Origin: Rheinheimera sp. UJ63 | GTDB lineage: Bacteria; Pseudomonadota; Gammaproteobacteria; Enterobacterales; Alteromonadaceae | Reading direction: 5' to 3' | Assembly: GCF_021568285.1 (NCBI RefSeq) | Contig: NZ_JAKGTQ010000004.1 | Location: 186,001-250,000, forward strand | Length of the DNA: 64,000 bases | The notes under the pieces: model-generated | The model's input: the letters and a program-made list of their open reading frames with translations, nothing else | What the model was told of the DNA's origin: nothing | The model's database searches: none | Shown here: one piece after another, positions 1-64,000 of the stretch | Layout: each line of letters starts with the position of its first letter | How positions within the stretch are numbered: the stretch's first letter is position 1 | Made by a program: the position numbers and the translations under genes

Positions 1-615
1 GAATTAGCGCGAGTTATCCCCGTAATCAGCGCTTTACGCCAACGTTTTGATTGTGCCATTTCGATTGATACCAGTAAAGCTGAGGTGATGTCAGCGGCCG
101 TTCAGGCTGGCGCCGATATGATTAATGATGTCTGTGCTTTGCAAGCTCCGGCGGCGCTAGAAACTGCCGCTGCGTTGCAAGTTCCCGTTTGCATTATGCA
201 TATGCAAGGGGCGCCTCGTACCATGCAACATGATCCACAATATGAGCAACTGGTACCTGAAGTACTGGCGTTTTTATTGGCCAGAGCCGAGGCATGTCAG
301 CAAGCGGGCATTCCTGCGAGTCAAATTGTGCTCGATCCTGGTTTTGGTTTTGGTAAAACCTTAGCGCATAATTATCAGTTGTTAGCCGCATTAGATCAAT
401 TTGTGGCAAGCGGTTATGCGGTGCTTGCCGGTATGTCACGTAAAAGTATGATTGGCCAGTTACTAGGGTTACCAACGTCAGAAAGGCTTGCTGGCAGTCT
501 TGCATGTGCCAGCTTAGCGGCTTATGCTGGCGCACAAATTATTCGTGTGCATGATGTTAAAGAAAGTGTGCAAGCAGTACGCGTTGCTGCTGCGGCCCGT
601 TATGGAGTTAAATAA
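1..615 (+). CDS. folP: Dihydropteroate synthase, 5' truncated by window edge
   Basis: Condenses the pterin pyrophosphate with p-aminobenzoate in cytosolic folate synthesis. The frame is open from base 1 (reading [16 protein letters not shown]), so the gene begins upstream and only the C-terminal 204 residues or so are visible. Family signatures are present: SIDTSKAEV on the strand carrying the conserved Asp, [15 protein letters not shown] with the conserved Lys, and SRKSMIG near the end. The internal ATG at 85 is not a plausible start because these motifs extend upstream of it. The stop overlaps the glmM start (TAATG), the same folP-glmM coupling as in E. coli. Confident call; only the N-terminal part cannot be judged. 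Confidence 0.95.
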
Positions 616-1949
616 TGACAAGAAAATATTTTGGAACTGATGGTGTACGCGGTCGCGTTGGTGAATTTCCTATTACCCCTGAATTTGCCATGAAATTGGG
701 TTGGGCCGCGGGTCGAGTATTATCTCAGCGCGGTACACGCAAAGTATTGATCGGTAAAGATACGCGCATTTCAGGTTATTTATTAGAAACGGCATTAGAA
801 GCAGGCTTAATTGCCGCCGGTATTGATGTGCGCTTATTGGGCCCAATGCCCACACCTGCCGTCGCCTATTTAACGCGAACTTTCCGGGCCGAAGCCGGTA
901 TCGTGATCAGTGCTTCACACAACCCTTATTATGACAATGGCATTAAGTTTTTCTCCGCTGATGGTATGAAACTGGCGGATGAAATTGAATTGGCGATTGA
1001 GCACGAGCTTGAACAACCGATGATTTGTGAATCGTCAGAAAAGCTCGGTAAAGCAGAGCGTATCAATGATGCGGCGGGTCGTTATATCGAATTCTGTAAA
1101 AGCCACCTTAACAACAACTTGTCGCTCAGTGGGTTAAAAATCGTCATCGATTGTGCTCATGGAGCAACTTACCATATTGCGCCTGCGGTTTTTAAAGAAC
1201 TGGGTGCTGAAGTTATCGCGATCGGCTGTAAGCCAGATGGTTTAAATATTAATGAGCAGTGCGGCGCAACCCATACTGATTTATTACGTGCAACCGTGTT
1301 AGAAAAACAAGCTGATCTGGGTATTGCCTATGATGGCGATGGTGATCGCGTGATGATGGTCGATCAACATGGTCGCGTGCTTGATGGTGATGAGATTGTT
1401 TATATCATTGCGCGTGCTGCGAAAGAAGCCGGTACATTAAAAGGCGGCGTAGTCGGGACCTTAATGAGCAATATGGGTTTAGAGCTGGCTTTAGCTAAAT
1501 TAGATATTCCGTTTGCGCGCAGTGCCGTAGGTGATCGTTACGTTATGGAATTACTCCGAGAAAAGAACTGGCGCATTGGCGGTGAAAACTCAGGCCATGT
1601 GTTAAATCTTGATTACACCTGCACCGGTGATGGCATTATTGCCTCACTTCAAGTCCTCACTGCCATGCTCTCTAGCGGCAAAAGCTTGGCGCAATTGATG
1701 AGCGATATGCGTAAGTTACCGCAGGTACTGGTTAACGTGAAATTTGCTAAAGGTTCTACGCCATTAGATAAAGTTAACGTAAAAGAATGTATTGCTGCAG
1801 TAGAGCGCGATTTGGCAGGAAAGGGCCGCGTGCTGATCCGTAAATCAGGTACCGAGCCATTGATCCGCGTGATGGTTGAAGGCGAGGATGCCGACACCGT
1901 TCGCCAATATGCTGAAAAAATTGCTGATGCGGTAAAAATTGCCAGTTAA
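615..1949 (+). CDS. glmM: Phosphoglucosamine mutase
   Basis: Interconverts glucosamine-6-phosphate and glucosamine-1-phosphate on the route to UDP-GlcNAc for peptidoglycan and LPS. At 444 aa it has the usual family length. Seen in order: the FGTDGVRG opening, the phosphoserine loop SASHNP with the catalytic Ser at residue 101, the metal-binding DGDGDR loop near residue 240, the sugar-binding GGENSGH loop and the C-terminal phosphate-binding [12 protein letters not shown]. The start codon overlaps the folP stop, indicating translational coupling. After the stop there is a hairpin without a U-tract, then tpiA. Confidence 0.97.
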
Positions 1950-1970
1950 GATCAGTTAATAAATAGACAA

Positions 1971-1992
1971 TTAGCCGCGTTGTCGCGGCTAA
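1971..1992. other. Hairpin between glmM and tpiA
   Basis: A perfect 9-bp inverted repeat (TTAGCCGCG and CGCGGCTAA, 4-nt loop) lies in the 104-bp gap after glmM. No T-run follows on either strand, so it is not a clear intrinsic terminator. It could be an mRNA-stabilising or Rho-related hairpin. Confidence 0.5.
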
Positions 1993-2053
1993 AGCTTGTT
2001 CTAAAGCAGAAGCTTAGTTACTATCAACAGGTGTAAGCTAAGGATACTGCCTA

Positions 2054-2791
2054 ATGTCACGTAAAAAGCTTGTTGCCGCCAATTGGAAAATGAATGGCTC
2101 ATCAGCGCTGATCAATACGATCAGCACAACATTGCAATCAATAGCACCGCAAGTGGATATTTTAATTTGCCCTCCCGCTACGTTGTTAAGCGCTTTTCCA
2201 ACAGCGCGTGCTTTTCAGCTGGGTGGTCAAGATATCAGTGCGCATTTAGCGGGTGCCTACACCGGCCAGTTAAGTGCGGAATTGTTGTTAGCGGCAGGCG
2301 CTCGTTATGCGCTAGTAGGGCACTCTGAACGTCGTGAATATCAATTTGAAACTGATCAGCTAATTGCTGCAAAAGTAGCCACTGCAGTCGCTGCAGGCTT
2401 AACACCCCTCTTATGTATTGGTGAAACGTTAGCAGAACGGCAGCAAGAAAAAACCGAGCAGGTTATTGCGAAACAATTAGCAGCAGTGTATGCTTCGCAC
2501 CCCGAATTGCTGCAGAAATCGGTCGTTGCATATGAACCGATTTGGGCGATAGGTACTGGTGAGTCAGCAACACCGGAGCAGGCGCAACAGACACATGCCT
2601 TTATCCGTGCTGAGTTAGCTAAGTATGATGCCGACGCAGCGCAACAGGTGAAAATTTTATATGGTGGCAGTGTTAATGCGGAAAATTGTGCTGCATTATT
2701 TACTCAACCAGACATAGACGGTGCTTTAGTTGGCGGTGCTAGCTTAAAACCCGAAGAATTTGCGCAAATTTGCCTTAGTGCAAAGGAATAA
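2054..2791 (+). CDS. tpiA: Triosephosphate isomerase
   Basis: Interconverts dihydroxyacetone phosphate and glyceraldehyde-3-phosphate in glycolysis and gluconeogenesis, in the cytosol. At 245 aa it has the normal family length. The N-terminal ANWKMNG motif carries the substrate-binding Asn10 and Lys12, the electrophile His90 lies in GHSERR, and the catalytic base Glu161 lies in YEPIWAIGTG, where the flexible loop begins. The phosphate-binding GGSVN and GGASL motifs are near the end. The glmM-tpiA-secG order is common in gammaproteobacteria. Confidence 0.97.
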   Translation: MSRKKLVAANWKMNGSSALINTISTTLQSIAPQVDILICPPATLLSAFPTARAFQLGGQDISAHLAGAYTGQLSAELLLAAGARYALVGHSERREYQFETDQLIAAKVATAVAAGLTPLLCIGETLAERQQEKTEQVIAKQLAAVYASHPELLQKSVVAYEPIWAIGTGESATPEQAQQTHAFIRAELAKYDADAAQQVKILYGGSVNAENCAALFTQPDIDGALVGGASLKPEEFAQICLSAKE

Positions 2792-2793
2792 GC

Positions 2794-3129
2794 ATGTACG
2801 ATTTATTTGTAATTTGTTATTTGTTAGTTTCGCTAGCCCTTATTTTATTAGTGTTAATTCAACACGGTAAAGGCGCTAGCATGGGCGCAGCATTTGGTGC
2901 TGGTGCTTCTGGTACAGTATTTGGTTCAAGCGGTACAGGTAATTTCTTAACGAAAACCACTACCTTTTTGGCAATTTTATTTTTTATGTTGAGCTTAGTA
3001 TTAGGCAACTTAACCGCTAAGCAAAGCAAGCCAGATGATGGCTCAGATTTTTTCCAATCTGTTCCGGTAAGCACCGAACAGGCCCCTGCCAAGAAAGATG
3101 ACGTTAACGACATCCCGGTAGGTAATTAA
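2794..3129 (+). CDS. secG: Protein translocase subunit SecG
   Basis: Small inner-membrane subunit of the SecYEG translocon that assists SecA-driven export. At 111 aa it shows the typical layout: a first hydrophobic segment at about residues 3-22, a cytoplasmic Gly/Ala/Ser-rich loop (GKGASMGAAFGAGASGTVFG is the hallmark), a second membrane segment at about 52-72, and a variable charged tail. It follows tpiA after 2 bp and precedes tRNA-Leu(GAG), as in E. coli. Confidence 0.96.
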   Translation: MYDLFVICYLLVSLALILLVLIQHGKGASMGAAFGAGASGTVFGSSGTGNFLTKTTTFLAILFFMLSLVLGNLTAKQSKPDDGSDFFQSVPVSTEQAPAKKDDVNDIPVGN

Positions 3130-3138
3130 GTTTTATAC

Positions 3139-3223
3139 GCCGAGGTGGTGAAATTGGTAGACACGCTATCTTGAGGGGGTAGTGTCTTCGGACGTGCGGG
3201 TTCAAGTCCCGCTCTCGGCACCA
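3139..3223 (+). tRNA. leuU: tRNA-Leu (anticodon GAG)
   Basis: An 85-nt class II tRNA including an encoded CCA. The acceptor GCCGAGG pairs with the 3' CTCGGC-side strand; D-arm, anticodon stem CTATC/GGTAG (one T-G pair), loop TTGAGGG with anticodon GAG, a long variable arm (TGTCTTCGGACG) and the TTCAAGT T-loop are all visible. E. coli leuU, also GAG, occupies the same position after secG. Confidence 0.96.
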
Positions 3224-3287
3224 AATTAACGTAAGCAGTAGCTTGCGCTATCAGTACAGGCACTATATAATGTGCACCAGTTACGGA

Positions 3288-3364
<77 letters not shown>

Positions 3365-3390
3365 ACTTTCAGTTTAAACTTATTACTAAC

Positions 3391-3406
3391 AGTTGTTGTA
3401 ACAACT
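3391..3406. other. Perfect palindrome in the metY-rimP spacer
   Basis: AGTTGTTGTAACAACT has 7-bp arms around a 2-bp centre. It sits 27 bp after the initiator tRNA in the 286-bp spacer before rimP. It may be an operator-like site or chance. The rest of 3407-3556 shows no ORF or clear structure. Confidence 0.3.
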
Positions 3407-3556
3407 CTTTATCTCAACAGTTTAGACTCACTGCTACAAGCTTAATAAGTTTTTGAAAGGGGTTTCGTAACAGCGGTCGTAGATGTTGATACAACTCCCG
3501 CCCTATTAAATATTCATTGCGCATTGGCGATATGCGTAATGATTGGATGTGAATTC

Positions 3557-3579
3557 GCCCCGCTTGTTCGGGGCTTTTT
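3557..3579 (+). terminator. Intrinsic terminator after the tRNAs
   Basis: Stem GCCCCG/CGGGGC with loop CTTGTT, followed directly by five T residues on the plus strand. It is the first of two terminators between the initiator tRNA and rimP. Confidence 0.85.
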
Positions 3580-3606
3580 CGTATCTGGAGTTAGTGTTTA
3601 TGCAGT

Positions 3607-3629
3607 AATGGGCGCTTTGCCCATTTTTT
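3607..3629 (+). terminator. Second intrinsic terminator just upstream of rimP
   Basis: Stem AATGGGC/GCCCATT with loop GCTTT and a T-run at 3624-3629. It ends 12 bp before the rimP Shine-Dalgarno. A terminator this close to a ribosome-binding site can act as an attenuator in the rimP-nusA leader. Confidence 0.75.
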
Positions 3630-3650
3630 ATTTGTGTTTCGGAGGTTTTT

Positions 3651-4106
3651 TTGGCTAAACAAGAACAGCAACTAACAGAGCTGCTGACGCCGACTGTGGA
3701 GACAGCCGGTTATCAATTGTGGGGTATCGAACTGGTGCGAGCCGGTCGTCATACCACACTGAGAGTGTTTATCGATAAAGCAGATGGCATTACAGTCGAA
3801 GACTGTGCCCTGATCAGTCGAGAAATCAGCGCTTTGCTGGATGTTGAGGATCCAATCCCAACAGAGTATACCCTCGAAGTATCTTCACCAGGCTTGGATC
3901 GGCCGTTGTTCACCGAAGCACAATTCACCCAATATGTTGGCCATAAACTTGAGGTTAAATTAACGATACCTCAAGACAGTCGACGTAAATTCAAAGGGTT
4001 ACTAACAAGCTTCGATGGCGACATGTTAGTAATGGAAGTGGATGGCAAACCCTATAGTTTGCTTTTCGATAATATTGATAAAGCAAACGTGGTACCGGTT
4101 TTTTAA
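3651..4106 (+). CDS. rimP: Ribosome maturation factor RimP
   Basis: Needed for late assembly of the 30S subunit. At 151 aa it has the normal length, with the N-terminal alpha/beta domain (GIELVRAGRHTTLRVFID) and the SSPGLDRPL signature that opens the C-terminal SH3-like domain. The start is a TTG at 3651, supported by a GGAGG ribosome-binding site at 3641-3645 and by the conserved MAKQE-type N-terminus. It is the first gene of the rimP-nusA-infB-rbfA-truB transcription unit. Confidence 0.95.
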   Translation: MAKQEQQLTELLTPTVETAGYQLWGIELVRAGRHTTLRVFIDKADGITVEDCALISREISALLDVEDPIPTEYTLEVSSPGLDRPLFTEAQFTQYVGHKLEVKLTIPQDSRRKFKGLLTSFDGDMLVMEVDGKPYSLLFDNIDKANVVPVF

Positions 4107-4139
4107 GCGTCCCGGGTTAGCGTCAAAGCGAGGCATATA

Positions 4140-5636
4140 ATGGCAAAAGAGATATTATTAGTTGTTGATGCGGTTTCAAATGAAAAATCAGTGCCACGGG
4201 AAAAGATTTTCCAAGCACTGGAGTTTGCATTAGCCGCCGCCACTAAAAAGAAAAATGAAGGCGATATTGAAGTTCGGGTTAGCATCGATCGCAAAACCGG
4301 TAGTTATGACACTTTCCGCCGCTGGGAAGTGATCGCAGATGATGCCGTCATGGAACACCCATACCGTGAAATGACCTTTTCAGCAGCACAGTATGATGAG
4401 CCAAACATTAAGTTAGGTGATTTTGTTGAAGAGCAAATCGACTCTGTCGAATTTGACCGTATCACCACGCAAATGGCGAAACAAGTTATCGTACAAAAAG
4501 TACGTGAAGCTGAACGTTCACAGGTTGTTGAAGCGTATATCGACCAAGTGGGTGAGCTAGTCACCGGCGTGGTTAAAAAAGTGAATCGTGAAAGTATTAT
4601 CGTCGATTTAGGTAACAACGCTGAAGCCATGTTACCACGCGAAGAAATGTTACCGCGTGAAACCTATCGCCCAGGTGACCGCATTCGTACGTTATTATTT
4701 GATGTAAAACCAGAAGCTCGTGGTGCACAGCTGTTTTTAAGCCGTGCTAAGCCAGAAGTGCTGTTAGAGTTGTTCCGCATTGAAGTGCCAGAAATTGGCG
4801 AAGAAATGATAGAACTTCGCGGCGCAGCGCGCGATCCCGGTTCACGTGCCAAGATTGCTGTTAAAAGTAATGACCGTCGCATTGATCCCGTGGGTGCTTG
4901 TGTTGGTATGCGTGGTTCACGTGTTCAAGCCGTATCAAACGAATTAGGTGGTGAGCGGGTTGATATCGTGTTGTATGACGATAACGATGCTCAATTTGTG
5001 ATTAACGCCATGGCGCCAGCTGAAGTTGCTTCTATCATTGTTGATGAAGATGCTCACTCTATGGATATCGCTGTTGAAGAGTCAAATCTGGCGATGGCGA
5101 TTGGTCGTAATGGTCAAAACGTGCGTTTAGCAAGCCAATTAACAGGTTGGGAACTGAACGTTATGTCAGTTGCTGCCATGAAAGCGAAGCATCAAGAAGA
5201 AACGGCTAAAGTTCGTCAGGTATTTATGGACGCACTTGAAATCGATGAAGACTTTGCTGATGTGCTGGTTGACGAAGGTTTCTCTACGCTAGAAGAAGTG
5301 GCTTACGTGCCTATTAGCGAATTGTTGTCAATCGATGGTTTAGATGAAGAAACGGTTGAGTTACTGCGTAACCGCGCCAAAGATATTCTGACCACACGCG
5401 CACTGGCCAGTGAAGAATCACTGGAAGATGCCAAGCCAACAGAACAATTGTTGGCCTTAGAATGTTTAGATACGCATACCGCTTATGTTATCGCCAGCAA
5501 AGGGGTGACCACCCTGGATGATTTGGCTGAACTGGGTGTGGATGATTTATTAGAATTAGTTGAAATGACAGAAGATAAAGCTGCAGAGTTAATAATGGCT
5601 GCTCGTAATATTGTCTGGTTTAATGAAAGTAACTGA
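4140..5636 (+). CDS. nusA: Transcription elongation/termination factor NusA
   Basis: Binds RNA polymerase and nascent RNA, promoting pausing, termination and antitermination. At 498 aa it has the gammaproteobacterial layout: an N-terminal RNAP-binding domain (about 1-125), an S1 domain (about 135-200, [16 protein letters not shown]), two KH domains ([14 protein letters not shown] and [12 protein letters not shown]) and two C-terminal acidic helix-hairpin-helix repeats (about 365-420 and 440-495). The last two are absent from many other bacteria. It lies 33 bp after rimP and 25 bp before infB. Confidence 0.98.
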
Positions 5637-5661
5637 GTAGTCAACGGAGGTAACAACACAA

Positions 5662-8346
5662 ATGGCAGAAGTCACCATAGAAAAGCTGGCCAGTGATGTC
5701 GGTACAACTGTTGATCGGTTAGTCCAACAATTTGCTGATGCAGGTATTACCAAGGCCAAAGGCCAATCGGTAACTGAAGAAGAGAAAAAACAATTGCTAG
5801 AGCACTTGAGCAAAGCCCATGGCGGAAAAGCGCCTGAGCCAGCCAAGTTAACGCTGAAGCGCAAAGAAAAGAGCACCTTGAGTGTAGCAGGCGGCGCAGG
5901 CCGTAACCGTGAGATCCAGGTTGAAGTGCGTAAGCAAAAAACCTTTATCAAAAAACCGGTTGTTGATGCTGAAACATTGAAAGCGCAAGAAGAAGCGCGT
6001 TTAGCTGAAGAAAAAGCCAATGCTGAAGCCAACCGTGCTCGTCAAGAAGCGGAACAAAAAGCCCGTGAAATAGAAGCGGCTAAAGCGAAAGAAGAAGCGG
6101 AACGCAAAGCCGCTGAAGCGAAAAAACGCGAAGAAGCCAAGCAAGCACAATTATTAAAAGACGATCCGGAAGAAGCGGCTCGTCGTGCAGCGAAAGAAGA
6201 AGCGCGCAAAGAAGCTGAACATATTCGTCAGCAACAAGAAGCTGAATCACTGCGTAAGCTAGAAGAAGAAGCCAAGAAGCAAGCTGAAGCCGCGCGTAAA
6301 TTAGCGGAAGAAAACGGCGAGCGTTGGGCTTTAGAAGAAAAAGCGAAGTCGACTGAAAAAGACGATTATCACTTAACCAGTAATGAATTTGCCAAGCAAG
6401 CTGAAGACGAAGTGGACGCCAAAGAAGAGCGTGCCGGTCGTCGTGGTGTGGGTAAAAAAGCCCCACCAGCTAAAGGTAAAAAGAAAGACGATGGTAACGA
6501 TAAAGAAGCCTTTAATCGTGCTAATCGCCACACCAAGAAAAAGAAAACGCCTACCAGTATGCAGCATGGCTTTAATAAGCCGGCACAACCTGTTGAGCGT
6601 GATGTGAAAATTGGTGAGACCATTACGGTTGCTGAGCTGGCCTCGAAAATGGCCGTTAAAGCTTCAGAAGTGATTAAGGCGATGATGAAGATGGGCGCTA
6701 TGGCGACTATCAACCAAGTTATCGACCAAGAAACTGCCGCGATCGTTTGTGAAGAGATGGGTCATAAATTTACCCTGACGAAAGAAAACGAGTTAGAAGA
6801 AGCGGTTATGTCTGATCGTGAAGGTCAGGGCGAATTAGAATCACGTGCGCCGGTTGTGACTGTTATGGGTCACGTTGACCATGGTAAAACCTCATTACTG
6901 GATTACATCCGTAAAGCGAAAGTGGCTGCAGGCGAAGCCGGTGGTATTACTCAGCATATCGGTGCTTATCACGTAGAAACTGAACGTGGCATGGTGACTT
7001 TCCTTGATACACCCGGTCACGCGGCCTTCACTTCAATGCGGGCTCGTGGTGCGAAAGCAACCGATATCGTTATCTTAGTTGTTGCGGCGGACGATGGCGT
7101 AATGCCACAAACTCGCGAAGCTATCCAACATGCTAAAGCCGGTAACGTGCCTTTAGTGGTTGCGGTGAACAAGATTGATAAGCCTTCAGCGGATCCAGAT
7201 CGGGTACGTAATGAATTATCACAGTTCGATGTTATTTCAGAAGATTGGGGTGGCGATACACAGTTCGTTCCAGTATCTGCAAAAACAGGTGAAGGTATTG
7301 ATGATCTGTTAGAAGCGATCCTGAACCAAGCCGAATTGTTAGAACTGAAAGCCGTACATAAAGGTTTAGGTCGTGGTGTGGTTATTGAATCACGCTTAGA
7401 CAAAGGCCGTGGTCCTGTGGCGTCTATCCTGGTTCAGGAAGGCACCTTAAAGCAAGGCGATGTCGTGCTGTGTGGTTTTGAATATGGCCGTGTGCGGGCA
7501 ATGCGTGACGAAAACGGTAAAGAAATCAAAACTGCTGGGCCGTCAATTCCTGTTGAGATCTTAGGTTTATCTGGCGTACCAGAAGCCGGTGACGAAGTCA
7601 CCGTGGTGAAAGATGAGCGTAAAGCCCGTGAAGTGGCCTTGTATCGTCAAGGTAAATTCCGTGATGTGAAACTGGCTCGTCAGCAGAAATCTAAACTGGA
7701 AAACATGTTTGCTAACATGACGGAAGGTGACGTTTCTGAGCTGAATATCGTTCTGAAAGGTGACGTACAAGGTTCGGTGCAAGCGATCACTGAATCCTTG
7801 ATGAAGTTGTCTACAGACGAAGTGAAGGTTCGGATTGTTGGCTCAGGCGTGGGTGGTATTACTGAAACTGACGTGACCTTGGCTGCTGCATCATCAGCAA
7901 TCGTCATTGGTTTCAACGTACGTGCCGATGGTACTGCGCGCAAACTGGTTGAAGAAGAAGGCTTAGATTTACGTTATTACAGCATCATTTATGAACTGTT
8001 AGACGAAGTCAGAGCGGCGATGACGGGTATGTTAGCACCAGAGTTTAAACAGCAAATCATTGGTTTAGCACAGGTTCGTGACGTATTCCGTTCACCGAAG
8101 TTTGGCGCTGTTGCAGGCTGTATGGTTACCGAAGGCTTAATCAAGCGTAATGCCCCAATTCGCGTACTGCGTGATAACGTGGTCATTTTCGAAGGTGAGC
8201 TAGAATCACTGCGTCGCTTTAAAGACGACGTGAACGAAGTTAGAAATGGCTTTGAATGTGGTATCGGTGTGAAGAACTATAACGATGTGCGCGAAGGCGA
8301 TCAGATCGAAGTGTTCGAGACTATTCAGGTCGAACGTACTCTATAA
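5662..8346 (+). CDS. infB: Translation initiation factor IF-2
   Basis: GTPase that brings initiator fMet-tRNA to the 30S subunit and promotes subunit joining. At 894 aa it shows an IF2_N domain (about 1-50), the KEKSTLSV-type linker, a long Glu/Ala/Lys/Arg-rich coiled region (about 100-235), a second IF2_N domain (about 315-365) and the G domain with G1 GHVDHGKT at 403-410, G3 DTPGH at 449-453 and NKID at 503-506. The C-terminal beta-barrel and fMet-tRNA binding domains follow. The start is preceded by GGAGG. Shorter IF2 isoforms from internal starts, known in E. coli, cannot be judged here. Confidence 0.98.
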
Positions 8347-8367
8347 TAGATGACGTGACACGTTAAT

Positions 8368-8390
8368 ACAGGGGCACGTGTTGCCCCTGT
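8368..8390 (+). terminator. Hairpin between infB and rbfA, weak terminator
   Basis: Perfect 9-bp stem ACAGGGGCA/TGCCCCTGT with loop CGTGT. The following TGTGTTTATG has only an interrupted T-tract, so termination may be partial, or this may be a processing or stability hairpin inside the operon. Confidence 0.45.
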
Positions 8391-8452
8391 TGTGTTTATG
8401 CCAATATGACTCAGTGGCAAAAATGCTGAGCAGGGCAACAAGGAAATAAGGT

Positions 8453-8887
8453 ATGGCCAAAGAATTTTCCCGGGTAGACCGGCTTTCACAGCAAGTGAAA
8501 AAAGAAATGGCGGTGATCCTGCAACGTGAGATTAAAGATCCACGCTTGCACACCATGATCACCGTCTCTGATGTTGAAGTGTCTCGCGATTTATCGCATG
8601 CCAAGGTATTTGTCACCTTTTTAGGTATGGATAACGAGAAAGTCGAAGACAACTTAAAGATTTTGAATGATGCCGCCGGTTACGTGCGCAGTTTAATTGG
8701 TAAACGTATTGAAACGCGCATCGTGCCACACATTCGTTTTGCTTTTGATCAGTCGCTAAACGAAGGTATCCGGATGGCCACCTTGGTGGCATCGGTACGG
8801 CAAGAAGATCAACGTAAACGCCAAGAAATCGGTCACAACGACGATGAGCCAGCGCCAGATCAGCGTAAAGGCGGCGAGGAAGAGTAA
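8453..8887 (+). CDS. rbfA: 30S ribosome-binding factor A
   Basis: Single-KH-domain factor that binds the 5' helix of 16S rRNA during cold-sensitive 30S maturation. At 144 aa it has the usual length. The conserved stretches [36 protein letters not shown] and the C-terminal [12 protein letters not shown] are present, followed by a charged tail. Its stop overlaps the truB start (TAATG), so the two are probably translationally coupled. Confidence 0.96.
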
Positions 8888-9807
8888 TGCGGGCGCGGAA
8901 AAACGCTCGGCAAGTGCATGGTATCTTGTTGTTAGACAAACCTTTAGAAGTGAGCAGTAACGGTATTTTGCAGCGAGTGCGCTGGTTATATCAAGCGGCC
9001 AAAGCCGGCCATACTGGCGCCTTAGATCCGATGGCGTCGGGTTTACTGCCCATTTGTTTTGGTGAAGCCACTAAGTTTAGTCAGTTTTTACTGGATACCG
9101 ATAAAACCTATCAAGTGACTGCCCTGTTTGGTGTTCGTACTAGCACCAGCGATGCTGAAGGGGAAGTGATCAGTGAAAAGCCGGTACAGTTTACTGACAG
9201 CGATCTCGAACAGGCTATGCAAGCGTTGCGAGGTGATATTTTACAAGTGCCGACCATGTTTTCAGCGCTTAAATACCAAGGCCAACCCTTATACAAATAT
9301 GCACGCCAAGGTATTGAAGTTCCGCGCGCGGCACGGCCTATCAGTATTTTTCGTTTCGAGTTAGTCCAGCGTACAGGTGATCGTGCCGATTTTATTGTGC
9401 ATTGCTCTAAAGGGACTTACATTCGCACGTTAATTGATGATTTAGGTGAAGCTTTAGGCTGTGGTGCGCATGTGGCTGCGCTGCATCGGATCCAAGTAGG
9501 TCCTTTTACGGCTGCGCAAATGCTCGCGCCAAGCGCACTGGAACCACTCAACACCGCTGCAGATTGGGCCGCGCTGGACAACTTATTATTGCCGATGGAC
9601 GCGGGTTTAGTTGCTATGCCAGCGTTGACCTTGGATGCTCAGCAAGAGCACGCACTTATGCATGGCCAAACCTGTCAGCTAAGCCATGCCGATATTGACA
9701 GTATTAAACTGTATAATCAGGCGGCACAGTTTATTGGCATTGGCACGATTGAGAGCGGAGAGCTTCGTAGTCGTCGTTTAGTCAATTTATCGTTACTGAG
9801 CGCTTAA
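8887..9807 (+). CDS. truB: tRNA pseudouridine(55) synthase
   Basis: Makes pseudouridine 55 in the T-loop of tRNAs. At 306 aa, it has the N-terminal HGILLLDKP motif and the catalytic Asp47 in HTGALDPMASG, followed by the YQVTALFG and KGTYIRTL segments of the synthase core. A divergent C-terminal PUA-like region is recognisable from about residue 240. The order rbfA-truB-rpsO-pnp is the conserved gammaproteobacterial one. Confidence 0.96.
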   Translation: MRARKNARQVHGILLLDKPLEVSSNGILQRVRWLYQAAKAGHTGALDPMASGLLPICFGEATKFSQFLLDTDKTYQVTALFGVRTSTSDAEGEVISEKPVQFTDSDLEQAMQALRGDILQVPTMFSALKYQGQPLYKYARQGIEVPRAARPISIFRFELVQRTGDRADFIVHCSKGTYIRTLIDDLGEALGCGAHVAALHRIQVGPFTAAQMLAPSALEPLNTAADWAALDNLLLPMDAGLVAMPALTLDAQQEHALMHGQTCQLSHADIDSIKLYNQAAQFIGIGTIESGELRSRRLVNLSLLSA

Positions 9808-9813
9808 CTTACC

Positions 9814-9842
9814 TTGTAAAGCTCGTCAAGGGCGGGTAAAAT
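9814..9842 (+). promoter_or_regulatory. Sigma-70 promoter of rpsO
   Basis: TTGTAA (9814-9819) and TAAAAT (9837-9842) are separated by exactly 17 bp, about 80 bp upstream of the rpsO start. This fits a primary sigma-factor promoter with a leader long enough for the S15 autoregulation known in E. coli. Confidence 0.7.
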
Positions 9843-9920
9843 GCGCAACTGTTTTTGCTGCCGCTGGATGAGTGATCGGCGGTGAGCGTATCTTAGTTCA
9901 CTCACATTTGGAGACATACC

Positions 9921-10190
9921 ATGTCATTAAGCGCTGCCGTTAAGGCACAAATCGTTGCTGATTACGCTGTTAAAGCTGGCGACACCGGTTCACCAGAAGT
10001 ACAGGTTGCCCTGTTAACTGCGTCAATCACTCACCTGCAAGGTCACTTTGCTGAGCACAAACACGATTTCCACTCTCGTCGTGGTTTGTTACGTATGGTT
10101 AGCCAGCGTCGTAAACTTTTAGATTACTTAAAAGGCAAAGACCAGACGCGTTACGCGACTCTGATCGGCCGTTTAGGCTTACGTCGTTAA
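9921..10190 (+). CDS. rpsO: 30S ribosomal protein S15
   Basis: Primary 16S rRNA-binding protein of the 30S platform. At 89 aa it has exactly the usual length, with the [29 protein letters not shown] and LLDYLKGKD motifs. A GGAGA ribosome-binding site precedes the ATG. It has its own promoter upstream and a strong terminator downstream. Confidence 0.98.
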
Positions 10191-10208
10191 TTATTAACGC
10201 TGTAATAA

Positions 10209-10234
10209 AAAGAGGCTTTTTAGCCTCTTTTTTT
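10209..10234 (+). terminator. Intrinsic terminator after rpsO
   Basis: Stem AAAGAGGCT/AGCCTCTTT with a TTTT loop and a T-run to 10234, 19 bp after the rpsO stop. Read-through would lead into pnp. Confidence 0.9.
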
Positions 10235-10276
10235 ATGCCTTTTAAAATAAGTTAGTCCAAGTGTTGAACTATCTTT

Positions 10277-10299
10277 TGTAACAGGTTACAGAGTATACT
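10277..10299 (+). promoter_or_regulatory. Palindrome and -10 box upstream of pnp
   Basis: TGTAACAGGTTACA (10277-10290) has perfect 6-bp arms and lies three bases before a good -10 hexamer, TATACT (10294-10299). The -35 position falls across or just before the palindrome and is poor. The arrangement suggests a regulated pnp promoter with an operator in the -35 region. The binding protein is unknown. Confidence 0.45.
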
Positions 10300-10363
10300 G
10301 TGTAGGTAAAAAACACAGAGAAAAACATCGCAATTCGGCGATTAAGATTAAGGAAATACACAC

Positions 10364-12484
10364 GTGACTCCCATCGTAAAATCATTTCAGTTTGGCCAAC
10401 ATACTTTCACTTTAGAAACCGGCGTAATTGCCCGTCAGGCAGATGCCGCAGTACTGGCCAGCCTGGGAGATACTTCTGTTTTAGTAACTGTCGTTGGTAA
10501 GAAAGAACCTAAACCTGGTCAGGATTTCTTTCCTTTAACCGTAAACTACCAGGAAAAAATGTATGCAGCTGGCCGTATCCCGGGTGGCTTTTTTAAACGT
10601 GAAGGTCGGCCAAGTGAAGGTGAAACTTTAACCAGTCGTTTAATCGACCGTCCGATCCGTCCATTGTTCCCAGAAGGCTTCACTAACGAAGTGCAAGTTA
10701 TCGCCACGGTTGTGTCGGTACAGCCTGAAATTCAACCGGATATCGTAGCGTTAATTGGTACTTCTGCTGCGTTAGCTTTATCAGGTATTCCATTTGCAGG
10801 CCCAATCGGTGCTGCCCGTGTTGGTTATATCAATAATCAATATGTGTTAAACCCATCTGAAGAAGAGCTAAAAAGCTCGAAATTAGACTTGGTTGTTGCC
10901 GGTACGCACAACGCAGTATTAATGGTTGAATCTGAAGCGGGCATTCTGTCAGAAGACGTGATGTTAGGCGCAGTCATGTATGGTCATGAGCAATTTCAAA
11001 CGGCCATTACTGCCATCAACGAATTAGCGGCTGAAGCGGCAAAAACACCTTGGAACTGGCAAGCTCCAGCGAAAAACTTACCGTTGATTGCTAAAGTTGC
11101 TGAACTGGCGACGGCTGATCTGGGTGAAGCTTACCAAATTACAGAAAAAGCCAAACGTTACGAGCGTATTGCTGAAATTAAAAATGCCTTATTAGCGAAG
11201 TTAACAGAAGAGTTAGCGGAAGGCGAAGAGCTGAATAAAAACGAATTTGGCGATATCTTCCACGACTTAGAAAGTAAAGTAGTTCGCAGCCGTATTACTA
11301 AAGGCGAGCCGCGTATCGATGGCCGTGATCCAGAGATGATCCGTGGTTTAAGCGTAATGACGGGCGTCTTACCACGTACGCACGGTTCATCTTTATTTAC
11401 TCGCGGTGAAACGCAAGCGTTAGTTACCTGTACCTTAGGTACTGCGCGCGATGCGCAAAACATCGACGACTTGTTAAGTGCGAAAACTGATACCTTTATG
11501 TTGCACTACAACTTCCCGCCGTACTGTGTGGGTGAAACCGGTATGGTTGGTTCACCGAAGCGTCGTGAAATCGGTCATGGCCGTTTAGCGAAGCGCGGTG
11601 TGTTAGCCGTAATGCCTGATTTTGAAGACTTCCCGTACACGGTTCGTATCGTCTCTGAAATCACTGAATCAAACGGCTCAAGCTCAATGGCTTCAGTCTG
11701 TGGTTCATCATTAGCCTTAATGGATGCGGGTGTACCGATCAAAGCGTCTGTAGCGGGTATCGCTATGGGTCTGGTGAAAGAAGGCGACAACTTCGTTGTA
11801 TTATCTGACATCTTAGGCGATGAAGATCACTTAGGTGACATGGACTTTAAAGTGGCCGGTACTACGGAAGGTATTACTGCTCTACAAATGGACATCAAGA
11901 TCGACGGTATTACCAAAGAGATCATGCAAACGGCGTTAAAACAGGCGAAAGCCGCGCGTTTACATATCCTGAACGTAATGGATCAAGCCATTAGTGGTCA
12001 CCGTGAAGAGATGTCTGAATACGCACCACGTATTTACACCATGAAGATTAATCCGGAGAAAATCCGTGAAGTTATCGGTAAAGGTGGCGCAGTGATTCGT
12101 CAAATCACTGAAGAGTCAGGTACAACGATTGAGCTGGAAGACGACGGTAGCATCAAAATTGCTGCAACCACGGCTAAAGCGGCGCAAATCGCTATCGACA
12201 AAATCAATGCGATTACTGCTGAGATCGAAGTGGGTACCATTTACCAAGGTGAAGTGGTGCGTATCGTTGATTTCGGTGCTTTTGTTAACGTGTTACCTGG
12301 TAAGGATGGCTTAGTGCACATTTCACAAATCTCGGATGAGCGCGTGCAAAATGTGGCTGACCACTTACAAGTAGGCCAGAAAGTTGACGTTAAAGTGTTA
12401 GAAGTTGACAAGCAAGGTCGCGTACGTTTAAGCATCAAAGAAGCGGCGGCTAAGCCTGCTGCTGAAGCGCCAACAGAAGCTTAA
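10364..12484 (+). CDS. pnp: Polyribonucleotide nucleotidyltransferase (PNPase)
   Basis: Phosphorolytic 3'-5' exoribonuclease of mRNA decay and the degradosome. At 706 aa it has two RNase PH domains (about 1-230 and 310-545), the second with the [19 protein letters not shown] catalytic region, then a KH domain ([20 protein letters not shown], about 560-610) and an S1 domain (about 620-690). It starts with GTG at 10364 after an AAGGAA ribosome-binding site. A 173-bp leader with the rpsO terminator and its own promoter elements precedes it. Confidence 0.98.
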
Positions 12485-12485
12485 C

Positions 12486-13382
12486 GTGAAAAGAGTGCTC
12501 TTACCGCTAGCCCTGATCACGGGGCTAATGAGCTTAGCAGGTTGCGCTCAGCAACCTGCAGTCACTATGCAACAAGCTTGGCTAACACCAGAGCCTTTGC
12601 CAGTGCCTTATCGTAATGAACTGGCCATTGCCCGTTTAACGGAAATTCTACAACGGGCTGAGCTGACTGATGAACAAAGTGCCCAGTTGTTTTATGACCG
12701 TGGCGTGATGTACGACAGCGTTGGTTTGCGTTCGTTGGCGCGTTTAGACTTTATGCGCGCTTTGCGTTTTAAGCCTGACATGGCCGATGCCTATAATTTT
12801 ATGGGTATTCATTACACGCTTAGCGGTAATTTTGATCAGGCGTATGAAGCTTTTGATTCTACGCTTGAGTTAGCGCCGGATTATGATTTTGCTTATCTTA
12901 ATCGCGCTATCGCCTTTTATTACGCAGGCCGTAATGACCTTGCGCAAGCTGATTTTCAACAGTTTTTGCAAGCGAAGCCTGACGACCCTTACCGGATCTT
13001 ATGGCGCTATATTGGCTTTGCCGAAACCGATGCAACTGCTGCACTAGCCAGTTTAACGGCGCAACTTGCTCGCTTAGAACCCACAGATTGGAGTACCAAT
13101 TTGGTACGCTTTTATGCGGGCCAACTCAGTGAAGAAGCGTTATTGCAAAGCATGTTGCAAGATGTCAGCGATCGTAAACAGTTAGCGGAACGCCTATGTG
13201 AAAGCTACTTTTACTTAGCGAAATGGCATCAAGCCCAGGGTAATAATGCCCAAGCGATGATCTACTACCATCAAGCCTTGGCAACCAATGTTTATGAGTT
13301 TGTTGAACATCGTTATGCACGATTAGAAATGGCGCGCCTTCGTGGTGAAGCACTCAGTGATGCCCAAGTTGATCTTAACTAA
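12486..13382 (+). CDS. nlpI: Lipoprotein NlpI, TPR-containing
   Basis: Outer-membrane lipoprotein; in E. coli it acts as a dimeric adaptor for peptidoglycan endopeptidases and the Prc protease. At 298 aa it has a lipoprotein signal ending in the lipobox LAGC (Cys at residue 20), then helical TPR units with LFYDRGVMYDSVGL, ADAYNFMGIHYTLSGNFDQA and YDFAYLNRAIAFYYAGR. It starts with GTG just 1 bp after the pnp stop, the conserved pnp-nlpI arrangement. The downstream lipoprotein gene overlaps its 3' end. Confidence 0.94.
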   Translation: MKRVLLPLALITGLMSLAGCAQQPAVTMQQAWLTPEPLPVPYRNELAIARLTEILQRAELTDEQSAQLFYDRGVMYDSVGLRSLARLDFMRALRFKPDMADAYNFMGIHYTLSGNFDQAYEAFDSTLELAPDYDFAYLNRAIAFYYAGRNDLAQADFQQFLQAKPDDPYRILWRYIGFAETDATAALASLTAQLARLEPTDWSTNLVRFYAGQLSEEALLQSMLQDVSDRKQLAERLCESYFYLAKWHQAQGNNAQAMIYYHQALATNVYEFVEHRYARLEMARLRGEALSDAQVDLN

Positions 13383-14565
13383 GTTAAGTCATTTCCTGAA
13401 AAAAAGCCGGCTTGCTGGCTTTTTTGTTTTTCTATGCCTGTTGGGTTGTCAGCCGTCATCGCCGACAACCGAGCAACAATTACTGGGCAAAGCGCAAACC
13501 GATGCCGTAGCGGCCCGCACCGTGGCACAGCAGCGCTTAGCAAGCAACGAGTTAGAAGCCTCGCTGCAGTGGTGGCGCCATGCTGCTAAGCTGGGGGCGA
13601 GCGATGCCTTTTTACATGCTATTCAATTGCAGCAGCGACTTGAAGGGCCCTTAGCCACCGCGCATTGGTTGCAACAGCAGTTAGTAGAGCAACCCCACTT
13701 AACCGCAGAGTTACCGAACAGTATCTTGTTGGAGTTAGGCTTATGGCCAGAAAGCTCGCGTCGTGTGTCTGTTGCTTGGCAAAGCCCGGCAGATTGTCGT
13801 TTAACGCTGCAACCGGTTGTGACGCAAGCCGAGGGCGAACGTAGCTGGCACAGCCTGCAGCAAGCTTGGCAGGCTGATCCGCAATTGGCGAGTTTGCCGG
13901 TGTGTTTTAAGCCGTTGCTGCGTATTACCAGCACCGCCTTAAATTGTTCAGAGGTAACGGCTGCTAGAATACACTGTGATTATCAAGCGTTAAGCGATGC
14001 CGTGTTAGCGGGCGATTTTCAGCAGTTACTCGTGATCGCGGGACGCGGCGTGGCCAGTTACAACAACGGTATTGTGCAGTTACCGGCACAAGCTAATTTA
14101 GCCTTACTACGCCATGAGTTTCTACATATTGCCGGTTTTTTAGATGAGTATGCGCTGTCAGCGCTCAGTGCGCGTGCGGTGTGTCGGGCGGGTCGTATAG
14201 CACCGAATTTGTTGATCGGAAATAGCCCTGAGCTGGTTGCCCGTTATCAACAGCAATATGGCATTGATAACCGTACTGATTTAGCGCTTACACCGGTAGA
14301 CACCTGTCGCGCGGTGAATATGCAGGCTTATCGACCGATCGCGGCGCTTAACCCAATGCGCCATCTTGAGGCGCCATTACCGCCGTTATATTGGCAGCTG
14401 TTACAGCAGCAATTAGCACAGCCGGAGCAATTAATGCCCGTACAATATTATTTTGCATTTTTAGCGCGGCAACAACAGGCGTGGCAGCACTGGCAAAGCT
14501 ATATGCAAGCGGCGGCCGCCTTTGGTTATCCGGCCGCGATTGCGGCGTTACAGGTGGAAGGTTAG
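13360..14565 (+). CDS. Lipoprotein with HExxHxxGxxDEY metallopeptidase-like motif
   Basis: I do not recognise a named family. A basic N-terminus and hydrophobic segment end in the lipobox LLGC, predicting an outer-membrane or periplasmic lipoprotein of about 401 aa. An N-terminal stretch (LQWWRHAAKLGASDA) and the very C-terminus (AAAFGYPAAIAAL) resemble Sel1-type helical repeats. In the middle, HEFLHIAGFLDEY (His at about residue 252) matches the zinc-binding pattern of metallopeptidases and resembles M64-like sites. The ATG at 13360 is chosen because it gives a proper signal peptide; in-frame GTG codons lie at 13342 and 13345. It overlaps the end of nlpI by 23 bp, so the two are likely co-expressed. 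Protease activity is inference from the motif only. Confidence 0.7.
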   Translation: MPKLILTKLSHFLKKSRLAGFFVFLCLLGCQPSSPTTEQQLLGKAQTDAVAARTVAQQRLASNELEASLQWWRHAAKLGASDAFLHAIQLQQRLEGPLATAHWLQQQLVEQPHLTAELPNSILLELGLWPESSRRVSVAWQSPADCRLTLQPVVTQAEGERSWHSLQQAWQADPQLASLPVCFKPLLRITSTALNCSEVTAARIHCDYQALSDAVLAGDFQQLLVIAGRGVASYNNGIVQLPAQANLALLRHEFLHIAGFLDEYALSALSARAVCRAGRIAPNLLIGNSPELVARYQQQYGIDNRTDLALTPVDTCRAVNMQAYRPIAALNPMRHLEAPLPPLYWQLLQQQLAQPEQLMPVQYYFAFLARQQQAWQHWQSYMQAAAAFGYPAAIAALQVEG

Positions 14566-14924
14566 TCGAGATCACTCAGCTCAGCTAATTCACGGCTTAA
14601 TAGCTCAGGATCACCAAGATTCAATTCTAATAAACGCCGCAGATGGCTGATGCTATCAATATCAATCTTTGTGCAATGTAGCCCTAAGTAGTCGGCATGC
14701 TCATGTGCAATGGTAACTTGCATGGTCAGCACTTCGGTCGAGCCACTTAATTGCAATTGCAGCAACATGGGCTCAGTTTTGTTTGGTAAGGGCTCGCTGG
14801 GTTTTTTGACTAAAGCACCTTTTAACGATAAGTCAAAAATCTCGGTAGGATAGCGTTTACCTGCAGCTGCTAAAAAGACTTCGCTAAAAAATCTCACACG
14901 CTTGTTATGCCGTTGCTCCATCAT
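14562..14924 (-). CDS. PilZ domain protein
   Basis: Small cytosolic protein of about 120 aa consisting of one PilZ domain. The c-di-GMP-binding signatures are present: an Arg-rich RHNKRVRF motif at the N-terminus and DLSLKGALV (the D/NxSxxG motif) about 25 residues later. Binding of c-di-GMP is therefore likely but not shown. The chosen ATG is 5 bp after AAAAGG; a GTG two codons upstream and the next ATG are alternatives. It is convergent with the preceding lipoprotein gene, overlapping by 4 bp. The large GGDEF/EAL protein at 51.7-56.2 kb shows that c-di-GMP is used in this cell. Confidence 0.85.
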   Translation of the reverse strand: MMEQRHNKRVRFFSEVFLAAAGKRYPTEIFDLSLKGALVKKPSEPLPNKTEPMLLQLQLSGSTEVLTMQVTIAHEHADYLGLHCTKIDIDSISHLRRLLELNLGDPELLSRELAELSDLD

Positions 14925-15084
14925 ACCCACCTTTTAATTAGTTACTTTAAGCTTAAACCATCAGCGGCTATAACGGAAATCGCTTTGTATAATTTAATCA
15001 GGCTCTGTCGATTTTAATAAGGCAGTTAATAAGCGAGAGATCGGTTGTCGCAATAGGCTTCAGATGGTGTAAAAGCTTTTTAGC

Positions 15085-15111
15085 AAAACGCCGCGATACA
15101 CGCGGCGTTTT
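15085..15111 (-). terminator. Intrinsic terminator downstream of lipA, bidirectional form
   Basis: Stem AAAACGCCGCG/CGCGGCGTTTT with a 5-nt loop. T-tracts flank it on both strands (four on the minus side, six on the plus side), so it can end the lipA operon and block plus-strand transcription from the other side. Confidence 0.8.
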
Positions 15112-15130
15112 TTACCAAGCAAAACCTTAG

Positions 15131-16108
15131 TTAGATTTTATGACTAAGAATATCTTCACCTGCTGCTTGGCGATCAGCATGATAGCTTGAGCGTACAAAA
15201 GGACCGCAGGCGGCATGTTTAAAACCGATGCTGTCGGCAAAGGTTTTGATTTCATCAAACTCGGCCGGCGGCATATAACGTTTTACCGGTAAATGGTGTT
15301 TGCTTGGCTGTAAGTACTGACCTACGGTGAGCATATCGACGTTGTGTTCACGCAGATCACGCAGTACTTCAAGCAATTCTTCTGTGGTTTCACCTAAACC
15401 CACCATCAAGCCAGATTTAGTCGCTACGTTTGGGTGCGCTTCTTTAAAGCGCTTTAACAGCTGCAGTGACCATTTGTAATCGGCACCCGGGCGAGCCAGT
15501 TTATAGAGGCGTGGCGCCGTTTCCAGGTTGTGGTTAAACACATCCGGTGGGCTTTTGCTTAAGATGTCTAATGCCACATCCATCCGACCACGGAAATCGG
15601 GTACCAATACTTCAATTTTGATCTCGGGGTTGTACTTACGGATGGCGTCAATACAATCCGCAAAATGCTGTGCACCCCCATCGCGTAAATCATCGCGATC
15701 GACTGAGGTAATCACCACATATTTTAATTTCATATCGCGAATGGTTAGGCCGAGTTTTTCTGGCTCTTCGGCGCTCGGTGGTAATGGCCGACCGTGCGCG
15801 ACATCACAAAATGGGCAACGACGGGTACAGATAGCACCCAAGATCATAAAGGTTGCCGTACCATGATTAAAACACTCAGAGAGGTTAGGGCATGATGCCT
15901 CCTCACAGACCGAATGCAAACCGTGTTTGCGTAATGCCCCTTTAATTTCGTCGATACGTTCAGAGCTTTTCGGTAATTTGATTTTTAGCCAGTCAGGCTT
16001 GCGCAGCATTTCTGCTCGCTCGGTGGGTAACACTTTAACAGGGATCAGCGCCATTTTTTCGGCATCGCGCAATTTAACGCCGGGTTCCATACGTGCTGTT
16101 TTGGTCAT
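15131..16108 (-). CDS. lipA: Lipoyl synthase
   Basis: Radical-SAM enzyme that inserts two sulfurs into protein-bound octanoyl groups to make lipoyl cofactor. At 325 aa it carries both Fe-S binding sets: the auxiliary cluster Cys68, Cys73 and Cys79 ([12 protein letters not shown]) and the radical-SAM CxxxCxxC at Cys94, Cys98 and Cys101 (CTRRCPFC). The C-terminal RSSYHA motif holds the conserved Ser ligand. It starts 1 bp after the lipB stop, forming a lipB-lipA operon. Confidence 0.98.
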
Positions 16109-16109
16109 A

Positions 16110-16763
16110 TTAATTTTCTAACCCCGTTTTGAACACTGGTACCGTAATGGCCAAGTGCTGTTGAAATAATTCTGCGATCAGTTTACTCGCTTCGGCGATG
16201 CTTTGTGGTCCACCCAGATCAGCGCTACGGATCATTTGCATGCCGGCATACCCACAAGGATTAATACGTTGAAAGGGGGTTAAGTCCATATCAACATTCA
16301 GTGCTAAGCCGTGAAAGGTGCAACCCTTGCGCACGCGTAAGCCTAATGAAGCAATTTTAGCCCCATCGACATAGACGCCAGGCGCATCCGCTTTAGCCGC
16401 GGCATTAATCTGGTAGCGCTGTAGCAGTTCGATCAATATTTGCTCTAGCATGGTAACTAGGTTTCTGACACCAAGCTGACGCCGCTTGATATCTAACAAG
16501 ACATAAACCACTAACTGGCCAGGGCCATGATAAGTAACTTGACCGCCGCGATCGACTTTAACCACCGGAATATCGCCTGGAAATAACAGATGTTCTTCTT
16601 TCCCTGCTTGGCCTTGTGTAAATACCGGCTGATGTTGCAATAGCCAAATTTCATCGGGTGTGTCGCTATGCCGATTATCGGTAAATTGCTGCATCTGTTG
16701 CCAGATGTGAGTGTAATCTTGTAGCCCTAAATCACGGATCACAAGTTGTTCATTGACAGACAC
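16110..16763 (-). CDS. lipB: Octanoyl-[ACP]:protein octanoyltransferase
   Basis: Transfers octanoate from acyl-carrier protein to lipoyl domains, the step before LipA. At 217 aa it has [16 protein letters not shown], the conserved Lys136 in GAKIASLG and the catalytic Cys170 in NPCGYAGM, matching E. coli Lys135 and Cys169. Downstream lipA is directly adjacent; upstream, DUF493 gene ybeD lies 77 bp away. Confidence 0.96.
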
Positions 16764-16840
16764 GGCTAACTCCGTAAAAAACTGGCTGCATTATAATGAA
16801 TTATCTGGCTAATACGAACTTTATGGCATGTTTAGCTGCT

Positions 16841-17122
16841 TTACAGGACGTAACGAACCAGTTCAATTTTGCCAAGTTCGGTGTACAGCAATTCAATATG
16901 TTCTTTACTGGTTACCGTGACTTTTACCGAGACGGAATGATAATTACCTTTGGCGCTAGGTTTAACCAATGGGCTGTAATCGGTGGCCTCAGTATGTTGC
17001 TGGATCACCATCATCACATCGTCAACCAAACGGCTTTCTGCAATCCCTAGCACTTTAAAATTAAATTGGCAGGGGAATTCCAGATACTCATCAAATTTGG
17101 TGTTTTTTACTTCAGTAACCAT
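16841..17122 (-). CDS. ybeD: YbeD family protein (DUF493/UPF0250)
   Basis: Small ACT-like fold protein of 93 aa whose E. coli homologue sits in the same dacA-ybeD-lipB order. The recognisable core includes [27 protein letters not shown] and [14 protein letters not shown], closely matching E. coli YbeD. Its molecular role is not established; the link with lipoate genes is positional. Confidence 0.93.
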
Positions 17123-17160
17123 GTTGTTGTCTCTTTTGCATTGTCATAGGCATTTTAACA

Positions 17161-17183
17161 AAAAATCCCGACAGCTGCCGGGA
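17161..17183 (-). terminator. Intrinsic terminator after dacA
   Basis: Minus-strand stem TCCCG/CGGGA with an 8-nt loop, followed by five T residues at 17165-17161. It separates the mrdA-rodA-rlpA-dacA unit from ybeD-lipB-lipA. Confidence 0.8.
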
Positions 17184-17206
17184 CTCTTTTCTTGCCGCAC
17201 CTAGAC

Positions 17207-18370
17207 TTAGTTGAATTTCATTTTAACGTAGTCAACTAACCGACTGAAAAAACCACCTTGTTCAACGGTTTCCAGTGCAACCAGCGGGTAGATAGCCACA
17301 TCTTGTTCTGCTACCTGCACATATAATTGACCGACTACTTGTCCCGCAGATATGGGGGCAACCAGTTGCTGATCCAAGCGCACTTCGGCTTTTAAACTTT
17401 TACGCTGCCCGCGTGGCAACGTAATGCTGTTGGTTTTAGCTAAACCGAGCGCAATGCTTTCTTTGCTGCCTTGCCATATACGTTGTTCACTGATTTTTTC
17501 ACCAGCTTGATAAGGGGCAAAGGTTTCAAAAAAGCGAAAGCCATAAGTTAACAGTTTTTTGTTTTCTGCGGCACGAGCGCGCTCGTTGGCCGTACCCATT
17601 ACCACAGAGACTAAGCGCATATCTTCACGCACCGCTGAGGTGATCAGGCTATAACCGGCTTCTTTGGTATAACCGGTTTTAATACCGTCGACTTCTAAAC
17701 TGCGATCCCATAACAAAGAGTTACGGTTTGATTGACGGATATTGTTGTAACTAAATTCTTTTTCAGAATACAGCGCATACAAATCAGGTACATCACGAAT
17801 TAACGCTTGTGATAACAAAGACATATCACGAGGCGTGGTGTATTGGTCTTCTAAATGTAGGCCGTGGCTGTTACTAAAACGGCTGTTGTTCATACCCAAA
17901 CGTTCAGCATGGGCATTCATTAAATCAACAAAAGCGCCTTCGGTACCGGCAATATGCTCAGCCATCGCCACACAAGCATCATTACCAGATTGGATCATGA
18001 TACCGCGGCTTAAATCAGCAACGGAGACCTGAGTGCCCACTTCAATAAACATTAAGGATGAACCCGGGAAGTTTTTCGACCAGGCGCGCTCGCTGATGGT
18101 GACCATATCATCAAGGCTGATATTGCCTTGTTTTAATTCCATGCCGATAACGTATATCGTCATCATTTTGGTCAAGCTGGCAGGGGCTAAAGACATATCG
18201 GCGTTTTCTTCCGACAGTACAGTACCCGTATGATAATCAATAAGAATATGGCCTTTGGCAGCAACCGTTGGCGCTTGTGGCGTCACCGTTTGTGCTGTTA
18301 ATGAGGCAGTAAAACAAAGGCTGCTAATAGCCAGCGTAGCGGCAGTAATAAATTGTGGGTAACTAGTCAT
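17207..18370 (-). CDS. dacA: D-alanyl-D-alanine carboxypeptidase (PBP5/6 type)
   Basis: Trims the terminal D-Ala from peptidoglycan pentapeptides in the periplasm. At 387 aa it has a signal peptide (about 1-27) and all three penicillin-binding motifs: SLTK with catalytic Ser65 and Lys68, SGN at 128-130 and KTG at 231-233. A C-terminal beta-rich PBP5 domain follows, ending in an amphipathic helix (FFSRLVDYVKMKFN) of the kind that anchors these enzymes to the inner membrane. It is the last gene of the elongation cluster. Confidence 0.97.
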   Translation of the reverse strand: MTSYPQFITAATLAISSLCFTASLTAQTVTPQAPTVAAKGHILIDYHTGTVLSEENADMSLAPASLTKMMTIYVIGMELKQGNISLDDMVTISERAWSKNFPGSSLMFIEVGTQVSVADLSRGIMIQSGNDACVAMAEHIAGTEGAFVDLMNAHAERLGMNNSRFSNSHGLHLEDQYTTPRDMSLLSQALIRDVPDLYALYSEKEFSYNNIRQSNRNSLLWDRSLEVDGIKTGYTKEAGYSLITSAVREDMRLVSVVMGTANERARAAENKKLLTYGFRFFETFAPYQAGEKISEQRIWQGSKESIALGLAKTNSITLPRGQRKSLKAEVRLDQQLVAPISAGQVVGQLYVQVAEQDVAIYPLVALETVEQGGFFSRLVDYVKMKFN

Positions 18371-18409
18371 GGCACCTGTTCTTTGAGTTGGGTTTCCGGG
18401 TTACACATC

Positions 18410-19270
18410 TTAGCCGCATTGGCGGCCATCGATAAAAAAGGCTTCCGGGTAACTTGCTGACCGGAAACGGTTAAGCCAGTTTTGCGCTAATTGCAGATCA
18501 GCGGTTGGGCCAACTAACAGTCGATATAAGCCATTACCGGCTCGTACTTCGGTAGGCACAGACCATTGTTTAGCTACCTGCTGCTGTAATTGTATCGCTT
18601 TGTTGTTATCACTGCTGGCAAACAGTTGAATATAACATTGGCGGTTAAGCACAACACCTGTGCTGATCGCACTGCTTGATTGTTGCGCCAGCATCGCCGG
18701 CGATTTTAACAACTCAAGCTTAACCCTTGCTGTACCGCGCTGCAACATGCCTATTTTATAAGCAGCGGAATAAGACAAATCAATCACACGGTCTTGATGA
18801 AATGGGCCACGATCATTCACTCGAACAATGGCACTTTGTTTCGTGTCTAAATTAGTGACTCTAACATAAGAGGGTAAGGGCAGCGTTTTATGTGCGGCGG
18901 TCATGGCAAACATATTATAAGTTTCACCATTTGACGTGTAATGACCATGAAACTTGTTGCCATACCAAGAGGCAATGCCGATCTCTTCATGCTCGGTGGC
19001 TTGTGCCATCGGTAAGTAATCGATGCCAAAAATGTTGTACGGTTTATTCCCCCCGCGGCTTAATGGTTCCGCATTGGGGGTGGGATCGGTCATTTCTAAT
19101 AGCGTCGGTAACCTATCGGGTTTGCTGTCGCTATCTTGCTGATAACGGCCGGCATTCGGCGACATTTGTTTTTCAATGCCGGATTGATTGGATGGCGGCG
19201 ATTTGCTGCTACAAGCATTGAGCAGCAAGCTGCTTAATATTATTAAACTAACTAGGCGAATAGTGTTCAT
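18410..19270 (-). CDS. rlpA: RlpA, septal-ring lipoprotein with SPOR domain
   Basis: Outer-membrane lipoprotein with a lipobox LLNAC near residue 20. A double-psi beta-barrel RlpA domain (about 90-185; GIASWYGNKFHGHYTSNGE and RVNDRGPFHQDRVIDLS) is followed by a C-terminal SPOR domain (about 210-286; CYIQLFASSDNNKA) that binds denuded septal glycan. In Pseudomonas the family is a lytic transglycosylase active on stem-less glycans. The Glu and Asp residues of the barrel site (SNGE, NDRGPF) are present, so activity is plausible. It lies 1 bp after rodA. Confidence 0.95.
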   Translation of the reverse strand: MNTIRLVSLIILSSLLLNACSSKSPPSNQSGIEKQMSPNAGRYQQDSDSKPDRLPTLLEMTDPTPNAEPLSRGGNKPYNIFGIDYLPMAQATEHEEIGIASWYGNKFHGHYTSNGETYNMFAMTAAHKTLPLPSYVRVTNLDTKQSAIVRVNDRGPFHQDRVIDLSYSAAYKIGMLQRGTARVKLELLKSPAMLAQQSSSAISTGVVLNRQCYIQLFASSDNNKAIQLQQQVAKQWSVPTEVRAGNGLYRLLVGPTADLQLAQNWLNRFRSASYPEAFFIDGRQCG

Positions 19271-19271
19271 A

Positions 19272-20393
19272 TTAGGTCTTGGCTATACTACGTTTATGCG
19301 TACTAACGGACATGATAATACCGAATGCGGCCATCATGGTTACCATGGATGTTCCACCGTAACTCACCAGTGGTAAAGGCACGCCGACTACGGGCAACAG
19401 ACCTGACACCATACCGATATTTACAAAGACATAAACAAAGAAGGTGAGGGTAAAGCTGCCTGCGACTAACTTACTGTAATTATCCTGTGCGCGGGCTGCG
19501 ATTAGCAAGCCCCGGCCAATAATAAAAAGATAGATGGCTAACAACACTAAAACGCCAATTAAACCAAACTCTTCACTGAGTACTGAGAAGATAAAGTCAG
19601 TATGGCGCTCGGGTAAAAACTCTAGTTGCGACTGGGTTCCTTGCATCCAGCCTTTACCATCCACACCGCCAGAGCCAATCGCGATTTTTGACTGGATAAT
19701 ATGATAGCCCGAACCGAGCGGATCGCTTTCGGGGTTGATAAAAGTCAGTACGCGCTTACGTTGATAATCATGCATTAAAAATAGCCACATCACTGGGGCA
19801 AAAGCCGAGATCAGGGCCGCAATAAAACCGATCAATCGCCAGCTCATTCCGGCCATAAACAACACAAAAATGCCCGCGGTAGCAATCAGGATCGAAGTGC
19901 CGAGATCCGGTTGTTTCGCGATCAGTAGTGTAGGGATCAAACACATCAGAAAACCCACCAGCAAATGATGCAATCGTGGGGGTAAGTTATGCGAGGAAAT
20001 AAACCAAGCAATAGCCATTGGCACTGCCAGCTTCATAATTTCTGAAGGCTGAAACTTCATAAAACCCAAATCAAGCCAACGTTGCGCACCTTTACCCACG
20101 TGGCCAAACAACAACACACAAACCAATAGAATGGTGCCGAAGATAAATAATGGAAATGACCAGCGCCGAATAGTTTGAGGGTTAATTTGTGCAAATGCGA
20201 TCATCACGGTTAAAGCTAAGCCAAGCCGAATTAACTGACCTTCTAGCATACCTTCGTTTTGCCCTGAGGCGCTGTAAAGTACAATCAAGCCGTAGCACAT
20301 TAAGGTCAGCAAACCTAACAGTAACGGCGTATCAATATGAAAAAAAGCCAATTTACTGATGCGATTAGGTGGATTCACTAAACTATTATTCAT
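19272..20393 (-). CDS. rodA: Peptidoglycan glycosyltransferase RodA
   Basis: SEDS-family polytopic membrane enzyme that polymerises glycan strands during elongation together with PBP2. At 373 aa with about ten membrane helices, it shows family landmarks: [10 protein letters not shown] containing the catalytic Asp loop, the [14 protein letters not shown] signature and the C-terminal [11 protein letters not shown]. Its start overlaps the mrdA stop by 8 bp, consistent with coupled expression of the two partner enzymes. Confidence 0.97.
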
Positions 20394-22257
20394 CGTTGTT
20401 ATTTACCTCAGCGCTAAAATAATAGTCGAGCATTTGCCTCGCGATGGGCGCTGCGGTACTGCCACCACCACCGGTATTTTCTACTGTTACTGCAATCACG
20501 ATAGTGGGAGCATCCGCAGGGGCATAACCAATATACATGGCATTATCGCGCAGCCTTTCGTCTAACTTACTCGCATCGTATTTCGCATCTTGCGCGATAC
20601 TAACGACCTGGGCGGTACCGGTTTTCCCCCCTGAGGTATAGGCGGCACCTTTAAAGGCATTAAAAGCCGTACCTTTTTGCGTGGCAACGGTTTGCTGCAT
20701 GGCATCGCGGACCACTTGCCAATTACGAGGGTTCACAACCTGCATTACCTCTTGGGGTGTAGTGTCGATCGATTCTGTGCCCAAATCATTGCTCAGTTCC
20801 CGCACAATATGTGGTGTGGGCTGTAGGCCATTATTGAGCAGTACGGCAGTAGACACTAATAGCTGTAGCGGTGTGATGGTCCAATAGCCTTGGCCGATAC
20901 TGATGGCCACGGTATCACCATGGTACCAAGGTTGGTTATGCCGGGCGCGTTTCCAACCGCGAGAGGGCATTATCGTGTTTGATTCTTCATGAATATCAAT
21001 ACCACTTTTTTCGCCAAAGCCCATCTTTTGCATATAGTCAGATACCCGATCAATACCTAACTTAACGCCCATGTCATAGAAAAAAGTATCACAGCTTTCG
21101 ACTATCGCGGTATAGACATCAACCCAGCCGTGGCCCCAACGTTTCCAGTCGCGATAGCGATGCTCTACGCCGGGTAATTGAAAGAAACCCGGATCCCAAA
21201 TGCGCGTGTTGGCTGAAATCGTATTGGTTTCAAGCCCGAGTAGTGCTAAATGCGGTTTGATGGTTGAGGCTGGCGGATAGACACCTTGGGTGACACGGTT
21301 AATCAGCGGCCGATCGGCTGAGTTGAGCAAAGCATTATAGTTTTTACTGCTAATGCCATGCACAAATAAATTCGGATCGTAACTTGGGTTACTGTAAAAG
21401 GCTAAAATAGCACCATCGCGCGGATCCATCGCCACAATGGCGCCACGTTTTTCGAGTAAAATTTGTTGTGCGGTTAATTGCAAGCCAACATCGATATTCA
21501 GCTTAATGTTTTTACCTGAACTTGCGGGGACAGAGCGTAGCACGCGGATCAGTCGCCCACGGTTATTCACTTCGACTTCTTGATACCCCATCACGCCGTG
21601 CAATTCCGTTTCGTAAAAGCGCTCTAAGCCGATTTTACCAATATCACGAGATGCAGCATAATTGGCCAGTTGCTCGTTTTCTTCTAACTGTTTTAAATCA
21701 TTGGTATTAATGCGGCCGATATAACCGAGTGCGTGGGTAAATAAATCGCCAAAAGGATAATAGCGGCTTAAGCGGGCTTCAACGGTCACCCCAGGTAAGC
21801 GGTGCAGGTTAACTGAGATGCGCGCCACTTCTTCGTCATTTAATTGCTCTTTTAAGGCAATGCTATTAAATCGACGTTGTTGGCGAACCTCTTTTAAAAA
21901 ATTCGTTTGTTGCTCTTCACTGATCTCAATTAAGGCACTGAGTTCTTGCAGTGTGGTCGGCATATCACTGATTTGCTCGGGCACTAGCTCTAACGAGAAT
22001 ACCGGGCGGTTTTCTGCCAATAAGATGCCATTTCGGTCGGTGATTAATCCGCGATTGGGTGCCAGCGGCAACACTTTAATGCGGTTGCCTTCTGAGCGCG
22101 TTTGATAAGCTTGATAAGAGGTGACTTGCAAGTGATACATATTGACCACGATCACCGCGAACATCAGCACCACAAACACCATAGCAAACACGGCTCGATG
22201 ATTAAACAAGCGATGTTCAGCTTCGACATCCTGCATGGCCACGCGTTTTTTTAACAT
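20386..22257 (-). CDS. mrdA: Penicillin-binding protein 2
   Basis: Elongation-specific transpeptidase of the rod complex. One membrane helix near the N-terminus (about 22-42) is followed by the dimerisation/pedestal domain and the transpeptidase domain with STIK (Ser331, Lys334), SCD and KTG in [11 protein letters not shown]. The frame is open a further 38 codons upstream, but the ATG at 22257 is chosen. It lies 2 bp after the rlmH stop and gives 623 aa and an N-terminus ([20 protein letters not shown]) like other PBP2 proteins. Confidence 0.95.
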
Positions 22258-22259
22258 GC

Positions 22260-22730
22260 TTACTCGCGATGATAAGGGTGGTTGGTACTGATACTCCAAG
22301 CGCGATACAAGGCTTCCGCCATAACCACACGCACCATGGGGTGGGGCATGGTTAGTGCCGACAATGACCACTTGGCTTCACTGGCATCGATACAGGCAGG
22401 AGACAGACCTTCAGGTCCGCCGATCAGAAAACAAACATCTCGGCCATCATGTTGCCATTCTTGTAGTTTGCCCGACAACTGCGGGCTACTCCAGTTGGCA
22501 CCGGTAACCTCTAAGGTCACAATCCGACTACCTTTAGGCACGGCAGCCAGCATTTTTTCACCTTCGAGTTCTAAAATACGTTTGATATCAGCGTTTTTAC
22601 CACGCTTGCCGGCACTGATCTCAATTAATTCAAAAGGCATATCACGCGGAAAGCGCCGCGCATACTCCTCAAAGCCGCTTTGCACCCAACTTGGCATTTT
22701 GGTGCCAACGGCAATCAGGATTAACTTCAT
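22260..22730 (-). CDS. rlmH: 23S rRNA (pseudouridine1915-N3)-methyltransferase
   Basis: SPOUT-class methyltransferase acting on helix 69 of 23S rRNA in assembled 70S ribosomes. At 156 aa it has the expected length. The knotted SAM-binding region is visible as [10 protein letters not shown] followed by [27 protein letters not shown], and the C-terminal NHPYHR motif is intact. It sits between rsfS and mrdA as in E. coli. Confidence 0.97.
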
Positions 22731-22736
22731 ACTAAG

Positions 22737-23057
22737 TTAACCGCCCCAGAGTTTTTCCAGTTGATAAAAGTTACGGCTTTCTTCCAACATAACATGGACG
22801 ACAACATCTCCAAGATCGAGCAGCACCCATTCACCTGATGCTTCACCTTCTATGCCTAATGGCTGCACGTCGATTTTTTTCACTTCGGCGGCCAAGTATC
22901 CAGCAATAGACTTGGTATGGCGGCTAGAAGTTCCTGAACAAATTACCATAAATTCAGTGACGCTTGATTTACCGCGTACATCTAACGTGACAATGTCACG
23001 GGCTTTCATATCGTCGATTTTGTCAGTAACAAAAGCAACCAGTTCGTTTGTTTGCAC
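22737..23057 (-). CDS. rsfS: Ribosomal silencing factor RsfS
   Basis: Binds L14 on the 50S subunit and blocks subunit joining in stationary phase. At 106 aa it has the family core DIVTLDVRGKSSVTEFMVI, CSGTSSRHTKSIA and GEWVLLDLGDVVVHVM. rlmH follows 6 bp downstream; nadD lies upstream with a 63-bp gap. Confidence 0.96.
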   Translation of the reverse strand: MQTNELVAFVTDKIDDMKARDIVTLDVRGKSSVTEFMVICSGTSSRHTKSIAGYLAAEVKKIDVQPLGIEGEASGEWVLLDLGDVVVHVMLEESRNFYQLEKLWGG

Positions 23058-23120
23058 CCTTGATCCTCAGTAGCAATGAAAAAGCGGCATTTTACCACAT
23101 TTTATCTAGGTAAACAGAAC

Positions 23121-23759
23121 TCAACAGCCATAGAGTGCATGTTGACGAATATATTCTAGAACTTGGGCAGGTAACATGGCTTGCACACGACGATCACTGG
23201 CAAGTTGTTGTCTGACAAAGGTGGCGCTTTCGTAAAAATCAGGGTTATCTAAAAGTAAAATTTTTCCGGCATCTTGTTGTTGCAGCTGGCTCAGCGTGGC
23301 GCCATAGCGTGCGAGTAACATGGGGGCATCACCTTGATCGGCGCTATACCCTGGGCGGCGACAAACAATTAAATGCGCCAGTTCGAGGATTTGCAGCCAT
23401 TGATGCCATTTCGTGAAATACTGTAAAGAATCCATGCCAATAATAAACGCCAGCGTGGTATCGGGTTGCTGTTGTTTCAACGCTCTTAAGCTATCGACGG
23501 TGTAACTTGGGCTAGTGCGGTTGAGCTCTAAGCGCTCCAGCCGCATAGTCGGTTCGTTAGCAATAGCCAACTTTACCATAGCGGCCCGTTGTTCACTGCT
23601 CACGCCGGGGGTCGCACGATGCGGCGGCAAATGGCAAGGCATCAACGCTAATTGCTTTAAAGCACAATGTTCAACAACGTAGCGGGCACAAGCCAGATGG
23701 CCTCGATGGATCGGATCGAAAGTGCCACCAAAGATACCGAGTAGGGGCTTAGTCATCAT
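23121..23759 (-). CDS. nadD: Nicotinate-nucleotide adenylyltransferase
   Basis: Adenylates nicotinate mononucleotide in NAD synthesis. At 212 aa it opens with the nucleotidyltransferase motif GIFGGTFDPIHRGHL (HxGH at about 18-21) and ends with the SATFVRQQL version of the family ISTxxR motif. Its start overlaps the end of holA by 11 bp, as in the conserved holA-nadD pair. Confidence 0.96.
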   Translation of the reverse strand: MMTKPLLGIFGGTFDPIHRGHLACARYVVEHCALKQLALMPCHLPPHRATPGVSSEQRAAMVKLAIANEPTMRLERLELNRTSPSYTVDSLRALKQQQPDTTLAFIIGMDSLQYFTKWHQWLQILELAHLIVCRRPGYSADQGDAPMLLARYGATLSQLQQQDAGKILLLDNPDFYESATFVRQQLASDRRVQAMLPAQVLEYIRQHALYGC

Positions 23760-24789
23760 GCTGCTGCAAAGAGAAAGTGCGTGACAGTGGATGACAGAAT
23801 AAGGTGGCCAGATGGGCCAGCGCTAAACTGGGATCGCTCATTTTGCCGGCTTTATATAAACGATCAAAGGCTGCCAGCTCTTGCAGTAAATAATCTTGCC
23901 AGCGCAGCGTCAGCCTTTTAATCGCTTGCAGATACAAAGGTTGGCGTTTTGGCCAAATAGCGAGTTGTTTAAACATGGCGCTAGTATGACCACTTTGCTG
24001 TGCTACTGAGAGTTGGCGTAACTGCAATAACTCTTTTTGTAATTGCCAAGCAATAATCACGGGCTCGGTATCTTGATCGAGCAGCCGAGTTAAGCGATGT
24101 AAGGCATCGGCACTGTGCCCTGTTAGCAAGGCATCCACCAATTGAAATACGGTATAACTGGAATGGTCAGCTAAAAAGCGACTAAATTGCTCGGCATCAA
24201 TCCGTTCATGGGGATGGGTAAGGCAAAGCTTTTCTAATTCCTGGCGCGCAGCCAGTAAATTACCCGCACAATGTTGTTGTAATAATTGCAGGGCGTCACT
24301 GGTCAGTTGCAGATTTAACTGCTGGGCTCGTTGTTGTAACCATTGCCGCTGCTGCCGCTCATCTAAAGCATATATCGGTACTTGTACTGCGCTGTTCTGC
24401 AGTTGTTTAAACCAAACCAGTTTACTCACTTCACTGTGATTACGATTGCCGTGCACTACTAAAATAATATCAGGGTGCAATTGTGCCGCGAGCTGTTTTA
24501 AGGCGTCATTGGCCGCAGCCGCTAATTTATTTTGCGCCAGTTCAAGCTCAATCAGTCGGCGCTCGGCAAACAGCGACATCGCGCTTAATTCATTTTGTAA
24601 ATCTTGCCAATCAAATTGCGCATCGGCACTAAAGCTCAAGCGTTCTAAATAGCCTTGCTGTTTAGCGGCAAGACGGATTTGCTCGATGGCTTCGAGTTTT
24701 TGCAGTGGCTCTTCACCAAACAACAAATAACAGGGTGCGAGACCCTGTTGCAGTTGTGCTGGCAGTTGATTCACGTAGAGTTTTTGCAT
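23749..24789 (-). CDS. holA: DNA polymerase III subunit delta
   Basis: Clamp-loader subunit that opens the beta sliding clamp. At 346 aa it has the usual length. Recognisable features are the YLLFGEEPLQKLEAI N-terminus, the beta-contacting region FSADAQFDWQDLQNELSAMSLF, and the C-terminal helical collar domain with DPSLALAHLATLF. It starts exactly at the lptE stop and overlaps nadD. Confidence 0.94.
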   Translation of the reverse strand: MQKLYVNQLPAQLQQGLAPCYLLFGEEPLQKLEAIEQIRLAAKQQGYLERLSFSADAQFDWQDLQNELSAMSLFAERRLIELELAQNKLAAAANDALKQLAAQLHPDIILVVHGNRNHSEVSKLVWFKQLQNSAVQVPIYALDERQQRQWLQQRAQQLNLQLTSDALQLLQQHCAGNLLAARQELEKLCLTHPHERIDAEQFSRFLADHSSYTVFQLVDALLTGHSADALHRLTRLLDQDTEPVIIAWQLQKELLQLRQLSVAQQSGHTSAMFKQLAIWPKRQPLYLQAIKRLTLRWQDYLLQELAAFDRLYKAGKMSDPSLALAHLATLFCHPLSRTFSLQQHDD

Positions 24790-25265
24790 TAGCCCAAACG
24801 CGCAAGCTGACGAATAATCCGGTTAGCCGCTTGTTGTCTAAGCTCTTTAAGCAGCAGCTCAAGCTCTTGCGCTTTGGCTAAAGCCTGATTCGGATCGTCT
24901 TGATAATCGCGGAACAGTTCAAACTGATATTTTTGTGGTTCTTGATCCGGTAGTTGGATCTGATACTCCACTTTGTAGATCAGTTCGTATTCGGCAACCT
25001 GACCATTGGCAAACAGCGATAGGGTTCGACGCTCAAGCGTGTCTTGCTGTAACACCAATGATGGCCGATTGCTTTGATAGCTGCTCAGCAGTTCAACGTC
25101 GTTTTGTTGAAAACGCTGATTAAGCAAAGCGGCTAACTCTGAATGCGCATCACTTTGCAGGTAAATGGCCGGAAATTGACTTAACGGCAAGTTACCGCGC
25201 AAGTGAAAACCGCAGCCCGTGAGCAGACTTGCGACGAAGCAAAGGCACAGCAGACGGGCCCACAT
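24789..25265 (-). CDS. lptE: LPS-assembly lipoprotein LptE
   Basis: Outer-membrane lipoprotein that plugs the LptD barrel in LPS export. At 158 aa, it has a signal peptide with lipobox LTGC, followed by the conserved GFHLRG that begins the mature protein and the LYDEEL-type repeat YELIYKVEYQI. leuS is 1 bp upstream, the standard leuS-lptE-holA arrangement. Confidence 0.94.
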   Translation of the reverse strand: MWARLLCLCFVASLLTGCGFHLRGNLPLSQFPAIYLQSDAHSELAALLNQRFQQNDVELLSSYQSNRPSLVLQQDTLERRTLSLFANGQVAEYELIYKVEYQIQLPDQEPQKYQFELFRDYQDDPNQALAKAQELELLLKELRQQAANRIIRQLARLG

Positions 25266-25266
25266 A

Positions 25267-27852
25267 TTACGCTACCACCAAGTTAAGTAACTTACCGGGA
25301 ACGTAAATGATTTTACGCGTTTCGCCTTCCGCTAAGTAACGTTGCACATTGTCATCTAACTTTGCCATCTCGAGTACTTGCTGTTGGCTGGCATCGGCAG
25401 GCACGGTGATTTTTGCCCGTACTTTACCGTTAATTTGTACCACTACCAGCTTTTCATCTTCAACCAGAGCTGCGCTGTCTACTTGTGGCCAAGTGGCTTG
25501 CTCAATAGCTTGCTGATGGCCCAACTGTGCCCACAAGTATTGTGCAACATGAGGGGTGATCGGGTTAAGCAGTTGCAATAGCGCAGTGCAGGCTTCGCGC
25601 ATGACGGCGCGGTCTAGCGGGCTGGCTAAACTGGCTTTTTGTAATTTATTGGTCAGTTCCATTACCGCTGCAATTGCCGTGTTAAAGGTATAACGGCGGC
25701 CGATATCATCGGTCACTTTGGCAATGGTTTTATGCAGTTCACGGCGCAGTAATTTTTGTTGGTCGTTCAACGCACTGATCTCTAATGCACCCGGTTCACC
25801 TGCCGCTTGCACATCGCTGATTAAGCTGTAAACCCGTTTGATAAAACGGTGCGCGCCTTCAACGGCCGAATCAGACCATTCTAACGTTTGCTCTGGCGGT
25901 GCGGTAAACATCATGAATAAGCGCACGGTATCGGCACCATATTGGTCGATCACTTTTTGCGGATCGATGCCATTGTTTTTCGACTTTGACATCTTGCTCA
26001 TACCGGCAGATAACACGGGCAGGCCATCGGCTTTTAGTGTCGACTGAATGATCCGGCCTTTTTCATCCCGCTCAATGTGCACATCTTGCGGTGAGAACCA
26101 GATTTGGCCGCCATTTTCAGCTTCGCGGTAAAAGGTTTCAGCCAGAACCATACCTTGACATAACAGGCGTTTGAAAGGCTCATCACACTGCACTAAGCCA
26201 ACGTCACGCAACAGTTTATGGAAGAAACGCGCATACAATAAATGCAGGATAGCGTGTTCGATACCGCCAATGTATTGATCGACGGGCAGCCAGTAGTTGG
26301 CTTTTGCGGGATCAAGCATGGCTTGATCGTAATCAGGGCTGCAATAGCGGGCGTAATACCAGCTCGATTCCATAAAGGTATCGAAGGTATCGGTTTCATG
26401 AAACGCAACCTGACCCTGATAATCGGTTTTTGCCCACTCGGCGTCAGCTTTGATGGGTGAGGTCACACCATTCATTACCACGTCTTCGGGCAAAATAACC
26501 GGTAAACGATCGGCCGGCACCGGCACAACAGAACCGTCTTCTAGGTTCAGCATCGGGATCGGTGTGCCCCAATAACGTTGCCGTGACACACCCCAATCGC
26601 GCAGGCGATAGTTAACCTTAACATCACCCTTACCTAGGGTGGCTAGCTTGGCAGCAATGGCGTTAAAGGCGTCTTGAAACGCTAAACCATCAAACTCGGC
26701 TGAGTTTACCAAAATGCCTTTTTCAGTATAGGCTTGGCTGTTTAGATCGGTCACACTGCCATCGGCAGCCGTGACAACTTGTTTAATTGGCAGTTGATAC
26801 TTGCTGGCAAATTCATAATCGCGCTGATCATGCCCCGGCACTGCCATGACAGCCCCTGAACCGTAGTCCATTAAAACAAAGTTAGCGACCCATACCGGGA
26901 CTTGCTCGCCCGTTAACGGATGTATCGCGAAAATACCGGTAGCGCAGCCTTTTTTCTCCATGGTTGCGAGTTCGGCTTCGGCCATCTTGCCGCCTTTGAT
27001 TTCTTCAATAAAGGCTGCCAGGGTGCTATTAGTTTTAGCGGCTTGCTGCGCTAAAGGATGCTGTGCCGCCACGGCCACGTAAGTAACGCCGTAAAGGGTG
27101 TCTGGGCGCGTGGTGTAAACTTCTAATTCACCGTCTTGACCGGCAATGTCAAAACGAATATTGATGCCTTCAGAACGACCAATCCAGTTTTTCTGCATGG
27201 TGCGTACTTGCTCTGGCCATTCGGTCAGTTGCTCTAAATCTGCTAATAACTCTTCTGCATATTCGGTAATGCGGATAAACCACTGAGCCAGTTCGCGTTG
27301 CTCAACCAGCGCGCCTGAGCGCCAACCGCGACCATCAATAACTTGTTCGTTAGCCAACACACATTGATCAACGGGATCCCAGTTAACCGTGGCCATTTTT
27401 TTGTAAACTAAACCTTTTTCATACAGCTTGGTAAAAAACCATTGTTCCCAGCGGTAGTAATCCGGTTTACACGTCGCCACTTCGCGATCCCAGTCGTAGC
27501 CAAAACCTAACCGCTTCAGCTGCGTTTTCATATAATCAATATTTTCGTACGTCCACTTAGCCGGCGCCGTTTTATGGTTAATCGCGGCATTTTCGGCCGG
27601 TAAACCAAACGCATCCCAACCCATAGGCTGCATGACGTTTTTACCTTGCATCCGCTGAAAACGGCTGACAACATCGCCGATGGTATAGTTACGCACATGG
27701 CCCATATGCAAACGGCCACTGGGATAAGGAAACATCGAGAGACAGTAAAACTTTTCTTTATTAGGATCTTCCGTTACTTTAAAGGCGTTAGTGTCTTGCC
27801 ACTGTTGTTGCAGGGTGGTCTCAATTTGCTGAGGATTATATTGCTGTTGCAT
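25267..27852 (-). CDS. leuS: Leucyl-tRNA synthetase
   Basis: Class I aminoacyl-tRNA synthetase charging tRNA-Leu. At 861 aa it matches E. coli LeuRS (860). It has the HIGH-type motif HMGH at 49-52, a CP1 editing domain (about 225-415; [16 protein letters not shown]), the leucine-specific region and KMSKS at about residue 620. The ATG has no obvious strong ribosome-binding site, but the [12 protein letters not shown]-terminus is family-like. It starts the leftward operon through lipA and is divergent from ybeL. Confidence 0.98.
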
Positions 27853-28004
27853 TTACGTCTTCCAGAAAAGTCTTAGTGCGGGCCTGAGCGGTTGCAGTTC
27901 GCAAGGTTCGGGCAAAATTCGCTATAGCATACCTTAGGCGGGTTTTGACAACAATAAGCAGCATCTTGTCTATACTTGATTTAACGCGCTAAAAGGAGTT
28001 TGAA

Positions 28005-28469
28005 ATGGCTGAATTTAAAAAGAAGTACCAACAATGGCTGGCCGAGCTAACCGACACCCTTGAACAGGCCGGTCAACGTCAGCTCGATAATATGCTGGAG
28101 TTCAGTGAAATATTGCAGGCCTACCTTAAAGCCGGTAAGGATCTCAGTGCTTATGAAAGCCAATTGTTTGTCGAAACACTGAAACAACAATGGCAAGCGG
28201 CGAATACGGCGGAGCAGGCGCCATCGATGTGGAGCGAGGAATTATGGCAGCAGCTTAGCCAAATTACTGATCGCACTCAGGTCGAATGGGTTGAACTGTT
28301 AGAAGATTTCAATCATCAAGGTGTTTATTATCAAGGAGAATATGTTGGCATGGGGCGCTATCGTTGTAGCGAGTGTCAGCAGAGTATTGATTACACTCAC
28401 CCAGCTGAATTGCTGTGTTGTGCCACGTGTGGTGGTGTGCAATTTTTCCGAGATGGCTTGCCAGTTTAA
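28005..28469 (+). CDS. ybeL: Zinc-ribbon protein YbeL family (DUF1451)
   Basis: A 154-aa protein with a helical, acidic N-terminal two-thirds and a C-terminal zinc ribbon formed by CSEC (about 121-124) and CATC (about 141-144). E. coli ybeL is likewise a neighbour of leuS. The function is unknown. Start supported by AAGGAG 6 bp upstream of the ATG. A candidate promoter with TTGACA at 27945-27950 lies upstream, but the spacing to TATACT (27971-27976) is long. Confidence 0.9.
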   Translation: MAEFKKKYQQWLAELTDTLEQAGQRQLDNMLEFSEILQAYLKAGKDLSAYESQLFVETLKQQWQAANTAEQAPSMWSEELWQQLSQITDRTQVEWVELLEDFNHQGVYYQGEYVGMGRYRCSECQQSIDYTHPAELLCCATCGGVQFFRDGLPV

Positions 28470-28515
28470 CCCGTATGGTCATGCCATAGCCTTTAACGGC
28501 AAAAAACTGTACAAT

Positions 28516-28681
28516 CTCGCCCCTATTTTAATCTTGAGCCGCGTGATACACGGGGCGAGTGAACGAGGATAGACCGGTGTAACACTGATCAATTGAAGCT
28601 AAGCAGCGCTAATCTGCTGTTTCAACATTAAAGCTCGCCTTAGATGGCGCGACATTGTTACAACAGACAATTTAGTCTGTT
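28516..28681 (+). promoter_or_regulatory. Structured leader upstream of the SulP gene
   Basis: The 229-bp gap before the transporter contains four inverted repeats in series. These are CTCGCCCC/GGGGCGAG (28516-28523, 28552-28559), AGCAG/CTGCT (28602-28618), CGCC/GGCG (28636-28649) and AACAGAC/GTCTGTT (28662-28681). None is followed by a T-tract, so they are not ordinary terminators. The 5' arm of the last hairpin could also pair with TCTGTT at 28695-28700, next to the GGA of the ribosome-binding site. This suggests a leader RNA that controls translation; no known riboswitch class is recognised. Confidence 0.4.
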
Positions 28682-28710
28682 CCCTCTTATTACTTCTGTT
28701 GGATATTTCT

Positions 28711-30195
28711 ATGCTAAGTTCAATTCGTCAAAACTGGTTTTCGAACACCAGAGGCGATGTGTTATCAGCGTTAGTGGTTGCACTGGCTCTAATCCCTGAG
28801 GCGATCGCCTTTTCTATCATTGCCGGTGTGGATCCTAAAGTCGGTTTGTATGCCTCTTTTTGTATTGCGGTAATAACGGCTTTTGCCGGCGGTCGTCCAG
28901 CGATGATTTCTGCCGCGACCGGTGCCATGGCACTGTTAATGATTACCCTGGTGCGTGAGCATGGTTTGGAATATTTGCTGGCCGCCACCTTATTAACGGG
29001 TGTACTGCAAATTGCCTTTGGCCTTTGTAAGTTAGGTGAGTTGATGCGCTTTGTCTCGCGCTCGGTGGTGACCGGTTTTGTGAATGCCTTAGCTATTCTT
29101 ATTTTTATGGCACAACTTCCTGAGCTGACTGGCGAGCATGGCACCACCTTGGTATACGGCATGACTGCGCTGGGCTTGGCGATTATTTATTTGTTTCCTT
29201 ACGTTACCAAGGCCATTCCCTCGCCATTAGTTTGTATCGTGGTATTAACCGCCATTGCCGTGTACTTCGGTTTAGATATTCGTAATGTGGCGGATATGGG
29301 CGAACTGCCAGACAGCTTGCCTATTTTCTTATGGCCTGACGTACCGCTAAATATTGAAACACTGGTTATTATCTTCCCTTACGCGTTAGCCTTGGCCATT
29401 GTCGGTTTATTAGAGTCACTGATGACGGCCACCATCGTTGATGATTTAACCGATACCAGCAGTAACAAAAACCGTGAATGTGTCGGCCAAGGTGTGGCAA
29501 ACATTGGTTCAGGTTTATTAGGGGGTATGGCCGGTTGTGCGATGATTGGTCAATCCGTTATTAACGTCAAATCAGGTGGCCGTACTCGTTTATCTACCTT
29601 ATTGGCAGGTGTTTTCTTATTGATTTTTATCGTATTTCTGAGTGATTATGTTGGCATGATCCCAATGGCAGCCTTAGTGGCGATTATGATAATGGTATCC
29701 ATTGGTACCTTTAGTTGGGCTTCAGTTAAAGATCTGCAAAAACACCCGAAAAGCTCATCAGTGGTGATGATTGCCACGGTATTGGTGGTGGTATTTACCC
29801 ATAACTTGGCTTACGGTGTGTTAGTGGGTGTGTTGTTAAGTGCGCTATTCTTCGCTAATAAAGTGGGGCAAATTCTGGCGATTACTGCTGAGTTATCAGC
29901 CGATGGTCATCAGCGTACTTACCGTGTCGTTGGCCAAGTGTTCTTTACCTCGGCTGAGCAATTTATTGCCAGTTTTGACTTTAAAGAAGCCATAGAGAAG
30001 GTGCAGATTGATGTTAGCCGCGCGCATTTTTGGGATATTACCGCCATAAGCTCTTTAGACAAGGTGGTACTCAAATTCCGCCGTGAAGGGACTGAAGTCG
30101 AGTTGCTGGGCTTAAATGCTGCCAGTGCGACACTGGTTGATAAATTTGCGGTGCATAATCGTCCTGATGCCATAGAAAAGTTGATGGGTCATTAA
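28711..30195 (+). CDS. SulP-family anion transporter with STAS-like domain
   Basis: Inner-membrane SulP/SLC26-type carrier of 494 aa with about 10-12 hydrophobic segments. The N-terminal SulP signature region is present ([20 protein letters not shown], then GLYASF). A C-terminal cytoplasmic STAS-like domain starts at about residue 405 ([18 protein letters not shown]). Substrate cannot be read from sequence: bicarbonate, sulfate or another anion is possible. The ATG at 28711, 8 bp after GGA, is preferred over the TTG at 28699. UspA follows after 13 bp, a recurrent SulP-UspA pairing, and NhaD lies further downstream, suggesting ion or pH homeostasis. Confidence 0.88.
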
Positions 30196-30208
30196 CAGGA
30201 GTAATTCC

Positions 30209-31057
30209 ATGACACAATTTGTTATCGCTTGTATCGATCCTTCGCCGTATGCTGAAGCCGTTTGTGATTATGCCGTCTGGGCCGCCAAACAACTGCAAGC
30301 CCCCTTAACGATGTTGCATGCCATTGATAAAGCGCAGCATACGCAAACGCCTGATCTGAGTGGCAGTATTGGTTTAGGTTCACAAGAAGTGTTATTGCAG
30401 CAATTAGCTGAGTTAGATGAAAAACACAGTAAGTTAGCACTAGAGCGTGGCCGTTTAATGTTAGATGCGGCCAAAGCCCGTGCAGAGCAAGCCGGCGTTG
30501 CCAGCGTTGATGAACGTTTACGCCATGGCAGCTTAGTCGAGTCGTTAAAAGCAACAGAAGACGACACGCGACTAGTGGTGATGGGTAAGCGGGGCTTAAG
30601 CAGCGCCGATGCACACGGTCAATTGGGCTTACATGTTGAGCAAGTGATCCGCAGTTTGCATCGGCCTATTTTGCTCACCCAACAACACTTTAAAACGCCG
30701 CAGCGCATTATGTTAGCGTTTGATGGTAGTGCTACTGCGCAAAAAAGTTTAGACATGCTCGCTGCTAGCCCATTGTGTAAAGGTTTACCGGTGCATTTAG
30801 TGTTTGCCGGTATGCCTGAGCAGGCGCCAGCGCTAGATGAAGCCGCGATCTTGCTGCAACAAGCGGGTTTTGAAACGAAAACCGCAGTGGTTGCGGGCGA
30901 TCCAGAAGAAGTACTGCACCAGTACCAACAAGAGCATCATATTGATTTGTTGATTATGGGCGCTTATGGCCATTCGCGGATCCGTCAGTTTATCGTCGGC
31001 AGTACTACGACCGCGATGTTAAGTAAGGCGAAATGCTCGTTACTGATCCTGCGCTAA
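30209..31057 (+). CDS. Tandem universal stress protein (UspA family)
   Basis: Cytosolic protein of 282 aa with two Usp domains (about 1-150 and 158-282). The C-terminal domain has the nucleotide-binding pattern GAYGHSRIRQFIVGSTT; the N-terminal domain has a degenerate version (GKRGLSSADAHGQLG). The gene has a clear CAGGAG ribosome-binding site and is probably co-transcribed with the SulP transporter. A regulatory or stress-sensing role toward the transporter is inference from the pairing. Confidence 0.9.
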   Translation: MTQFVIACIDPSPYAEAVCDYAVWAAKQLQAPLTMLHAIDKAQHTQTPDLSGSIGLGSQEVLLQQLAELDEKHSKLALERGRLMLDAAKARAEQAGVASVDERLRHGSLVESLKATEDDTRLVVMGKRGLSSADAHGQLGLHVEQVIRSLHRPILLTQQHFKTPQRIMLAFDGSATAQKSLDMLAASPLCKGLPVHLVFAGMPEQAPALDEAAILLQQAGFETKTAVVAGDPEEVLHQYQQEHHIDLLIMGAYGHSRIRQFIVGSTTTAMLSKAKCSLLILR

Positions 31058-31102
31058 GGGGTTAGAGATCAAAACCGTTAAGACTAAAAGCTAGCGACAA
31101 TT

Positions 31103-31135
31103 TAGCGTGCAGAGCAGAATTAGCTCTGCACGCTA
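31103..31135 (+). other. Long perfect hairpin between uspA and nhaD
   Basis: TAGCGTGCAGAGC and GCTCTGCACGCTA form a 13-bp perfect stem with a 7-nt loop, 45 bp after uspA. No T-tract follows on either strand. A smaller GGGC/GCCC hairpin (31144-31160) and a G/C-rich segment run up to the nhaD ribosome-binding region. This may be the 3' end of the SulP-uspA transcript or part of an nhaD leader RNA. Confidence 0.5.
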
Positions 31136-31224
31136 TGAAAAAAGGGCGTATCATATGCCCTCAATACCAGCGCTGAGGCGCAGGTAGAGACCCCCCGCAT
31201 AAATTGACCTAAATAGAAGCCATC

Positions 31225-32676
31225 ATGTTAAACCTCAGATCCCTTTTGGTGTTATTGAGCTGCCTTGCCCTTTACCCATCCACGGCGTTAGCCGAGACAG
31301 GACCCATAAATTTAACTGCAAGCCCGATTGGTATTATTGCCTTAGGACTCTTCTTTTTAGCTTATTTACTCGTTATGGCTGAAGAGAAAATTCAATTACG
31401 CAAATCGAAACCGGTATTAATTGCTGCTGGTGTTATTTGGGCCATGATTGGCTGGCGCTATATGCAAGCTGGCTTGGCTGTTGAATCGGAATCCGCGTTT
31501 CGACATACCTTATTAGAATTTTCAGAGTTAATGCTGTTTTTATTGGTGGCGATGACCTACATCAACGCCCTAGAAGAGCGACGTTTATTCGATGGTTTAC
31601 GCGCTTGGCTTATTCGCTCTGGCTTTAGCTATCGCACCTTATTTTGGATCAGTGGTATTTTAGCCTTTGGTATCTCTTCTTTTGCCAATAACATGACTAC
31701 CGCTATGCTGATGTGTGCCGTGGTAATGAAGGTGGCCGAGGGTGACAAGCGTTTTATCAACTTATCTTGCGTGAATATCGTGGTGGCCTCTAATGCCGGT
31801 GGTGCGTTTATTCCGTTTGGTGACATTACTACGTTGATGGTGTGGCAGGCGGGTATTATTACGTTTAATGAATTCTTTACCTTGTTTATTCCGGCCGTGG
31901 TCAACTTTTTGTTACCTGCGGTCATTATGAGCTTGTTTGTCGAGAAACGCTCGCCTAGCGGCCACTCTGAAGCGGTGGAATTAAAGCGTGGCGCTTTACG
32001 TATTATGTGCTTGTTTCTACTCACCATCGCCACCGCGGTGGCCTTTCACTCATATTTTGGTTTACCACCGGTACTTGGCATGATGACGGGTTTGGGTTAC
32101 TTACAGTTTTTTGGTTTCTTTTTACGAAAAACCTTACCAGGCTCTTTGGCTCGCAAAAAGGCCATGGCGGAAAGAGCCGGCGATATCGAACGGATCCGCT
32201 CGCTGGGTCAAGTCGTACCTTTTGATGTGTTTAGCCGGGTTGCCCGCGCCGAATGGGACACGTTACTCTTCTTCTACGGGGTAGTGGTATGTGTCGGTGG
32301 TTTAGGTTTTATTGGTTACCTCGAGTTATTATCGACGGCACTTTACACTAACTGGGATCCGACATCGGCTAACGTGGTATTAGGCCTGATGTCGGCCGTA
32401 GTGGATAACATTCCGGTGATGTTCGCTGTATTAACGATGAACCCTGAGATGTCGCATGGCCATTGGTTGCTGATTACATTAACGGCGGGGGTAGGCGGTA
32501 GTTTATTGTCTATCGGCTCTGCGGCAGGGGTAGCGTTAATGGGCCAAGCCCGGGGTAATTATACTTTTGTTGGTCACTTAAAGTGGGCGCCGGTCATTTT
32601 ATTGGGCTACGCTGCCAGCGTGATGTGCCATCTGTGGCTTAATGCTGAGTTGTTTACTATTTTCGGTCGGCTTTAA
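31225..32676 (+). CDS. nhaD: Na+/H+ antiporter NhaD
   Basis: Polytopic sodium (possibly lithium) proton antiporter of the ion-transporter superfamily, 483 aa. It has an N-terminal cleavable-looking hydrophobic segment ending ALAE, then about 11-12 membrane segments. NhaD-type conserved stretches are visible: SSFANNMTTAMLMCAVV, NIVVASNAGGAFIPFGDITTLMVWQ, and near the end VDNIPVMFAVL with a Gly/Ser-rich SIGSAAGVALMGQARG. NhaD is typical of halophilic and alkaliphilic bacteria. It is followed by a strong terminator, so it forms its own unit or the end of the SulP group. Confidence 0.93.
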   Translation: MLNLRSLLVLLSCLALYPSTALAETGPINLTASPIGIIALGLFFLAYLLVMAEEKIQLRKSKPVLIAAGVIWAMIGWRYMQAGLAVESESAFRHTLLEFSELMLFLLVAMTYINALEERRLFDGLRAWLIRSGFSYRTLFWISGILAFGISSFANNMTTAMLMCAVVMKVAEGDKRFINLSCVNIVVASNAGGAFIPFGDITTLMVWQAGIITFNEFFTLFIPAVVNFLLPAVIMSLFVEKRSPSGHSEAVELKRGALRIMCLFLLTIATAVAFHSYFGLPPVLGMMTGLGYLQFFGFFLRKTLPGSLARKKAMAERAGDIERIRSLGQVVPFDVFSRVARAEWDTLLFFYGVVVCVGGLGFIGYLELLSTALYTNWDPTSANVVLGLMSAVVDNIPVMFAVLTMNPEMSHGHWLLITLTAGVGGSLLSIGSAAGVALMGQARGNYTFVGHLKWAPVILLGYAASVMCHLWLNAELFTIFGRL

Positions 32677-32682
32677 TGTTTG

Positions 32683-32718
32683 CCGCCTCGCCTGATGTCT
32701 CGGGCGAGGCGGTTTTTT
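32683..32718 (+). terminator. Intrinsic terminator after nhaD
   Basis: Perfect 10-bp stem CCGCCTCGCC/GGCGAGGCGG with a 10-nt loop, then six T residues. Confidence 0.9.
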
Positions 32719-32732
32719 ATAGCGAGTGAGTT

Positions 32733-33083
32733 ATGTCAAAAAAAGTTTATTGTGTGGCACAGTTTCTGCCAAAAGCGGGTAAAGAAGCGGCTTTATTTAA
32801 GGTATTACAAAGCCTTGAGCCAAACACGCTGCGTGAGGATGGTTGCTTGCAATACATTGTGACACGTCAAGTAGCCAGCCCCTTTGCCGAAGGTAAAAGC
32901 TTCCCTATTGCCTTTAATGAAATTTGGGCGGATATGGCCAGTTTTGAAGCGCATTGTCAGCGTGCCGAAATCAAACATTTCTTTGAAACCTACTGTGTTG
33001 CGGCTGATGGGTTAGCCGCAGATTGGAATGTCTGTATTTATACCGATGAACCTGCTGAGTATGACGCACCCCAACTTGGCTGA
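32733..33083 (+). CDS. Putative antibiotic-biosynthesis monooxygenase (ABM) family protein
   Basis: A 116-aa single ABM/dimeric ferredoxin-like domain protein. The pattern KVYCVAQFLPKAGKEAALFKVLQSLEP, a central beta strand and FNEIWADMASFEAHCQRAEIKHF (the W-x-s-x-e-a-f-x-x-H helix) fit quinol-monooxygenase-like proteins of the YgiN type. The substrate is unknown. It starts 15 bp after the nhaD terminator and overlaps the next gene. Confidence 0.8.
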   Translation: MSKKVYCVAQFLPKAGKEAALFKVLQSLEPNTLREDGCLQYIVTRQVASPFAEGKSFPIAFNEIWADMASFEAHCQRAEIKHFFETYCVAADGLAADWNVCIYTDEPAEYDAPQLG

Positions 33084-33471
33084 AGCCGCGCTTGCTGAGT
33101 CAGTTTCAAGCTTAGCACTGTTTTATGATGAGGGCTGTCCGGCGTGTCGGTTTTACAGTCGACGTGTGCAGTTACAAGCCTCTTTGGGGCAATTGCAGCT
33201 CATCGATGTAAGGGCTGAACCCCACTATGCACGGTTGTTAGCTGGCGCAGGGTATCAGATTGAGCAGGGGATGGTGCTGCGCGTTGCTGACAGTTGGTAT
33301 GGCGGTGCGGATGCCTTGCAGATGCTAGCGTTACTCAGTAGCCGTAGTAATGTTTTTAATCGATTTAACTTTTGGTTGTTTAAATCGCCGCGTCGCGCCA
33401 AAGTGTGGTACCCCGTGCTACGCAGGGCCCGTAACAGCTTGCTTTGGCTGTTACGGTTGCCAAAAATTTAG
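33061..33471 (+). CDS. DCC-type thiol-disulfide oxidoreductase-like protein (DUF393)
   Basis: About 136 aa. The N-terminus carries the family signature LFYDEGCPACRFYSRRV with a thioredoxin-like CxxC, followed by IDVRAEP and a later region (VLRVADSWYGGADAL) typical of DUF393. C-terminal residues are basic and hydrophobic. The ATG at 33061, inside the preceding gene, is chosen; an in-frame ATG at 33028 is possible but lies deeper in that gene. The redox partner is unknown. It is convergent with the MTHFR-like gene, overlapping by 4 bp. Confidence 0.8.
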   Translation: MTHPNLAEAALAESVSSLALFYDEGCPACRFYSRRVQLQASLGQLQLIDVRAEPHYARLLAGAGYQIEQGMVLRVADSWYGGADALQMLALLSSRSNVFNRFNFWLFKSPRRAKVWYPVLRRARNSLLWLLRLPKI

Positions 33472-34424
33472 GCCACTTGCTTCTCTGCTAAATGTAACTC
33501 CATCATCGCTTTCAACAACCGGAATAAACGAATAGCGGCGTCAATTTCTTCGCGCCGGTTTGTTAAACTTTCAACATTCAAACCCAAGGGTAAGTCTAAG
33601 GCGGCACAATGTTGCAAAATTTGCTGCAAGTTATCTCGGCAAATTTTAATCGATTCATTCAACGGATTGGCCGCATCTAAAATACGATACTTACTGCCCT
33701 CAGGCACAGAAATACCCAGCCACTGCATAAATGTTAAAGTTTGCTCACCGCCACAGGGGGTAAAGGTCAAAATAATGCGTTTGGGGCTGATACCTTGTTG
33801 CTTACAGCTTCTGGCATAGCTGGTAAGTAAATCAATAGTGGCTTGCGCGTTATACACCGCTTGCGAAATAAAGAACTGACAACCTTGTGCCGATTTCTCA
33901 ATTAGTCGCAAATGTTCGTTGCCTTTTTTAGCATGGCGCTCTGCAATGGCCACACCGCCTAAATGAAACTGAGCATCGTGTGCGGCTAACTGCTGATAAG
34001 CTTCTGGCAAGCTGAGTTTGATATCACCATTAGAGGAGGGGCTACCCACTAACACAAGATTACGTAAAGCATATTGCTGCTCTGTTTCGGTTAGCCAGGT
34101 ATTAAATTCCGCAGCATCACGCTGGGCTACACTCTTATAAGTGATCACATCTTGTTGTGCGAGTTCACGTAACAATACGCTGTAATCACGGGGATCTAAG
34201 GTACTGTGAAAAGGAAAAGGCCGCTCTGCAGCTACGCGGCTGCTTTCATCTTGAATATCATAAACAATTAACCCGTCGTACTCGATTTCGTTTAAACGGG
34301 CCAACAGCTTTTTAGCGATACGTGTGGTTTTTTCGATATCCGTGCCGGCTTTTGGCGGTGTGGTGCCAATCAAATAGACACCCTGTGCCGGATCAGTGAT
34401 TTTTTGCTGTAAGGATAATGCCAT
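33468..34424 (-). CDS. Methylenetetrahydrofolate reductase-like protein
   Basis: A 318-aa protein with an MTHFR-type flavin barrel but divergent from canonical MetF. The core segment HLGGVAIAERHAKKGNEHLRLIEKSAQGCQFFISQAVYNAQATIDLL matches the folate/FAD region consensus; N-terminal DGLIVYDIQDE resembles the substrate strand. The ATG at 34424 is chosen because it leaves the promoter and a MetJ-like operator upstream; a start 13 codons earlier would place those inside the gene. The operator points to a methionine or one-carbon role, but the exact reaction is uncertain. Confidence 0.75.
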   Translation of the reverse strand: MALSLQQKITDPAQGVYLIGTTPPKAGTDIEKTTRIAKKLLARLNEIEYDGLIVYDIQDESSRVAAERPFPFHSTLDPRDYSVLLRELAQQDVITYKSVAQRDAAEFNTWLTETEQQYALRNLVLVGSPSSNGDIKLSLPEAYQQLAAHDAQFHLGGVAIAERHAKKGNEHLRLIEKSAQGCQFFISQAVYNAQATIDLLTSYARSCKQQGISPKRIILTFTPCGGEQTLTFMQWLGISVPEGSKYRILDAANPLNESIKICRDNLQQILQHCAALDLPLGLNVESLTNRREEIDAAIRLFRLLKAMMELHLAEKQVA

Positions 34425-34454
34425 GATACTTATACCCCAAATTGCGATTCCGGT

Positions 34455-34485
34455 AGTATACACCTATCTGGACGTCTGGCCATCT
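34455..34485 (-). promoter_or_regulatory. MetJ-box-like operator and -10 box
   Basis: On the minus strand three consecutive 8-mers read AGATGGCC, AGACGTCC and AGATAGGT (34485-34462). The central one matches the MetJ consensus AGACGTCT at 7 of 8 positions; the flanking ones match at 4-5. Immediately downstream is TATACT (34460-34455), a good -10 element about 31 bp before the MTHFR-like start, so bound repressor would cover the -35 region. MetJ itself is not in the window. Confidence 0.55.
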
Positions 34486-34532
34486 AAATTTTTGGTTTTT
34501 TAATCTGTTAATCCCATCACACTGCGAAGGTT

Positions 34533-35034
34533 TGTATTTACGTTTTGTATCTGACAGCGAAGCTTGCAGCTTGCAAAACGTTAAACGTTGCGTAAAGCTT
34601 CGGCTGGAGCACGCTGTAAATACCTCCTTGTACGCTCCTCTTTTTCATCCCTGAAAAAGACGTCTTAAGCCAACGTTTACTTCGCTATTAACTCGTCCAG
34701 CATCAATCCGAAGTGTTTGTGCTTTTAATCCCATTACGTTGCAAGCCGGGCAACCTGGCGCGGCCAAGGTTTTAAGACGAGGGGTGTTTGAGCGAGGCAC
34801 GGTAGTGCCGAACGAGTTACCTCGTCGCCTTGGTCGGGTTAGGTTGAGCCGGGCTTTCGCCGCAACGTAGGGTCGCATTTTCTTTGGATACTTTCTTTTG
34901 GCGACGCAAAAGAAAGTATCTCGCCGCAAGGTGAAATACTGACTAGCCTATGGCTTAGTTATTGAAATTGTTAAATTAAAAGTTAGAAACTGAGTGTTAA
35001 GCTGATTTGCTCGGTATCTGACCCCGAAGCTATG
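34533..35034. repeat. Tandem repeat unit A, about 500 bp, non-coding
   Basis: First copy of a directly repeated unit, running from GTATTTACGTTTTG to ACCCCGAAGCTATGT. It is roughly 97% identical to unit B by eye, with about a dozen substitutions and a 2-bp length difference. It contains nested inverted repeats: GTATTTAC/GTAAATAC, CGTTTTG/CAAAACG, CTTTTTCA/TGAAAAAG, the palindrome AAGACGTCTT and a 14-bp stem GATACTTTCTTTTG/CAAAAGAAAGTATC (34885-34920 region). A minus-strand frame of 94 codons exists but is not conserved in unit B. Confidence 0.85.
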
Positions 35035-35535
35035 TATTTACGTTTTGTATCTGACAGCGAAGCTTGAAGCTTGCAAAACGTTAAACGCTGCGTAAAGCTT
35101 CGGCTGGAGCACGCTGTAAATACCTCCTTGTACGCTCCTCTTTTTCATCCCTGAAAAAGACGTCTTAAGCCAAAGTTTACTTCGCTGTTAACTCGTCAAG
35201 CATCAATCCGAAGTGTTTGTGCTTTTAATCCCATTACGTTGCAAGCCGGGCAACCTGGCGCGGCCAAGGTTTTAAGACGAGGGGTGTTTGAGCGAGGCAC
35301 GGTAGTGCCGAACGAGTTACCTCGTCGCCTTGGTCGGGTTAGGTTGAGTCGGGCTTTCGCCGCAACGTAGGGTCGCATTTTCTTTGGATACTTTCTTTTG
35401 GCGACGCAAAAGAAAGTATCTCGCCGCAAGGTGAAATACTGACTAGCAGTTAAGGCTTAGTTATTGAAATTGTTAAATTAACAGTCAGAAACTGAGTATT
35501 CAGCTGATTTGCTCGGAATCTGACCCCGAAGCTAT
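35033..35535. repeat. Tandem repeat unit B, about 500 bp, overlapping the bufC 3' end
   Basis: Second copy of the unit, joined head to tail to unit A. The reading frame seen in unit A is cut to 77 codons by one base change (GGA to TGA on the minus strand), which argues against a real protein. The last 36 bp or so of this unit supply the C-terminal codons and stop of the neighbouring DUF2063 gene. No transposase, terminal inverted repeat or target duplication is evident. Confidence 0.85.
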
Positions 35536-36282
35536 GTCTGGAGCACGCACAATAGCCCCTGCGGTAGCCCATTGCTGCAATAACGGCAAAGCCGCTGCCG
35601 TTAATTGCGCTGGGCTAAGTTGCGGCAGCATTGGAGCAAGCTGCTGAATATGCTCGGATAGGGGCTGACCGGGTTGTTGTTGGATATTATTTAATAGCAA
35701 TAAGGTAGCCTGATTTAAACTGACAAAAATCACCTCATCAGCCAAATCGCGATAGATCAAAAAACACTGTAGCTCACCTGGCGTGCTCGGTTGAAAGTCT
35801 TTACTAATTTGCTGTACCGGAAATTGGTAGGCGCTCAGTAGTGCCAGTTCTGACAAGGCCAATGCTGCCGTGCTGACGTCATCTGCAGCAAGTGGTTCAA
35901 CCGCTTGGGTGGCTTTGACGGTGCCGACATAGAGTTCTGCCCATTCATAATGCGCCAGTTCAGCCAGAAAAGGCGGATCCTCGGCGGTCAATGTGTATTG
36001 TTGTAAAAAACTGACAAATTGCTCGGCGATATGCAAAAAATAAGGTGAATGACAGGCATAGTCACGAAAAAATGCGGTTTGTAACGCCAGCCAGGCTTTA
36101 GCTGGGTACAGGCTGTGTAATACCGGGAAGGCATTATCAATAAAGCCGCGCACATTATTAAAAAACAATTCTTGGTAAACCTGCAAGCGCTCAGGCGCTA
36201 AGGTTGCTACGGCACTAGGAGGTTTATCAGGATTGCGGATAGCCTTGGCAAAATCTCGTTGCATTTGAGCTAACTGGCTCAT
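35500..36282 (-). CDS. bufC: DUF2063 partner of MNIO enzyme (BufC/HvfC family)
   Basis: A 260-aa protein with the N-terminal DUF2063 helical domain: MSQLAQMQRDFAKAIRNP, then LQVYQELFFNNVRGFIDNAFPVLHSL and FFRDYACHSPYFLHIAEQF. A C-terminal domain rich in Leu/Gln follows. In bufferin systems this protein assists the DUF692 enzyme in binding and modifying the precursor, in the cytosol. The ATG overlaps the bufB stop (ATGA), so it is translationally coupled; the frame is open upstream but no earlier start is needed. Odd feature: its last dozen residues (DIASGSDSEQIS) and stop are encoded by repeat unit B. Confidence 0.88.
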   Translation of the reverse strand: MSQLAQMQRDFAKAIRNPDKPPSAVATLAPERLQVYQELFFNNVRGFIDNAFPVLHSLYPAKAWLALQTAFFRDYACHSPYFLHIAEQFVSFLQQYTLTAEDPPFLAELAHYEWAELYVGTVKATQAVEPLAADDVSTAALALSELALLSAYQFPVQQISKDFQPSTPGELQCFLIYRDLADEVIFVSLNQATLLLLNNIQQQPGQPLSEHIQQLAPMLPQLSPAQLTAAALPLLQQWATAGAIVRAPDIASGSDSEQIS

Positions 36283-37124
36283 GAGGCTTGCCGCTCTAAT
36301 TGACGTTGTGCGTGTTGCAACTGCTTGATATAACGAAGCTCCTGACAAAGCTGCGGCATGGCCGGTACGTTAAAATCACGTTCATATAAAGTGGGTTTTA
36401 CACCATGGTGTTGATAAGCCGCTTGCAGCAGTTGCCATACTGGATCGGGCACATCGGCGCCATGGGTATCAATTAATAGGTTTGCTGTTTGCTGGTAGTG
36501 CCCGGCAACATGATAGTAGGCAATGCGCTCGGTTGGCATCGCTTGTAAAAAGGTGTTGGCGTCATAACCATGATTAACCGCATTAACGTAGATGTTATTC
36601 ACATCCAGTAACAGCTGACAGTCGGCTTCTTCTAATACCGCCTGTAAAAACTGTTGCTCGCTTAATTGCTGATCGGGTGCAACATAGTAGGAGACGTTCT
36701 CTAAGATCAGCGGGCGCTCTAAAATATCTTGCACCTGCTGGATGCGGCCAGAGACATAATGGATGGCTTCTTCAGTAAAAGGGATTGGCATTAAATCGTA
36801 CAGATGGCCATTGGCAGAGCAATAACTCAAGTGCTCGCTATACTGCAAAATCTGATGTTCATCCAAAAACTGTTTTACCTGTTTAACAAAGGCCACATCT
36901 AAGGGATCGGGGCTGGCAATCGATAGCGATAAGCCATGACAAAAAAACGGATACTGTTCGGTTAAGCGCCGAAAATCGCGCTGCAGTTTGCCACCGTAAG
37001 GTAACCAGTTTTCTGGCGCCACTTCAAAGAAATCAATGTCTGCCGGTTTTTGCTGAAGCAATTCCGGCAGCATTTCACGGCGCAGGCCAAGGCCCGCGCT
37101 GTGCTTGTCGAGTGACAAGGGCAT
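36279..37124 (-). CDS. bufB: DUF692 MNIO enzyme (BufB/HvfB family)
   Basis: Multinuclear non-heme iron oxidative enzyme with a TIM-barrel fold, about 281 aa. Metal-ligand-type motifs are visible: FFEVAPENW, FCHGLSLSIASPDPLD, YSEHLSYC, PLILENVSYY, LLLDVNNIYVNAVNHGYD, YYHVAGH and LIDTHGADVPDPVW, all typical of DUF692. Characterised members oxidise cysteines of bufferin-like precursors to thiooxazole or related groups. The adjacent precursor with EGKCG motifs makes that the likely role. The ATG at 37124, 8 bp after the precursor stop, is preferred; an in-frame GTG at 37160 would overlap the precursor. No strong ribosome-binding site, so coupling to the precursor is likely. Confidence 0.92.
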   Translation of the reverse strand: MPLSLDKHSAGLGLRREMLPELLQQKPADIDFFEVAPENWLPYGGKLQRDFRRLTEQYPFFCHGLSLSIASPDPLDVAFVKQVKQFLDEHQILQYSEHLSYCSANGHLYDLMPIPFTEEAIHYVSGRIQQVQDILERPLILENVSYYVAPDQQLSEQQFLQAVLEEADCQLLLDVNNIYVNAVNHGYDANTFLQAMPTERIAYYHVAGHYQQTANLLIDTHGADVPDPVWQLLQAAYQHHGVKPTLYERDFNVPAMPQLCQELRYIKQLQHAQRQLERQAS

Positions 37125-37131
37125 GAGTGAC

Positions 37132-37686
37132 TTAGATAGAGCCACACTTACCTTCGCCACATTTCATTTCTTTGGCTTTATCACTGGCTTTTTTCTTGGC
37201 ATCCATGGCTTTGTCAGCACCCGCCGCTTTCGCTGAGTCGGCTTTATCATGGGCGTGTGCTTTCATCTCTGCGCCACACTTGCCTTCACCACACTTCATT
37301 TCTTTGGCTTTGTCGGCCGCGGCTTTTTTCATGTCGGCACCACATTTGCCTTCACCACATTTCATTTCTTTGGCTTTATCGGCAGCGGCTTTTTTCATGT
37401 CTTCGCCACATTTACCTTCGCCACACTTCATTTCTTTGGCTTTATCGGCAGCGGCTTTTTTCATGTCTTCGCCACACTTGCCTTCTCCGCACTTCATTTC
37501 TTGCGCTTTATCTTTCACTTTAACCTTTACGCCTGTGCCGGTTTCGGTGTGATTGTGCAGTTGATAGGCCATGGTCAGTTGTTGTGCTTGAAACGGGTTA
37601 TTGTTCGTTTCGGCATTTACAGTAGCTGAACCCAGTGCTAAAGCACCTAGGGCTAGGGTAAGTTGTGTTTTGGTTAAGCTGTTCAT
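37132..37686 (-). CDS. bufA: Bufferin-like RiPP precursor with five CGEGKC motifs
   Basis: Secreted 184-aa precursor. A Sec signal peptide (about 1-25, ending VNA) is followed by a short linker and a Lys/Ala/Glu-rich helical-looking region. It contains exactly ten cysteines, all in five copies of MKCGEGKCG: Cys66/71, 88/93, 110/115, 132/137 and 176/181. The first four motifs are spaced 22 residues apart; the fifth is 44 residues on, so one unit lacks its cysteines. EGKCG is the motif modified in bufferin/HvfA-type peptides, and the DUF692 and DUF2063 genes follow directly. Expected to be modified in the cytosol and exported to bind metal, probably copper; metal choice is inference. No second, DUF2282-type precursor is seen. 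Confidence 0.92.
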   Translation of the reverse strand: MNSLTKTQLTLALGALALGSATVNAETNNNPFQAQQLTMAYQLHNHTETGTGVKVKVKDKAQEMKCGEGKCGEDMKKAAADKAKEMKCGEGKCGEDMKKAAADKAKEMKCGEGKCGADMKKAAADKAKEMKCGEGKCGAEMKAHAHDKADSAKAAGADKAMDAKKKASDKAKEMKCGEGKCGSI

Positions 37687-37771
37687 GTGAGATCCTTGTT
37701 GTTTGTTACATCAGCGCCCGTTGCGGCACTTTTTATCGCCACTCTGTTTTGTCTTAGCCTAAACAGAAGCG

Positions 37772-37832
37772 GGTTATCTGTAAAGTATAGCTTGTTCGTG
37801 TCTGAATGGCTTTGCTGCGACACGATTCAAAC
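37772..37832 (-). promoter_or_regulatory. Possible bufA promoter region with inverted repeat
   Basis: In the 149-bp gap before the precursor gene, the minus strand has an inverted repeat CGTGTC/GACACG (16-nt loop), followed 10 bases later by TATACT, a good -10 hexamer. The -35 is not convincing. bufA may therefore have its own promoter besides read-through from the upstream trx-ccdA genes; the inverted repeat could be an operator or a weak hairpin. Confidence 0.35.
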
Positions 37833-37835
37833 CGC

Positions 37836-38558
37836 TTAATAGGTGGTAATTAAATTTAACCAGGTGTCAGGCAGGTTATCCGTAGCCCAAATCAGTATCA
37901 TTTGATCGGCTCCCGTTAAGATCAGTAGACCCACCAACAATAAACTGTAGCCAAGAACTTGCCGTGCTTTTTCTCCACCAGCGGCGATTTTGGGTAAAAA
38001 ACGTCGAGCGGAACCGGCAAACAGATAAGCGATAGCAATGAGCGGCAGTGCGGCGCCAATACCAAACACCAGCATTTGCACGCCCGCGTTGACTAAACTA
38101 CCGGAGTTACCGGCGAGGCCCAATGCCGCACCGAGAATAGGGCCTGCGCATGGACTCCAAATGGCGCCCAGCATTAAACCTAACCAAAAGGCACCACCGG
38201 GTTTTTGTTCCAAGGTTGTAGCCAGTTGGTCCGCTTTAGCGGCCAAGGGCGCAAAAAAGCCGCTGCTGCCTTGCTTGAACCAAGGCAACACTAAGGCTAA
38301 ACCAAATAATACCAATAAACTGGCAAACAATGGCCGGGTAACACTATCACTTAGCCCAAGCACACTGCCAAGACCATGCAGCAGCATGCCCATCAAAGCA
38401 AAACCAATGGCCAAACCCATACCCGTAAATACGGGAGCCAATTTATGTTTTGCTAAGCCAGAACTGGCCATTACGGGCAGCACCGGCAAAATGCACGGTG
38501 ATAACGTAATTAACATACCCGCCAGTAATAGCAGTGGTAACAGGCTAAAATCAATCAT
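37836..38558 (-). CDS. CcdA/DsbD-type thiol transporter-like membrane protein
   Basis: A 240-aa protein with six hydrophobic segments. It carries the paired cysteines that define the CcdA/DsbD-beta family: SPCILP (Cys22) in the first membrane segment and SPCAGP (Cys137) in the fourth. Such proteins move reducing equivalents from cytosolic thioredoxin to periplasmic thioredoxin-like partners. The partner here is probably the exported CPVC protein encoded 15 bp upstream. There are no DsbD alpha or gamma domains, so it is not full-length DsbD. Position immediately before the cysteine-rich precursor suggests redox service for that peptide or for metal handling. Confidence 0.88.
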   Translation of the reverse strand: MIDFSLLPLLLLAGMLITLSPCILPVLPVMASSGLAKHKLAPVFTGMGLAIGFALMGMLLHGLGSVLGLSDSVTRPLFASLLVLFGLALVLPWFKQGSSGFFAPLAAKADQLATTLEQKPGGAFWLGLMLGAIWSPCAGPILGAALGLAGNSGSLVNAGVQMLVFGIGAALPLIAIAYLFAGSARRFLPKIAAGGEKARQVLGYSLLLVGLLILTGADQMILIWATDNLPDTWLNLITTY

Positions 38559-38573
38559 TAACCGACTCCCGTG

Positions 38574-38978
38574 TTATAGCGCTTTTAGCATTTCAGCTTT
38601 AATCGCTTGCTCGTCAGTTAAGCCTCGGGTTAAGGACACTAATTCGCCTTTATTCACGACAATAATGGTGCTTTGACCGGTAACGCCATAGCGATTGTTT
38701 AATGCTTTCTCTGTTACTTGGTTATATTGCAGCACTTTAAGATCGCTAAACGCGGGGTCCTTTAACAGTGCCTCAATCACCGGCACTTGTTTCGCACACA
38801 CTGGGCAACCGGGTTTAGTGGCAACTAGTACAAAGCTACCTTGTTGCTCTGCCTCGACTAATTGTGCTGCAGAGTAAGCGGGTAAGACAAAGTTAGTGGC
38901 ATTCGCTTGCGGGGCAGTGAATAGTGCTACGGCGAAAGTTGATGCTAGGGCGAACGTTTTTAAAGAAGTACTTAACAT
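38574..38978 (-). CDS. Exported thioredoxin-like protein (CPVC)
   Basis: A 134-aa protein with a Sec signal peptide cleaved after about residue 27 (PQANA). It contains a thioredoxin-type active site KPGCPVCAKQ (Cys58, Cys61) and a later TGQSTIIVV strand with the usual thioredoxin fold layout, although the cis-Pro is replaced around TGQST. The ATG at 38978 is preferred (AGGA 8 bp upstream, proper signal peptide) over one 11 codons earlier. It is the first gene of the leftward thiol/bufferin group and lies about 60 bp downstream of an ECF-like promoter. Confidence 0.85.
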   Translation of the reverse strand: MLSTSLKTFALASTFAVALFTAPQANATNFVLPAYSAAQLVEAEQQGSFVLVATKPGCPVCAKQVPVIEALLKDPAFSDLKVLQYNQVTEKALNNRYGVTGQSTIIVVNKGELVSLTRGLTDEQAIKAEMLKAL

Positions 38979-39037
38979 AATAAAAATCCTATTGTGAGAG
39001 AAATAAACCACAAAGTGCGGTGTGTTCAGGGGTAATT

Positions 39038-39062
39038 GGCGAGAAAACTAGAAAAGGTTACA
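39038..39062 (-). promoter_or_regulatory. ECF-type promoter for the leftward trx-ccdA-bufABC group
   Basis: Minus strand: TGTAAC (39062-39057), 15-bp spacer, CGCC (39041-39038), about 60 bp before the thioredoxin-like start. It mirrors the element upstream of the sigma-factor gene on the other strand with the same spacer. The -35 AAC core and CG-type -10 are typical of ECF promoters. Confidence 0.55.
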
Positions 39063-39082
39063 GAAAAATAATTTATTTTTGC

Positions 39083-39107
39083 TGTAACTTTTTGTCGTGT
39101 TATCGTC
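39083..39107 (+). promoter_or_regulatory. ECF-type promoter for the sigma/anti-sigma genes
   Basis: Plus strand: TGTAAC (39083-39088), 15-bp spacer, CGTC (39104-39107), 48 bp before the sigma-factor start. ECF factors commonly drive their own gene, and the matching divergent element suggests both operons belong to the same regulon. Confidence 0.55.
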
Positions 39108-39154
39108 AATAACAAAGCAATTGGCCGTCGACAGCCATAGAAACAGGATTAAAC

Positions 39155-39673
39155 ATGAACGACTGGCAGGTTCTGCTAGAACGAGCCCAGCAGGGAGATA
39201 AGCAAGCTTACAGTGCTTTTTTAAGCGCCATTTTACCGTTTTTGCGCATGCGAGCTCGGCGCTATGTGCCCGCGCAACATTTAGACGACTTTGTGCAAGA
39301 GACGTTATTAACGGTACATCGCATTTTGCATACGTATCAAGTTGGCTTACCCGTTGAACCCTGGCTTAGTGGCATTTTGCGGCATAAATATTTTGAAAGT
39401 CGTCGTCAACTAGCGGCGAATGAACATCAATCGTTAAGTGATGAAGACAGCTGGCAGCCCAGCGTGCCTTTGGATGAAGATGAGCAATATCAAGCTGTTA
39501 GTCATTTACTGGCACCGCTAAATGCGGCACAAGCACAGGTGTTGTATGCCACCAAGGTAGAAGAATTGTCGATAGATGAAACCGCCAACCTGATGCAGCG
39601 CAGTTCGTCTTGGGTTAAGGTTAATGTGTTTCGAGCTATTCAGCTGTTACGCAGCGAATTAAATGAAAAATAA
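39155..39673 (+). CDS. ECF-family RNA polymerase sigma factor (SigF-like)
   Basis: A 172-aa sigma factor with only regions 2 and 4. Region 2 covers about 5-80 (LRMRARRYVPAQHLDDFVQETLLTVHRI, with the region 2.3/2.4 helix PVEPWLSGILRHKYFESRRQ). Region 4 covers about 110-165 (LNAAQAQVLYATKVEELSIDETANLMQRSSSWVKVNVFRAI). Start supported by AGGA 6 bp upstream. The next gene encodes a DUF1109-type membrane anti-sigma factor, an arrangement described for Caulobacter SigF-NrsF, which responds to heavy metals and controls bufferin genes. Control of the neighbouring locus is inferred from that parallel and the shared promoter motif. Confidence 0.92.
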   Translation: MNDWQVLLERAQQGDKQAYSAFLSAILPFLRMRARRYVPAQHLDDFVQETLLTVHRILHTYQVGLPVEPWLSGILRHKYFESRRQLAANEHQSLSDEDSWQPSVPLDEDEQYQAVSHLLAPLNAAQAQVLYATKVEELSIDETANLMQRSSSWVKVNVFRAIQLLRSELNEK

Positions 39674-39691
39674 ATAAGGTTAATTAGTCAG

Positions 39692-40321
39692 ATGGCGGAT
39701 AAAACAGAGCAACTTATCGCGAAACTGGTCGACTCACATCAGGCGGTGCGGCCATTTCTAGCACCGCAAATTACCTATTTAACCTTGGGCATGGTGTTGA
39801 TGTGCGCATTGTTATTGATGCTGCCTTTTGGTTTACGTTTTGATTGGCCGCTGGCTGGGATGCTGAAAACCGCTGCCTTATTCATGCTAGTGGTGACGTT
39901 GCTGCAACTGACTTTATTGCTTAGTCAGCCGTTGCTGCCACAATGGCGCAAAGCCCCGCTCTTATGGTTGTCACTTGCTAGTAGCGTTGGGTTATTGATC
40001 TGTTTAGGTAATATGGGTGAGCCGCTGAGTTTCGGGCAAGCCGCCCAAGTTTCTTCATTTTGGGCCTGTATTGCTTGGATAGCGCCAGTGGGTATGGCGG
40101 CAGGCTGGATATTATCAAGAATGTTACGCCGAGCGCGGCCTTTGCACCGCATGGCTTTGCGCTTGGTGGTAGGAGGCCTAGCCGGTAGCTTAGCCGCCTT
40201 AGTGTATAGTTTGCATTGCCGCGTTGATGCCCTTGCATACTTACTGTTAGCTTATGGTTTAGCGGCAACCCTCGCCTTGCTGGGGAGCTTACTTAGCAGC
40301 CACCGGCTGTGGCGCTGGTAG
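39692..40321 (+). CDS. DUF1109 (NrsF-type) membrane anti-sigma factor
   Basis: A 209-aa inner-membrane protein with about six hydrophobic segments and a short cytosolic N-terminus (MADKTEQLIAKLVDSHQAVRP) of the kind that binds the sigma factor. Family cysteines are recognisable: Cys126 in SSFWACIAWIAP and Cys176 in YSLHCRVDALAYLL; Cys38 and Cys104 also lie in or near membrane segments. In Caulobacter NrsF paired cysteines are needed for metal response. It follows the sigma gene after 18 bp. Confidence 0.88.
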   Translation: MADKTEQLIAKLVDSHQAVRPFLAPQITYLTLGMVLMCALLLMLPFGLRFDWPLAGMLKTAALFMLVVTLLQLTLLLSQPLLPQWRKAPLLWLSLASSVGLLICLGNMGEPLSFGQAAQVSSFWACIAWIAPVGMAAGWILSRMLRRARPLHRMALRLVVGGLAGSLAALVYSLHCRVDALAYLLLAYGLAATLALLGSLLSSHRLWRW

Positions 40322-40335
40322 CCCCTACTGCATTA

Positions 40336-40611
40336 TTAATGCACCCGATAATAACGGCAGAAGTAATCAATCACACTATTCGCATCTAAATGTGAAAAGG
40401 TCAGATGATGTTTTGCCATAACGGCTTGCCCCAAGGTTTGTAAAATCGTCTCTAAACCGGCCCCACTTGGGCGTTCTAATTGATGTTGCTGAAATAAAAA
40501 GTCTAAGGCCGCTGAGGTATAAGATTTACCTGGCAAAGGCTGGGTTAATTCCAGCTCATGAAGCCGTGCTCCTAAGTTGCGTATTTTTTGTAAACAGTTG
40601 CGTTCGTCCAT
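40336..40611 (-). CDS. Hypothetical protein, 91 aa
   Basis: Not recognised. A mostly helical 91-aa cytosolic-looking protein (LQKIRNLGARLHELELTQPLP, then GKSYTSAALDFLFQQHQLER and a C-terminal VIDYFCRYYRVH). It is probably real because GGAGG lies 6 bp upstream of the ATG and codon use matches neighbours. It is divergent from the Lon-like protease gene and converges on the anti-sigma gene with a 14-bp gap. No function is proposed. Confidence 0.7.
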   Translation of the reverse strand: MDERNCLQKIRNLGARLHELELTQPLPGKSYTSAALDFLFQQHQLERPSGAGLETILQTLGQAVMAKHHLTFSHLDANSVIDYFCRYYRVH

Positions 40612-40742
40612 TGCCGGCCTCCGAAATGCTAAATGATGGATATTTTGTTTATCGGCAGCCGCATAATAAACTTTAGCGCTGGGCAGAGCGCGACGCTTTT
40701 TGGTAGTATAGCGGCCAATACGTAACCCTTTTAAGGCGATGC

Positions 40743-43133
40743 ATGACGCAGCTTAATCAGTCACTGGCGCTCCACCCGACACAGTTGTGTCCTCAATTAG
40801 ATCCCCAATTAATTGCAGCCGCACTGCAACAACCGGCCTTGCCGTCGGCCTTTATTGGCCAAGACCGTGCGCGCTCTGCGTTAGAGTTTGCTATTGGCAT
40901 GGATATGCCGGGTTATAACTTGTATGTCATGGGGGAACAGGCGTTAGGGCGTTCCACCCTAGTGCATGATATTTTGCATCAAGCCGCCAGTGAAAAAGCC
41001 ACGCCAGATGAGTGGTGTTACCTGAATAACTTTGATGATGAGCGTGTACCCAGTACCTGTCGTCTATTAGCCGGAGAAGGCCGCAAACTGGTCAAAAAAC
41101 TCGAAGCGCTGATTGATGAGTTAATGGATACCTTTCCGGCCGCTTTTGATAACCCAGGTTATCAACGGAAGAAAAAAGCCATTCATCGTACCTTTGATAA
41201 GCGCTATGAAGAGGCTATTGATCGGGTTGAAAGCAAAGCCTTAGAAAAACAAGTGGTGTTGTACGAAGAAAACGGCGCCGTCAGTTTTTCACCGATCATT
41301 GATGGTAAACCCTTAGATGATCAAGAGTTTTCTAAGTTAACGGAAGAACAGCGCCAATATTTTTATGGTTTAGTTTCAGAGCTAGAAACCATCCTCAATG
41401 AAGAGTTATTAGAATTACCGCGTTGGAAACGTGAACTCTCCGAGAGCCTGCGAGGGTTGTGCAAAGACACCATTGAGCAAGCCATTAAACCGATGCTGAA
41501 GCAGCTAGAACATGACTACAATGCTGAACTTGGCGTATTAAAATATCTGCGTGATATGCGTACCCCTTTAATTAAAGCGGTGCTGGAATTATTGCCGGAT
41601 GAATCAGACGGCGAAAAAAACGAAGAGCCGATTAGCCGCGAATTTTTTATAGAAGAGTTTGTGCCCAATGTGCTTGTGCATTATGAAAGCATGTCTGGCG
41701 CTCCCATTGTGTTTGAAGCTAATCCTAGTTACGGTAATTTGTTTGGCCGCGTCGAATATAACTCCTCTAGTGGTTCACTTTACACCAACTATCGAATGAT
41801 CCGCCCAGGGGCATTACACCGGGCCAATGGCGGCTATCTTATTTTAGACGCCGATCGCTTATTGTCACAACCGGCGCTTTGGGATGCACTAAAGTTAGCG
41901 CTAAAAGCGGGCGAAGTCGTGATCGATACCCTTAGTGAACATGCGGTAACTAACTCGACGATTATTACCCCCAAAGCGATCCCGCTGAATGTTAAAGTGG
42001 TGCTGCTCGGCTCGCGCGATCTGTATTATCTGGTACAAGATCTCGATGATGAATTTAACGAGCTGTTTCGCGTACTGGCCGATTTTGAACATTACTTGCC
42101 GTATCAAGCCGAAACGGTCAGTGATATGACGCAGCAAATTCAGGTACAGATGCGCCAAATGCACATTGCCCAGCTATCAGCTTGCGGTTTGCAACAGCTG
42201 TTGTTATTTAGTTTTCGTCAAGCTGAACATCAAAGCAAGTTATCGGCCCGTTTTGCCGATGTGTTGGAATTAGTGCGTGAGGCGTGTTATTTCGCGCAAC
42301 AGCAACAAGCTGAAGAATTAACCGCTGAGCATGTTAAACAAGCCTTAGCGGGTAAGCAATATCGTACCGGGCGTATTAGTGAAGCCTTTTTAGAAGATAT
42401 TCAAGAAGGGCAGATCCTCATTGATACCGATGGCGCTGGCGTGGGTAAGATCAATGGTTTAACCGTATTAGAGATTGGCGATACGGCTTTTGGTACCCCT
42501 GCGCGGATCAGCGCGACCGTGTTTGCGGGCTCGAGTGGCGTGGTCGACATAGAGCGAGAAGTAGAACTCGGTAAAGCCATTCACTCGAAAGGCGTATTAC
42601 TCCTGACCGGTTATTTGGGTTCTAAATATGCGCGAGACTTCCCGCTGACACTTAGCGCCAATATTGCGATGGAACAATCTTATGGCCATATCGATGGTGA
42701 TAGTGCTTCTTTAGCTGAGGTGTGTGCCTTAATTTCTGCTATTACTGAAGTCCCCATTTTGCAAAGCTTAGCGGTAACGGGGTCGATCAACCAATATGGT
42801 CAGGTACAAGCGATTGGCGGTGTTAACGAAAAAATTGAAGGCTTCTTCAGACTGTGTCAATCGCGTGGTTTGACGGGGCAGCAAGGTGTGATTATTCCTG
42901 CCAGTAACCAAATAAATTTGGTATTACGTCATGAAGTGGTCGAAGCGGTAGCGACAGGCCAATTTCATATTTACGCCGTGCGTACTGTTGATGAAGCACT
43001 GGAGCTGTTAACGGCGCAATTGGCCGGGGAGCGAAATGCACGTGGCCAATACCCGAAAAAATCAGTCAATGCCAAGGCGCGAGCGCGTTTAGCCTTGTTG
43101 GCGGAATTAGTTAATGGCAGTGCCGAAGAGTAA
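40743..43133 (+). CDS. Lon-family ATP-dependent protease (YcbZ/LonH-like)
   Basis: A 796-aa cytosolic protein. The N-terminal half is the AAA_32-type domain of Lon-related proteins with a degenerate nucleotide loop (MGEQALGRSTLVHDI), a helical insertion (about 120-270) and Walker-B-like GYLILDADRLL. The C-terminal Lon proteolytic domain carries the catalytic dyad Ser654 (DGDSASLAEV in place of DGPSAG) and Lys697 (GGVNEKIEGFF). This layout fits E. coli YcbZ rather than classical Lon, whose N-terminal LAN domain is absent. The physiological substrate is unknown. Confidence 0.88.
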   Translation: MTQLNQSLALHPTQLCPQLDPQLIAAALQQPALPSAFIGQDRARSALEFAIGMDMPGYNLYVMGEQALGRSTLVHDILHQAASEKATPDEWCYLNNFDDERVPSTCRLLAGEGRKLVKKLEALIDELMDTFPAAFDNPGYQRKKKAIHRTFDKRYEEAIDRVESKALEKQVVLYEENGAVSFSPIIDGKPLDDQEFSKLTEEQRQYFYGLVSELETILNEELLELPRWKRELSESLRGLCKDTIEQAIKPMLKQLEHDYNAELGVLKYLRDMRTPLIKAVLELLPDESDGEKNEEPISREFFIEEFVPNVLVHYESMSGAPIVFEANPSYGNLFGRVEYNSSSGSLYTNYRMIRPGALHRANGGYLILDADRLLSQPALWDALKLALKAGEVVIDTLSEHAVTNSTIITPKAIPLNVKVVLLGSRDLYYLVQDLDDEFNELFRVLADFEHYLPYQAETVSDMTQQIQVQMRQMHIAQLSACGLQQLLLFSFRQAEHQSKLSARFADVLELVREACYFAQQQQAEELTAEHVKQALAGKQYRTGRISEAFLEDIQEGQILIDTDGAGVGKINGLTVLEIGDTAFGTPARISATVFAGSSGVVDIEREVELGKAIHSKGVLLLTGYLGSKYARDFPLTLSANIAMEQSYGHIDGDSASLAEVCALISAITEVPILQSLAVTGSINQYGQVQAIGGVNEKIEGFFRLCQSRGLTGQQGVIIPASNQINLVLRHEVVEAVATGQFHIYAVRTVDEALELLTAQLAGERNARGQYPKKSVNAKARARLALLAELVNGSAEE

Positions 43134-43220
43134 GCTATCGGTGGCGTGCTGCATAGCTGTTAGCTCGCTTTCAAAAAAGAACGCTGACTTAAGCTGCAGA
43201 AAAAGGTGATAACACAAAAT

Positions 43221-43252
43221 AAGAAAGCCGCTTAACAGCGGCTTTCTTTATT
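43221..43252. terminator. Convergent terminator between the Lon-like and subtilase genes
   Basis: Stem AAGAAAGCCGC/GCGGCTTTCTT with a 6-nt loop and T-rich flanks on both strands. It serves the plus-strand protease gene ending at 43133 and the minus-strand subtilase ending at 43263. Confidence 0.85.
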
Positions 43253-43262
43253 TAGCGCGGGT

Positions 43263-44927
43263 TTAACCACATTTTCTTGGACCGCCTTTACATGGCTCTG
43301 GTTCTGGCTCTGGATCACCACCACCTGAACCACCACCGTTGCCGGCACAACCATAAGTGGTGAGGTAATCATAAGCCGCTTTGGCTTTAACAATACCTTT
43401 ACCAAATTTCTGTGGATCGCCACCGCTAGGTAAGCTGGCTGTTGCTTTCAGCGCACTGCGGATTTGCGTACCGGTACATTGGGGGAAGTTAGACCATACA
43501 CGCGTGGCTAAACCGGCTACTGCTGGCGTGGCCATCGAGGTACCGCTCATATAACCGTAATCTGAAGCACCTACGCTGATGCTGGCTGTGGCGGCACTCA
43601 GTAAGGCTGAACGATCTTCAAAGGCTGCGCCCACGGCGGGGATTGACGTCGTATTCGCAGTGCCCGCACCTAAAGTACCGTATAACATGCCCGGCGCATT
43701 ATTAATTAAAATAGCACCGATACCACCGGATAACTGGCAGTTTTTCACTTTGTCATGGAAAGAAATAGTACCACGGTCAATCACACAAACTTTACCTGAT
43801 GCGCCGCTGTTAGTGGCAGTGGCTTCACCCATAAAGAAAGTGCTGCCTGAAGCCTCGCCGGTATTTTCCATGGCAGAGGCGGCATAACCGTTATTACCTG
43901 CGGTTAAGGCTGCCATTGAGGCACCACCAGAAGGGTAGGTAGAAAGCGTATCTACACCGCCTGCGGCCACTTCAACACAAAAGCCTTCATTGGTGACACT
44001 GCGTTTACCTTGGCCTGAGCTACAAGAGGGATATTGCGAGAAAGAAGCAATTTGATTATTGGCATCATTCGCGCCAATCATCATTACCGAGGCATAACCT
44101 GCCGGATAAGAGCGCACTGAGTTACCGTCGTTACCAGCTGCCGCTAACACTAAGCCGCCATTATTGGTAAAGTTATTAAAGGCGTTTTCTTCGGTGCTGT
44201 TGGCACCGCCACCGCCTAAACTCATGTTAATCACTTTAGCGCCATTCGCTGCACAGAGGTTGGCCGCTTGTGCCAGATCGGAGGAATACCCCCAACCAGC
44301 GGCGTTAAATACTTTAATGATATGCATCGGCGTTCCCGGTGCCATACCAATCACACCTTCGCCATTATTGGCGGCGCCGATGGTGCCGGCAACGTGAGTA
44401 CCATGTGGGCCACCATCGCGGAACCAGTCATTGGTGCCTGAGTTACTCGTACCGGTAATGCTACCCCAGTTAAAGTCTGGGTTGTAACCGCCGGTTTCAC
44501 CATTATCACGGGCAATACCGGAATCGATGACACATACCTTAAGTGACGTACCCAAGCTGAACGGGGTTAAATTCGCTTGTGATTGGTAAAAAGCATAAGG
44601 CGTTAATTGCTGTTGCGTAGGGTTACCCGCATCATCTTGATACAGGGCCAACGGGTAACGCTTAACATCTTGTTCAATTAATTTGATATGCGGGTTATTT
44701 AATAACCCTTTGACTTCGCTTAGATCTTTATTCAAGAACGTAGCGGCAATAAAGCCATCAGAATCGACATGGATTTGACCACCGAGCTTAACGGTCAGGG
44801 CTTTGACAATACCCTTTTTGTCGTTATCCACTTGGATGATGTAACGGTCAGAAGCCACGGCGTGGCCGGCTAAGCTCAGAGCAACTAAGGTTGCTAGCGT
44901 TAGAGGAGTGAGTTTATTGAGAGTCAT
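43263..44927 (-). CDS. Secreted S8 subtilisin-like serine protease
   Basis: A 554-aa exported protease. It has a signal peptide (about 1-25), an I9-like propeptide (about 27-88, RYIIQVDNDKKGIVKAL), and a catalytic domain with Asp135 (VCVIDSGIA), His175 (GPHGTHVAGT) and Ser464 (SGTSMATPAVAG). A PA-type insert (about 345-440; GKVCVIDRGTISFHDKVKNCQLSGGIGAILINN) separates His from Ser. The C-terminus is a Gly-rich linker, a PEPEPEP stretch and a short Cys-bounded tail CKGGPRKCG. Its 300-bp upstream region has no gene. Likely a nutritional extracellular protease. Confidence 0.95.
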   Translation of the reverse strand: MTLNKLTPLTLATLVALSLAGHAVASDRYIIQVDNDKKGIVKALTVKLGGQIHVDSDGFIAATFLNKDLSEVKGLLNNPHIKLIEQDVKRYPLALYQDDAGNPTQQQLTPYAFYQSQANLTPFSLGTSLKVCVIDSGIARDNGETGGYNPDFNWGSITGTSNSGTNDWFRDGGPHGTHVAGTIGAANNGEGVIGMAPGTPMHIIKVFNAAGWGYSSDLAQAANLCAANGAKVINMSLGGGGANSTEENAFNNFTNNGGLVLAAAGNDGNSVRSYPAGYASVMMIGANDANNQIASFSQYPSCSSGQGKRSVTNEGFCVEVAAGGVDTLSTYPSGGASMAALTAGNNGYAASAMENTGEASGSTFFMGEATATNSGASGKVCVIDRGTISFHDKVKNCQLSGGIGAILINNAPGMLYGTLGAGTANTTSIPAVGAAFEDRSALLSAATASISVGASDYGYMSGTSMATPAVAGLATRVWSNFPQCTGTQIRSALKATASLPSGGDPQKFGKGIVKAKAAYDYLTTYGCAGNGGGSGGGDPEPEPEPCKGGPRKCG

Positions 44928-45227
44928 GGTACTTCCTTCACTGCTGTATGAATGGCTGTTAAATCAGCCTTCTAGTTTTTATCGCAATTAAATTGCTATT
45001 TATCGCAAAGAGTAGCGGTTTTAGTTTTGGCACGATACCGCCCAAAAAGCAAACATAAATAATCTTTTTTATAAAATTAATCGCTAATGTACCTAGAACC
45101 TAAACGCATAGCGTCAAATTTGTTACAAGGTCACATCGGGTTAGAGCAAACCGATGTTAGCGTGTAGCACGGGGTGGGCAGGGGCAAAATGAAGATGACG
45201 GCGAGTGGAACAATCGCCAAGTTAAAG
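44928..45227. other. Intergenic region between the subtilase and lnt genes
   Basis: No coding frame of note. The first 140 bp is AT-rich and should hold the subtilase promoter, but no clear box pair is identified. A 7-bp inverted repeat ACATCGG/CCGATGT (45133-45157, 11-nt loop) lacks a T-tract and may be a weak hairpin downstream of lnt. Confidence 0.5.
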
Positions 45228-46772
45228 CTACAAACTGTGCTGCTGGCGACCACGCCAAGCTGCTGTTAGCAAGCTCAGTAGGCTAAGTAGAAACACCGGC
45301 AGATCCCCCAGCGTACTGTATAGCGTACGTCCGGTGGCTAAGGGTAACTGATCACTCACCAGTGCTTCGGTAAATTGGGGGGCGCGCTCCCGGATCTCTC
45401 CGGATGCGGCAATAGAAGCGGTAATGCCATTGTTGGTCGCTCGTAGTACTGGGCGGCCAAATTCTAAAGCGCGCATGCGCGCTATTTGCAAATGCTGATG
45501 GGGGCCAATGCTGTCGCCAAACCAAGCATCATTACTGACTGTCAGTAATACCTGGGTATCGGCAGTGAAATTGGCACGGATCTGTGCCGGAAACGCAATT
45601 TCAAAACAGATAGCGGGCAATAAATGTACACCATTGGCGATAAGGTTCGGTTGTACATAGCTACCTCGGCTAAAGGAGCTCATCGGCAGATCGAAAATCG
45701 GAGCGAGCTGACGTAATAGCTGCTCAAACGGCACAAATTCGCCAATCGGTAACAAATGATGTTTGCTAAAACGATTAGCATGGCCATAAAAATAGTGACC
45801 GCGCTCAGCATCGGGCTGTTGCTTACCCAGCACAATAAGATTATTCCAAGCTTCGCCGGTTTTATGTCGATAATCGATAATGCCGCTGATAATAGCGGTG
45901 TCGCTGTAGGTCGCAGAGCTATCGAGGTTCTCTAGAAAATCGATGGCTAACGGTTCTAATTGCGGTATAGCCGCTTCTGGCCAAATAATAATATGGTGTT
46001 CGCTTAAATGTGGCCGAGTGAGATCAAGGTATTTCAGCATGGTCGGCCATTCTTGCTCTGGCGCCCAGCGCAGATCTTGTTTGATATTGCCTTGTACCAA
46101 TAGCACCGGCACCGTCTGACCACTTAACTGCCAGCCTTTTAGGGGGGCAAGCAACGGGCTGATAGCAACAAGCATAACGGCAATGCTTAGAAAACTGGCT
46201 TGTTGCCAGCGTGCTAAGGAAGATTTGTACAACAAACTGCCGCTAGCGGCGATAAACACCATTAGCCAACTGAGCCCAATTTCGCCAATTAATGGTGCCC
46301 AATGCCGTAATAACGAATCCGTTTGGCTGTATCCAAGCGATAACCAAGGAAAACCCGTTAGCATCACACTGCGTAGCCATTCAGCGAAAATCCAGCTAGC
46401 CGCGAATAATAACGGCAAGGGCAGTGCATTGGCAAAACGGCGGGTTAACCAGGCAGCGAGAGCTGGGAATAACGCGAGGTAGCCCACTAACAGCGCCATC
46501 AAGCCTAAACTGGCAATCAGCGGCAAGCCACCAAATTGATCAATACTGACATGCACCCAGCTAATACCGACACCAAACCAACCGATACCATAACTAAAAC
46601 CGGCAATAGCGGCTTGACGTGGTTGCTTACTGTATCGAATGGCCAGCGCTAATAGCGCTAAGGTAAAAAACGGCAGCCACCACAAATGATAGGGCGTAAA
46701 AGCTAGGGTATTCAGTGCGCCTGCCGCCAGTAAAACCAGCGGCAGTGCCAAGCGAGATAAGCCAGAACGCAA
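45228..46772 (-). CDS. lnt: Apolipoprotein N-acyltransferase
   Basis: Adds the third acyl chain to lipoproteins in the inner membrane. At 514 aa it has about six to eight N-terminal membrane segments and a periplasmic nitrilase-type domain (about 220-480). The Glu-Lys-Cys triad lies in IIIWPEAAIP, HHLLPIGEFVPFE and LLPAICFEIAFP. It is the last gene of the ybeZ-ybeY-corC-lnt group, 5 bp after corC. Confidence 0.97.
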   Translation of the reverse strand: MRSGLSRLALPLVLLAAGALNTLAFTPYHLWWLPFFTLALLALAIRYSKQPRQAAIAGFSYGIGWFGVGISWVHVSIDQFGGLPLIASLGLMALLVGYLALFPALAAWLTRRFANALPLPLLFAASWIFAEWLRSVMLTGFPWLSLGYSQTDSLLRHWAPLIGEIGLSWLMVFIAASGSLLYKSSLARWQQASFLSIAVMLVAISPLLAPLKGWQLSGQTVPVLLVQGNIKQDLRWAPEQEWPTMLKYLDLTRPHLSEHHIIIWPEAAIPQLEPLAIDFLENLDSSATYSDTAIISGIIDYRHKTGEAWNNLIVLGKQQPDAERGHYFYGHANRFSKHHLLPIGEFVPFEQLLRQLAPIFDLPMSSFSRGSYVQPNLIANGVHLLPAICFEIAFPAQIRANFTADTQVLLTVSNDAWFGDSIGPHQHLQIARMRALEFGRPVLRATNNGITASIAASGEIRERAPQFTEALVSDQLPLATGRTLYSTLGDLPVFLLSLLSLLTAAWRGRQQHSL

Positions 46773-46777
46773 AATGA

Positions 46778-47647
46778 TTAGTTTCCTTCTTCTTCCGATT
46801 TGCGCGGTTGAATCACTTGAAGTTGCATTAAACGCCGGCTGTTGGCTTTGCTCACTTTGAATTTAAGATCGCCCAGCGTAATGCTTTCACCTCGGGCGGG
46901 CATATGTCCAAAAGCATGCAACACGATACCGCCGATGGTATCGGCATCTTCTTCGTCAAAAGAGGTGCCGAAGCTTTCATTAAATTCATCTAAAGGGGTT
47001 AACGCACTGACTTGAAATACCCGAGAGGCCATCTTTTTGATGTCATGATCTTCGTGATCATCATGTTCATCTTCAATTTCGCCGACGATTTGTTCCAAGA
47101 TATCTTCAATGGTTAATAGGCCTGAAACACCGCCGTATTCATCAACCACAATGGCCATATGATAGCGTTTTTGCCGAAACTCACGCAGTAAGGCATCGAC
47201 CTTTTTGCTTTCAGGAATAATCACAGCAGGGCGGACTAAATTGCTCCACTGCCAATCGTTATTCGTGTCATCCAACGCATATTGCAGAATATCTTTTACG
47301 ATCAGAATGCCTTCGATATGGTCTTTATCTTCATTGACCACCGGATAACGGCTATGATTGTTTTCCAACAAGATGGGTAGTACTTCAGACAGGGGCTGCT
47401 CAATGTCAATGGTCGCCATTTGTGAGCGTGGGATCATAATGTCCCGAGCGCGCATTTTTGACACGTCCAAAACACCTTGCAACATATCCTTGGTATCGGT
47501 ATCAATTAGCTCACGCATAGCCGCTTCGCTAATAATATCTTCCAAATCAGACAGATCTTGAGGCTCTGCGTTGAAAATGTTGGCGATACGTTCTAACCAA
47601 CTGCGACTCGCAGAACCGCGACTAGAGTGGGGGTTGTCTTCACTCAT
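46778..47647 (-). CDS. corC: CorC/YbeX, CBS-pair transporter-associated protein
   Basis: A 289-aa cytosolic protein with two CBS domains (about 70-190; DIMIPRSQMATIDIE, then VDEYGGVSGLLTIEDILEQIVGEIEDEHD) and a C-terminal CorC_HlyC domain (about 205-285). The family has been linked to magnesium/cobalt efflux and, in E. coli YbeX, to ribosome metabolism. The acidic N-terminal region is typical. Placed between ybeY and lnt as in E. coli. Confidence 0.95.
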   Translation of the reverse strand: MSEDNPHSSRGSASRSWLERIANIFNAEPQDLSDLEDIISEAAMRELIDTDTKDMLQGVLDVSKMRARDIMIPRSQMATIDIEQPLSEVLPILLENNHSRYPVVNEDKDHIEGILIVKDILQYALDDTNNDWQWSNLVRPAVIIPESKKVDALLREFRQKRYHMAIVVDEYGGVSGLLTIEDILEQIVGEIEDEHDDHEDHDIKKMASRVFQVSALTPLDEFNESFGTSFDEEDADTIGGIVLHAFGHMPARGESITLGDLKFKVSKANSRRLMQLQVIQPRKSEEEGN

Positions 47648-47680
47648 CAGTGAACTTGTGCTCCGTTAAAATAATAAAAA

Positions 47681-48142
47681 CTATTCATCATCCAATAAAT
47701 AGGGATTGGCTATGCCTAACTGCGCGAGGATCTGAATTTCTTCGGCTTCCATTTCAACGGCATCCTCATCATTTATATGGTCAAATCCCAATAAATGCAA
47801 GCACCCGTGCACCACCATATGGGCCCAATGTGCAAACAAGGGTTTTTCTTGTTCGCTCGCTTCGGCGGCCACTACGTCGGCAGCAATGATTAAATCACCG
47901 AGCAAACTTAATTCTACGCCCGGTGGACATTGAAATGGAAAACTCAGCACATTGGTGGGCTTATCTTTCGCGCGATATTGGGCATTCAGTTGTTGGCTTT
48001 CGGCATTATCCACCACACGAATGGTCACTTCAGCCTCAGCTTGAAATGGCGTTACAGCTGCGTTTAGCCATTGTTGAAATTGCGCTTCGCTAGGTAAATT
48101 TTTCGCAGAGCTGGCCAGCTGTAAATCTAAGGTGATGCTCAT
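47681..48142 (-). CDS. ybeY: Endoribonuclease YbeY
   Basis: Metal-dependent RNase involved in 16S rRNA 3' maturation and ribosome quality control. At 153 aa it contains the zinc motif [11 protein letters not shown] with ligands His112, His116 and His122, and the conserved [10 protein letters not shown] and LGDLIIA segments. Its start overlaps the ybeZ stop by 4 bp, so the two are translationally coupled. Confidence 0.97.
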
Positions 48143-49173
48143 TTTGCTCTAAATTCTCGCTGCTCAGGGCCATTCGGTTTTGGGTTTGCCGCTTCAAAAG
48201 CTTCATAGGCTTGCACAATACGTTGCACAATAGGGTGGCGTACCACGTCTTTGGCATTGAAAAAGTTAAAACTGATTTCTGGCACGGCAGACAGCACATC
48301 TATGGCATGTTTTAAACCGGAGTACTGGCCACGCGGTAAGTCGACTTGCGTTATATCACCGGTGATCACGGCTTTGGCACTAAAACCAATGCGGGTTAAA
48401 AACATTTTCATTTGCTCGGTGGTGGTATTTTGGCTTTCATCCAAGATGATAAAGGCATCATTTAAAGTTCGCCCCCGCATATAAGCCAAGGGGGCAATTT
48501 CAATGACGCCGCGCTCAAGGTATTTTTCAACCTTTTCAAAGCCGAGCATTTCAAATAGCGCATCATACAAAGGCCGTAAGTAGGGATCGACTTTTTGGGC
48601 TAAATCACCAGGCAAGAAACCGAGCTTTTCACCCGCTTCGACCGCGGGCCGCGTTAAGATAATGCGTTTAACCAGGCCGCTTTCTAGGGCATCAACGGCA
48701 CACGCTACCGCTAAATAGGTTTTGCCGGTACCGGCAGGGCCAACACCAAAACACACATCATGTTGCAGCACATTAGCAACATAAGCCGCTTGGTTAGGAT
48801 TACGCGGTTTAATCAGGCCTTTTTTGGTTTTTAGGCTAAATTCTTTCTGGCGGCTGCCGGGTTCAGCATCTTGATACTCAATTTCAACGTGTTCGCTGAT
48901 CATCAAGTGCACTTGTTCTGGGGTAATACCGTCTTGTTGCTGCTCGACATTCGCGGTCAGTAAATAGAGTTCTTGCAAGATGTCGATAGTGGCGTCGACA
49001 TTCGGCTGTTGGCCTTCAATCCGCATGGTGCCATTACGGTGGCTAATATTTACCTGTAAACGGCGTTCTAAGTGTTTCAGATTATCGTCGTACGGGCCAC
49101 AAAGTAGCGTCAGGCGCCGGTGATCAACCGGCTCCATCAGCAATTCAGTGCTATAACTACTGTCACTATTCAA
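48139..49173 (-). CDS. ybeZ: PhoH-like ATPase YbeZ
   Basis: A 344-aa NTPase with an N-terminal KH-like segment (about 20-75) and a PhoH P-loop domain. Walker A is GPAGTGKT at 145-152, and a Walker B-like stretch [11 protein letters not shown] follows, typical of PhoH proteins. It works with YbeY in rRNA processing in E. coli. It lies 29 bp downstream of miaB. Confidence 0.95.
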
Positions 49174-49202
49174 TATAAATTTCTCTTTATTGTCCAGTTC
49201 GC

Positions 49203-50627
49203 TTAGGGAACAAAGTGAGTTACACCGAGATCGTCAGTTTTTGGCTGACGTGCAAGAATTTGTTGCGGCGCAATTTCACGGCGCAAGCCCATCTCCGCTT
49301 CAGTACGAATTAAGGTGCCACGTAAAGAATTACTGAACACATCGGTAATTTTCACGTCAACAAAACCGCCAATCATATCGGGTGAGCCTTCAAAGTTGAC
49401 TACGCGATTATTCTCGGTTCGGCCGGTTAATTCCATAATATTTTTCTTAGACGGGCCTTCCACCAAAATACGCTGTTCGGTACCTAACATGCCACGGGCA
49501 ATTTTCAGTGCCTGTTGGTTGATACGATCTTGCAGGATATATAAGCGCTGCTTTTTCGCGTCTTCGGTGACATCATCCGGTAAATCGGCTGCTGGCGTAC
49601 CTGGGCGGGCGCTATAGATAAAACTAAAGCTCATATCAAAGCCAATGGATTGAATTAAATCCATGGTCGCTTGGAAGTCTTCATCAGTTTCACCAGGAAA
49701 GCCGATAATAAAGTCGGATGACATACTCAGGTTAGGCCGTATTTTCTTTAATTTACGGATCTGCGCTTTGTACTCTATGGCGGTATGGCCGCGTTTCATC
49801 AAGTTTAACACCCGGTCTGAACCTGACTGCACCGGTAAATGCAGATGATCGACCAGTTCAGGCACGTCTTTATACACTTCAATAATATCGTCGGTAAATT
49901 CAACCGGGTGTGAAGTGGTATATCGAATGCGGTCAATACCATCAATGGCGGCCACTAAGCGCAGCAGCTCAGAGAAATGACAAATACTGCCATCATGGGT
50001 GGCACCGCGATAACCGTTGACGTTTTGTCCCAGTAAGTTAACTTCACGCACACCTTGTTGCGCCAATTGGGCAATTTCAAATAACACGTCATCTAACGGT
50101 CGGCTGACCTCTTCACCACGGGTATAAGGCACGACACAAAAAGTGCAGTATTTAGAGCAGCCTTCCATCACCGAGACAAAAGCGCTTGGACCATCGGCCT
50201 TTGGCTCAGGTAAGCGGTCAAATTTTTCGATTTCAGGGAACGACACATCAACCACAGGAGAATGTGAGCCGCGCACTGAATTGATCATCTCGGGTAAGCG
50301 ATGCAGCGTTTGTGGGCCAAACACGATATCGACATAGGGCGCGCGCTCACGGATCGCTTTGCCTTCTTGCGAAGCCACGCAGCCGCCGACACCAATGATC
50401 AAATCGGGATTTTTTTCTTTCAGTGGACGCCAGCGACCTAACTGATGGAACACTTTCTCCTGGGCTTTTTCCCGAATAGAGCAGGTATTAAGCAGAATCA
50501 CATCAGCTTCTTCTGCCTCTTCGGTCAAAGTGTAGCCATGCGTTGCATCCAGTAGGTCGGCCATTTTTGATGAGTCGTATTCGTTCATCTGGCAGCCCCA
50601 GGTCTTAATATGCAGCTTTTTACCCAT
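49203..50627 (-). CDS. miaB: tRNA-2-methylthio-N6-dimethylallyladenosine synthase
   Basis: Radical-SAM methylthiotransferase acting on i6A37 of tRNAs that read UNN codons. At 474 aa it has the N-terminal cluster ligands Cys12, Cys49 and Cys83, the radical-SAM CSKYCTFC (Cys157, Cys161, Cys164) and a C-terminal TRAM domain (about 380-445). These place it in MiaB rather than RimO. It starts the leftward series that continues with ybeZ. Confidence 0.97.
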
Positions 50628-50723
50628 TGTCAGTGGTTACCTGTGTTAATGCGTCTAAAAAAGGGAGCGTATTTTAGCCTGTCTGACCGCTCAGTGCCAG
50701 AGACAGCTGCAAAAGTCTTTTAA

Positions 50724-51584
50724 TCAAATTAATCGCTGTCGGGTAGTGATGTAACCCGCATAAAAAATCACCAGTACGCCCGCTGCCCAACTCATGGTGA
50801 CGGGCTCTTGCCAAATCAAATAACCAAAAGCACCGGCAAACACCACGCTGCTGTAGGTCCACATGCCAATATCACTTGCTGGAGCAATGGCATAGGCGCG
50901 GGTCATCGCCAGTTGACCAATGGCGGCTAAGATGCCCATAGCAATAAAAGCAAGCCAAACGTCTTGGTTTAGTGGCTGCCAATAGAAAGGGAGCGGGATG
51001 GCCGATAAGATGGCGGTAAGCAGTGAAAAATAAAAGACGATACGCACAGCCGGTTCGGTATCCGACATATAACGAATGGTGGTTTTGGTAATGGCCACTA
51101 ATACTGCCGAGCAAAGTGCAACGAGCAACACTGCATTTAACGCCGCATCGGGTGTCGGTAAAGCTAACACTACGCCGACAAAGCCCAATAAAATAGCAAA
51201 TAAGGTCAAACGCGATGGGCGTTCCTTTAACCAAAAACGGGCAATGATCGGCACGACAAACGGCGAGAGTAATAATACCAACATACCTTGTGCCAGTGGC
51301 AGGCGCGCGAGCACATAAAAAAAGCAATACATACCCGTAATGCCGGTTAACGCTCGACTAGCATGCAGATACCAACGCTGCGTTTTCAGCATTTTAAAGC
51401 CATGTTTGTATAAAAAAGGCAGCATCAGCAGTAAGGCAAAAAAGTTGCGGAAAAACACCACTTGCGCTTCGCTAGCGGTTTCACTGGTAAATTTTACTAC
51501 CGCACCTATGCCAGCAAAGCAGGCTTCAGCTAACAGCAAAAGTAGAGCACCTTTTAGCAGGTGAGGAGCCATGGCGTGTTCCAT
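50724..51584 (-). CDS. EamA/DMT-family transporter
   Basis: A 286-aa inner-membrane protein with ten hydrophobic segments arranged as two EamA repeats (about 10-145 and 155-285). The first repeat holds AEACFAGIGAVVKFTSE and ARLPLAQGMLVLLLSPFVVPI, close to the RhaT/YdcZ-like exporter signature. The substrate is unknown. Start: the ATG at 51584 is given; an ATG four codons later (51572) has a better GGA spacing. It probably has its own transcript, as a 96-bp gap separates it from miaB. Confidence 0.85.
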   Translation of the reverse strand: MEHAMAPHLLKGALLLLLAEACFAGIGAVVKFTSETASEAQVVFFRNFFALLLMLPFLYKHGFKMLKTQRWYLHASRALTGITGMYCFFYVLARLPLAQGMLVLLLSPFVVPIIARFWLKERPSRLTLFAILLGFVGVVLALPTPDAALNAVLLVALCSAVLVAITKTTIRYMSDTEPAVRIVFYFSLLTAILSAIPLPFYWQPLNQDVWLAFIAMGILAAIGQLAMTRAYAIAPASDIGMWTYSSVVFAGAFGYLIWQEPVTMSWAAGVLVIFYAGYITTRQRLI

Positions 51585-51678
51585 AAAACATCAAGGTGCT
51601 TAGTATAACGCGGTGACGACTTGAAAATCTGCTCGCGCTTTGCGAATCACGAAAAAATCAGTTTATATTCGACAGCGA

Positions 51679-54600
51679 CTAACCGGCAAACCGCCCCGAG
51701 TTAAGTAAGGCGATAAACTCAGCATTAGGTAGCGGTTTGCTGAATAAAAAGCCCTGTATTAACGAGCAATTACGTTGCCTAAAAAATGATAATTGTTGCT
51801 CGGTTTCAACCCCTTCGGCAACACAGTACAACCCAAGGCTGTAAGACATGCTCAGCATGGCATCGATAATGGCTTCATCGTTATGATCCACGCCAATGTC
51901 TTGCACAAAGCTGCGGTCGATTTTAATCGCATCCAGAGGCAATTCTTTTAAATATTTTAACGAGGAATAACCGGTACCAAAGTCATCCAAGGCCAATTTA
52001 ATGCCGGCATCGCTTAACGATTGCATGGTCAGGATGGCACTTTGTTGGTCGCGCATCAGCGCGCTTTCAGTAATTTCAAAGCGCAAGCACTGTACGGGTA
52101 ACTGGTACTTGTTTAATAATTCGATCACAGTTTCCGCGAGTTTCGGTTGCTCTAAATGCTGCGTTGATAAGTTAATCGATAAGTAAACCTCATGCTTATC
52201 GGCCCGCCAACTGACCATATCTTGCAAAGCTCGCTCGATTAGCTGCTGTGTCATATTAACGATTAAGCGTAAATCTTCTGCAAGTGGAATAAAGTCTGCC
52301 GGTGAAATCATGCCGTCTGGGCTTTGCCAACGTAACAGTACCTCAGCACCGACCAGGCGATTGGTATTGGCATCGATGATGGGTTGATAGTAGTTAATAA
52401 ACTCTTGTTTTTGAACCGCCTTACGTAAGCGTGATTCGCGAGCCAGTTGCATGTGGGCTTTTTCGTTCATCGCTTTCATAAAAAACTGAAAATTATTGCG
52501 ACCGGCTTCTTTGGCATGATACATCGCCACATCGGCGTGTTTCATTAACTCCGTGCCATTTAAAGCGTCGTCAGGGAAGACCGCTATGCCAATACTGGGC
52601 GACACACCAATATTTTCTGAACCCAGTTGCATGGGTTCGCTAATCACCGCCAGCATTTTACGTGCAACATGGCTGAGGTTATCTGCAGATTTATAGCCTT
52701 CAAGTAACACAACAAATTCATCACCGCCCAAGCGTGCAACCGTATCGGTATCGCGCAGCGTTAATTTTAAGCGTCGAGCCACTTCTTTTAGCATTAAGTC
52801 GCCAATATCGTGACCAAGAGAATCGTTAATATGTTTAAAGCGATCTAAATCTATAAAATATAAGGCTAAAGAACGCTGTTCACGGCGAGTTTTATCAATA
52901 CCGTGCATAATGCGATCCATTAACAATGCTCGATTAGGTAAGCCGGTTAACGCATCGTAATTAGCCAGATAGCGCAGTTCAGCTTCGGCGGCTTTTTGTG
53001 CGGTGATATCCGTAAACACCAACACAAAGAAAGACAAGCCTTGCTCACCCACCGCACTAATATTGATTAAGGTTGGCCGTTCTTTGCCATCTGGCGTGAT
53101 CACGCGCTCTTCGCCTTGCCAATGCTCGCCTTTTTGCATGCTACGTAATAAACGAGTGTAAAAGCGTCGGCGTACCAAGCTGATACCCAAATGATGCACT
53201 CGTGGTGTGTCGACATAAGTATCGACACTGCCAAAAGCCTGCGCAAACGAATGGTTAGCGGCAATGATACGTTGCTGTGTATCGAGGATCACCACCCAAT
53301 CCCGCGTTTGTTGGAAGGCTTCACCAAAGAGCCGTGCTTTTTCTTTATTGGCTTTGGTTTCTGTAATGTTACTAAAGGTGCCTAAGATTTTTTTCGGTTT
53401 GTTGTCATCGTCAACTGCGGTAACCCGCGCTTGATCGCGGAACCATAACCAACGGCTATCTTGATGCTGGATACGGTAAGTGACATCTAGCATAAAACTA
53501 GGATCGTCTAGCAGTTTTCGCCATTGCTGTAAAAATTCTTGTCGATCATCTTGGTGGATCAACTGGCAATGTTGTTCTAAGTGCATGCTTTGTGGTGGAT
53601 TTTCGAAGCCTAATACTGACTCGTAACGATTTGAGACTAGGTGGTTATGCTTAGCCAGCCACTCAAATACGCCACCATTTACCGAGGCTAAAGCTTGTGT
53701 TAAGCGTTGCTCACTCAGTTGGATTTGCCGATTGGCTTGACGTAATAAACTTTGCTGTTGCCGGCGTTTTCGCCAATACAATAAAAAAATACTGCCAAAC
53801 AACAGGGCATACATAAAATAGGCAGGAGTCGAGCGCCAGAGCGGGGGCTCAATAATAAAGCTAAGGCTTGCCGGAGCACTCTGCTCTCCGGTTAATGGGG
53901 CAATGGCACTGACATAAAATTGATAATGACCTGGGGGTAACTGGGGAAACAGTACCTGATTGGTAAATTGTTCTGGATAGATATTATTTTGCTGGCCCGT
54001 TAGCCAATAACGATAAGCAATTTTATGGTTATTATGAAAAGACATGGCGCTAAAATGAATTTTTAAGCCAGTATCATTATGTGATAACTGAAATTGACGA
54101 TTATTTAACTGACCTTGAATGGTTTGAGGCTTACCCGATAACACGTTAAATTCTGTAATGGTCATTTTTAACGGAGCAGTATTGGCGGTTAACAGCTTAG
54201 GCTCGACGATAATGGCACCGCGCATCCCCCCATAGACCAAACGACCATCCGCTAATTTGGTGGTGGCTCCATCATAAAACTCGTTAAAGGCTAGGCCATC
54301 GGCTTGGTTAAAAAATTCCAGTTGTAGGTTGTCATGCTCCAGTCGAAATAAGCCTTTACGCGAGGCAAACCAAAGATCGCCAGCATCATCCAGTTGTAAC
54401 GAAAAAACCTCATTACTCATCAGCTTGTTATCAACCGAAAACAATTGCTGCAGCGTTAAATTCTCTAAATTGAAACTGAGTAAGCCAATGCCTCGCATAC
54501 CTACCCACAAGGTGCCGTTATGATCAATTTGCATTGAAGTAGCATAACGATTTAGCTGTGGTTGATAATCACTGTGTTGATAAATTAAACGCAGTTTTTC

Positions 54601-56172
54601 GGTATCAGGCTGATAATGCCAAAGTTGACCTGCCAGGCTAAGTAGCCAGCTTTGATCCGGTAATTGGCCGAGAATACGCCCCCAATATGCCATCGGCAGT
54701 TGTTGGTTAAGCTGCTCTAGAGACGTAATGTGCCCAGTATCAATGTGATAACGATAAAGGTTTTTTTGTTGACTTATAATCAGGCTATTATCGGCAGCAT
54801 GATAAAGTTCTAATTTTGCACCTGAAGCGAGAAGCTTTTGCTGGCTGCTATCTGCCAGGCTTGGCACACTCACACTGAGTGTTTGAGTATCAAAACGTCG
54901 GATCCCCATGCTGACTTGTAACCATAACTCACCTTGGCTGCCAGGCAAGAAATGGTGAATGTGGCTTTCGCGCATTCGGATGTAAGGGCTTTCCGTTGCT
55001 AAAAAGCTTTGGTTTTCGTCGGTGGCTAAATTGTAGCGATTAAGGCCATTAAAGCTGCTAAGCCATAGATACTGATCTTGTTGCCATAGTTGAGTAGTGC
55101 GATCACTGCTAAAGCCGCTACCTTGGCTTGCTGCCAGATAACGAAATGCTTGGGTTTTCGGATGCCAATAATAAGCGCCATCTTCACGACTCGCCAGCCA
55201 GATGCCGTTTTGTTTATCGTGTACAAAATCTATCACTGAGTTATCGGCTATCAGCAGATCACTGTCAGAAAAACGTAAAGCCAACTCGGGTTGCTTGGCA
55301 GAGAGCGCCAATTGATAGAGCCCCTGATCGGTTCCGATCCAGACGTGATTGTCGTGGGTTTTTAACTTCCAAATATTATGTTCAGCAAGCATCGGCATTG
55401 CCGCAATGGGCGTACCTTGCTCAACATAGGCGGAAATGGCGGTAAGTGGCAGTTGAAATAAACCAGAAACCGTACCGACATACAGCTGATCATCACTAAG
55501 CAACAGGCTTTTGACATGAGATTGGTCTGCATTGATACTCGCTTGGTTCGCGGGCAAATAGGGAATATAGTGATGTTCATTGCTTTGTAAATCAAACAAG
55601 ATCAAGCCGTTAAAGGCACCAATGAATAACTGCTGTTGCTGTAACGCGATATGGCGGATCCAACCTTGGTCTTGGCCTATCTGCGTTAAATCAAATATTT
55701 TTTGCCAAGATTTGTCACTGAGTTGTAACTGATACACTGCATCATTGACGACCAATAATAGCCTGTCGGCATCACGTTCGATCACGCTCATAATCGTCGA
55801 TTCTATTGGGTGGCCAATCTTTCGCGGTGGGGTGAAAAATAACTCAAATTGGCCGGCTGCAGGGTCTAACAGATATAAGCCCGTATGGTTTGCACTGGCC
55901 CAAAGCCGCCCTTGGCTGTCTTCTAATAACTCACTAAAGGCAATTTCAGAAAGGCGATATTGTTTGGCGTGTAATTCATGAACGTTATTGCCGTCAAAGC
56001 GGTTAATACCCCCGGCGGTGGCGAGCCAAAGAAAACCGTCTTTATCTAGATGCAGTTTTCGCACCGCGCCCTGAGACAAGCCTTGCTCTGGCGTTAATGG
56101 CATAAACTGAGTTCGTGCATTGAGCACTAGACTGGTAAACAACAGTAAAAACACAGTGAGGAGCCATTTCAC
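51679..56172 (-). CDS. Reg_prop/Y_Y_Y sensor with PAS, GGDEF and EAL domains
   Basis: A very large inner-membrane c-di-GMP protein of about 1497 aa. A signal or anchor segment (MKWLLTVFLLLFTSLVLNA) leads to a periplasmic two-lobed beta-propeller of Reg_prop repeats (DKDGFLWLATAGGINRFDG type) and a Y_Y_Y domain. A membrane helix (YFMYALLFGSIFLLYW, about 785-805) follows, then two PAS domains, GGDEF at about 1149-1153 and an EAL domain. The GGDEF motif is intact; the EAL motif reads EVL (about 1277), with DDFGTGYSSL intact, so both synthase and phosphodiesterase activity are possible. The GTG at 56172 with upstream GGGA is preferred over a GTG 15 codons earlier that has no ribosome-binding site. 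Ligand unknown. Confidence 0.93.
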   Translation of the reverse strand: MKWLLTVFLLLFTSLVLNARTQFMPLTPEQGLSQGAVRKLHLDKDGFLWLATAGGINRFDGNNVHELHAKQYRLSEIAFSELLEDSQGRLWASANHTGLYLLDPAAGQFELFFTPPRKIGHPIESTIMSVIERDADRLLLVVNDAVYQLQLSDKSWQKIFDLTQIGQDQGWIRHIALQQQQLFIGAFNGLILFDLQSNEHHYIPYLPANQASINADQSHVKSLLLSDDQLYVGTVSGLFQLPLTAISAYVEQGTPIAAMPMLAEHNIWKLKTHDNHVWIGTDQGLYQLALSAKQPELALRFSDSDLLIADNSVIDFVHDKQNGIWLASREDGAYYWHPKTQAFRYLAASQGSGFSSDRTTQLWQQDQYLWLSSFNGLNRYNLATDENQSFLATESPYIRMRESHIHHFLPGSQGELWLQVSMGIRRFDTQTLSVSVPSLADSSQQKLLASGAKLELYHAADNSLIISQQKNLYRYHIDTGHITSLEQLNQQLPMAYWGRILGQLPDQSWLLSLAGQLWHYQPDTEKLRLIYQHSDYQPQLNRYATSMQIDHNGTLWVGMRGIGLLSFNLENLTLQQLFSVDNKLMSNEVFSLQLDDAGDLWFASRKGLFRLEHDNLQLEFFNQADGLAFNEFYDGATTKLADGRLVYGGMRGAIIVEPKLLTANTAPLKMTITEFNVLSGKPQTIQGQLNNRQFQLSHNDTGLKIHFSAMSFHNNHKIAYRYWLTGQQNNIYPEQFTNQVLFPQLPPGHYQFYVSAIAPLTGEQSAPASLSFIIEPPLWRSTPAYFMYALLFGSIFLLYWRKRRQQQSLLRQANRQIQLSEQRLTQALASVNGGVFEWLAKHNHLVSNRYESVLGFENPPQSMHLEQHCQLIHQDDRQEFLQQWRKLLDDPSFMLDVTYRIQHQDSRWLWFRDQARVTAVDDDNKPKKILGTFSNITETKANKEKARLFGEAFQQTRDWVVILDTQQRIIAANHSFAQAFGSVDTYVDTPRVHHLGISLVRRRFYTRLLRSMQKGEHWQGEERVITPDGKERPTLINISAVGEQGLSFFVLVFTDITAQKAAEAELRYLANYDALTGLPNRALLMDRIMHGIDKTRREQRSLALYFIDLDRFKHINDSLGHDIGDLMLKEVARRLKLTLRDTDTVARLGGDEFVVLLEGYKSADNLSHVARKMLAVISEPMQLGSENIGVSPSIGIAVFPDDALNGTELMKHADVAMYHAKEAGRNNFQFFMKAMNEKAHMQLARESRLRKAVQKQEFINYYQPIIDANTNRLVGAEVLLRWQSPDGMISPADFIPLAEDLRLIVNMTQQLIERALQDMVSWRADKHEVYLSINLSTQHLEQPKLAETVIELLNKYQLPVQCLRFEITESALMRDQQSAILTMQSLSDAGIKLALDDFGTGYSSLKYLKELPLDAIKIDRSFVQDIGVDHNDEAIIDAMLSMSYSLGLYCVAEGVETEQQLSFFRQRNCSLIQGFLFSKPLPNAEFIALLNSGRFAG

Positions 56173-56313
56173 AACTCGATTTCCCTTGCCCTTGTTAATT
56201 TCTTTGCAAAAAAACACTGATTACTTAAGTTTATGCAACATATACCTTGCAAGCGCTGTTTGTCCAGTTTTGTTATTCGGTGCGGTAAGTCATTTTGGCA
56301 GCGTATAGAAGGC

Positions 56314-57261
56314 TTACCCTAAATTAAAGAACAAGATTAAACCGGCGATTGCCGTAAAACAGAGTAATAACAAATTAAACTGATGCTGTTGTAAGCGCAA
56401 AATACGCCGCAAATCGGCGATATCCGGTTCATAAGCTTGTTGCAGACGCGGGCGATCGACCCGTTGTTTTCGGTAATAGAGTGGCCCAGCTAAACTTACC
56501 TGCAAGGTTTGGCTTAGCCGAGTTAATAACCTTAATTTCGCTTTGGGCATCGGTGCACCTTTGGACGCTAACAGCGTTGGCGCTCGGCGAGAATGACGCT
56601 GTAGCCAATACAGCGCAGTACTCAGCCAATAAGGTAACAGGTTCAACCATTGCTGCACTTGCGCTGCGGCTAGGCCAAAATGTTGGTTCTGCTCTAACTT
56701 AACGGACCATTGCTGGCTGGCTATTTGACTCAATCGATAACACAACACCCCCGCGGCGCCGGCGAGCAGATACCAAAACATGATACCGATGATTTGCTGG
56801 CTAAACCGCAGACAAAGGCTTTCGAGTAATGCTTTGACTAAGCCCATTTGGCTTAACTGCGCGGTATCTCTGAGCAGCAATAAGCGCGCTTGAGTTTTCG
56901 CTAAGCTTAATAAGGACTTTTCTAAGCTGATGATGATTTTTTCGGTTTGCCGCACATAAGGTTGCCAGTTTAAACAACAAAGTAACACGATCACATCAAT
57001 CAATGGCGGCCAACTGGCCAGTAGGTATAAACCAACCAGCAAGGCTAAAGGTATGCTAACGGCGACAAATAAAGCCAAGCCACCGGAGAGACGTTGCTGA
57101 CTGCTGGCACGTGTTGGATCAGGGTGAACCTTGCGCGCTAAAGCTCGGCAAAATGCGGCATAAAAGCTGAGTGGATGATAAATCAGTGGAATAGGTAGCA
57201 GCCGAGCAAACAGCAGGGCCGCGACCAGTATGATCAGCGATAGGGCAAATTCGTTTGCCAT
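56314..57261 (-). CDS. CbiB/CobD-like membrane protein
   Basis: A 315-aa protein with several membrane segments. The middle part shows the CbiB-family pattern of DPTRASSQQRLSGGLALF, and LLVKALLESLCLRFSQQIIGIMFWYLLAGAAG matches the ...E...D...P.fw...G.pGa region in degenerate form. Family members make the aminopropanol arm of cobalamin. No other cobalamin gene is in the window and key acidic residues look altered, so it may be a diverged paralogue; Vibrio relatives also sit beside mtnN. The ATG at 57261 is used; the frame could start at a TTG 2 codons earlier. Confidence 0.7.
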   Translation of the reverse strand: MANEFALSLIILVAALLFARLLPIPLIYHPLSFYAAFCRALARKVHPDPTRASSQQRLSGGLALFVAVSIPLALLVGLYLLASWPPLIDVIVLLCCLNWQPYVRQTEKIIISLEKSLLSLAKTQARLLLLRDTAQLSQMGLVKALLESLCLRFSQQIIGIMFWYLLAGAAGVLCYRLSQIASQQWSVKLEQNQHFGLAAAQVQQWLNLLPYWLSTALYWLQRHSRRAPTLLASKGAPMPKAKLRLLTRLSQTLQVSLAGPLYYRKQRVDRPRLQQAYEPDIADLRRILRLQQHQFNLLLLCFTAIAGLILFFNLG

Positions 57262-57273
57262 CAGCAAAGCAGG

Positions 57274-57984
57274 TTACAGGTTTAAGTCAGCGATAGCGCC
57301 CAACATTTCAACCACCATGGCTGAACTGTTTTTGGCTGCAACTTCTAAGTAGGCTTCAAAAGAATCGGGGGATTCTTTACCGGCAATATCACTAAGGCTG
57401 CGGATCACCACAAAAGGGGTATTCAGCATATGACAGCTTTGTGCAATGGCCGCGCCTTCCATTTCAACCGCTAACATGCTGGGAAAATGTTGTCGTGTTT
57501 GGGCAATCCGTTCAGGATCACACATAAAGCTATCACCGGTGGCAATTAAGCCTTTTTTGGTTTTACAAAAGCCTAACGCAGCAATGCTTTGTTCAGCGGC
57601 AGCAATTAACGCAGGGTGCGCTTTGTAGGCGGCGGGCATTTGTGGTACTTGGCCTATTTCATATCCAAAAGCGGTCACATCAACATCATGATGCCGTACT
57701 TCGGTACTGATCACGACATCGCCGACGCTTAATTCAGGATCAAAACCGCCAGCCGACCCCGTATTGATGATGCAGTCAGGTTTAAATTGGCAAATCATTA
57801 AGGTTGTGGCCACGGCTGCGGCAACTTTACCAATACCTGATTGCACTAAAACGACATTTTTACCGGCTAAAGTACCGATGTAAAAAGTATAGCCGCCTAA
57901 CTTTTCTGTACGATTTAATTCAATTTGTTGCTGTAACAGCGCAATTTCAGGTTCCATTGCGCCAATAATGCCGATTAATTGCAT
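57274..57984 (-). CDS. mtnN: 5'-methylthioadenosine/S-adenosylhomocysteine nucleosidase
   Basis: Cleaves MTA, SAH and 5'-deoxyadenosine to adenine and the sugar, recycling methionine and removing SAH, part of AI-2 synthesis. At 236 aa it has [10 protein letters not shown] with the catalytic Glu13, the purine-binding NTGSAGG and [25 protein letters not shown] with the ribose-binding Glu, and RSLSDIAG with the catalytic Asp. The CbiB-like gene starts 12 bp after it. Confidence 0.97.
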
Positions 57985-58084
57985 GGTCCCGCCTAGGCAA
58001 GTAAAAAAACACTAGTATAAACGGGGTGGCAGTGAAAAGCATTGCCTTTCCTGCCGAACGTGGGGATTACGCTAAAACAACCGG

Positions 58085-58969
58085 TTATTGCTGCAACGGG
58101 ATCGGCTGCATGGCCTGACCAGAGGTCAGGCGGCCATGTTGATAATCGCTAACCGCCTGTTGGATCTCTGCGATAGTGTTCATTACAAAAGGACCATATT
58201 GCACAATAGGTTCAGCAATGGGCCGGGCGGCGAGCACGAGAAAGCGTACCTCGGTTTTCGCGCTGAGCGATACCGCACCTTGTGTTGATAATACTGCCGC
58301 TTGATGCTCAGGTAAGGTAACCTGCTGCTCAGCGCTGTGCAGCTCTATAGTTCCTTCATAAGGATACAGTAAAGCGTTATGACCATCAGGCAGCGGTAAC
58401 TGTAGCTGAGCACCTGGTGATAAATGAATATCAAAATAGACCGGTTCCGTACTTAAACCTTGGATTGGACCTTGCACCTGTTGGTCTTGATAACAAAAGT
58501 TGCCGGCAATCACTTTAACGCGAATACCGTCAGCGGCGTGCACTACCGGTATTTGCGCGGGGTTGATATCAACGTAAGCGGCTTCTTTCATTTTTTCTTT
58601 GGCGGGCAAATTAATCCACAGTTGAAAGCCGCGCATTAATCCAGATTCTTGTTGCGGCATTTCTGAGTGAATAATGCCTCTTCCGGCACTCATCCATTGT
58701 ACACCGCCGCTTTTTAGGTGACCTTGATTACCCAAGTGATCTTTATGCAACATATGGCCATCAAGCATATAAGTCACCGTTTCAAAACCGCGGTGAGGGT
58801 GTGCGGGGAAACCGGCAATATAATCATCCGCTTTCTCCGAGCCAAAACAGTCGAGCATTAAAAAAGGATCCAACCTAAAATCAGCAGATTGTCCTAAGCT
58901 GCGTTTTATTTTTACCCCAGCACCGTCTGATACTGTCACTGCTGGTATAAGCGTTTTTAATTTACGCAT
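58085..58969 (-). CDS. Pirin family protein
   Basis: A 294-aa bicupin of the pirin family. The N-terminal cupin carries the metal ligands His57 and His59 (HPHRGFETVTYML), His101 and Glu103 (GRGIIHSEMP), as in human pirin and E. coli YhhW, members of which have quercetinase activity. The C-terminal cupin (about 180-290) lacks ligands. Start supported by AAGGAGA 7 bp upstream of ATG. Its biological substrate is unknown. Confidence 0.93.
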   Translation of the reverse strand: MRKLKTLIPAVTVSDGAGVKIKRSLGQSADFRLDPFLMLDCFGSEKADDYIAGFPAHPHRGFETVTYMLDGHMLHKDHLGNQGHLKSGGVQWMSAGRGIIHSEMPQQESGLMRGFQLWINLPAKEKMKEAAYVDINPAQIPVVHAADGIRVKVIAGNFCYQDQQVQGPIQGLSTEPVYFDIHLSPGAQLQLPLPDGHNALLYPYEGTIELHSAEQQVTLPEHQAAVLSTQGAVSLSAKTEVRFLVLAARPIAEPIVQYGPFVMNTIAEIQQAVSDYQHGRLTSGQAMQPIPLQQ

Positions 58970-59156
58970 AATGTCTCCTTAAATAGTTAATACGATTAAA
59001 CCGGATAAACAATCGAATGAAAATTGCAAAAATTGCTGGCTAATATTCAATAAAGTAGAACGATGGCAGTTCAGTTAGCATTAAGGCGTGAGCGCTAAAG
59101 TGCCAGTCAGTAACCTTGCTGTATCGGTCATGCCGATAAGATGATTGGAGATTGTC

Positions 59157-59696
59157 ATGAAAAAACAACTAATTTGTATAATGTTATTCAGTAGTGCTGC
59201 GGCCACCGTACAAGCGAACTCAGATATTCGTTGGGATTATCTTGGTTTAGGTTATACCGATGCGGCAGGAGACGGACCTTATATCGAAGGGTCATTACGC
59301 GTAGCGCCTTCCTGGGTTTTACAGGGCGAGTTCAGCCCACAAACGGTGGCATCACAAGACTTTAATGCCTTTCGTTTCGGCGTGACTTATCTCAGTGGGT
59401 TTAAACTCGACTTTACACCCAACAGCCAAACTTACTTGCAAGCGGGTATTGATGGCGTCAGCGGTGATCGTGATGATACCGGTGCTTTTTTCGGTATAGG
59501 CGCTCGCCATCCGTTAACGCCACAAGTTGAATTATTAACAGAAGCCAGTTATCACACCTTAGGCGATAACTATGGCAGTGCTACGGCCGGAATTGCTTAT
59601 TACTTTAGCCCAGACTGGGCCATAAGAAGTACGTTGTCGTTAAATAGCGGTGACACGAAAAACGTTTTTCGTTTTGGTATGACCTATCAGTTTTAA
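59157..59696 (+). CDS. Small outer-membrane beta-barrel protein
   Basis: A 179-aa exported protein. A signal peptide (about 1-21, ending VQA) is followed by alternating hydrophobic beta strands (WDYLGLGYTDAAG, YIEGSLRVAP, FNAFRFGVTYLSG) and a C-terminal strand NVFRFGMTYQF ending in Phe, the outer-membrane assembly signature. An 8-stranded barrel like OmpA-type or Ail-type proteins is likely. The ATG at 59157 with GGAG 7 bp upstream is used. No partner is obvious. Confidence 0.85.
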   Translation: MKKQLICIMLFSSAAATVQANSDIRWDYLGLGYTDAAGDGPYIEGSLRVAPSWVLQGEFSPQTVASQDFNAFRFGVTYLSGFKLDFTPNSQTYLQAGIDGVSGDRDDTGAFFGIGARHPLTPQVELLTEASYHTLGDNYGSATAGIAYYFSPDWAIRSTLSLNSGDTKNVFRFGMTYQF

Positions 59697-59832
59697 ATCA
59701 GCCAACAGTTAGTCGTTGTTGCCCGCAGCTTGCACAGAATATATTTACCCGTGGCTGGCGCAAAGCATTGCAGTTGCGTCAGCCAACTCTTAATATTAAG
59801 CACTTGGCTAGCGCGACAGCGGAAGTGATACT

Positions 59833-60183
59833 ATGTTAGACGATTTTTTTATCCAGTTAAGTACCGAGCCTGACAGCATTAGTTTTGCGCAAACTATGGC
59901 CGTTATTGATAAGCACTATGACTTTACTGCCGTGGCCTTTGAAAACGGCGAAGTGACTAATGCCGCCGATCAGAGCAACGGTTCCTGCAAAATTTTTGCA
60001 TTTGGCCTGTTACACCAGTTATCGGAACCGCAAACTTTACAGTTATTTGGTGAGCATTATCGCCAGGTAATGGCCACTCCTAGTGGTACCGATCATCAAA
60101 ATATTCGCAATTTTTTGATCACCGGTTGGAATGGCATTCGTTTTTCAGGTAACGCCTTACAGCTGAAAAGCACCGCTGTTTAA
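59833..60183 (+). CDS. HopJ type III effector-like family protein
   Basis: A 116-aa protein matching the HopJ family: LSTEPDSISFAQTMAVIDKHYDFTAVAFENGEVTNAADQSNGSCKIFAFG and a C-terminal HQNIRNFLITGWNGIRF. Despite the name, members are widespread in free-living marine and freshwater bacteria with no type III system, and no function is established. No secretion genes are nearby. GGAAG precedes the start. Confidence 0.85.
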   Translation: MLDDFFIQLSTEPDSISFAQTMAVIDKHYDFTAVAFENGEVTNAADQSNGSCKIFAFGLLHQLSEPQTLQLFGEHYRQVMATPSGTDHQNIRNFLITGWNGIRFSGNALQLKSTAV

Positions 60184-60190
60184 CTCAAAA

Positions 60191-60218
60191 AATAAGGCCA
60201 GCAACTGCTGGCCTTATT
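60191..60218. terminator. Convergent terminator between HopJ-like and YjfB-like genes
   Basis: Perfect 12-bp stem AATAAGGCCAGC/GCTGGCCTTATT with a 4-nt loop. It lies 8 bp after the plus-strand stop and 26 bp before the minus-strand gene end; T-tracts are short (TTATT side), but the stem is strong enough to serve both. Confidence 0.7.
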
Positions 60219-60243
60219 ACTTAACCGCTCTTCCTGAGCTGCG

Positions 60244-60438
60244 TTATACCGTCACATTAATGTTCTGGCCAAGATTTCCAACAGATTGTGCAGCGGCAGT
60301 AGGCTCAATACTTTGCATAGCATTTTGTACTAAGCTCGTGGCCATTTGCCCTTGCTGTTCTTGTTGTTTCTTTGCCATCACAGCGCCCAGCACTTCAAAA
60401 GCCTGAGCAGACGCAAGTGCGCCAACGGATTGACTCAT
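60244..60438 (-). CDS. Small YjfB-like protein (putative motility family)
   Basis: A 64-aa Gln-rich protein: MSQSVGALASAQAFEVLGAVMAKKQQEQQGQMATSLVQ, ending in SVGNLGQNINVTV. The pattern of a helical Gln-rich stretch and a terminal LGxNINV resembles YjfB putative motility proteins. The ATG at 60438 has a perfect GGAGG 4 bp upstream; in-frame TTG further up is not used. Function unknown; a flagellar link is only by family name. Confidence 0.65.
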   Translation of the reverse strand: MSQSVGALASAQAFEVLGAVMAKKQQEQQGQMATSLVQNAMQSIEPTAAAQSVGNLGQNINVTV

Positions 60439-60588
60439 AGAACCTCCTATTAGCAACAGGTCATCTCGTTATCGGCAAGCGGTTGGCAAACTTTAGGCAT
60501 TTTTTTGCCTTATTAAAAAAGGTGAATGCCGCCTGTTGCAGCAGGCGGCATTCGATCTTAGCGCGGAGTGACTCATTTCTCCAAAGCG

Positions 60589-61251
60589 TTAAGAAACTTG
60601 GACTAGCGCGGTAGATTGCGCTTTAATTTGTGACTTTGATAAAGCCGGTGACATTAAACGGCCTGATAGGGCGGTATTCACCAAAGCCGGCTTAACAGTA
60701 CGGATTGGCCGGGTAGGGCCTTTTTTCACTAAACCTTTTAATAAGGGTTCCACTTTTGGAGCCGGTTTACCCAGTTTAACCGCGAGTGCCGCTTGTAATT
60801 CGGTTACGGTGTAACCCGCCTTAATAGCAATACGCAAATAAGGCACGCCAGCTGCATCAAGCGCACCACTCACAAACCAATCTGGTACGGCTTTGTGCCC
60901 TTCTTTATTTTGTGGATTAACTAAGTCAAGTACCGCCACCACTTTCATCGTTTCAGGTTCGCACAAGACATAATCGAGATATTTGGCATTAAGCTTTAAC
61001 TGGGTGCTGCGCCGGTTTTTGTCAGAGACACTGGCCTTGATATCTAAGACATCGGCTAAGCGCACTCTGTTCATAATACGATAGTCATTTTGTACTGCTT
61101 TATCTAATAAACCCAAAAAAGAACGTTCAACCGGACTAAACAACGCAGCCTTCCGCTGCACTTGGAACGGGTTACTATTGTCAATAAAGCGACTGGCAAC
61201 CAAAGCAATAACGACGACCAGTAGCACTAATAACAGCATGATAAACTCCAT
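60589..61251 (-). CDS. DUF2726 membrane-anchored protein
   Basis: A 220-aa protein with one N-terminal membrane helix (MEFIMLLLVLLVVVIALVAS) and a cytosolic DUF2726 domain (about 35-155; FSPVERSFLGLLDKAV, YRIMNRVRLADVLDI and LDYVLCEPETMKVVAVLDL). Nuclease-like restriction-fold relatedness has been suggested for DUF2726. The C-terminal tail is Lys/Pro-rich. The ATG at 61251 has GGAGG 5 bp upstream and gives the natural membrane anchor; the ORF is open upstream. Confidence 0.8.
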   Translation of the reverse strand: MEFIMLLLVLLVVVIALVASRFIDNSNPFQVQRKAALFSPVERSFLGLLDKAVQNDYRIMNRVRLADVLDIKASVSDKNRRSTQLKLNAKYLDYVLCEPETMKVVAVLDLVNPQNKEGHKAVPDWFVSGALDAAGVPYLRIAIKAGYTVTELQAALAVKLGKPAPKVEPLLKGLVKKGPTRPIRTVKPALVNTALSGRLMSPALSKSQIKAQSTALVQVS

Positions 61252-61440
61252 GCTTACCTCCGACAAAGAATTGACAGCAAGAACGATGAGTTCATACAAG
61301 CATAAGCTGTGCCAATATTTTTAATGTGGTGCTAACAGGGTTATTTTTTGAATTGATGCCAGCCATCATCTTCATTAATGGTATTTATATGTGATTTAGG
61401 CTTATAGTTACTGCATCTGAAATAGTACAAGGACACGATC

Positions 61441-63042
61441 ATGGCAGCAGTAACAACTTGTGGCGCGCTGACTATTAAAGGCGCAATGCCTGAAGCCTAT
61501 CAAGAAATTTTAACGCCAGCGGCTTGCGAATTTGTCGCAGAGCTTGCTCAATTATTCCGCCCGCCGTTAAAAGCGCTGTTAAGCGCACGGCAACAACGCC
61601 AAGCCAAATATGATGCCGGTGCTTTACCTGACTTTTTAGCAGAAACGGCAGCGATCCGCCAAGGCGATTGGCAAGTGGCCGCTTTACCCGCTGATTTGCA
61701 AGATCGTCGTGTTGAAATTACTGGGCCGGTAGAACGCAAAATGATCATAAACGCGTTAAATGCGGATGTTAAAGTGTTTATGGCCGATTTTGAAGACTCG
61801 CAAACACCCAGTTGGGATGGCATGGTGGAAGGGCAAATCAATTTGCGCGATGCTAACCTTGGCACGATCAGTTATACCGATCCACAAAGCGGCAAACATT
61901 ATGCGCTAAAAGAGCATCCCGCTTTATTAATTGCCCGTGTGCGTGGCTTGCATTTATGGGAAAAACACATTGAGTTGGCAGGTGAACCGATCCCCGGTGG
62001 CTTGGTCGATTTTGCTTTATATTTTTATCATAACTATCGCACCCGCCTGAAAAATGGTACCGGTGTGTATTATTACGTACCCAAATTACAAAGCCATTTA
62101 GAAGCCAAATGGTGGGATGATATCTTCCGTTACACCGAGCAACGTTTTGCTGTGCCTATTGGGACGATCCGCGCGACCGTGTTGATCGAAACGCTGCCAG
62201 CGGCCTTTGAAATGGACGAAATCCTTTATATGATGAAAGATCATATCGTGGCACTAAACTGTGGTCGTTGGGATTATATCTTCAGTTATATCAAAACATT
62301 AAACAACCATCCGGATCGCGTGTTACCCGATCGGCAGGTCGTTTCTATGCATAAGCCTTTTTTAAGTGCTTACTCTCGCTTACTGATTAAAACCTGTCAT
62401 AAACGTGGCGCTTTAGCCATGGGCGGCATGGCGGCCTTTATTCCGGCAAAAGATCCGGCGGTGAATGCCGCGATTTTAGAGCGCGTGACCGCCGATAAAG
62501 AATTGGAAGCGAGTAATGGCCATGATGGTACTTGGGTGGCACACCCTGGTTTAGCCGCAACGGCCAACGGTGTGTTTGCCAAGTACTTAGGTGATAACAC
62601 TAACCAGTTAGCCGTATCACGTGCTGACGATGCACCGATCACCGCTGCCGAGTTACTCGCGCCCTGTGATGGTGATCGTACGGAAGAGGGCATGCGTACT
62701 AACATCCGCGTTGCCTTGCAATACTTAGCGGCGTGGATCAGCGGCAAAGGTTGTGTGCCCATTTATGGCTTAATGGAAGATGCCGCCACAGCGGAAATCT
62801 CTCGCACTTCCATTTGGCAATGGATTAAACATGGTAAAGAGTTAAGTAACGGTAAACTTGTTACCAAAGCCCTATTTGCTTCTTTTTTAGAGGAAGAGGC
62901 AAAGGTGGTGTTAGCAGAAGTTGGGGCAGAAGTGTGGCAAAGCCAGAATTTTGCTCGGGCGCAAGCCTTATTGCTAGACATTACCACAGCTGATGAACTG
63001 ACAGATTTCCTAACCCTGCCAGCTTATCAGTTGCTTGATTAA
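61441..63042 (+). CDS. aceB: Malate synthase A
   Basis: Condenses glyoxylate and acetyl-CoA to malate in the glyoxylate shunt. At 533 aa it has the usual length. The signature KDHIVALNCGRWDYIFSYIK, the general region MADFEDSQTPSWDGM carrying active-site Asp/Glu ligands and the C-terminal GLMEDAATAEISR are present. No aceA isocitrate lyase is in the window, unlike E. coli aceBAK, so aceA must be upstream in another place or far off. It is convergent with a LysR gene. Confidence 0.97.
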   Translation: MAAVTTCGALTIKGAMPEAYQEILTPAACEFVAELAQLFRPPLKALLSARQQRQAKYDAGALPDFLAETAAIRQGDWQVAALPADLQDRRVEITGPVERKMIINALNADVKVFMADFEDSQTPSWDGMVEGQINLRDANLGTISYTDPQSGKHYALKEHPALLIARVRGLHLWEKHIELAGEPIPGGLVDFALYFYHNYRTRLKNGTGVYYYVPKLQSHLEAKWWDDIFRYTEQRFAVPIGTIRATVLIETLPAAFEMDEILYMMKDHIVALNCGRWDYIFSYIKTLNNHPDRVLPDRQVVSMHKPFLSAYSRLLIKTCHKRGALAMGGMAAFIPAKDPAVNAAILERVTADKELEASNGHDGTWVAHPGLAATANGVFAKYLGDNTNQLAVSRADDAPITAAELLAPCDGDRTEEGMRTNIRVALQYLAAWISGKGCVPIYGLMEDAATAEISRTSIWQWIKHGKELSNGKLVTKALFASFLEEEAKVVLAEVGAEVWQSQNFARAQALLLDITTADELTDFLTLPAYQLLD

Positions 63043-63060
63043 CCTGACGTAACCATTTTT

Positions 63061-63084
63061 GGGCGCGAGTTAGCGCCCTTTTTT
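63061..63084 (+). terminator. Intrinsic terminator after aceB
   Basis: Stem GGGCGC/GCGCCC with loop GAGTTA, then six T residues on the plus strand, 18 bp after aceB. The T-run overlaps the stop codon of the convergent LysR gene. Confidence 0.88.
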
Positions 63085-64000
63085 ATTTGAGCTCTTCGGC
63101 TGTTTCGGCAATTAAGCGTCGAAACCAGATATGGCTGGCATCCTGGTGTAACAAGGGGCTCCAGATCATCTTCAGTTCAATCGGTGGGATGGCAAAGGGC
63201 GGATCCATGATGGCCATGTTAGCGTCGTTCTCATATAGTCTAGCGGCTCTACTGGGCAAGGTGGCAATCAGATCGATACTAACCGCTAAATGCATGGCAA
63301 CATGATAGTTACGGGTAAAAACGGTAATATTACGCTGCTTACCTAATTTGGCCAGCGCTTCATCAACCCAACCGAGCTTCTGTACGTCTTTCGGATCCAT
63401 CCCTACGCCAACACCAAAACCGGTTTTACTGACCCAAATATGTTGGGATTTTAAATAGCTATCCAAATTGAAGCTCTGTAAAACAGGATTTTGACGGTTG
63501 ATCAAACAAGAAAAACTATCTCGCCAAACGGTTTTTTGATGGAACGACTGCGGTAAATGATCAAAGCGGTTAATGGCCATATCGACCTTACCATTTTCCA
63601 CATCATGAAAGTTAACATCTGACGGTGTCATTATATCTAAGCTGCTGAACGGCGCTTGTACGCGTAGCTTTTTCAACAAGGCTGGGATCAAGGTTGAGGC
63701 CGCATAATCACTGGCCATAATACGAAAAACCCGTTGGCTTTGTGACGGTTCAAAGTCTTTATTGGGCTGTAAGGTTTCTTCTAGGGTGAGCAATACACCA
63801 CGCACTATAGGCGCTAATTCACGGGCGCGTTCAGTGGGCACCATGCCTTCTGAGGTGCGCACTAATACCGGATCGTTTAACAAATCACGCAAGCGTTTTA
63901 AACCATTACTCATCGCTGGCTGAGTGATATTTAATTGGTTCGCCGCTCGAGTCACATTCTGTTCTCGTAGCAATACATCCAAGTAAACCAACAGGTTTAA
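63083..64000 (-). CDS. LysR-family transcriptional regulator, 5' end cut by window edge
   Basis: The frame is open to base 64000 (LNLLVYLDVLLREQ at the edge), so the true start is just outside the window. The N-terminal winged helix-turn-helix is seen (NVTRAANQLNITQPAMSNGLKRLRDLLNDPVLVRTSEGM), followed by a LysR substrate domain. It resembles the NodD/LeuO-type subgroup by its helix-turn-helix and the PTERARELAPIVRGVL linker. Convergent with aceB; a role in acetate or glyoxylate control is possible but only by proximity. Confidence 0.92.
   Translation of the reverse strand, partial: LNLLVYLDVLLREQNVTRAANQLNITQPAMSNGLKRLRDLLNDPVLVRTSEGMVPTERARELAPIVRGVLLTLEETLQPNKDFEPSQSQRVFRIMASDYAASTLIPALLKKLRVQAPFSSLDIMTPSDVNFHDVENGKVDMAINRFDHLPQSFHQKTVWRDSFSCLINRQNPVLQSFNLDSYLKSQHIWVSKTGFGVGVGMDPKDVQKLGWVDEALAKLGKQRNITVFTRNYHVAMHLAVSIDLIATLPSRAARLYENDANMAIMDPPFAIPPIELKMIWSPLLHQDASHIWFRRLIAETAEELK

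What the first reader, a model, noticed from the sequence alone, without database searches (positions are those of the whole stretch)
35500..37686. Bufferin-type RiPP locus with a five-motif precursor
A Sec-exported precursor with ten cysteines arranged in five CGEGKC motifs is followed directly by a DUF692 MNIO enzyme and a DUF2063 partner, in the order bufA-bufB-bufC. EGKCG cysteines are the residues converted to thiooxazole-like groups in bufferin/HvfA systems. Family knowledge predicts copper binding in the periplasm. The multi-motif Lys/Ala-rich precursor is distinct from the short DUF2282 type and would give up to ten modifiable cysteines per chain.
Basis: partly seen in the sequence, partly recalled or inferred. 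Interest (0 to 1): 0.85.

Follow-up and report, generated by a model that had tools for sequence, protein, structure and literature searches.

The report
Copper-binding peptide genes with redox cassette
These genes look like a known type of exported, cysteine-rich, probably copper-binding peptide with the enzymes that modify it; the less usual part is a neighbouring thiol-recycling gene pair and a stress regulator that may work with it.

Summary
On the minus strand lie a 184-aa Sec-type precursor with ten Cys in five identical EMKCGEGKCG units (37132-37686), an MNIO/DUF692 enzyme (36279-37124) and a DUF2063 partner (35500-36282). This is a captophorin (Buf_EGKCG/oxazolin) locus, a family of about 2,000 described proteins. 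Ten cysteines is ordinary (39 precursors compared: 6-16).

Sigma-F-like sites face both ways between them in all three carriers found; three close relatives lack all four genes there but keep the peptide genes. In this genus 7 of 10 copies of the membrane protein lie beside an MNIO cluster. I infer that the pair keeps the modified thiols reduced for copper binding. Against this, three genomes carry pair and sigma factor but no MNIO, and a methionine sulfoxide reductase is a rival client. No chemistry or copper binding was tested.

The parts
37132..37686 (-). precursor (HvfA-family repeat type), 184 aa, 10 Cys
   Evidence: (NF050137 91.2 bits, cut-off 19.5)
37612..37686 (-). Sec-type signal peptide, about residues 1-25
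   Evidence: by eye only; no signal-peptide program was run
37564..37599 (-). leader motif NPFQAQQLTMAY, probable recognition region (inference)
   Evidence: the form NPF-x(4-6)-L-x2-[AG]-Y is in 34 of 39 precursors
37471..37500 (-). motif unit 1 EMKCGEGKCG
37405..37434 (-). motif unit 2 EMKCGEGKCG
37339..37368 (-). motif unit 3 EMKCGEGKCG
37273..37302 (-). motif unit 4 EMKCGEGKCG
37141..37170 (-). motif unit 5 EMKCGEGKCG
36279..37124 (-). HvfB-type MNIO (DUF692)
35500..36282 (-). HvfC-type DUF2063 partner; its last codons run into a repeat
37836..38558 (-). DsbD_TM/CcdA-like membrane protein with two Cys (C22, C137)
   Evidence: (CcdA 5vkv, 4.2e-9)
38574..38978 (-). thioredoxin-like protein, CPVC, exported by eye (ORF opens at 39011)
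39036..39061 (-). sigma-F-like site GTAACC-N16-CCAA facing the thioredoxin gene
39084..39109 (+). sigma-F-like site GTAACT-N16-TCAA facing the sigma factor gene
39155..39673 (+). ECF sigma factor
39692..40321 (+). NrsF-type (PF06532) anti-sigma

Best explanation
This is a captophorin (Buf_EGKCG, HvfABC-type) locus combined with a stress-regulated thiol-redox cassette. HvfC binds the leader of the precursor; the multi-iron HvfB oxidises the ten KCG cysteines, with loss of 4 H each, to 5-thiooxazoles in the cytoplasm; the peptide is exported by Sec and binds Cu(I) in the periplasm. Envelope metal or thiol stress inactivates NrsF and frees the sigma factor, which transcribes its own operon and the divergent thioredoxin-ccdA(-hvfABC) genes. 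The CcdA-like protein passes cytoplasmic electrons to the CPVC thioredoxin, which reduces disulfides of the modified peptide and so keeps it able to bind copper. Shown here: gene content, family membership, metal-site residues, divergent promoter-like sites, joint presence or absence of the cassette. Inferred from characterised relatives: the chemistry, export and copper binding. Inferred only: the redox client and read-through from ccdA into hvfABC.
For: Families. Metal site: H63, H98, E142, D174, N177, H205, D219, H221, E248 invariant in 14 MNIOs, including the residues aligned to those found essential in HvfB (passages of PMC13419390). Cassette: sigma, NrsF, thioredoxin and DsbD_TM genes all present in G000, G005, G023 and all absent at that place in G003, G011, G017, which keep LonB-ORF91-hvfABC; the MNIO+HvfC tree does not group the three carriers together. 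Sites: GTAAC[C/T]-N16-NCAA on each strand of the sigma/thioredoxin gap in 3 of 3 carriers, six sites. Pair beside MNIO clusters: 7 of 10 small DsbD_TM copies in the genus, one of them beside a DUF2282 cluster.
Against: G500, G626 and G728 have the pair beside a sigma gene, and each has an NrsF gene, yet none of these genomes is among the 222 of 369 with an MNIO: the cassette works without the peptide. Only 3 of the 14 genomes with hvfABC beside LonB have the cassette. Outside the genus the pair is rare beside MNIOs: 1 of 34 named loci (L032, the same genome as G023; several loci are short) and 2 of 12 class copies, own included. The genome has a signal-bearing MsrA-MsrB fusion elsewhere, another plausible client. 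No sigma-F-like site lies directly before the precursor gene in G000, G005 or G023, and the 149-bp gap could hold a separate promoter. The motif is short: 2 matches in the window, 0.5 expected; one relative without cassette (G024) has the same form upstream. NF050188 (HvfA equivalog) is not met. No DoxX gene in the locus.
Confidence: 0.45

Rival explanations
1. The three genes are an ordinary captophorin operon with its own promoter; the thioredoxin-CcdA pair serves periplasmic methionine sulfoxide reductase or general envelope thiol repair and is only co-regulated and adjacent.
For: A signal-bearing MsrA-MsrB fusion is encoded elsewhere in the genome; in H. influenzae the msrAB operon encodes a thioredoxin and CcdA, and one ECF sigma controls msrAB and the DUF-DUF2063-DoxX operon (passages of PMC9404787 and PMC7907618); hvfABC is kept where the cassette is absent; G500, G626 and G728 have pair and sigma gene but no MNIO.
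Against: No msr gene is among the ten neighbours scanned; 7 of 10 copies in the genus sit beside an MNIO cluster in differing arrangements.
Confidence: 0.4
2. Strict bufferin (Buf1 or Buf2) locus.
For: Same gene order and enzyme superfamily; sigma/NrsF genes are reported in Buf1 clusters (PMC12452194).
Against: BufB 280.8 of 310, HvfB 440.2 of 360; no DUF2282 in the precursor or the genome.
Confidence: 0.05
3. The peptide serves another metal or scavenges oxidants rather than buffering copper.
For: The sigma-F/NrsF system responds to chromium and cadmium in Caulobacter, and the H. influenzae operon is induced by hypochlorite (passages).
Against: Characterised EGKCG products bind copper (PMC13097082; abstract of PMC12538549).
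Confidence: 0.1

Closest known systems
Fontiphorin (fonABC, Fontimonas thermophila), captophorins
   Same: Minimal precursor-MNIO-DUF2063 set, repeated Lys-Cys-Gly motifs; 4 H lost per Cys, copper bound (PMC13097082, parts 1-3 of 6 read)
   Different: Seven sites there, ten Cys here; the first motif of each unit is EMKCG; sigma/NrsF and thioredoxin-CcdA genes here
Oxazolin (hvfABC with DoxX-like HvfX, Haemophilus influenzae)
   Same: HvfB and HvfC models met; precursor matches the HvfA-family repeat model; ECF sigma control of the operon known there (passages)
   Different: Precursor fails the HvfA equivalog cut-off; no DoxX in the locus; NrsF-type anti-sigma; redox pair beside hvfABC instead of in the msrAB operon
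Bulbicupramide (mmrABC, Microbulbifer)
   Same: EGKCG cassettes with two Cys each, all modified by MmrB/MmrC (PMC12538549: abstract and part 1 of 2 of section 9)
   Different: Five to eight Cys there; no sigma or redox genes in what I read
Buf1 bufferin with SigF-NrsF (Caulobacter)
   Same: ECF sigma/NrsF pair, motif GTAACC-N16-CGAA, DUF692 and DUF2063 genes in the regulon (PMC3511200, passages)
   Different: DUF2282 precursor there, EGKCG/EMKCG precursor here

Membership tests
Captophorin / Buf_EGKCG-oxazolin | Exported precursor with repeated KCG (EGKCG) motifs | tested here: met
   NF050137 91.2 bits, cut-off 19.5; five EGKCG and five EMKCG; signal peptide by eye only
Captophorin / Buf_EGKCG-oxazolin | HvfB-type MNIO | tested here: met
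   NF003818 440.2 bits, cut-off 360; metal-site columns invariant
Captophorin / Buf_EGKCG-oxazolin | DUF2063 (PME1/HvfC) partner | tested here: met
   NF050145 266.4 bits, cut-off 142
[quoted passage not shown] a description, not the model used to collect the family) | tested here: not met
   Cys spacing 5/17, a 22-residue repeat; several relatives share this spacing
Captophorin / Buf_EGKCG-oxazolin | Cys converted to 5-thiooxazole; copper bound | not testable with these tools
   needs expression and mass spectrometry
HvfA sensu stricto | NF050188 equivalog cut-off | tested here: not met
   56.5 bits, cut-off 95
Bufferin Buf1 | DUF2282 precursor | tested here: not met
Bufferin Buf1/Buf2 | BufB maturase model NF050167 | tested here: not met
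   280.8 bits, cut-off 310; a DUF2282-linked MNIO also misses it (295.6), so the cut-off alone is not decisive
Bufferin Buf2 | Buf_6/12Cys precursor profile | not tested
   that profile is not in the libraries used
Methanobactin | MbnB model TIGR04159 | tested here: not met
   57 bits, cut-off 325
SigF-NrsF system | NrsF-family protein next to an ECF sigma factor | tested here: met
   PF06532 39.4 bits, cut-off 26.8
SigF-NrsF system | promoter GTAACC-N16-CGAA | tested here: inconclusive
   GTAACC-N16-CCAA at 39036-39061, one base off; use by the sigma factor untested

The most novel reading that the evidence does not exclude
In some bacteria thiooxazole metallophores work as a rechargeable copper sponge: a dedicated, co-regulated CcdA-thioredoxin relay drives electrons across the inner membrane to reset oxidised (disulfide) thiooxazole thiols, so that the peptide is recycled and not spent.
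Probability: 0.27. Interest if true: 0.7.

Novelty: new variant of a known kind. Interest (0 to 1): 0.4.

Why it matters
The core is one more example of a large group of MNIO products. What it adds is a natural comparison: close relatives with and without a four-gene sigma/NrsF/thioredoxin/CcdA unit beside the same peptide genes. In the parts of papers I read, how these thiol-rich peptides stay reduced in the periplasm is not settled; a dedicated electron relay would be a testable answer.

Tried and rejected
Ten Cys as exceptional: rejected (39 precursors, 6-16 Cys; these are 39 of the 40 matching genomes, G051 was not fetched). Fold of the precursor: AlphaFold on 9 sequences gave mean pLDDT 47.7, pTM 0.17, so the beta-helix reported for 17-residue repeats is neither supported nor excluded; no fold search was run. 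A sigma-F regulon in the genome: GTAACCTTT-N13-SSAA gave two matches; the second (L128) lies inside a reading frame (RNase HII-like by eye) and is probably chance.

Motif control: with the relaxed pattern (GTAAC[C/T], 15-17 spacer, NSAA; forward strand only) 5 of 36 precursor upstream regions in relatives match (G002, G006, G007, G022, G024; G005 and G023 are among the 36, their upstream lying in DsbD_TM). G006 has GTAACC with N16 (ending GGAA); G024 fits the exact form of the six cassette sites. The cassette gaps were scanned on both strands.

NrsF beside MNIO elsewhere: 6 of the 14 class loci over the cut-off that I fetched (four Buf1-like, two EGKCG; some share a genus); the six class matches below the cut-off were not fetched. 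0 of 6 order loci (four over the cut-off). Small DsbD_TM copies: seven further genus matches in frames of about 700 aa (full-length DsbD-like) were left out of the 10. A precursor hit to DHODB_Fe-S_bind is taken as a compositional artefact. DoxX: one in the genome, about 90 kb away.

Full report
WHAT IS THERE. Three minus-strand genes, A-B-C, fill 35500-37686. The precursor has a Sec-type N-terminus (by eye), a leader motif NPFQAQQLTMAY and five identical EMKCGEGKCG units (residues 63-72, 85-94, 107-116, 129-138, 173-182), the first four in 22-residue steps. The DNA of the units differs only at synonymous third positions. The MNIO passes the HvfB model and fails BufB; the DUF2063 protein passes HvfC; the precursor passes the HvfA-family repeat model but not the HvfA equivalog model. 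Closest PDB sequences are 3BWW for the MNIO (5.4e-70) and 3DEE for the partner (6.2e-12).

METAL SITE. In 14 MNIOs the columns H63, H98, E142, D174, N177, H205, D219, H221 and E248 of the window protein are invariant. PMC13419390 (passages) reports HvfB variants N175A, D242A and H244A as inactive; through the 3BWW alignment these fall on N176 or N177, D219 and H221. The numbering offset between HvfB and 3BWW was not resolved, but both Asn are present. That the other listed columns bind iron is recalled family knowledge, not a result here.

HOW COMMON. NF050137 matches 30 of 31 genomes of the genus and 40 of 60 genomes searched, own included in both. PMC12452194 (sections 13-15 and 21 read; passages) reports about 2,000 such proteins, 31-506 residues, up to 58 Cys. 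In 39 precursors compared here Cys number 6-16; 14 have EMKCG motifs, and these are the 14 genomes in which the locus lies beside the LonB gene. PMC13097082 found FonBC tolerant of most changes at motif positions 1 and 2, so EMKCG should be a substrate; this is inference.

THE NEIGHBOURS. Upstream in the same direction are a DsbD_TM/CcdA-like protein with exactly two Cys and an exported-looking thioredoxin-like protein with CPVC; then, divergently, an ECF sigma factor and an NrsF protein. Of the 14 genomes with the LonB-side locus, 3 have the four genes (G000, G005, G023) and the others have none of them between ORF91 and the precursor; the closest non-carriers are G003, G011 and G017. NrsF matches only the three carriers among 60 genomes. 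On an MNIO+HvfC tree of 37 loci G005 groups with G003 and G017 (support 1.000), apart from G000 and G023; the order of G000, G023 and G011 is weak (0.471), and the LonB tree of 14 puts G011 with G023 (0.947). If these trees hold, the unit was lost or gained more than once as a whole. G023 is Alishewanella longhuensis by identity with L032, which places the window's genus; its species is not known.

REGULATION. Caulobacter sigma-F sites read GTAACC-N16-CGAA (PMC3511200, passages). In the sigma/thioredoxin gap of all three carriers there is one GTAAC[C/T]-N16-NCAA site on each strand. In G508 and G631, two genomes of one other genus with sigma/NrsF divergent from an EGKCG precursor, DoxX, HvfB-type MNIO and DUF2063, the site is exactly GTAACC-N16-CGAA facing the precursor. 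The gaps of G003, G011 and G017 have no GTAACC. Against over-reading: 0.5 chance matches are expected per window and 11 of 100 shuffles reach the two found; relaxed matches occur in 5 of 36 other upstream regions, one of the exact form (G024). The three carriers' NrsF share two Cys; that they are Caulobacter C131 and C181 is inference, as no Caulobacter sequence was aligned, and G508 and G631 keep only one. ECF control of this operon type is itself known: meningococcal sigma-E operon NMB2140-2145 and H. influenzae RpoE2 (passages of PMC2893595 and PMC7907618). PMC12452194 reports sigma/NrsF genes in Buf1 and not Buf2 clusters; its passage on Buf_EGKCG clusters does not mention them. Figures and supplements were not seen.

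THE REDOX PAIR. Ten small DsbD_TM proteins were found in the genus. Seven lie beside an MNIO cluster: upstream of hvfABC (G000, G005, G023), just downstream of hvfC in the same direction (G004, G022), downstream and convergent (G006), and divergent from a DUF2282-MNIO-DUF2063 cluster (G023, L111). Three do not (G005 second copy, G011 near a contig end, G029). These are not independent events. In the class sample of 369 genomes there are 12 copies, own included: 11 have a thioredoxin gene next to or overlapping them, 4 a sigma gene (G000, G500, G626, G728), 2 an MNIO (G000, G559); some contigs are short. G500, G626, G728 and G553 are not among the 222 of 369 genomes with an MNIO, so the pair, and in three of them the pair with sigma and NrsF genes, also exists without any MNIO. 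Among 34 named MNIO loci only L032 has the pair; L036 has a weak thioredoxin hit without DsbD_TM. PMC12452194's main text has no 'thioredoxin' or 'DsbD'. One literature search with DUF692, thioredoxin and CcdA among its terms (43 papers with three of five terms, 12 listed) showed no title or abstract start on this pairing; I read parts of eight papers in all, and PMC8224329, which holds both DUF692 and thioredoxin, was not opened.

MECHANISM. HvfB/HvfC oxidation, export and Cu(I) binding follow from characterised relatives. Thiooxazole thiols react with iodoacetamide (PMC13097082), and the modified MmrA peptide has a TCEP-reducible bond (PMC12538549), so a CcdA-thioredoxin relay would have an obvious client. 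That step is inference. The chief rival is the MsrA-MsrB fusion that this genome encodes elsewhere, since H. influenzae couples a thioredoxin and CcdA to MsrAB (passages of PMC9404787).

VERDICT. Core: a new member of a known kind, about 0.93 likely. Locus architecture: a variant not described in what I read. Sigma-F-type control of the thioredoxin-ccdA genes about 0.7; redox service to the peptide about 0.4; the whole statement 0.45.

Noticed in passing
window 34516-35537: A roughly 500-bp direct duplication (300-nt part 96% identical, 87-nt part 93%) with hairpin-forming stretches just downstream of hvfC; the last codons of hvfC read into it.
   Followed up: partly
window 40336-40611: A 91-aa ORF beside the Lon-like protease gene is kept in 14 genomes but matches no Pfam or NCBIfam model at E 0.1.
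   Followed up: no
window 33028-34463: A DCC1-like protein and an MTHFR-like protein below the Pfam cut-off lie downstream of hvfC; the MTHFR-like gene is syntenic in six genomes.
   Followed up: no
L130:8791-9057: In G559 an 88-aa exported-looking peptide with repeated NPCA motifs lies between a thioredoxin-CcdA pair and a DUF2282-MNIO-DUF2063 cluster; no Pfam match. Possibly another precursor.
   Followed up: no
L096, L097 (G031, G033): KCGEGKCGEGKA-repeat peptides with 13 and 15 Cys, without the NPF-L-Y leader form and without an MNIO in the 14-kb stretch; G031 has MNIO genes elsewhere. Possible orphan precursors.
   Followed up: no
L140:1399-2670: Signal-bearing (by eye) MsrA-MsrB fusion with a CPYC motif between the two domains, elsewhere in the window's genome.
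   Followed up: partly
L067 (G006): Beyond the thioredoxin-CcdA pair lies a TolC/CusC-like outer membrane factor gene (named by eye), which hints at a metal-efflux setting.
   Followed up: no
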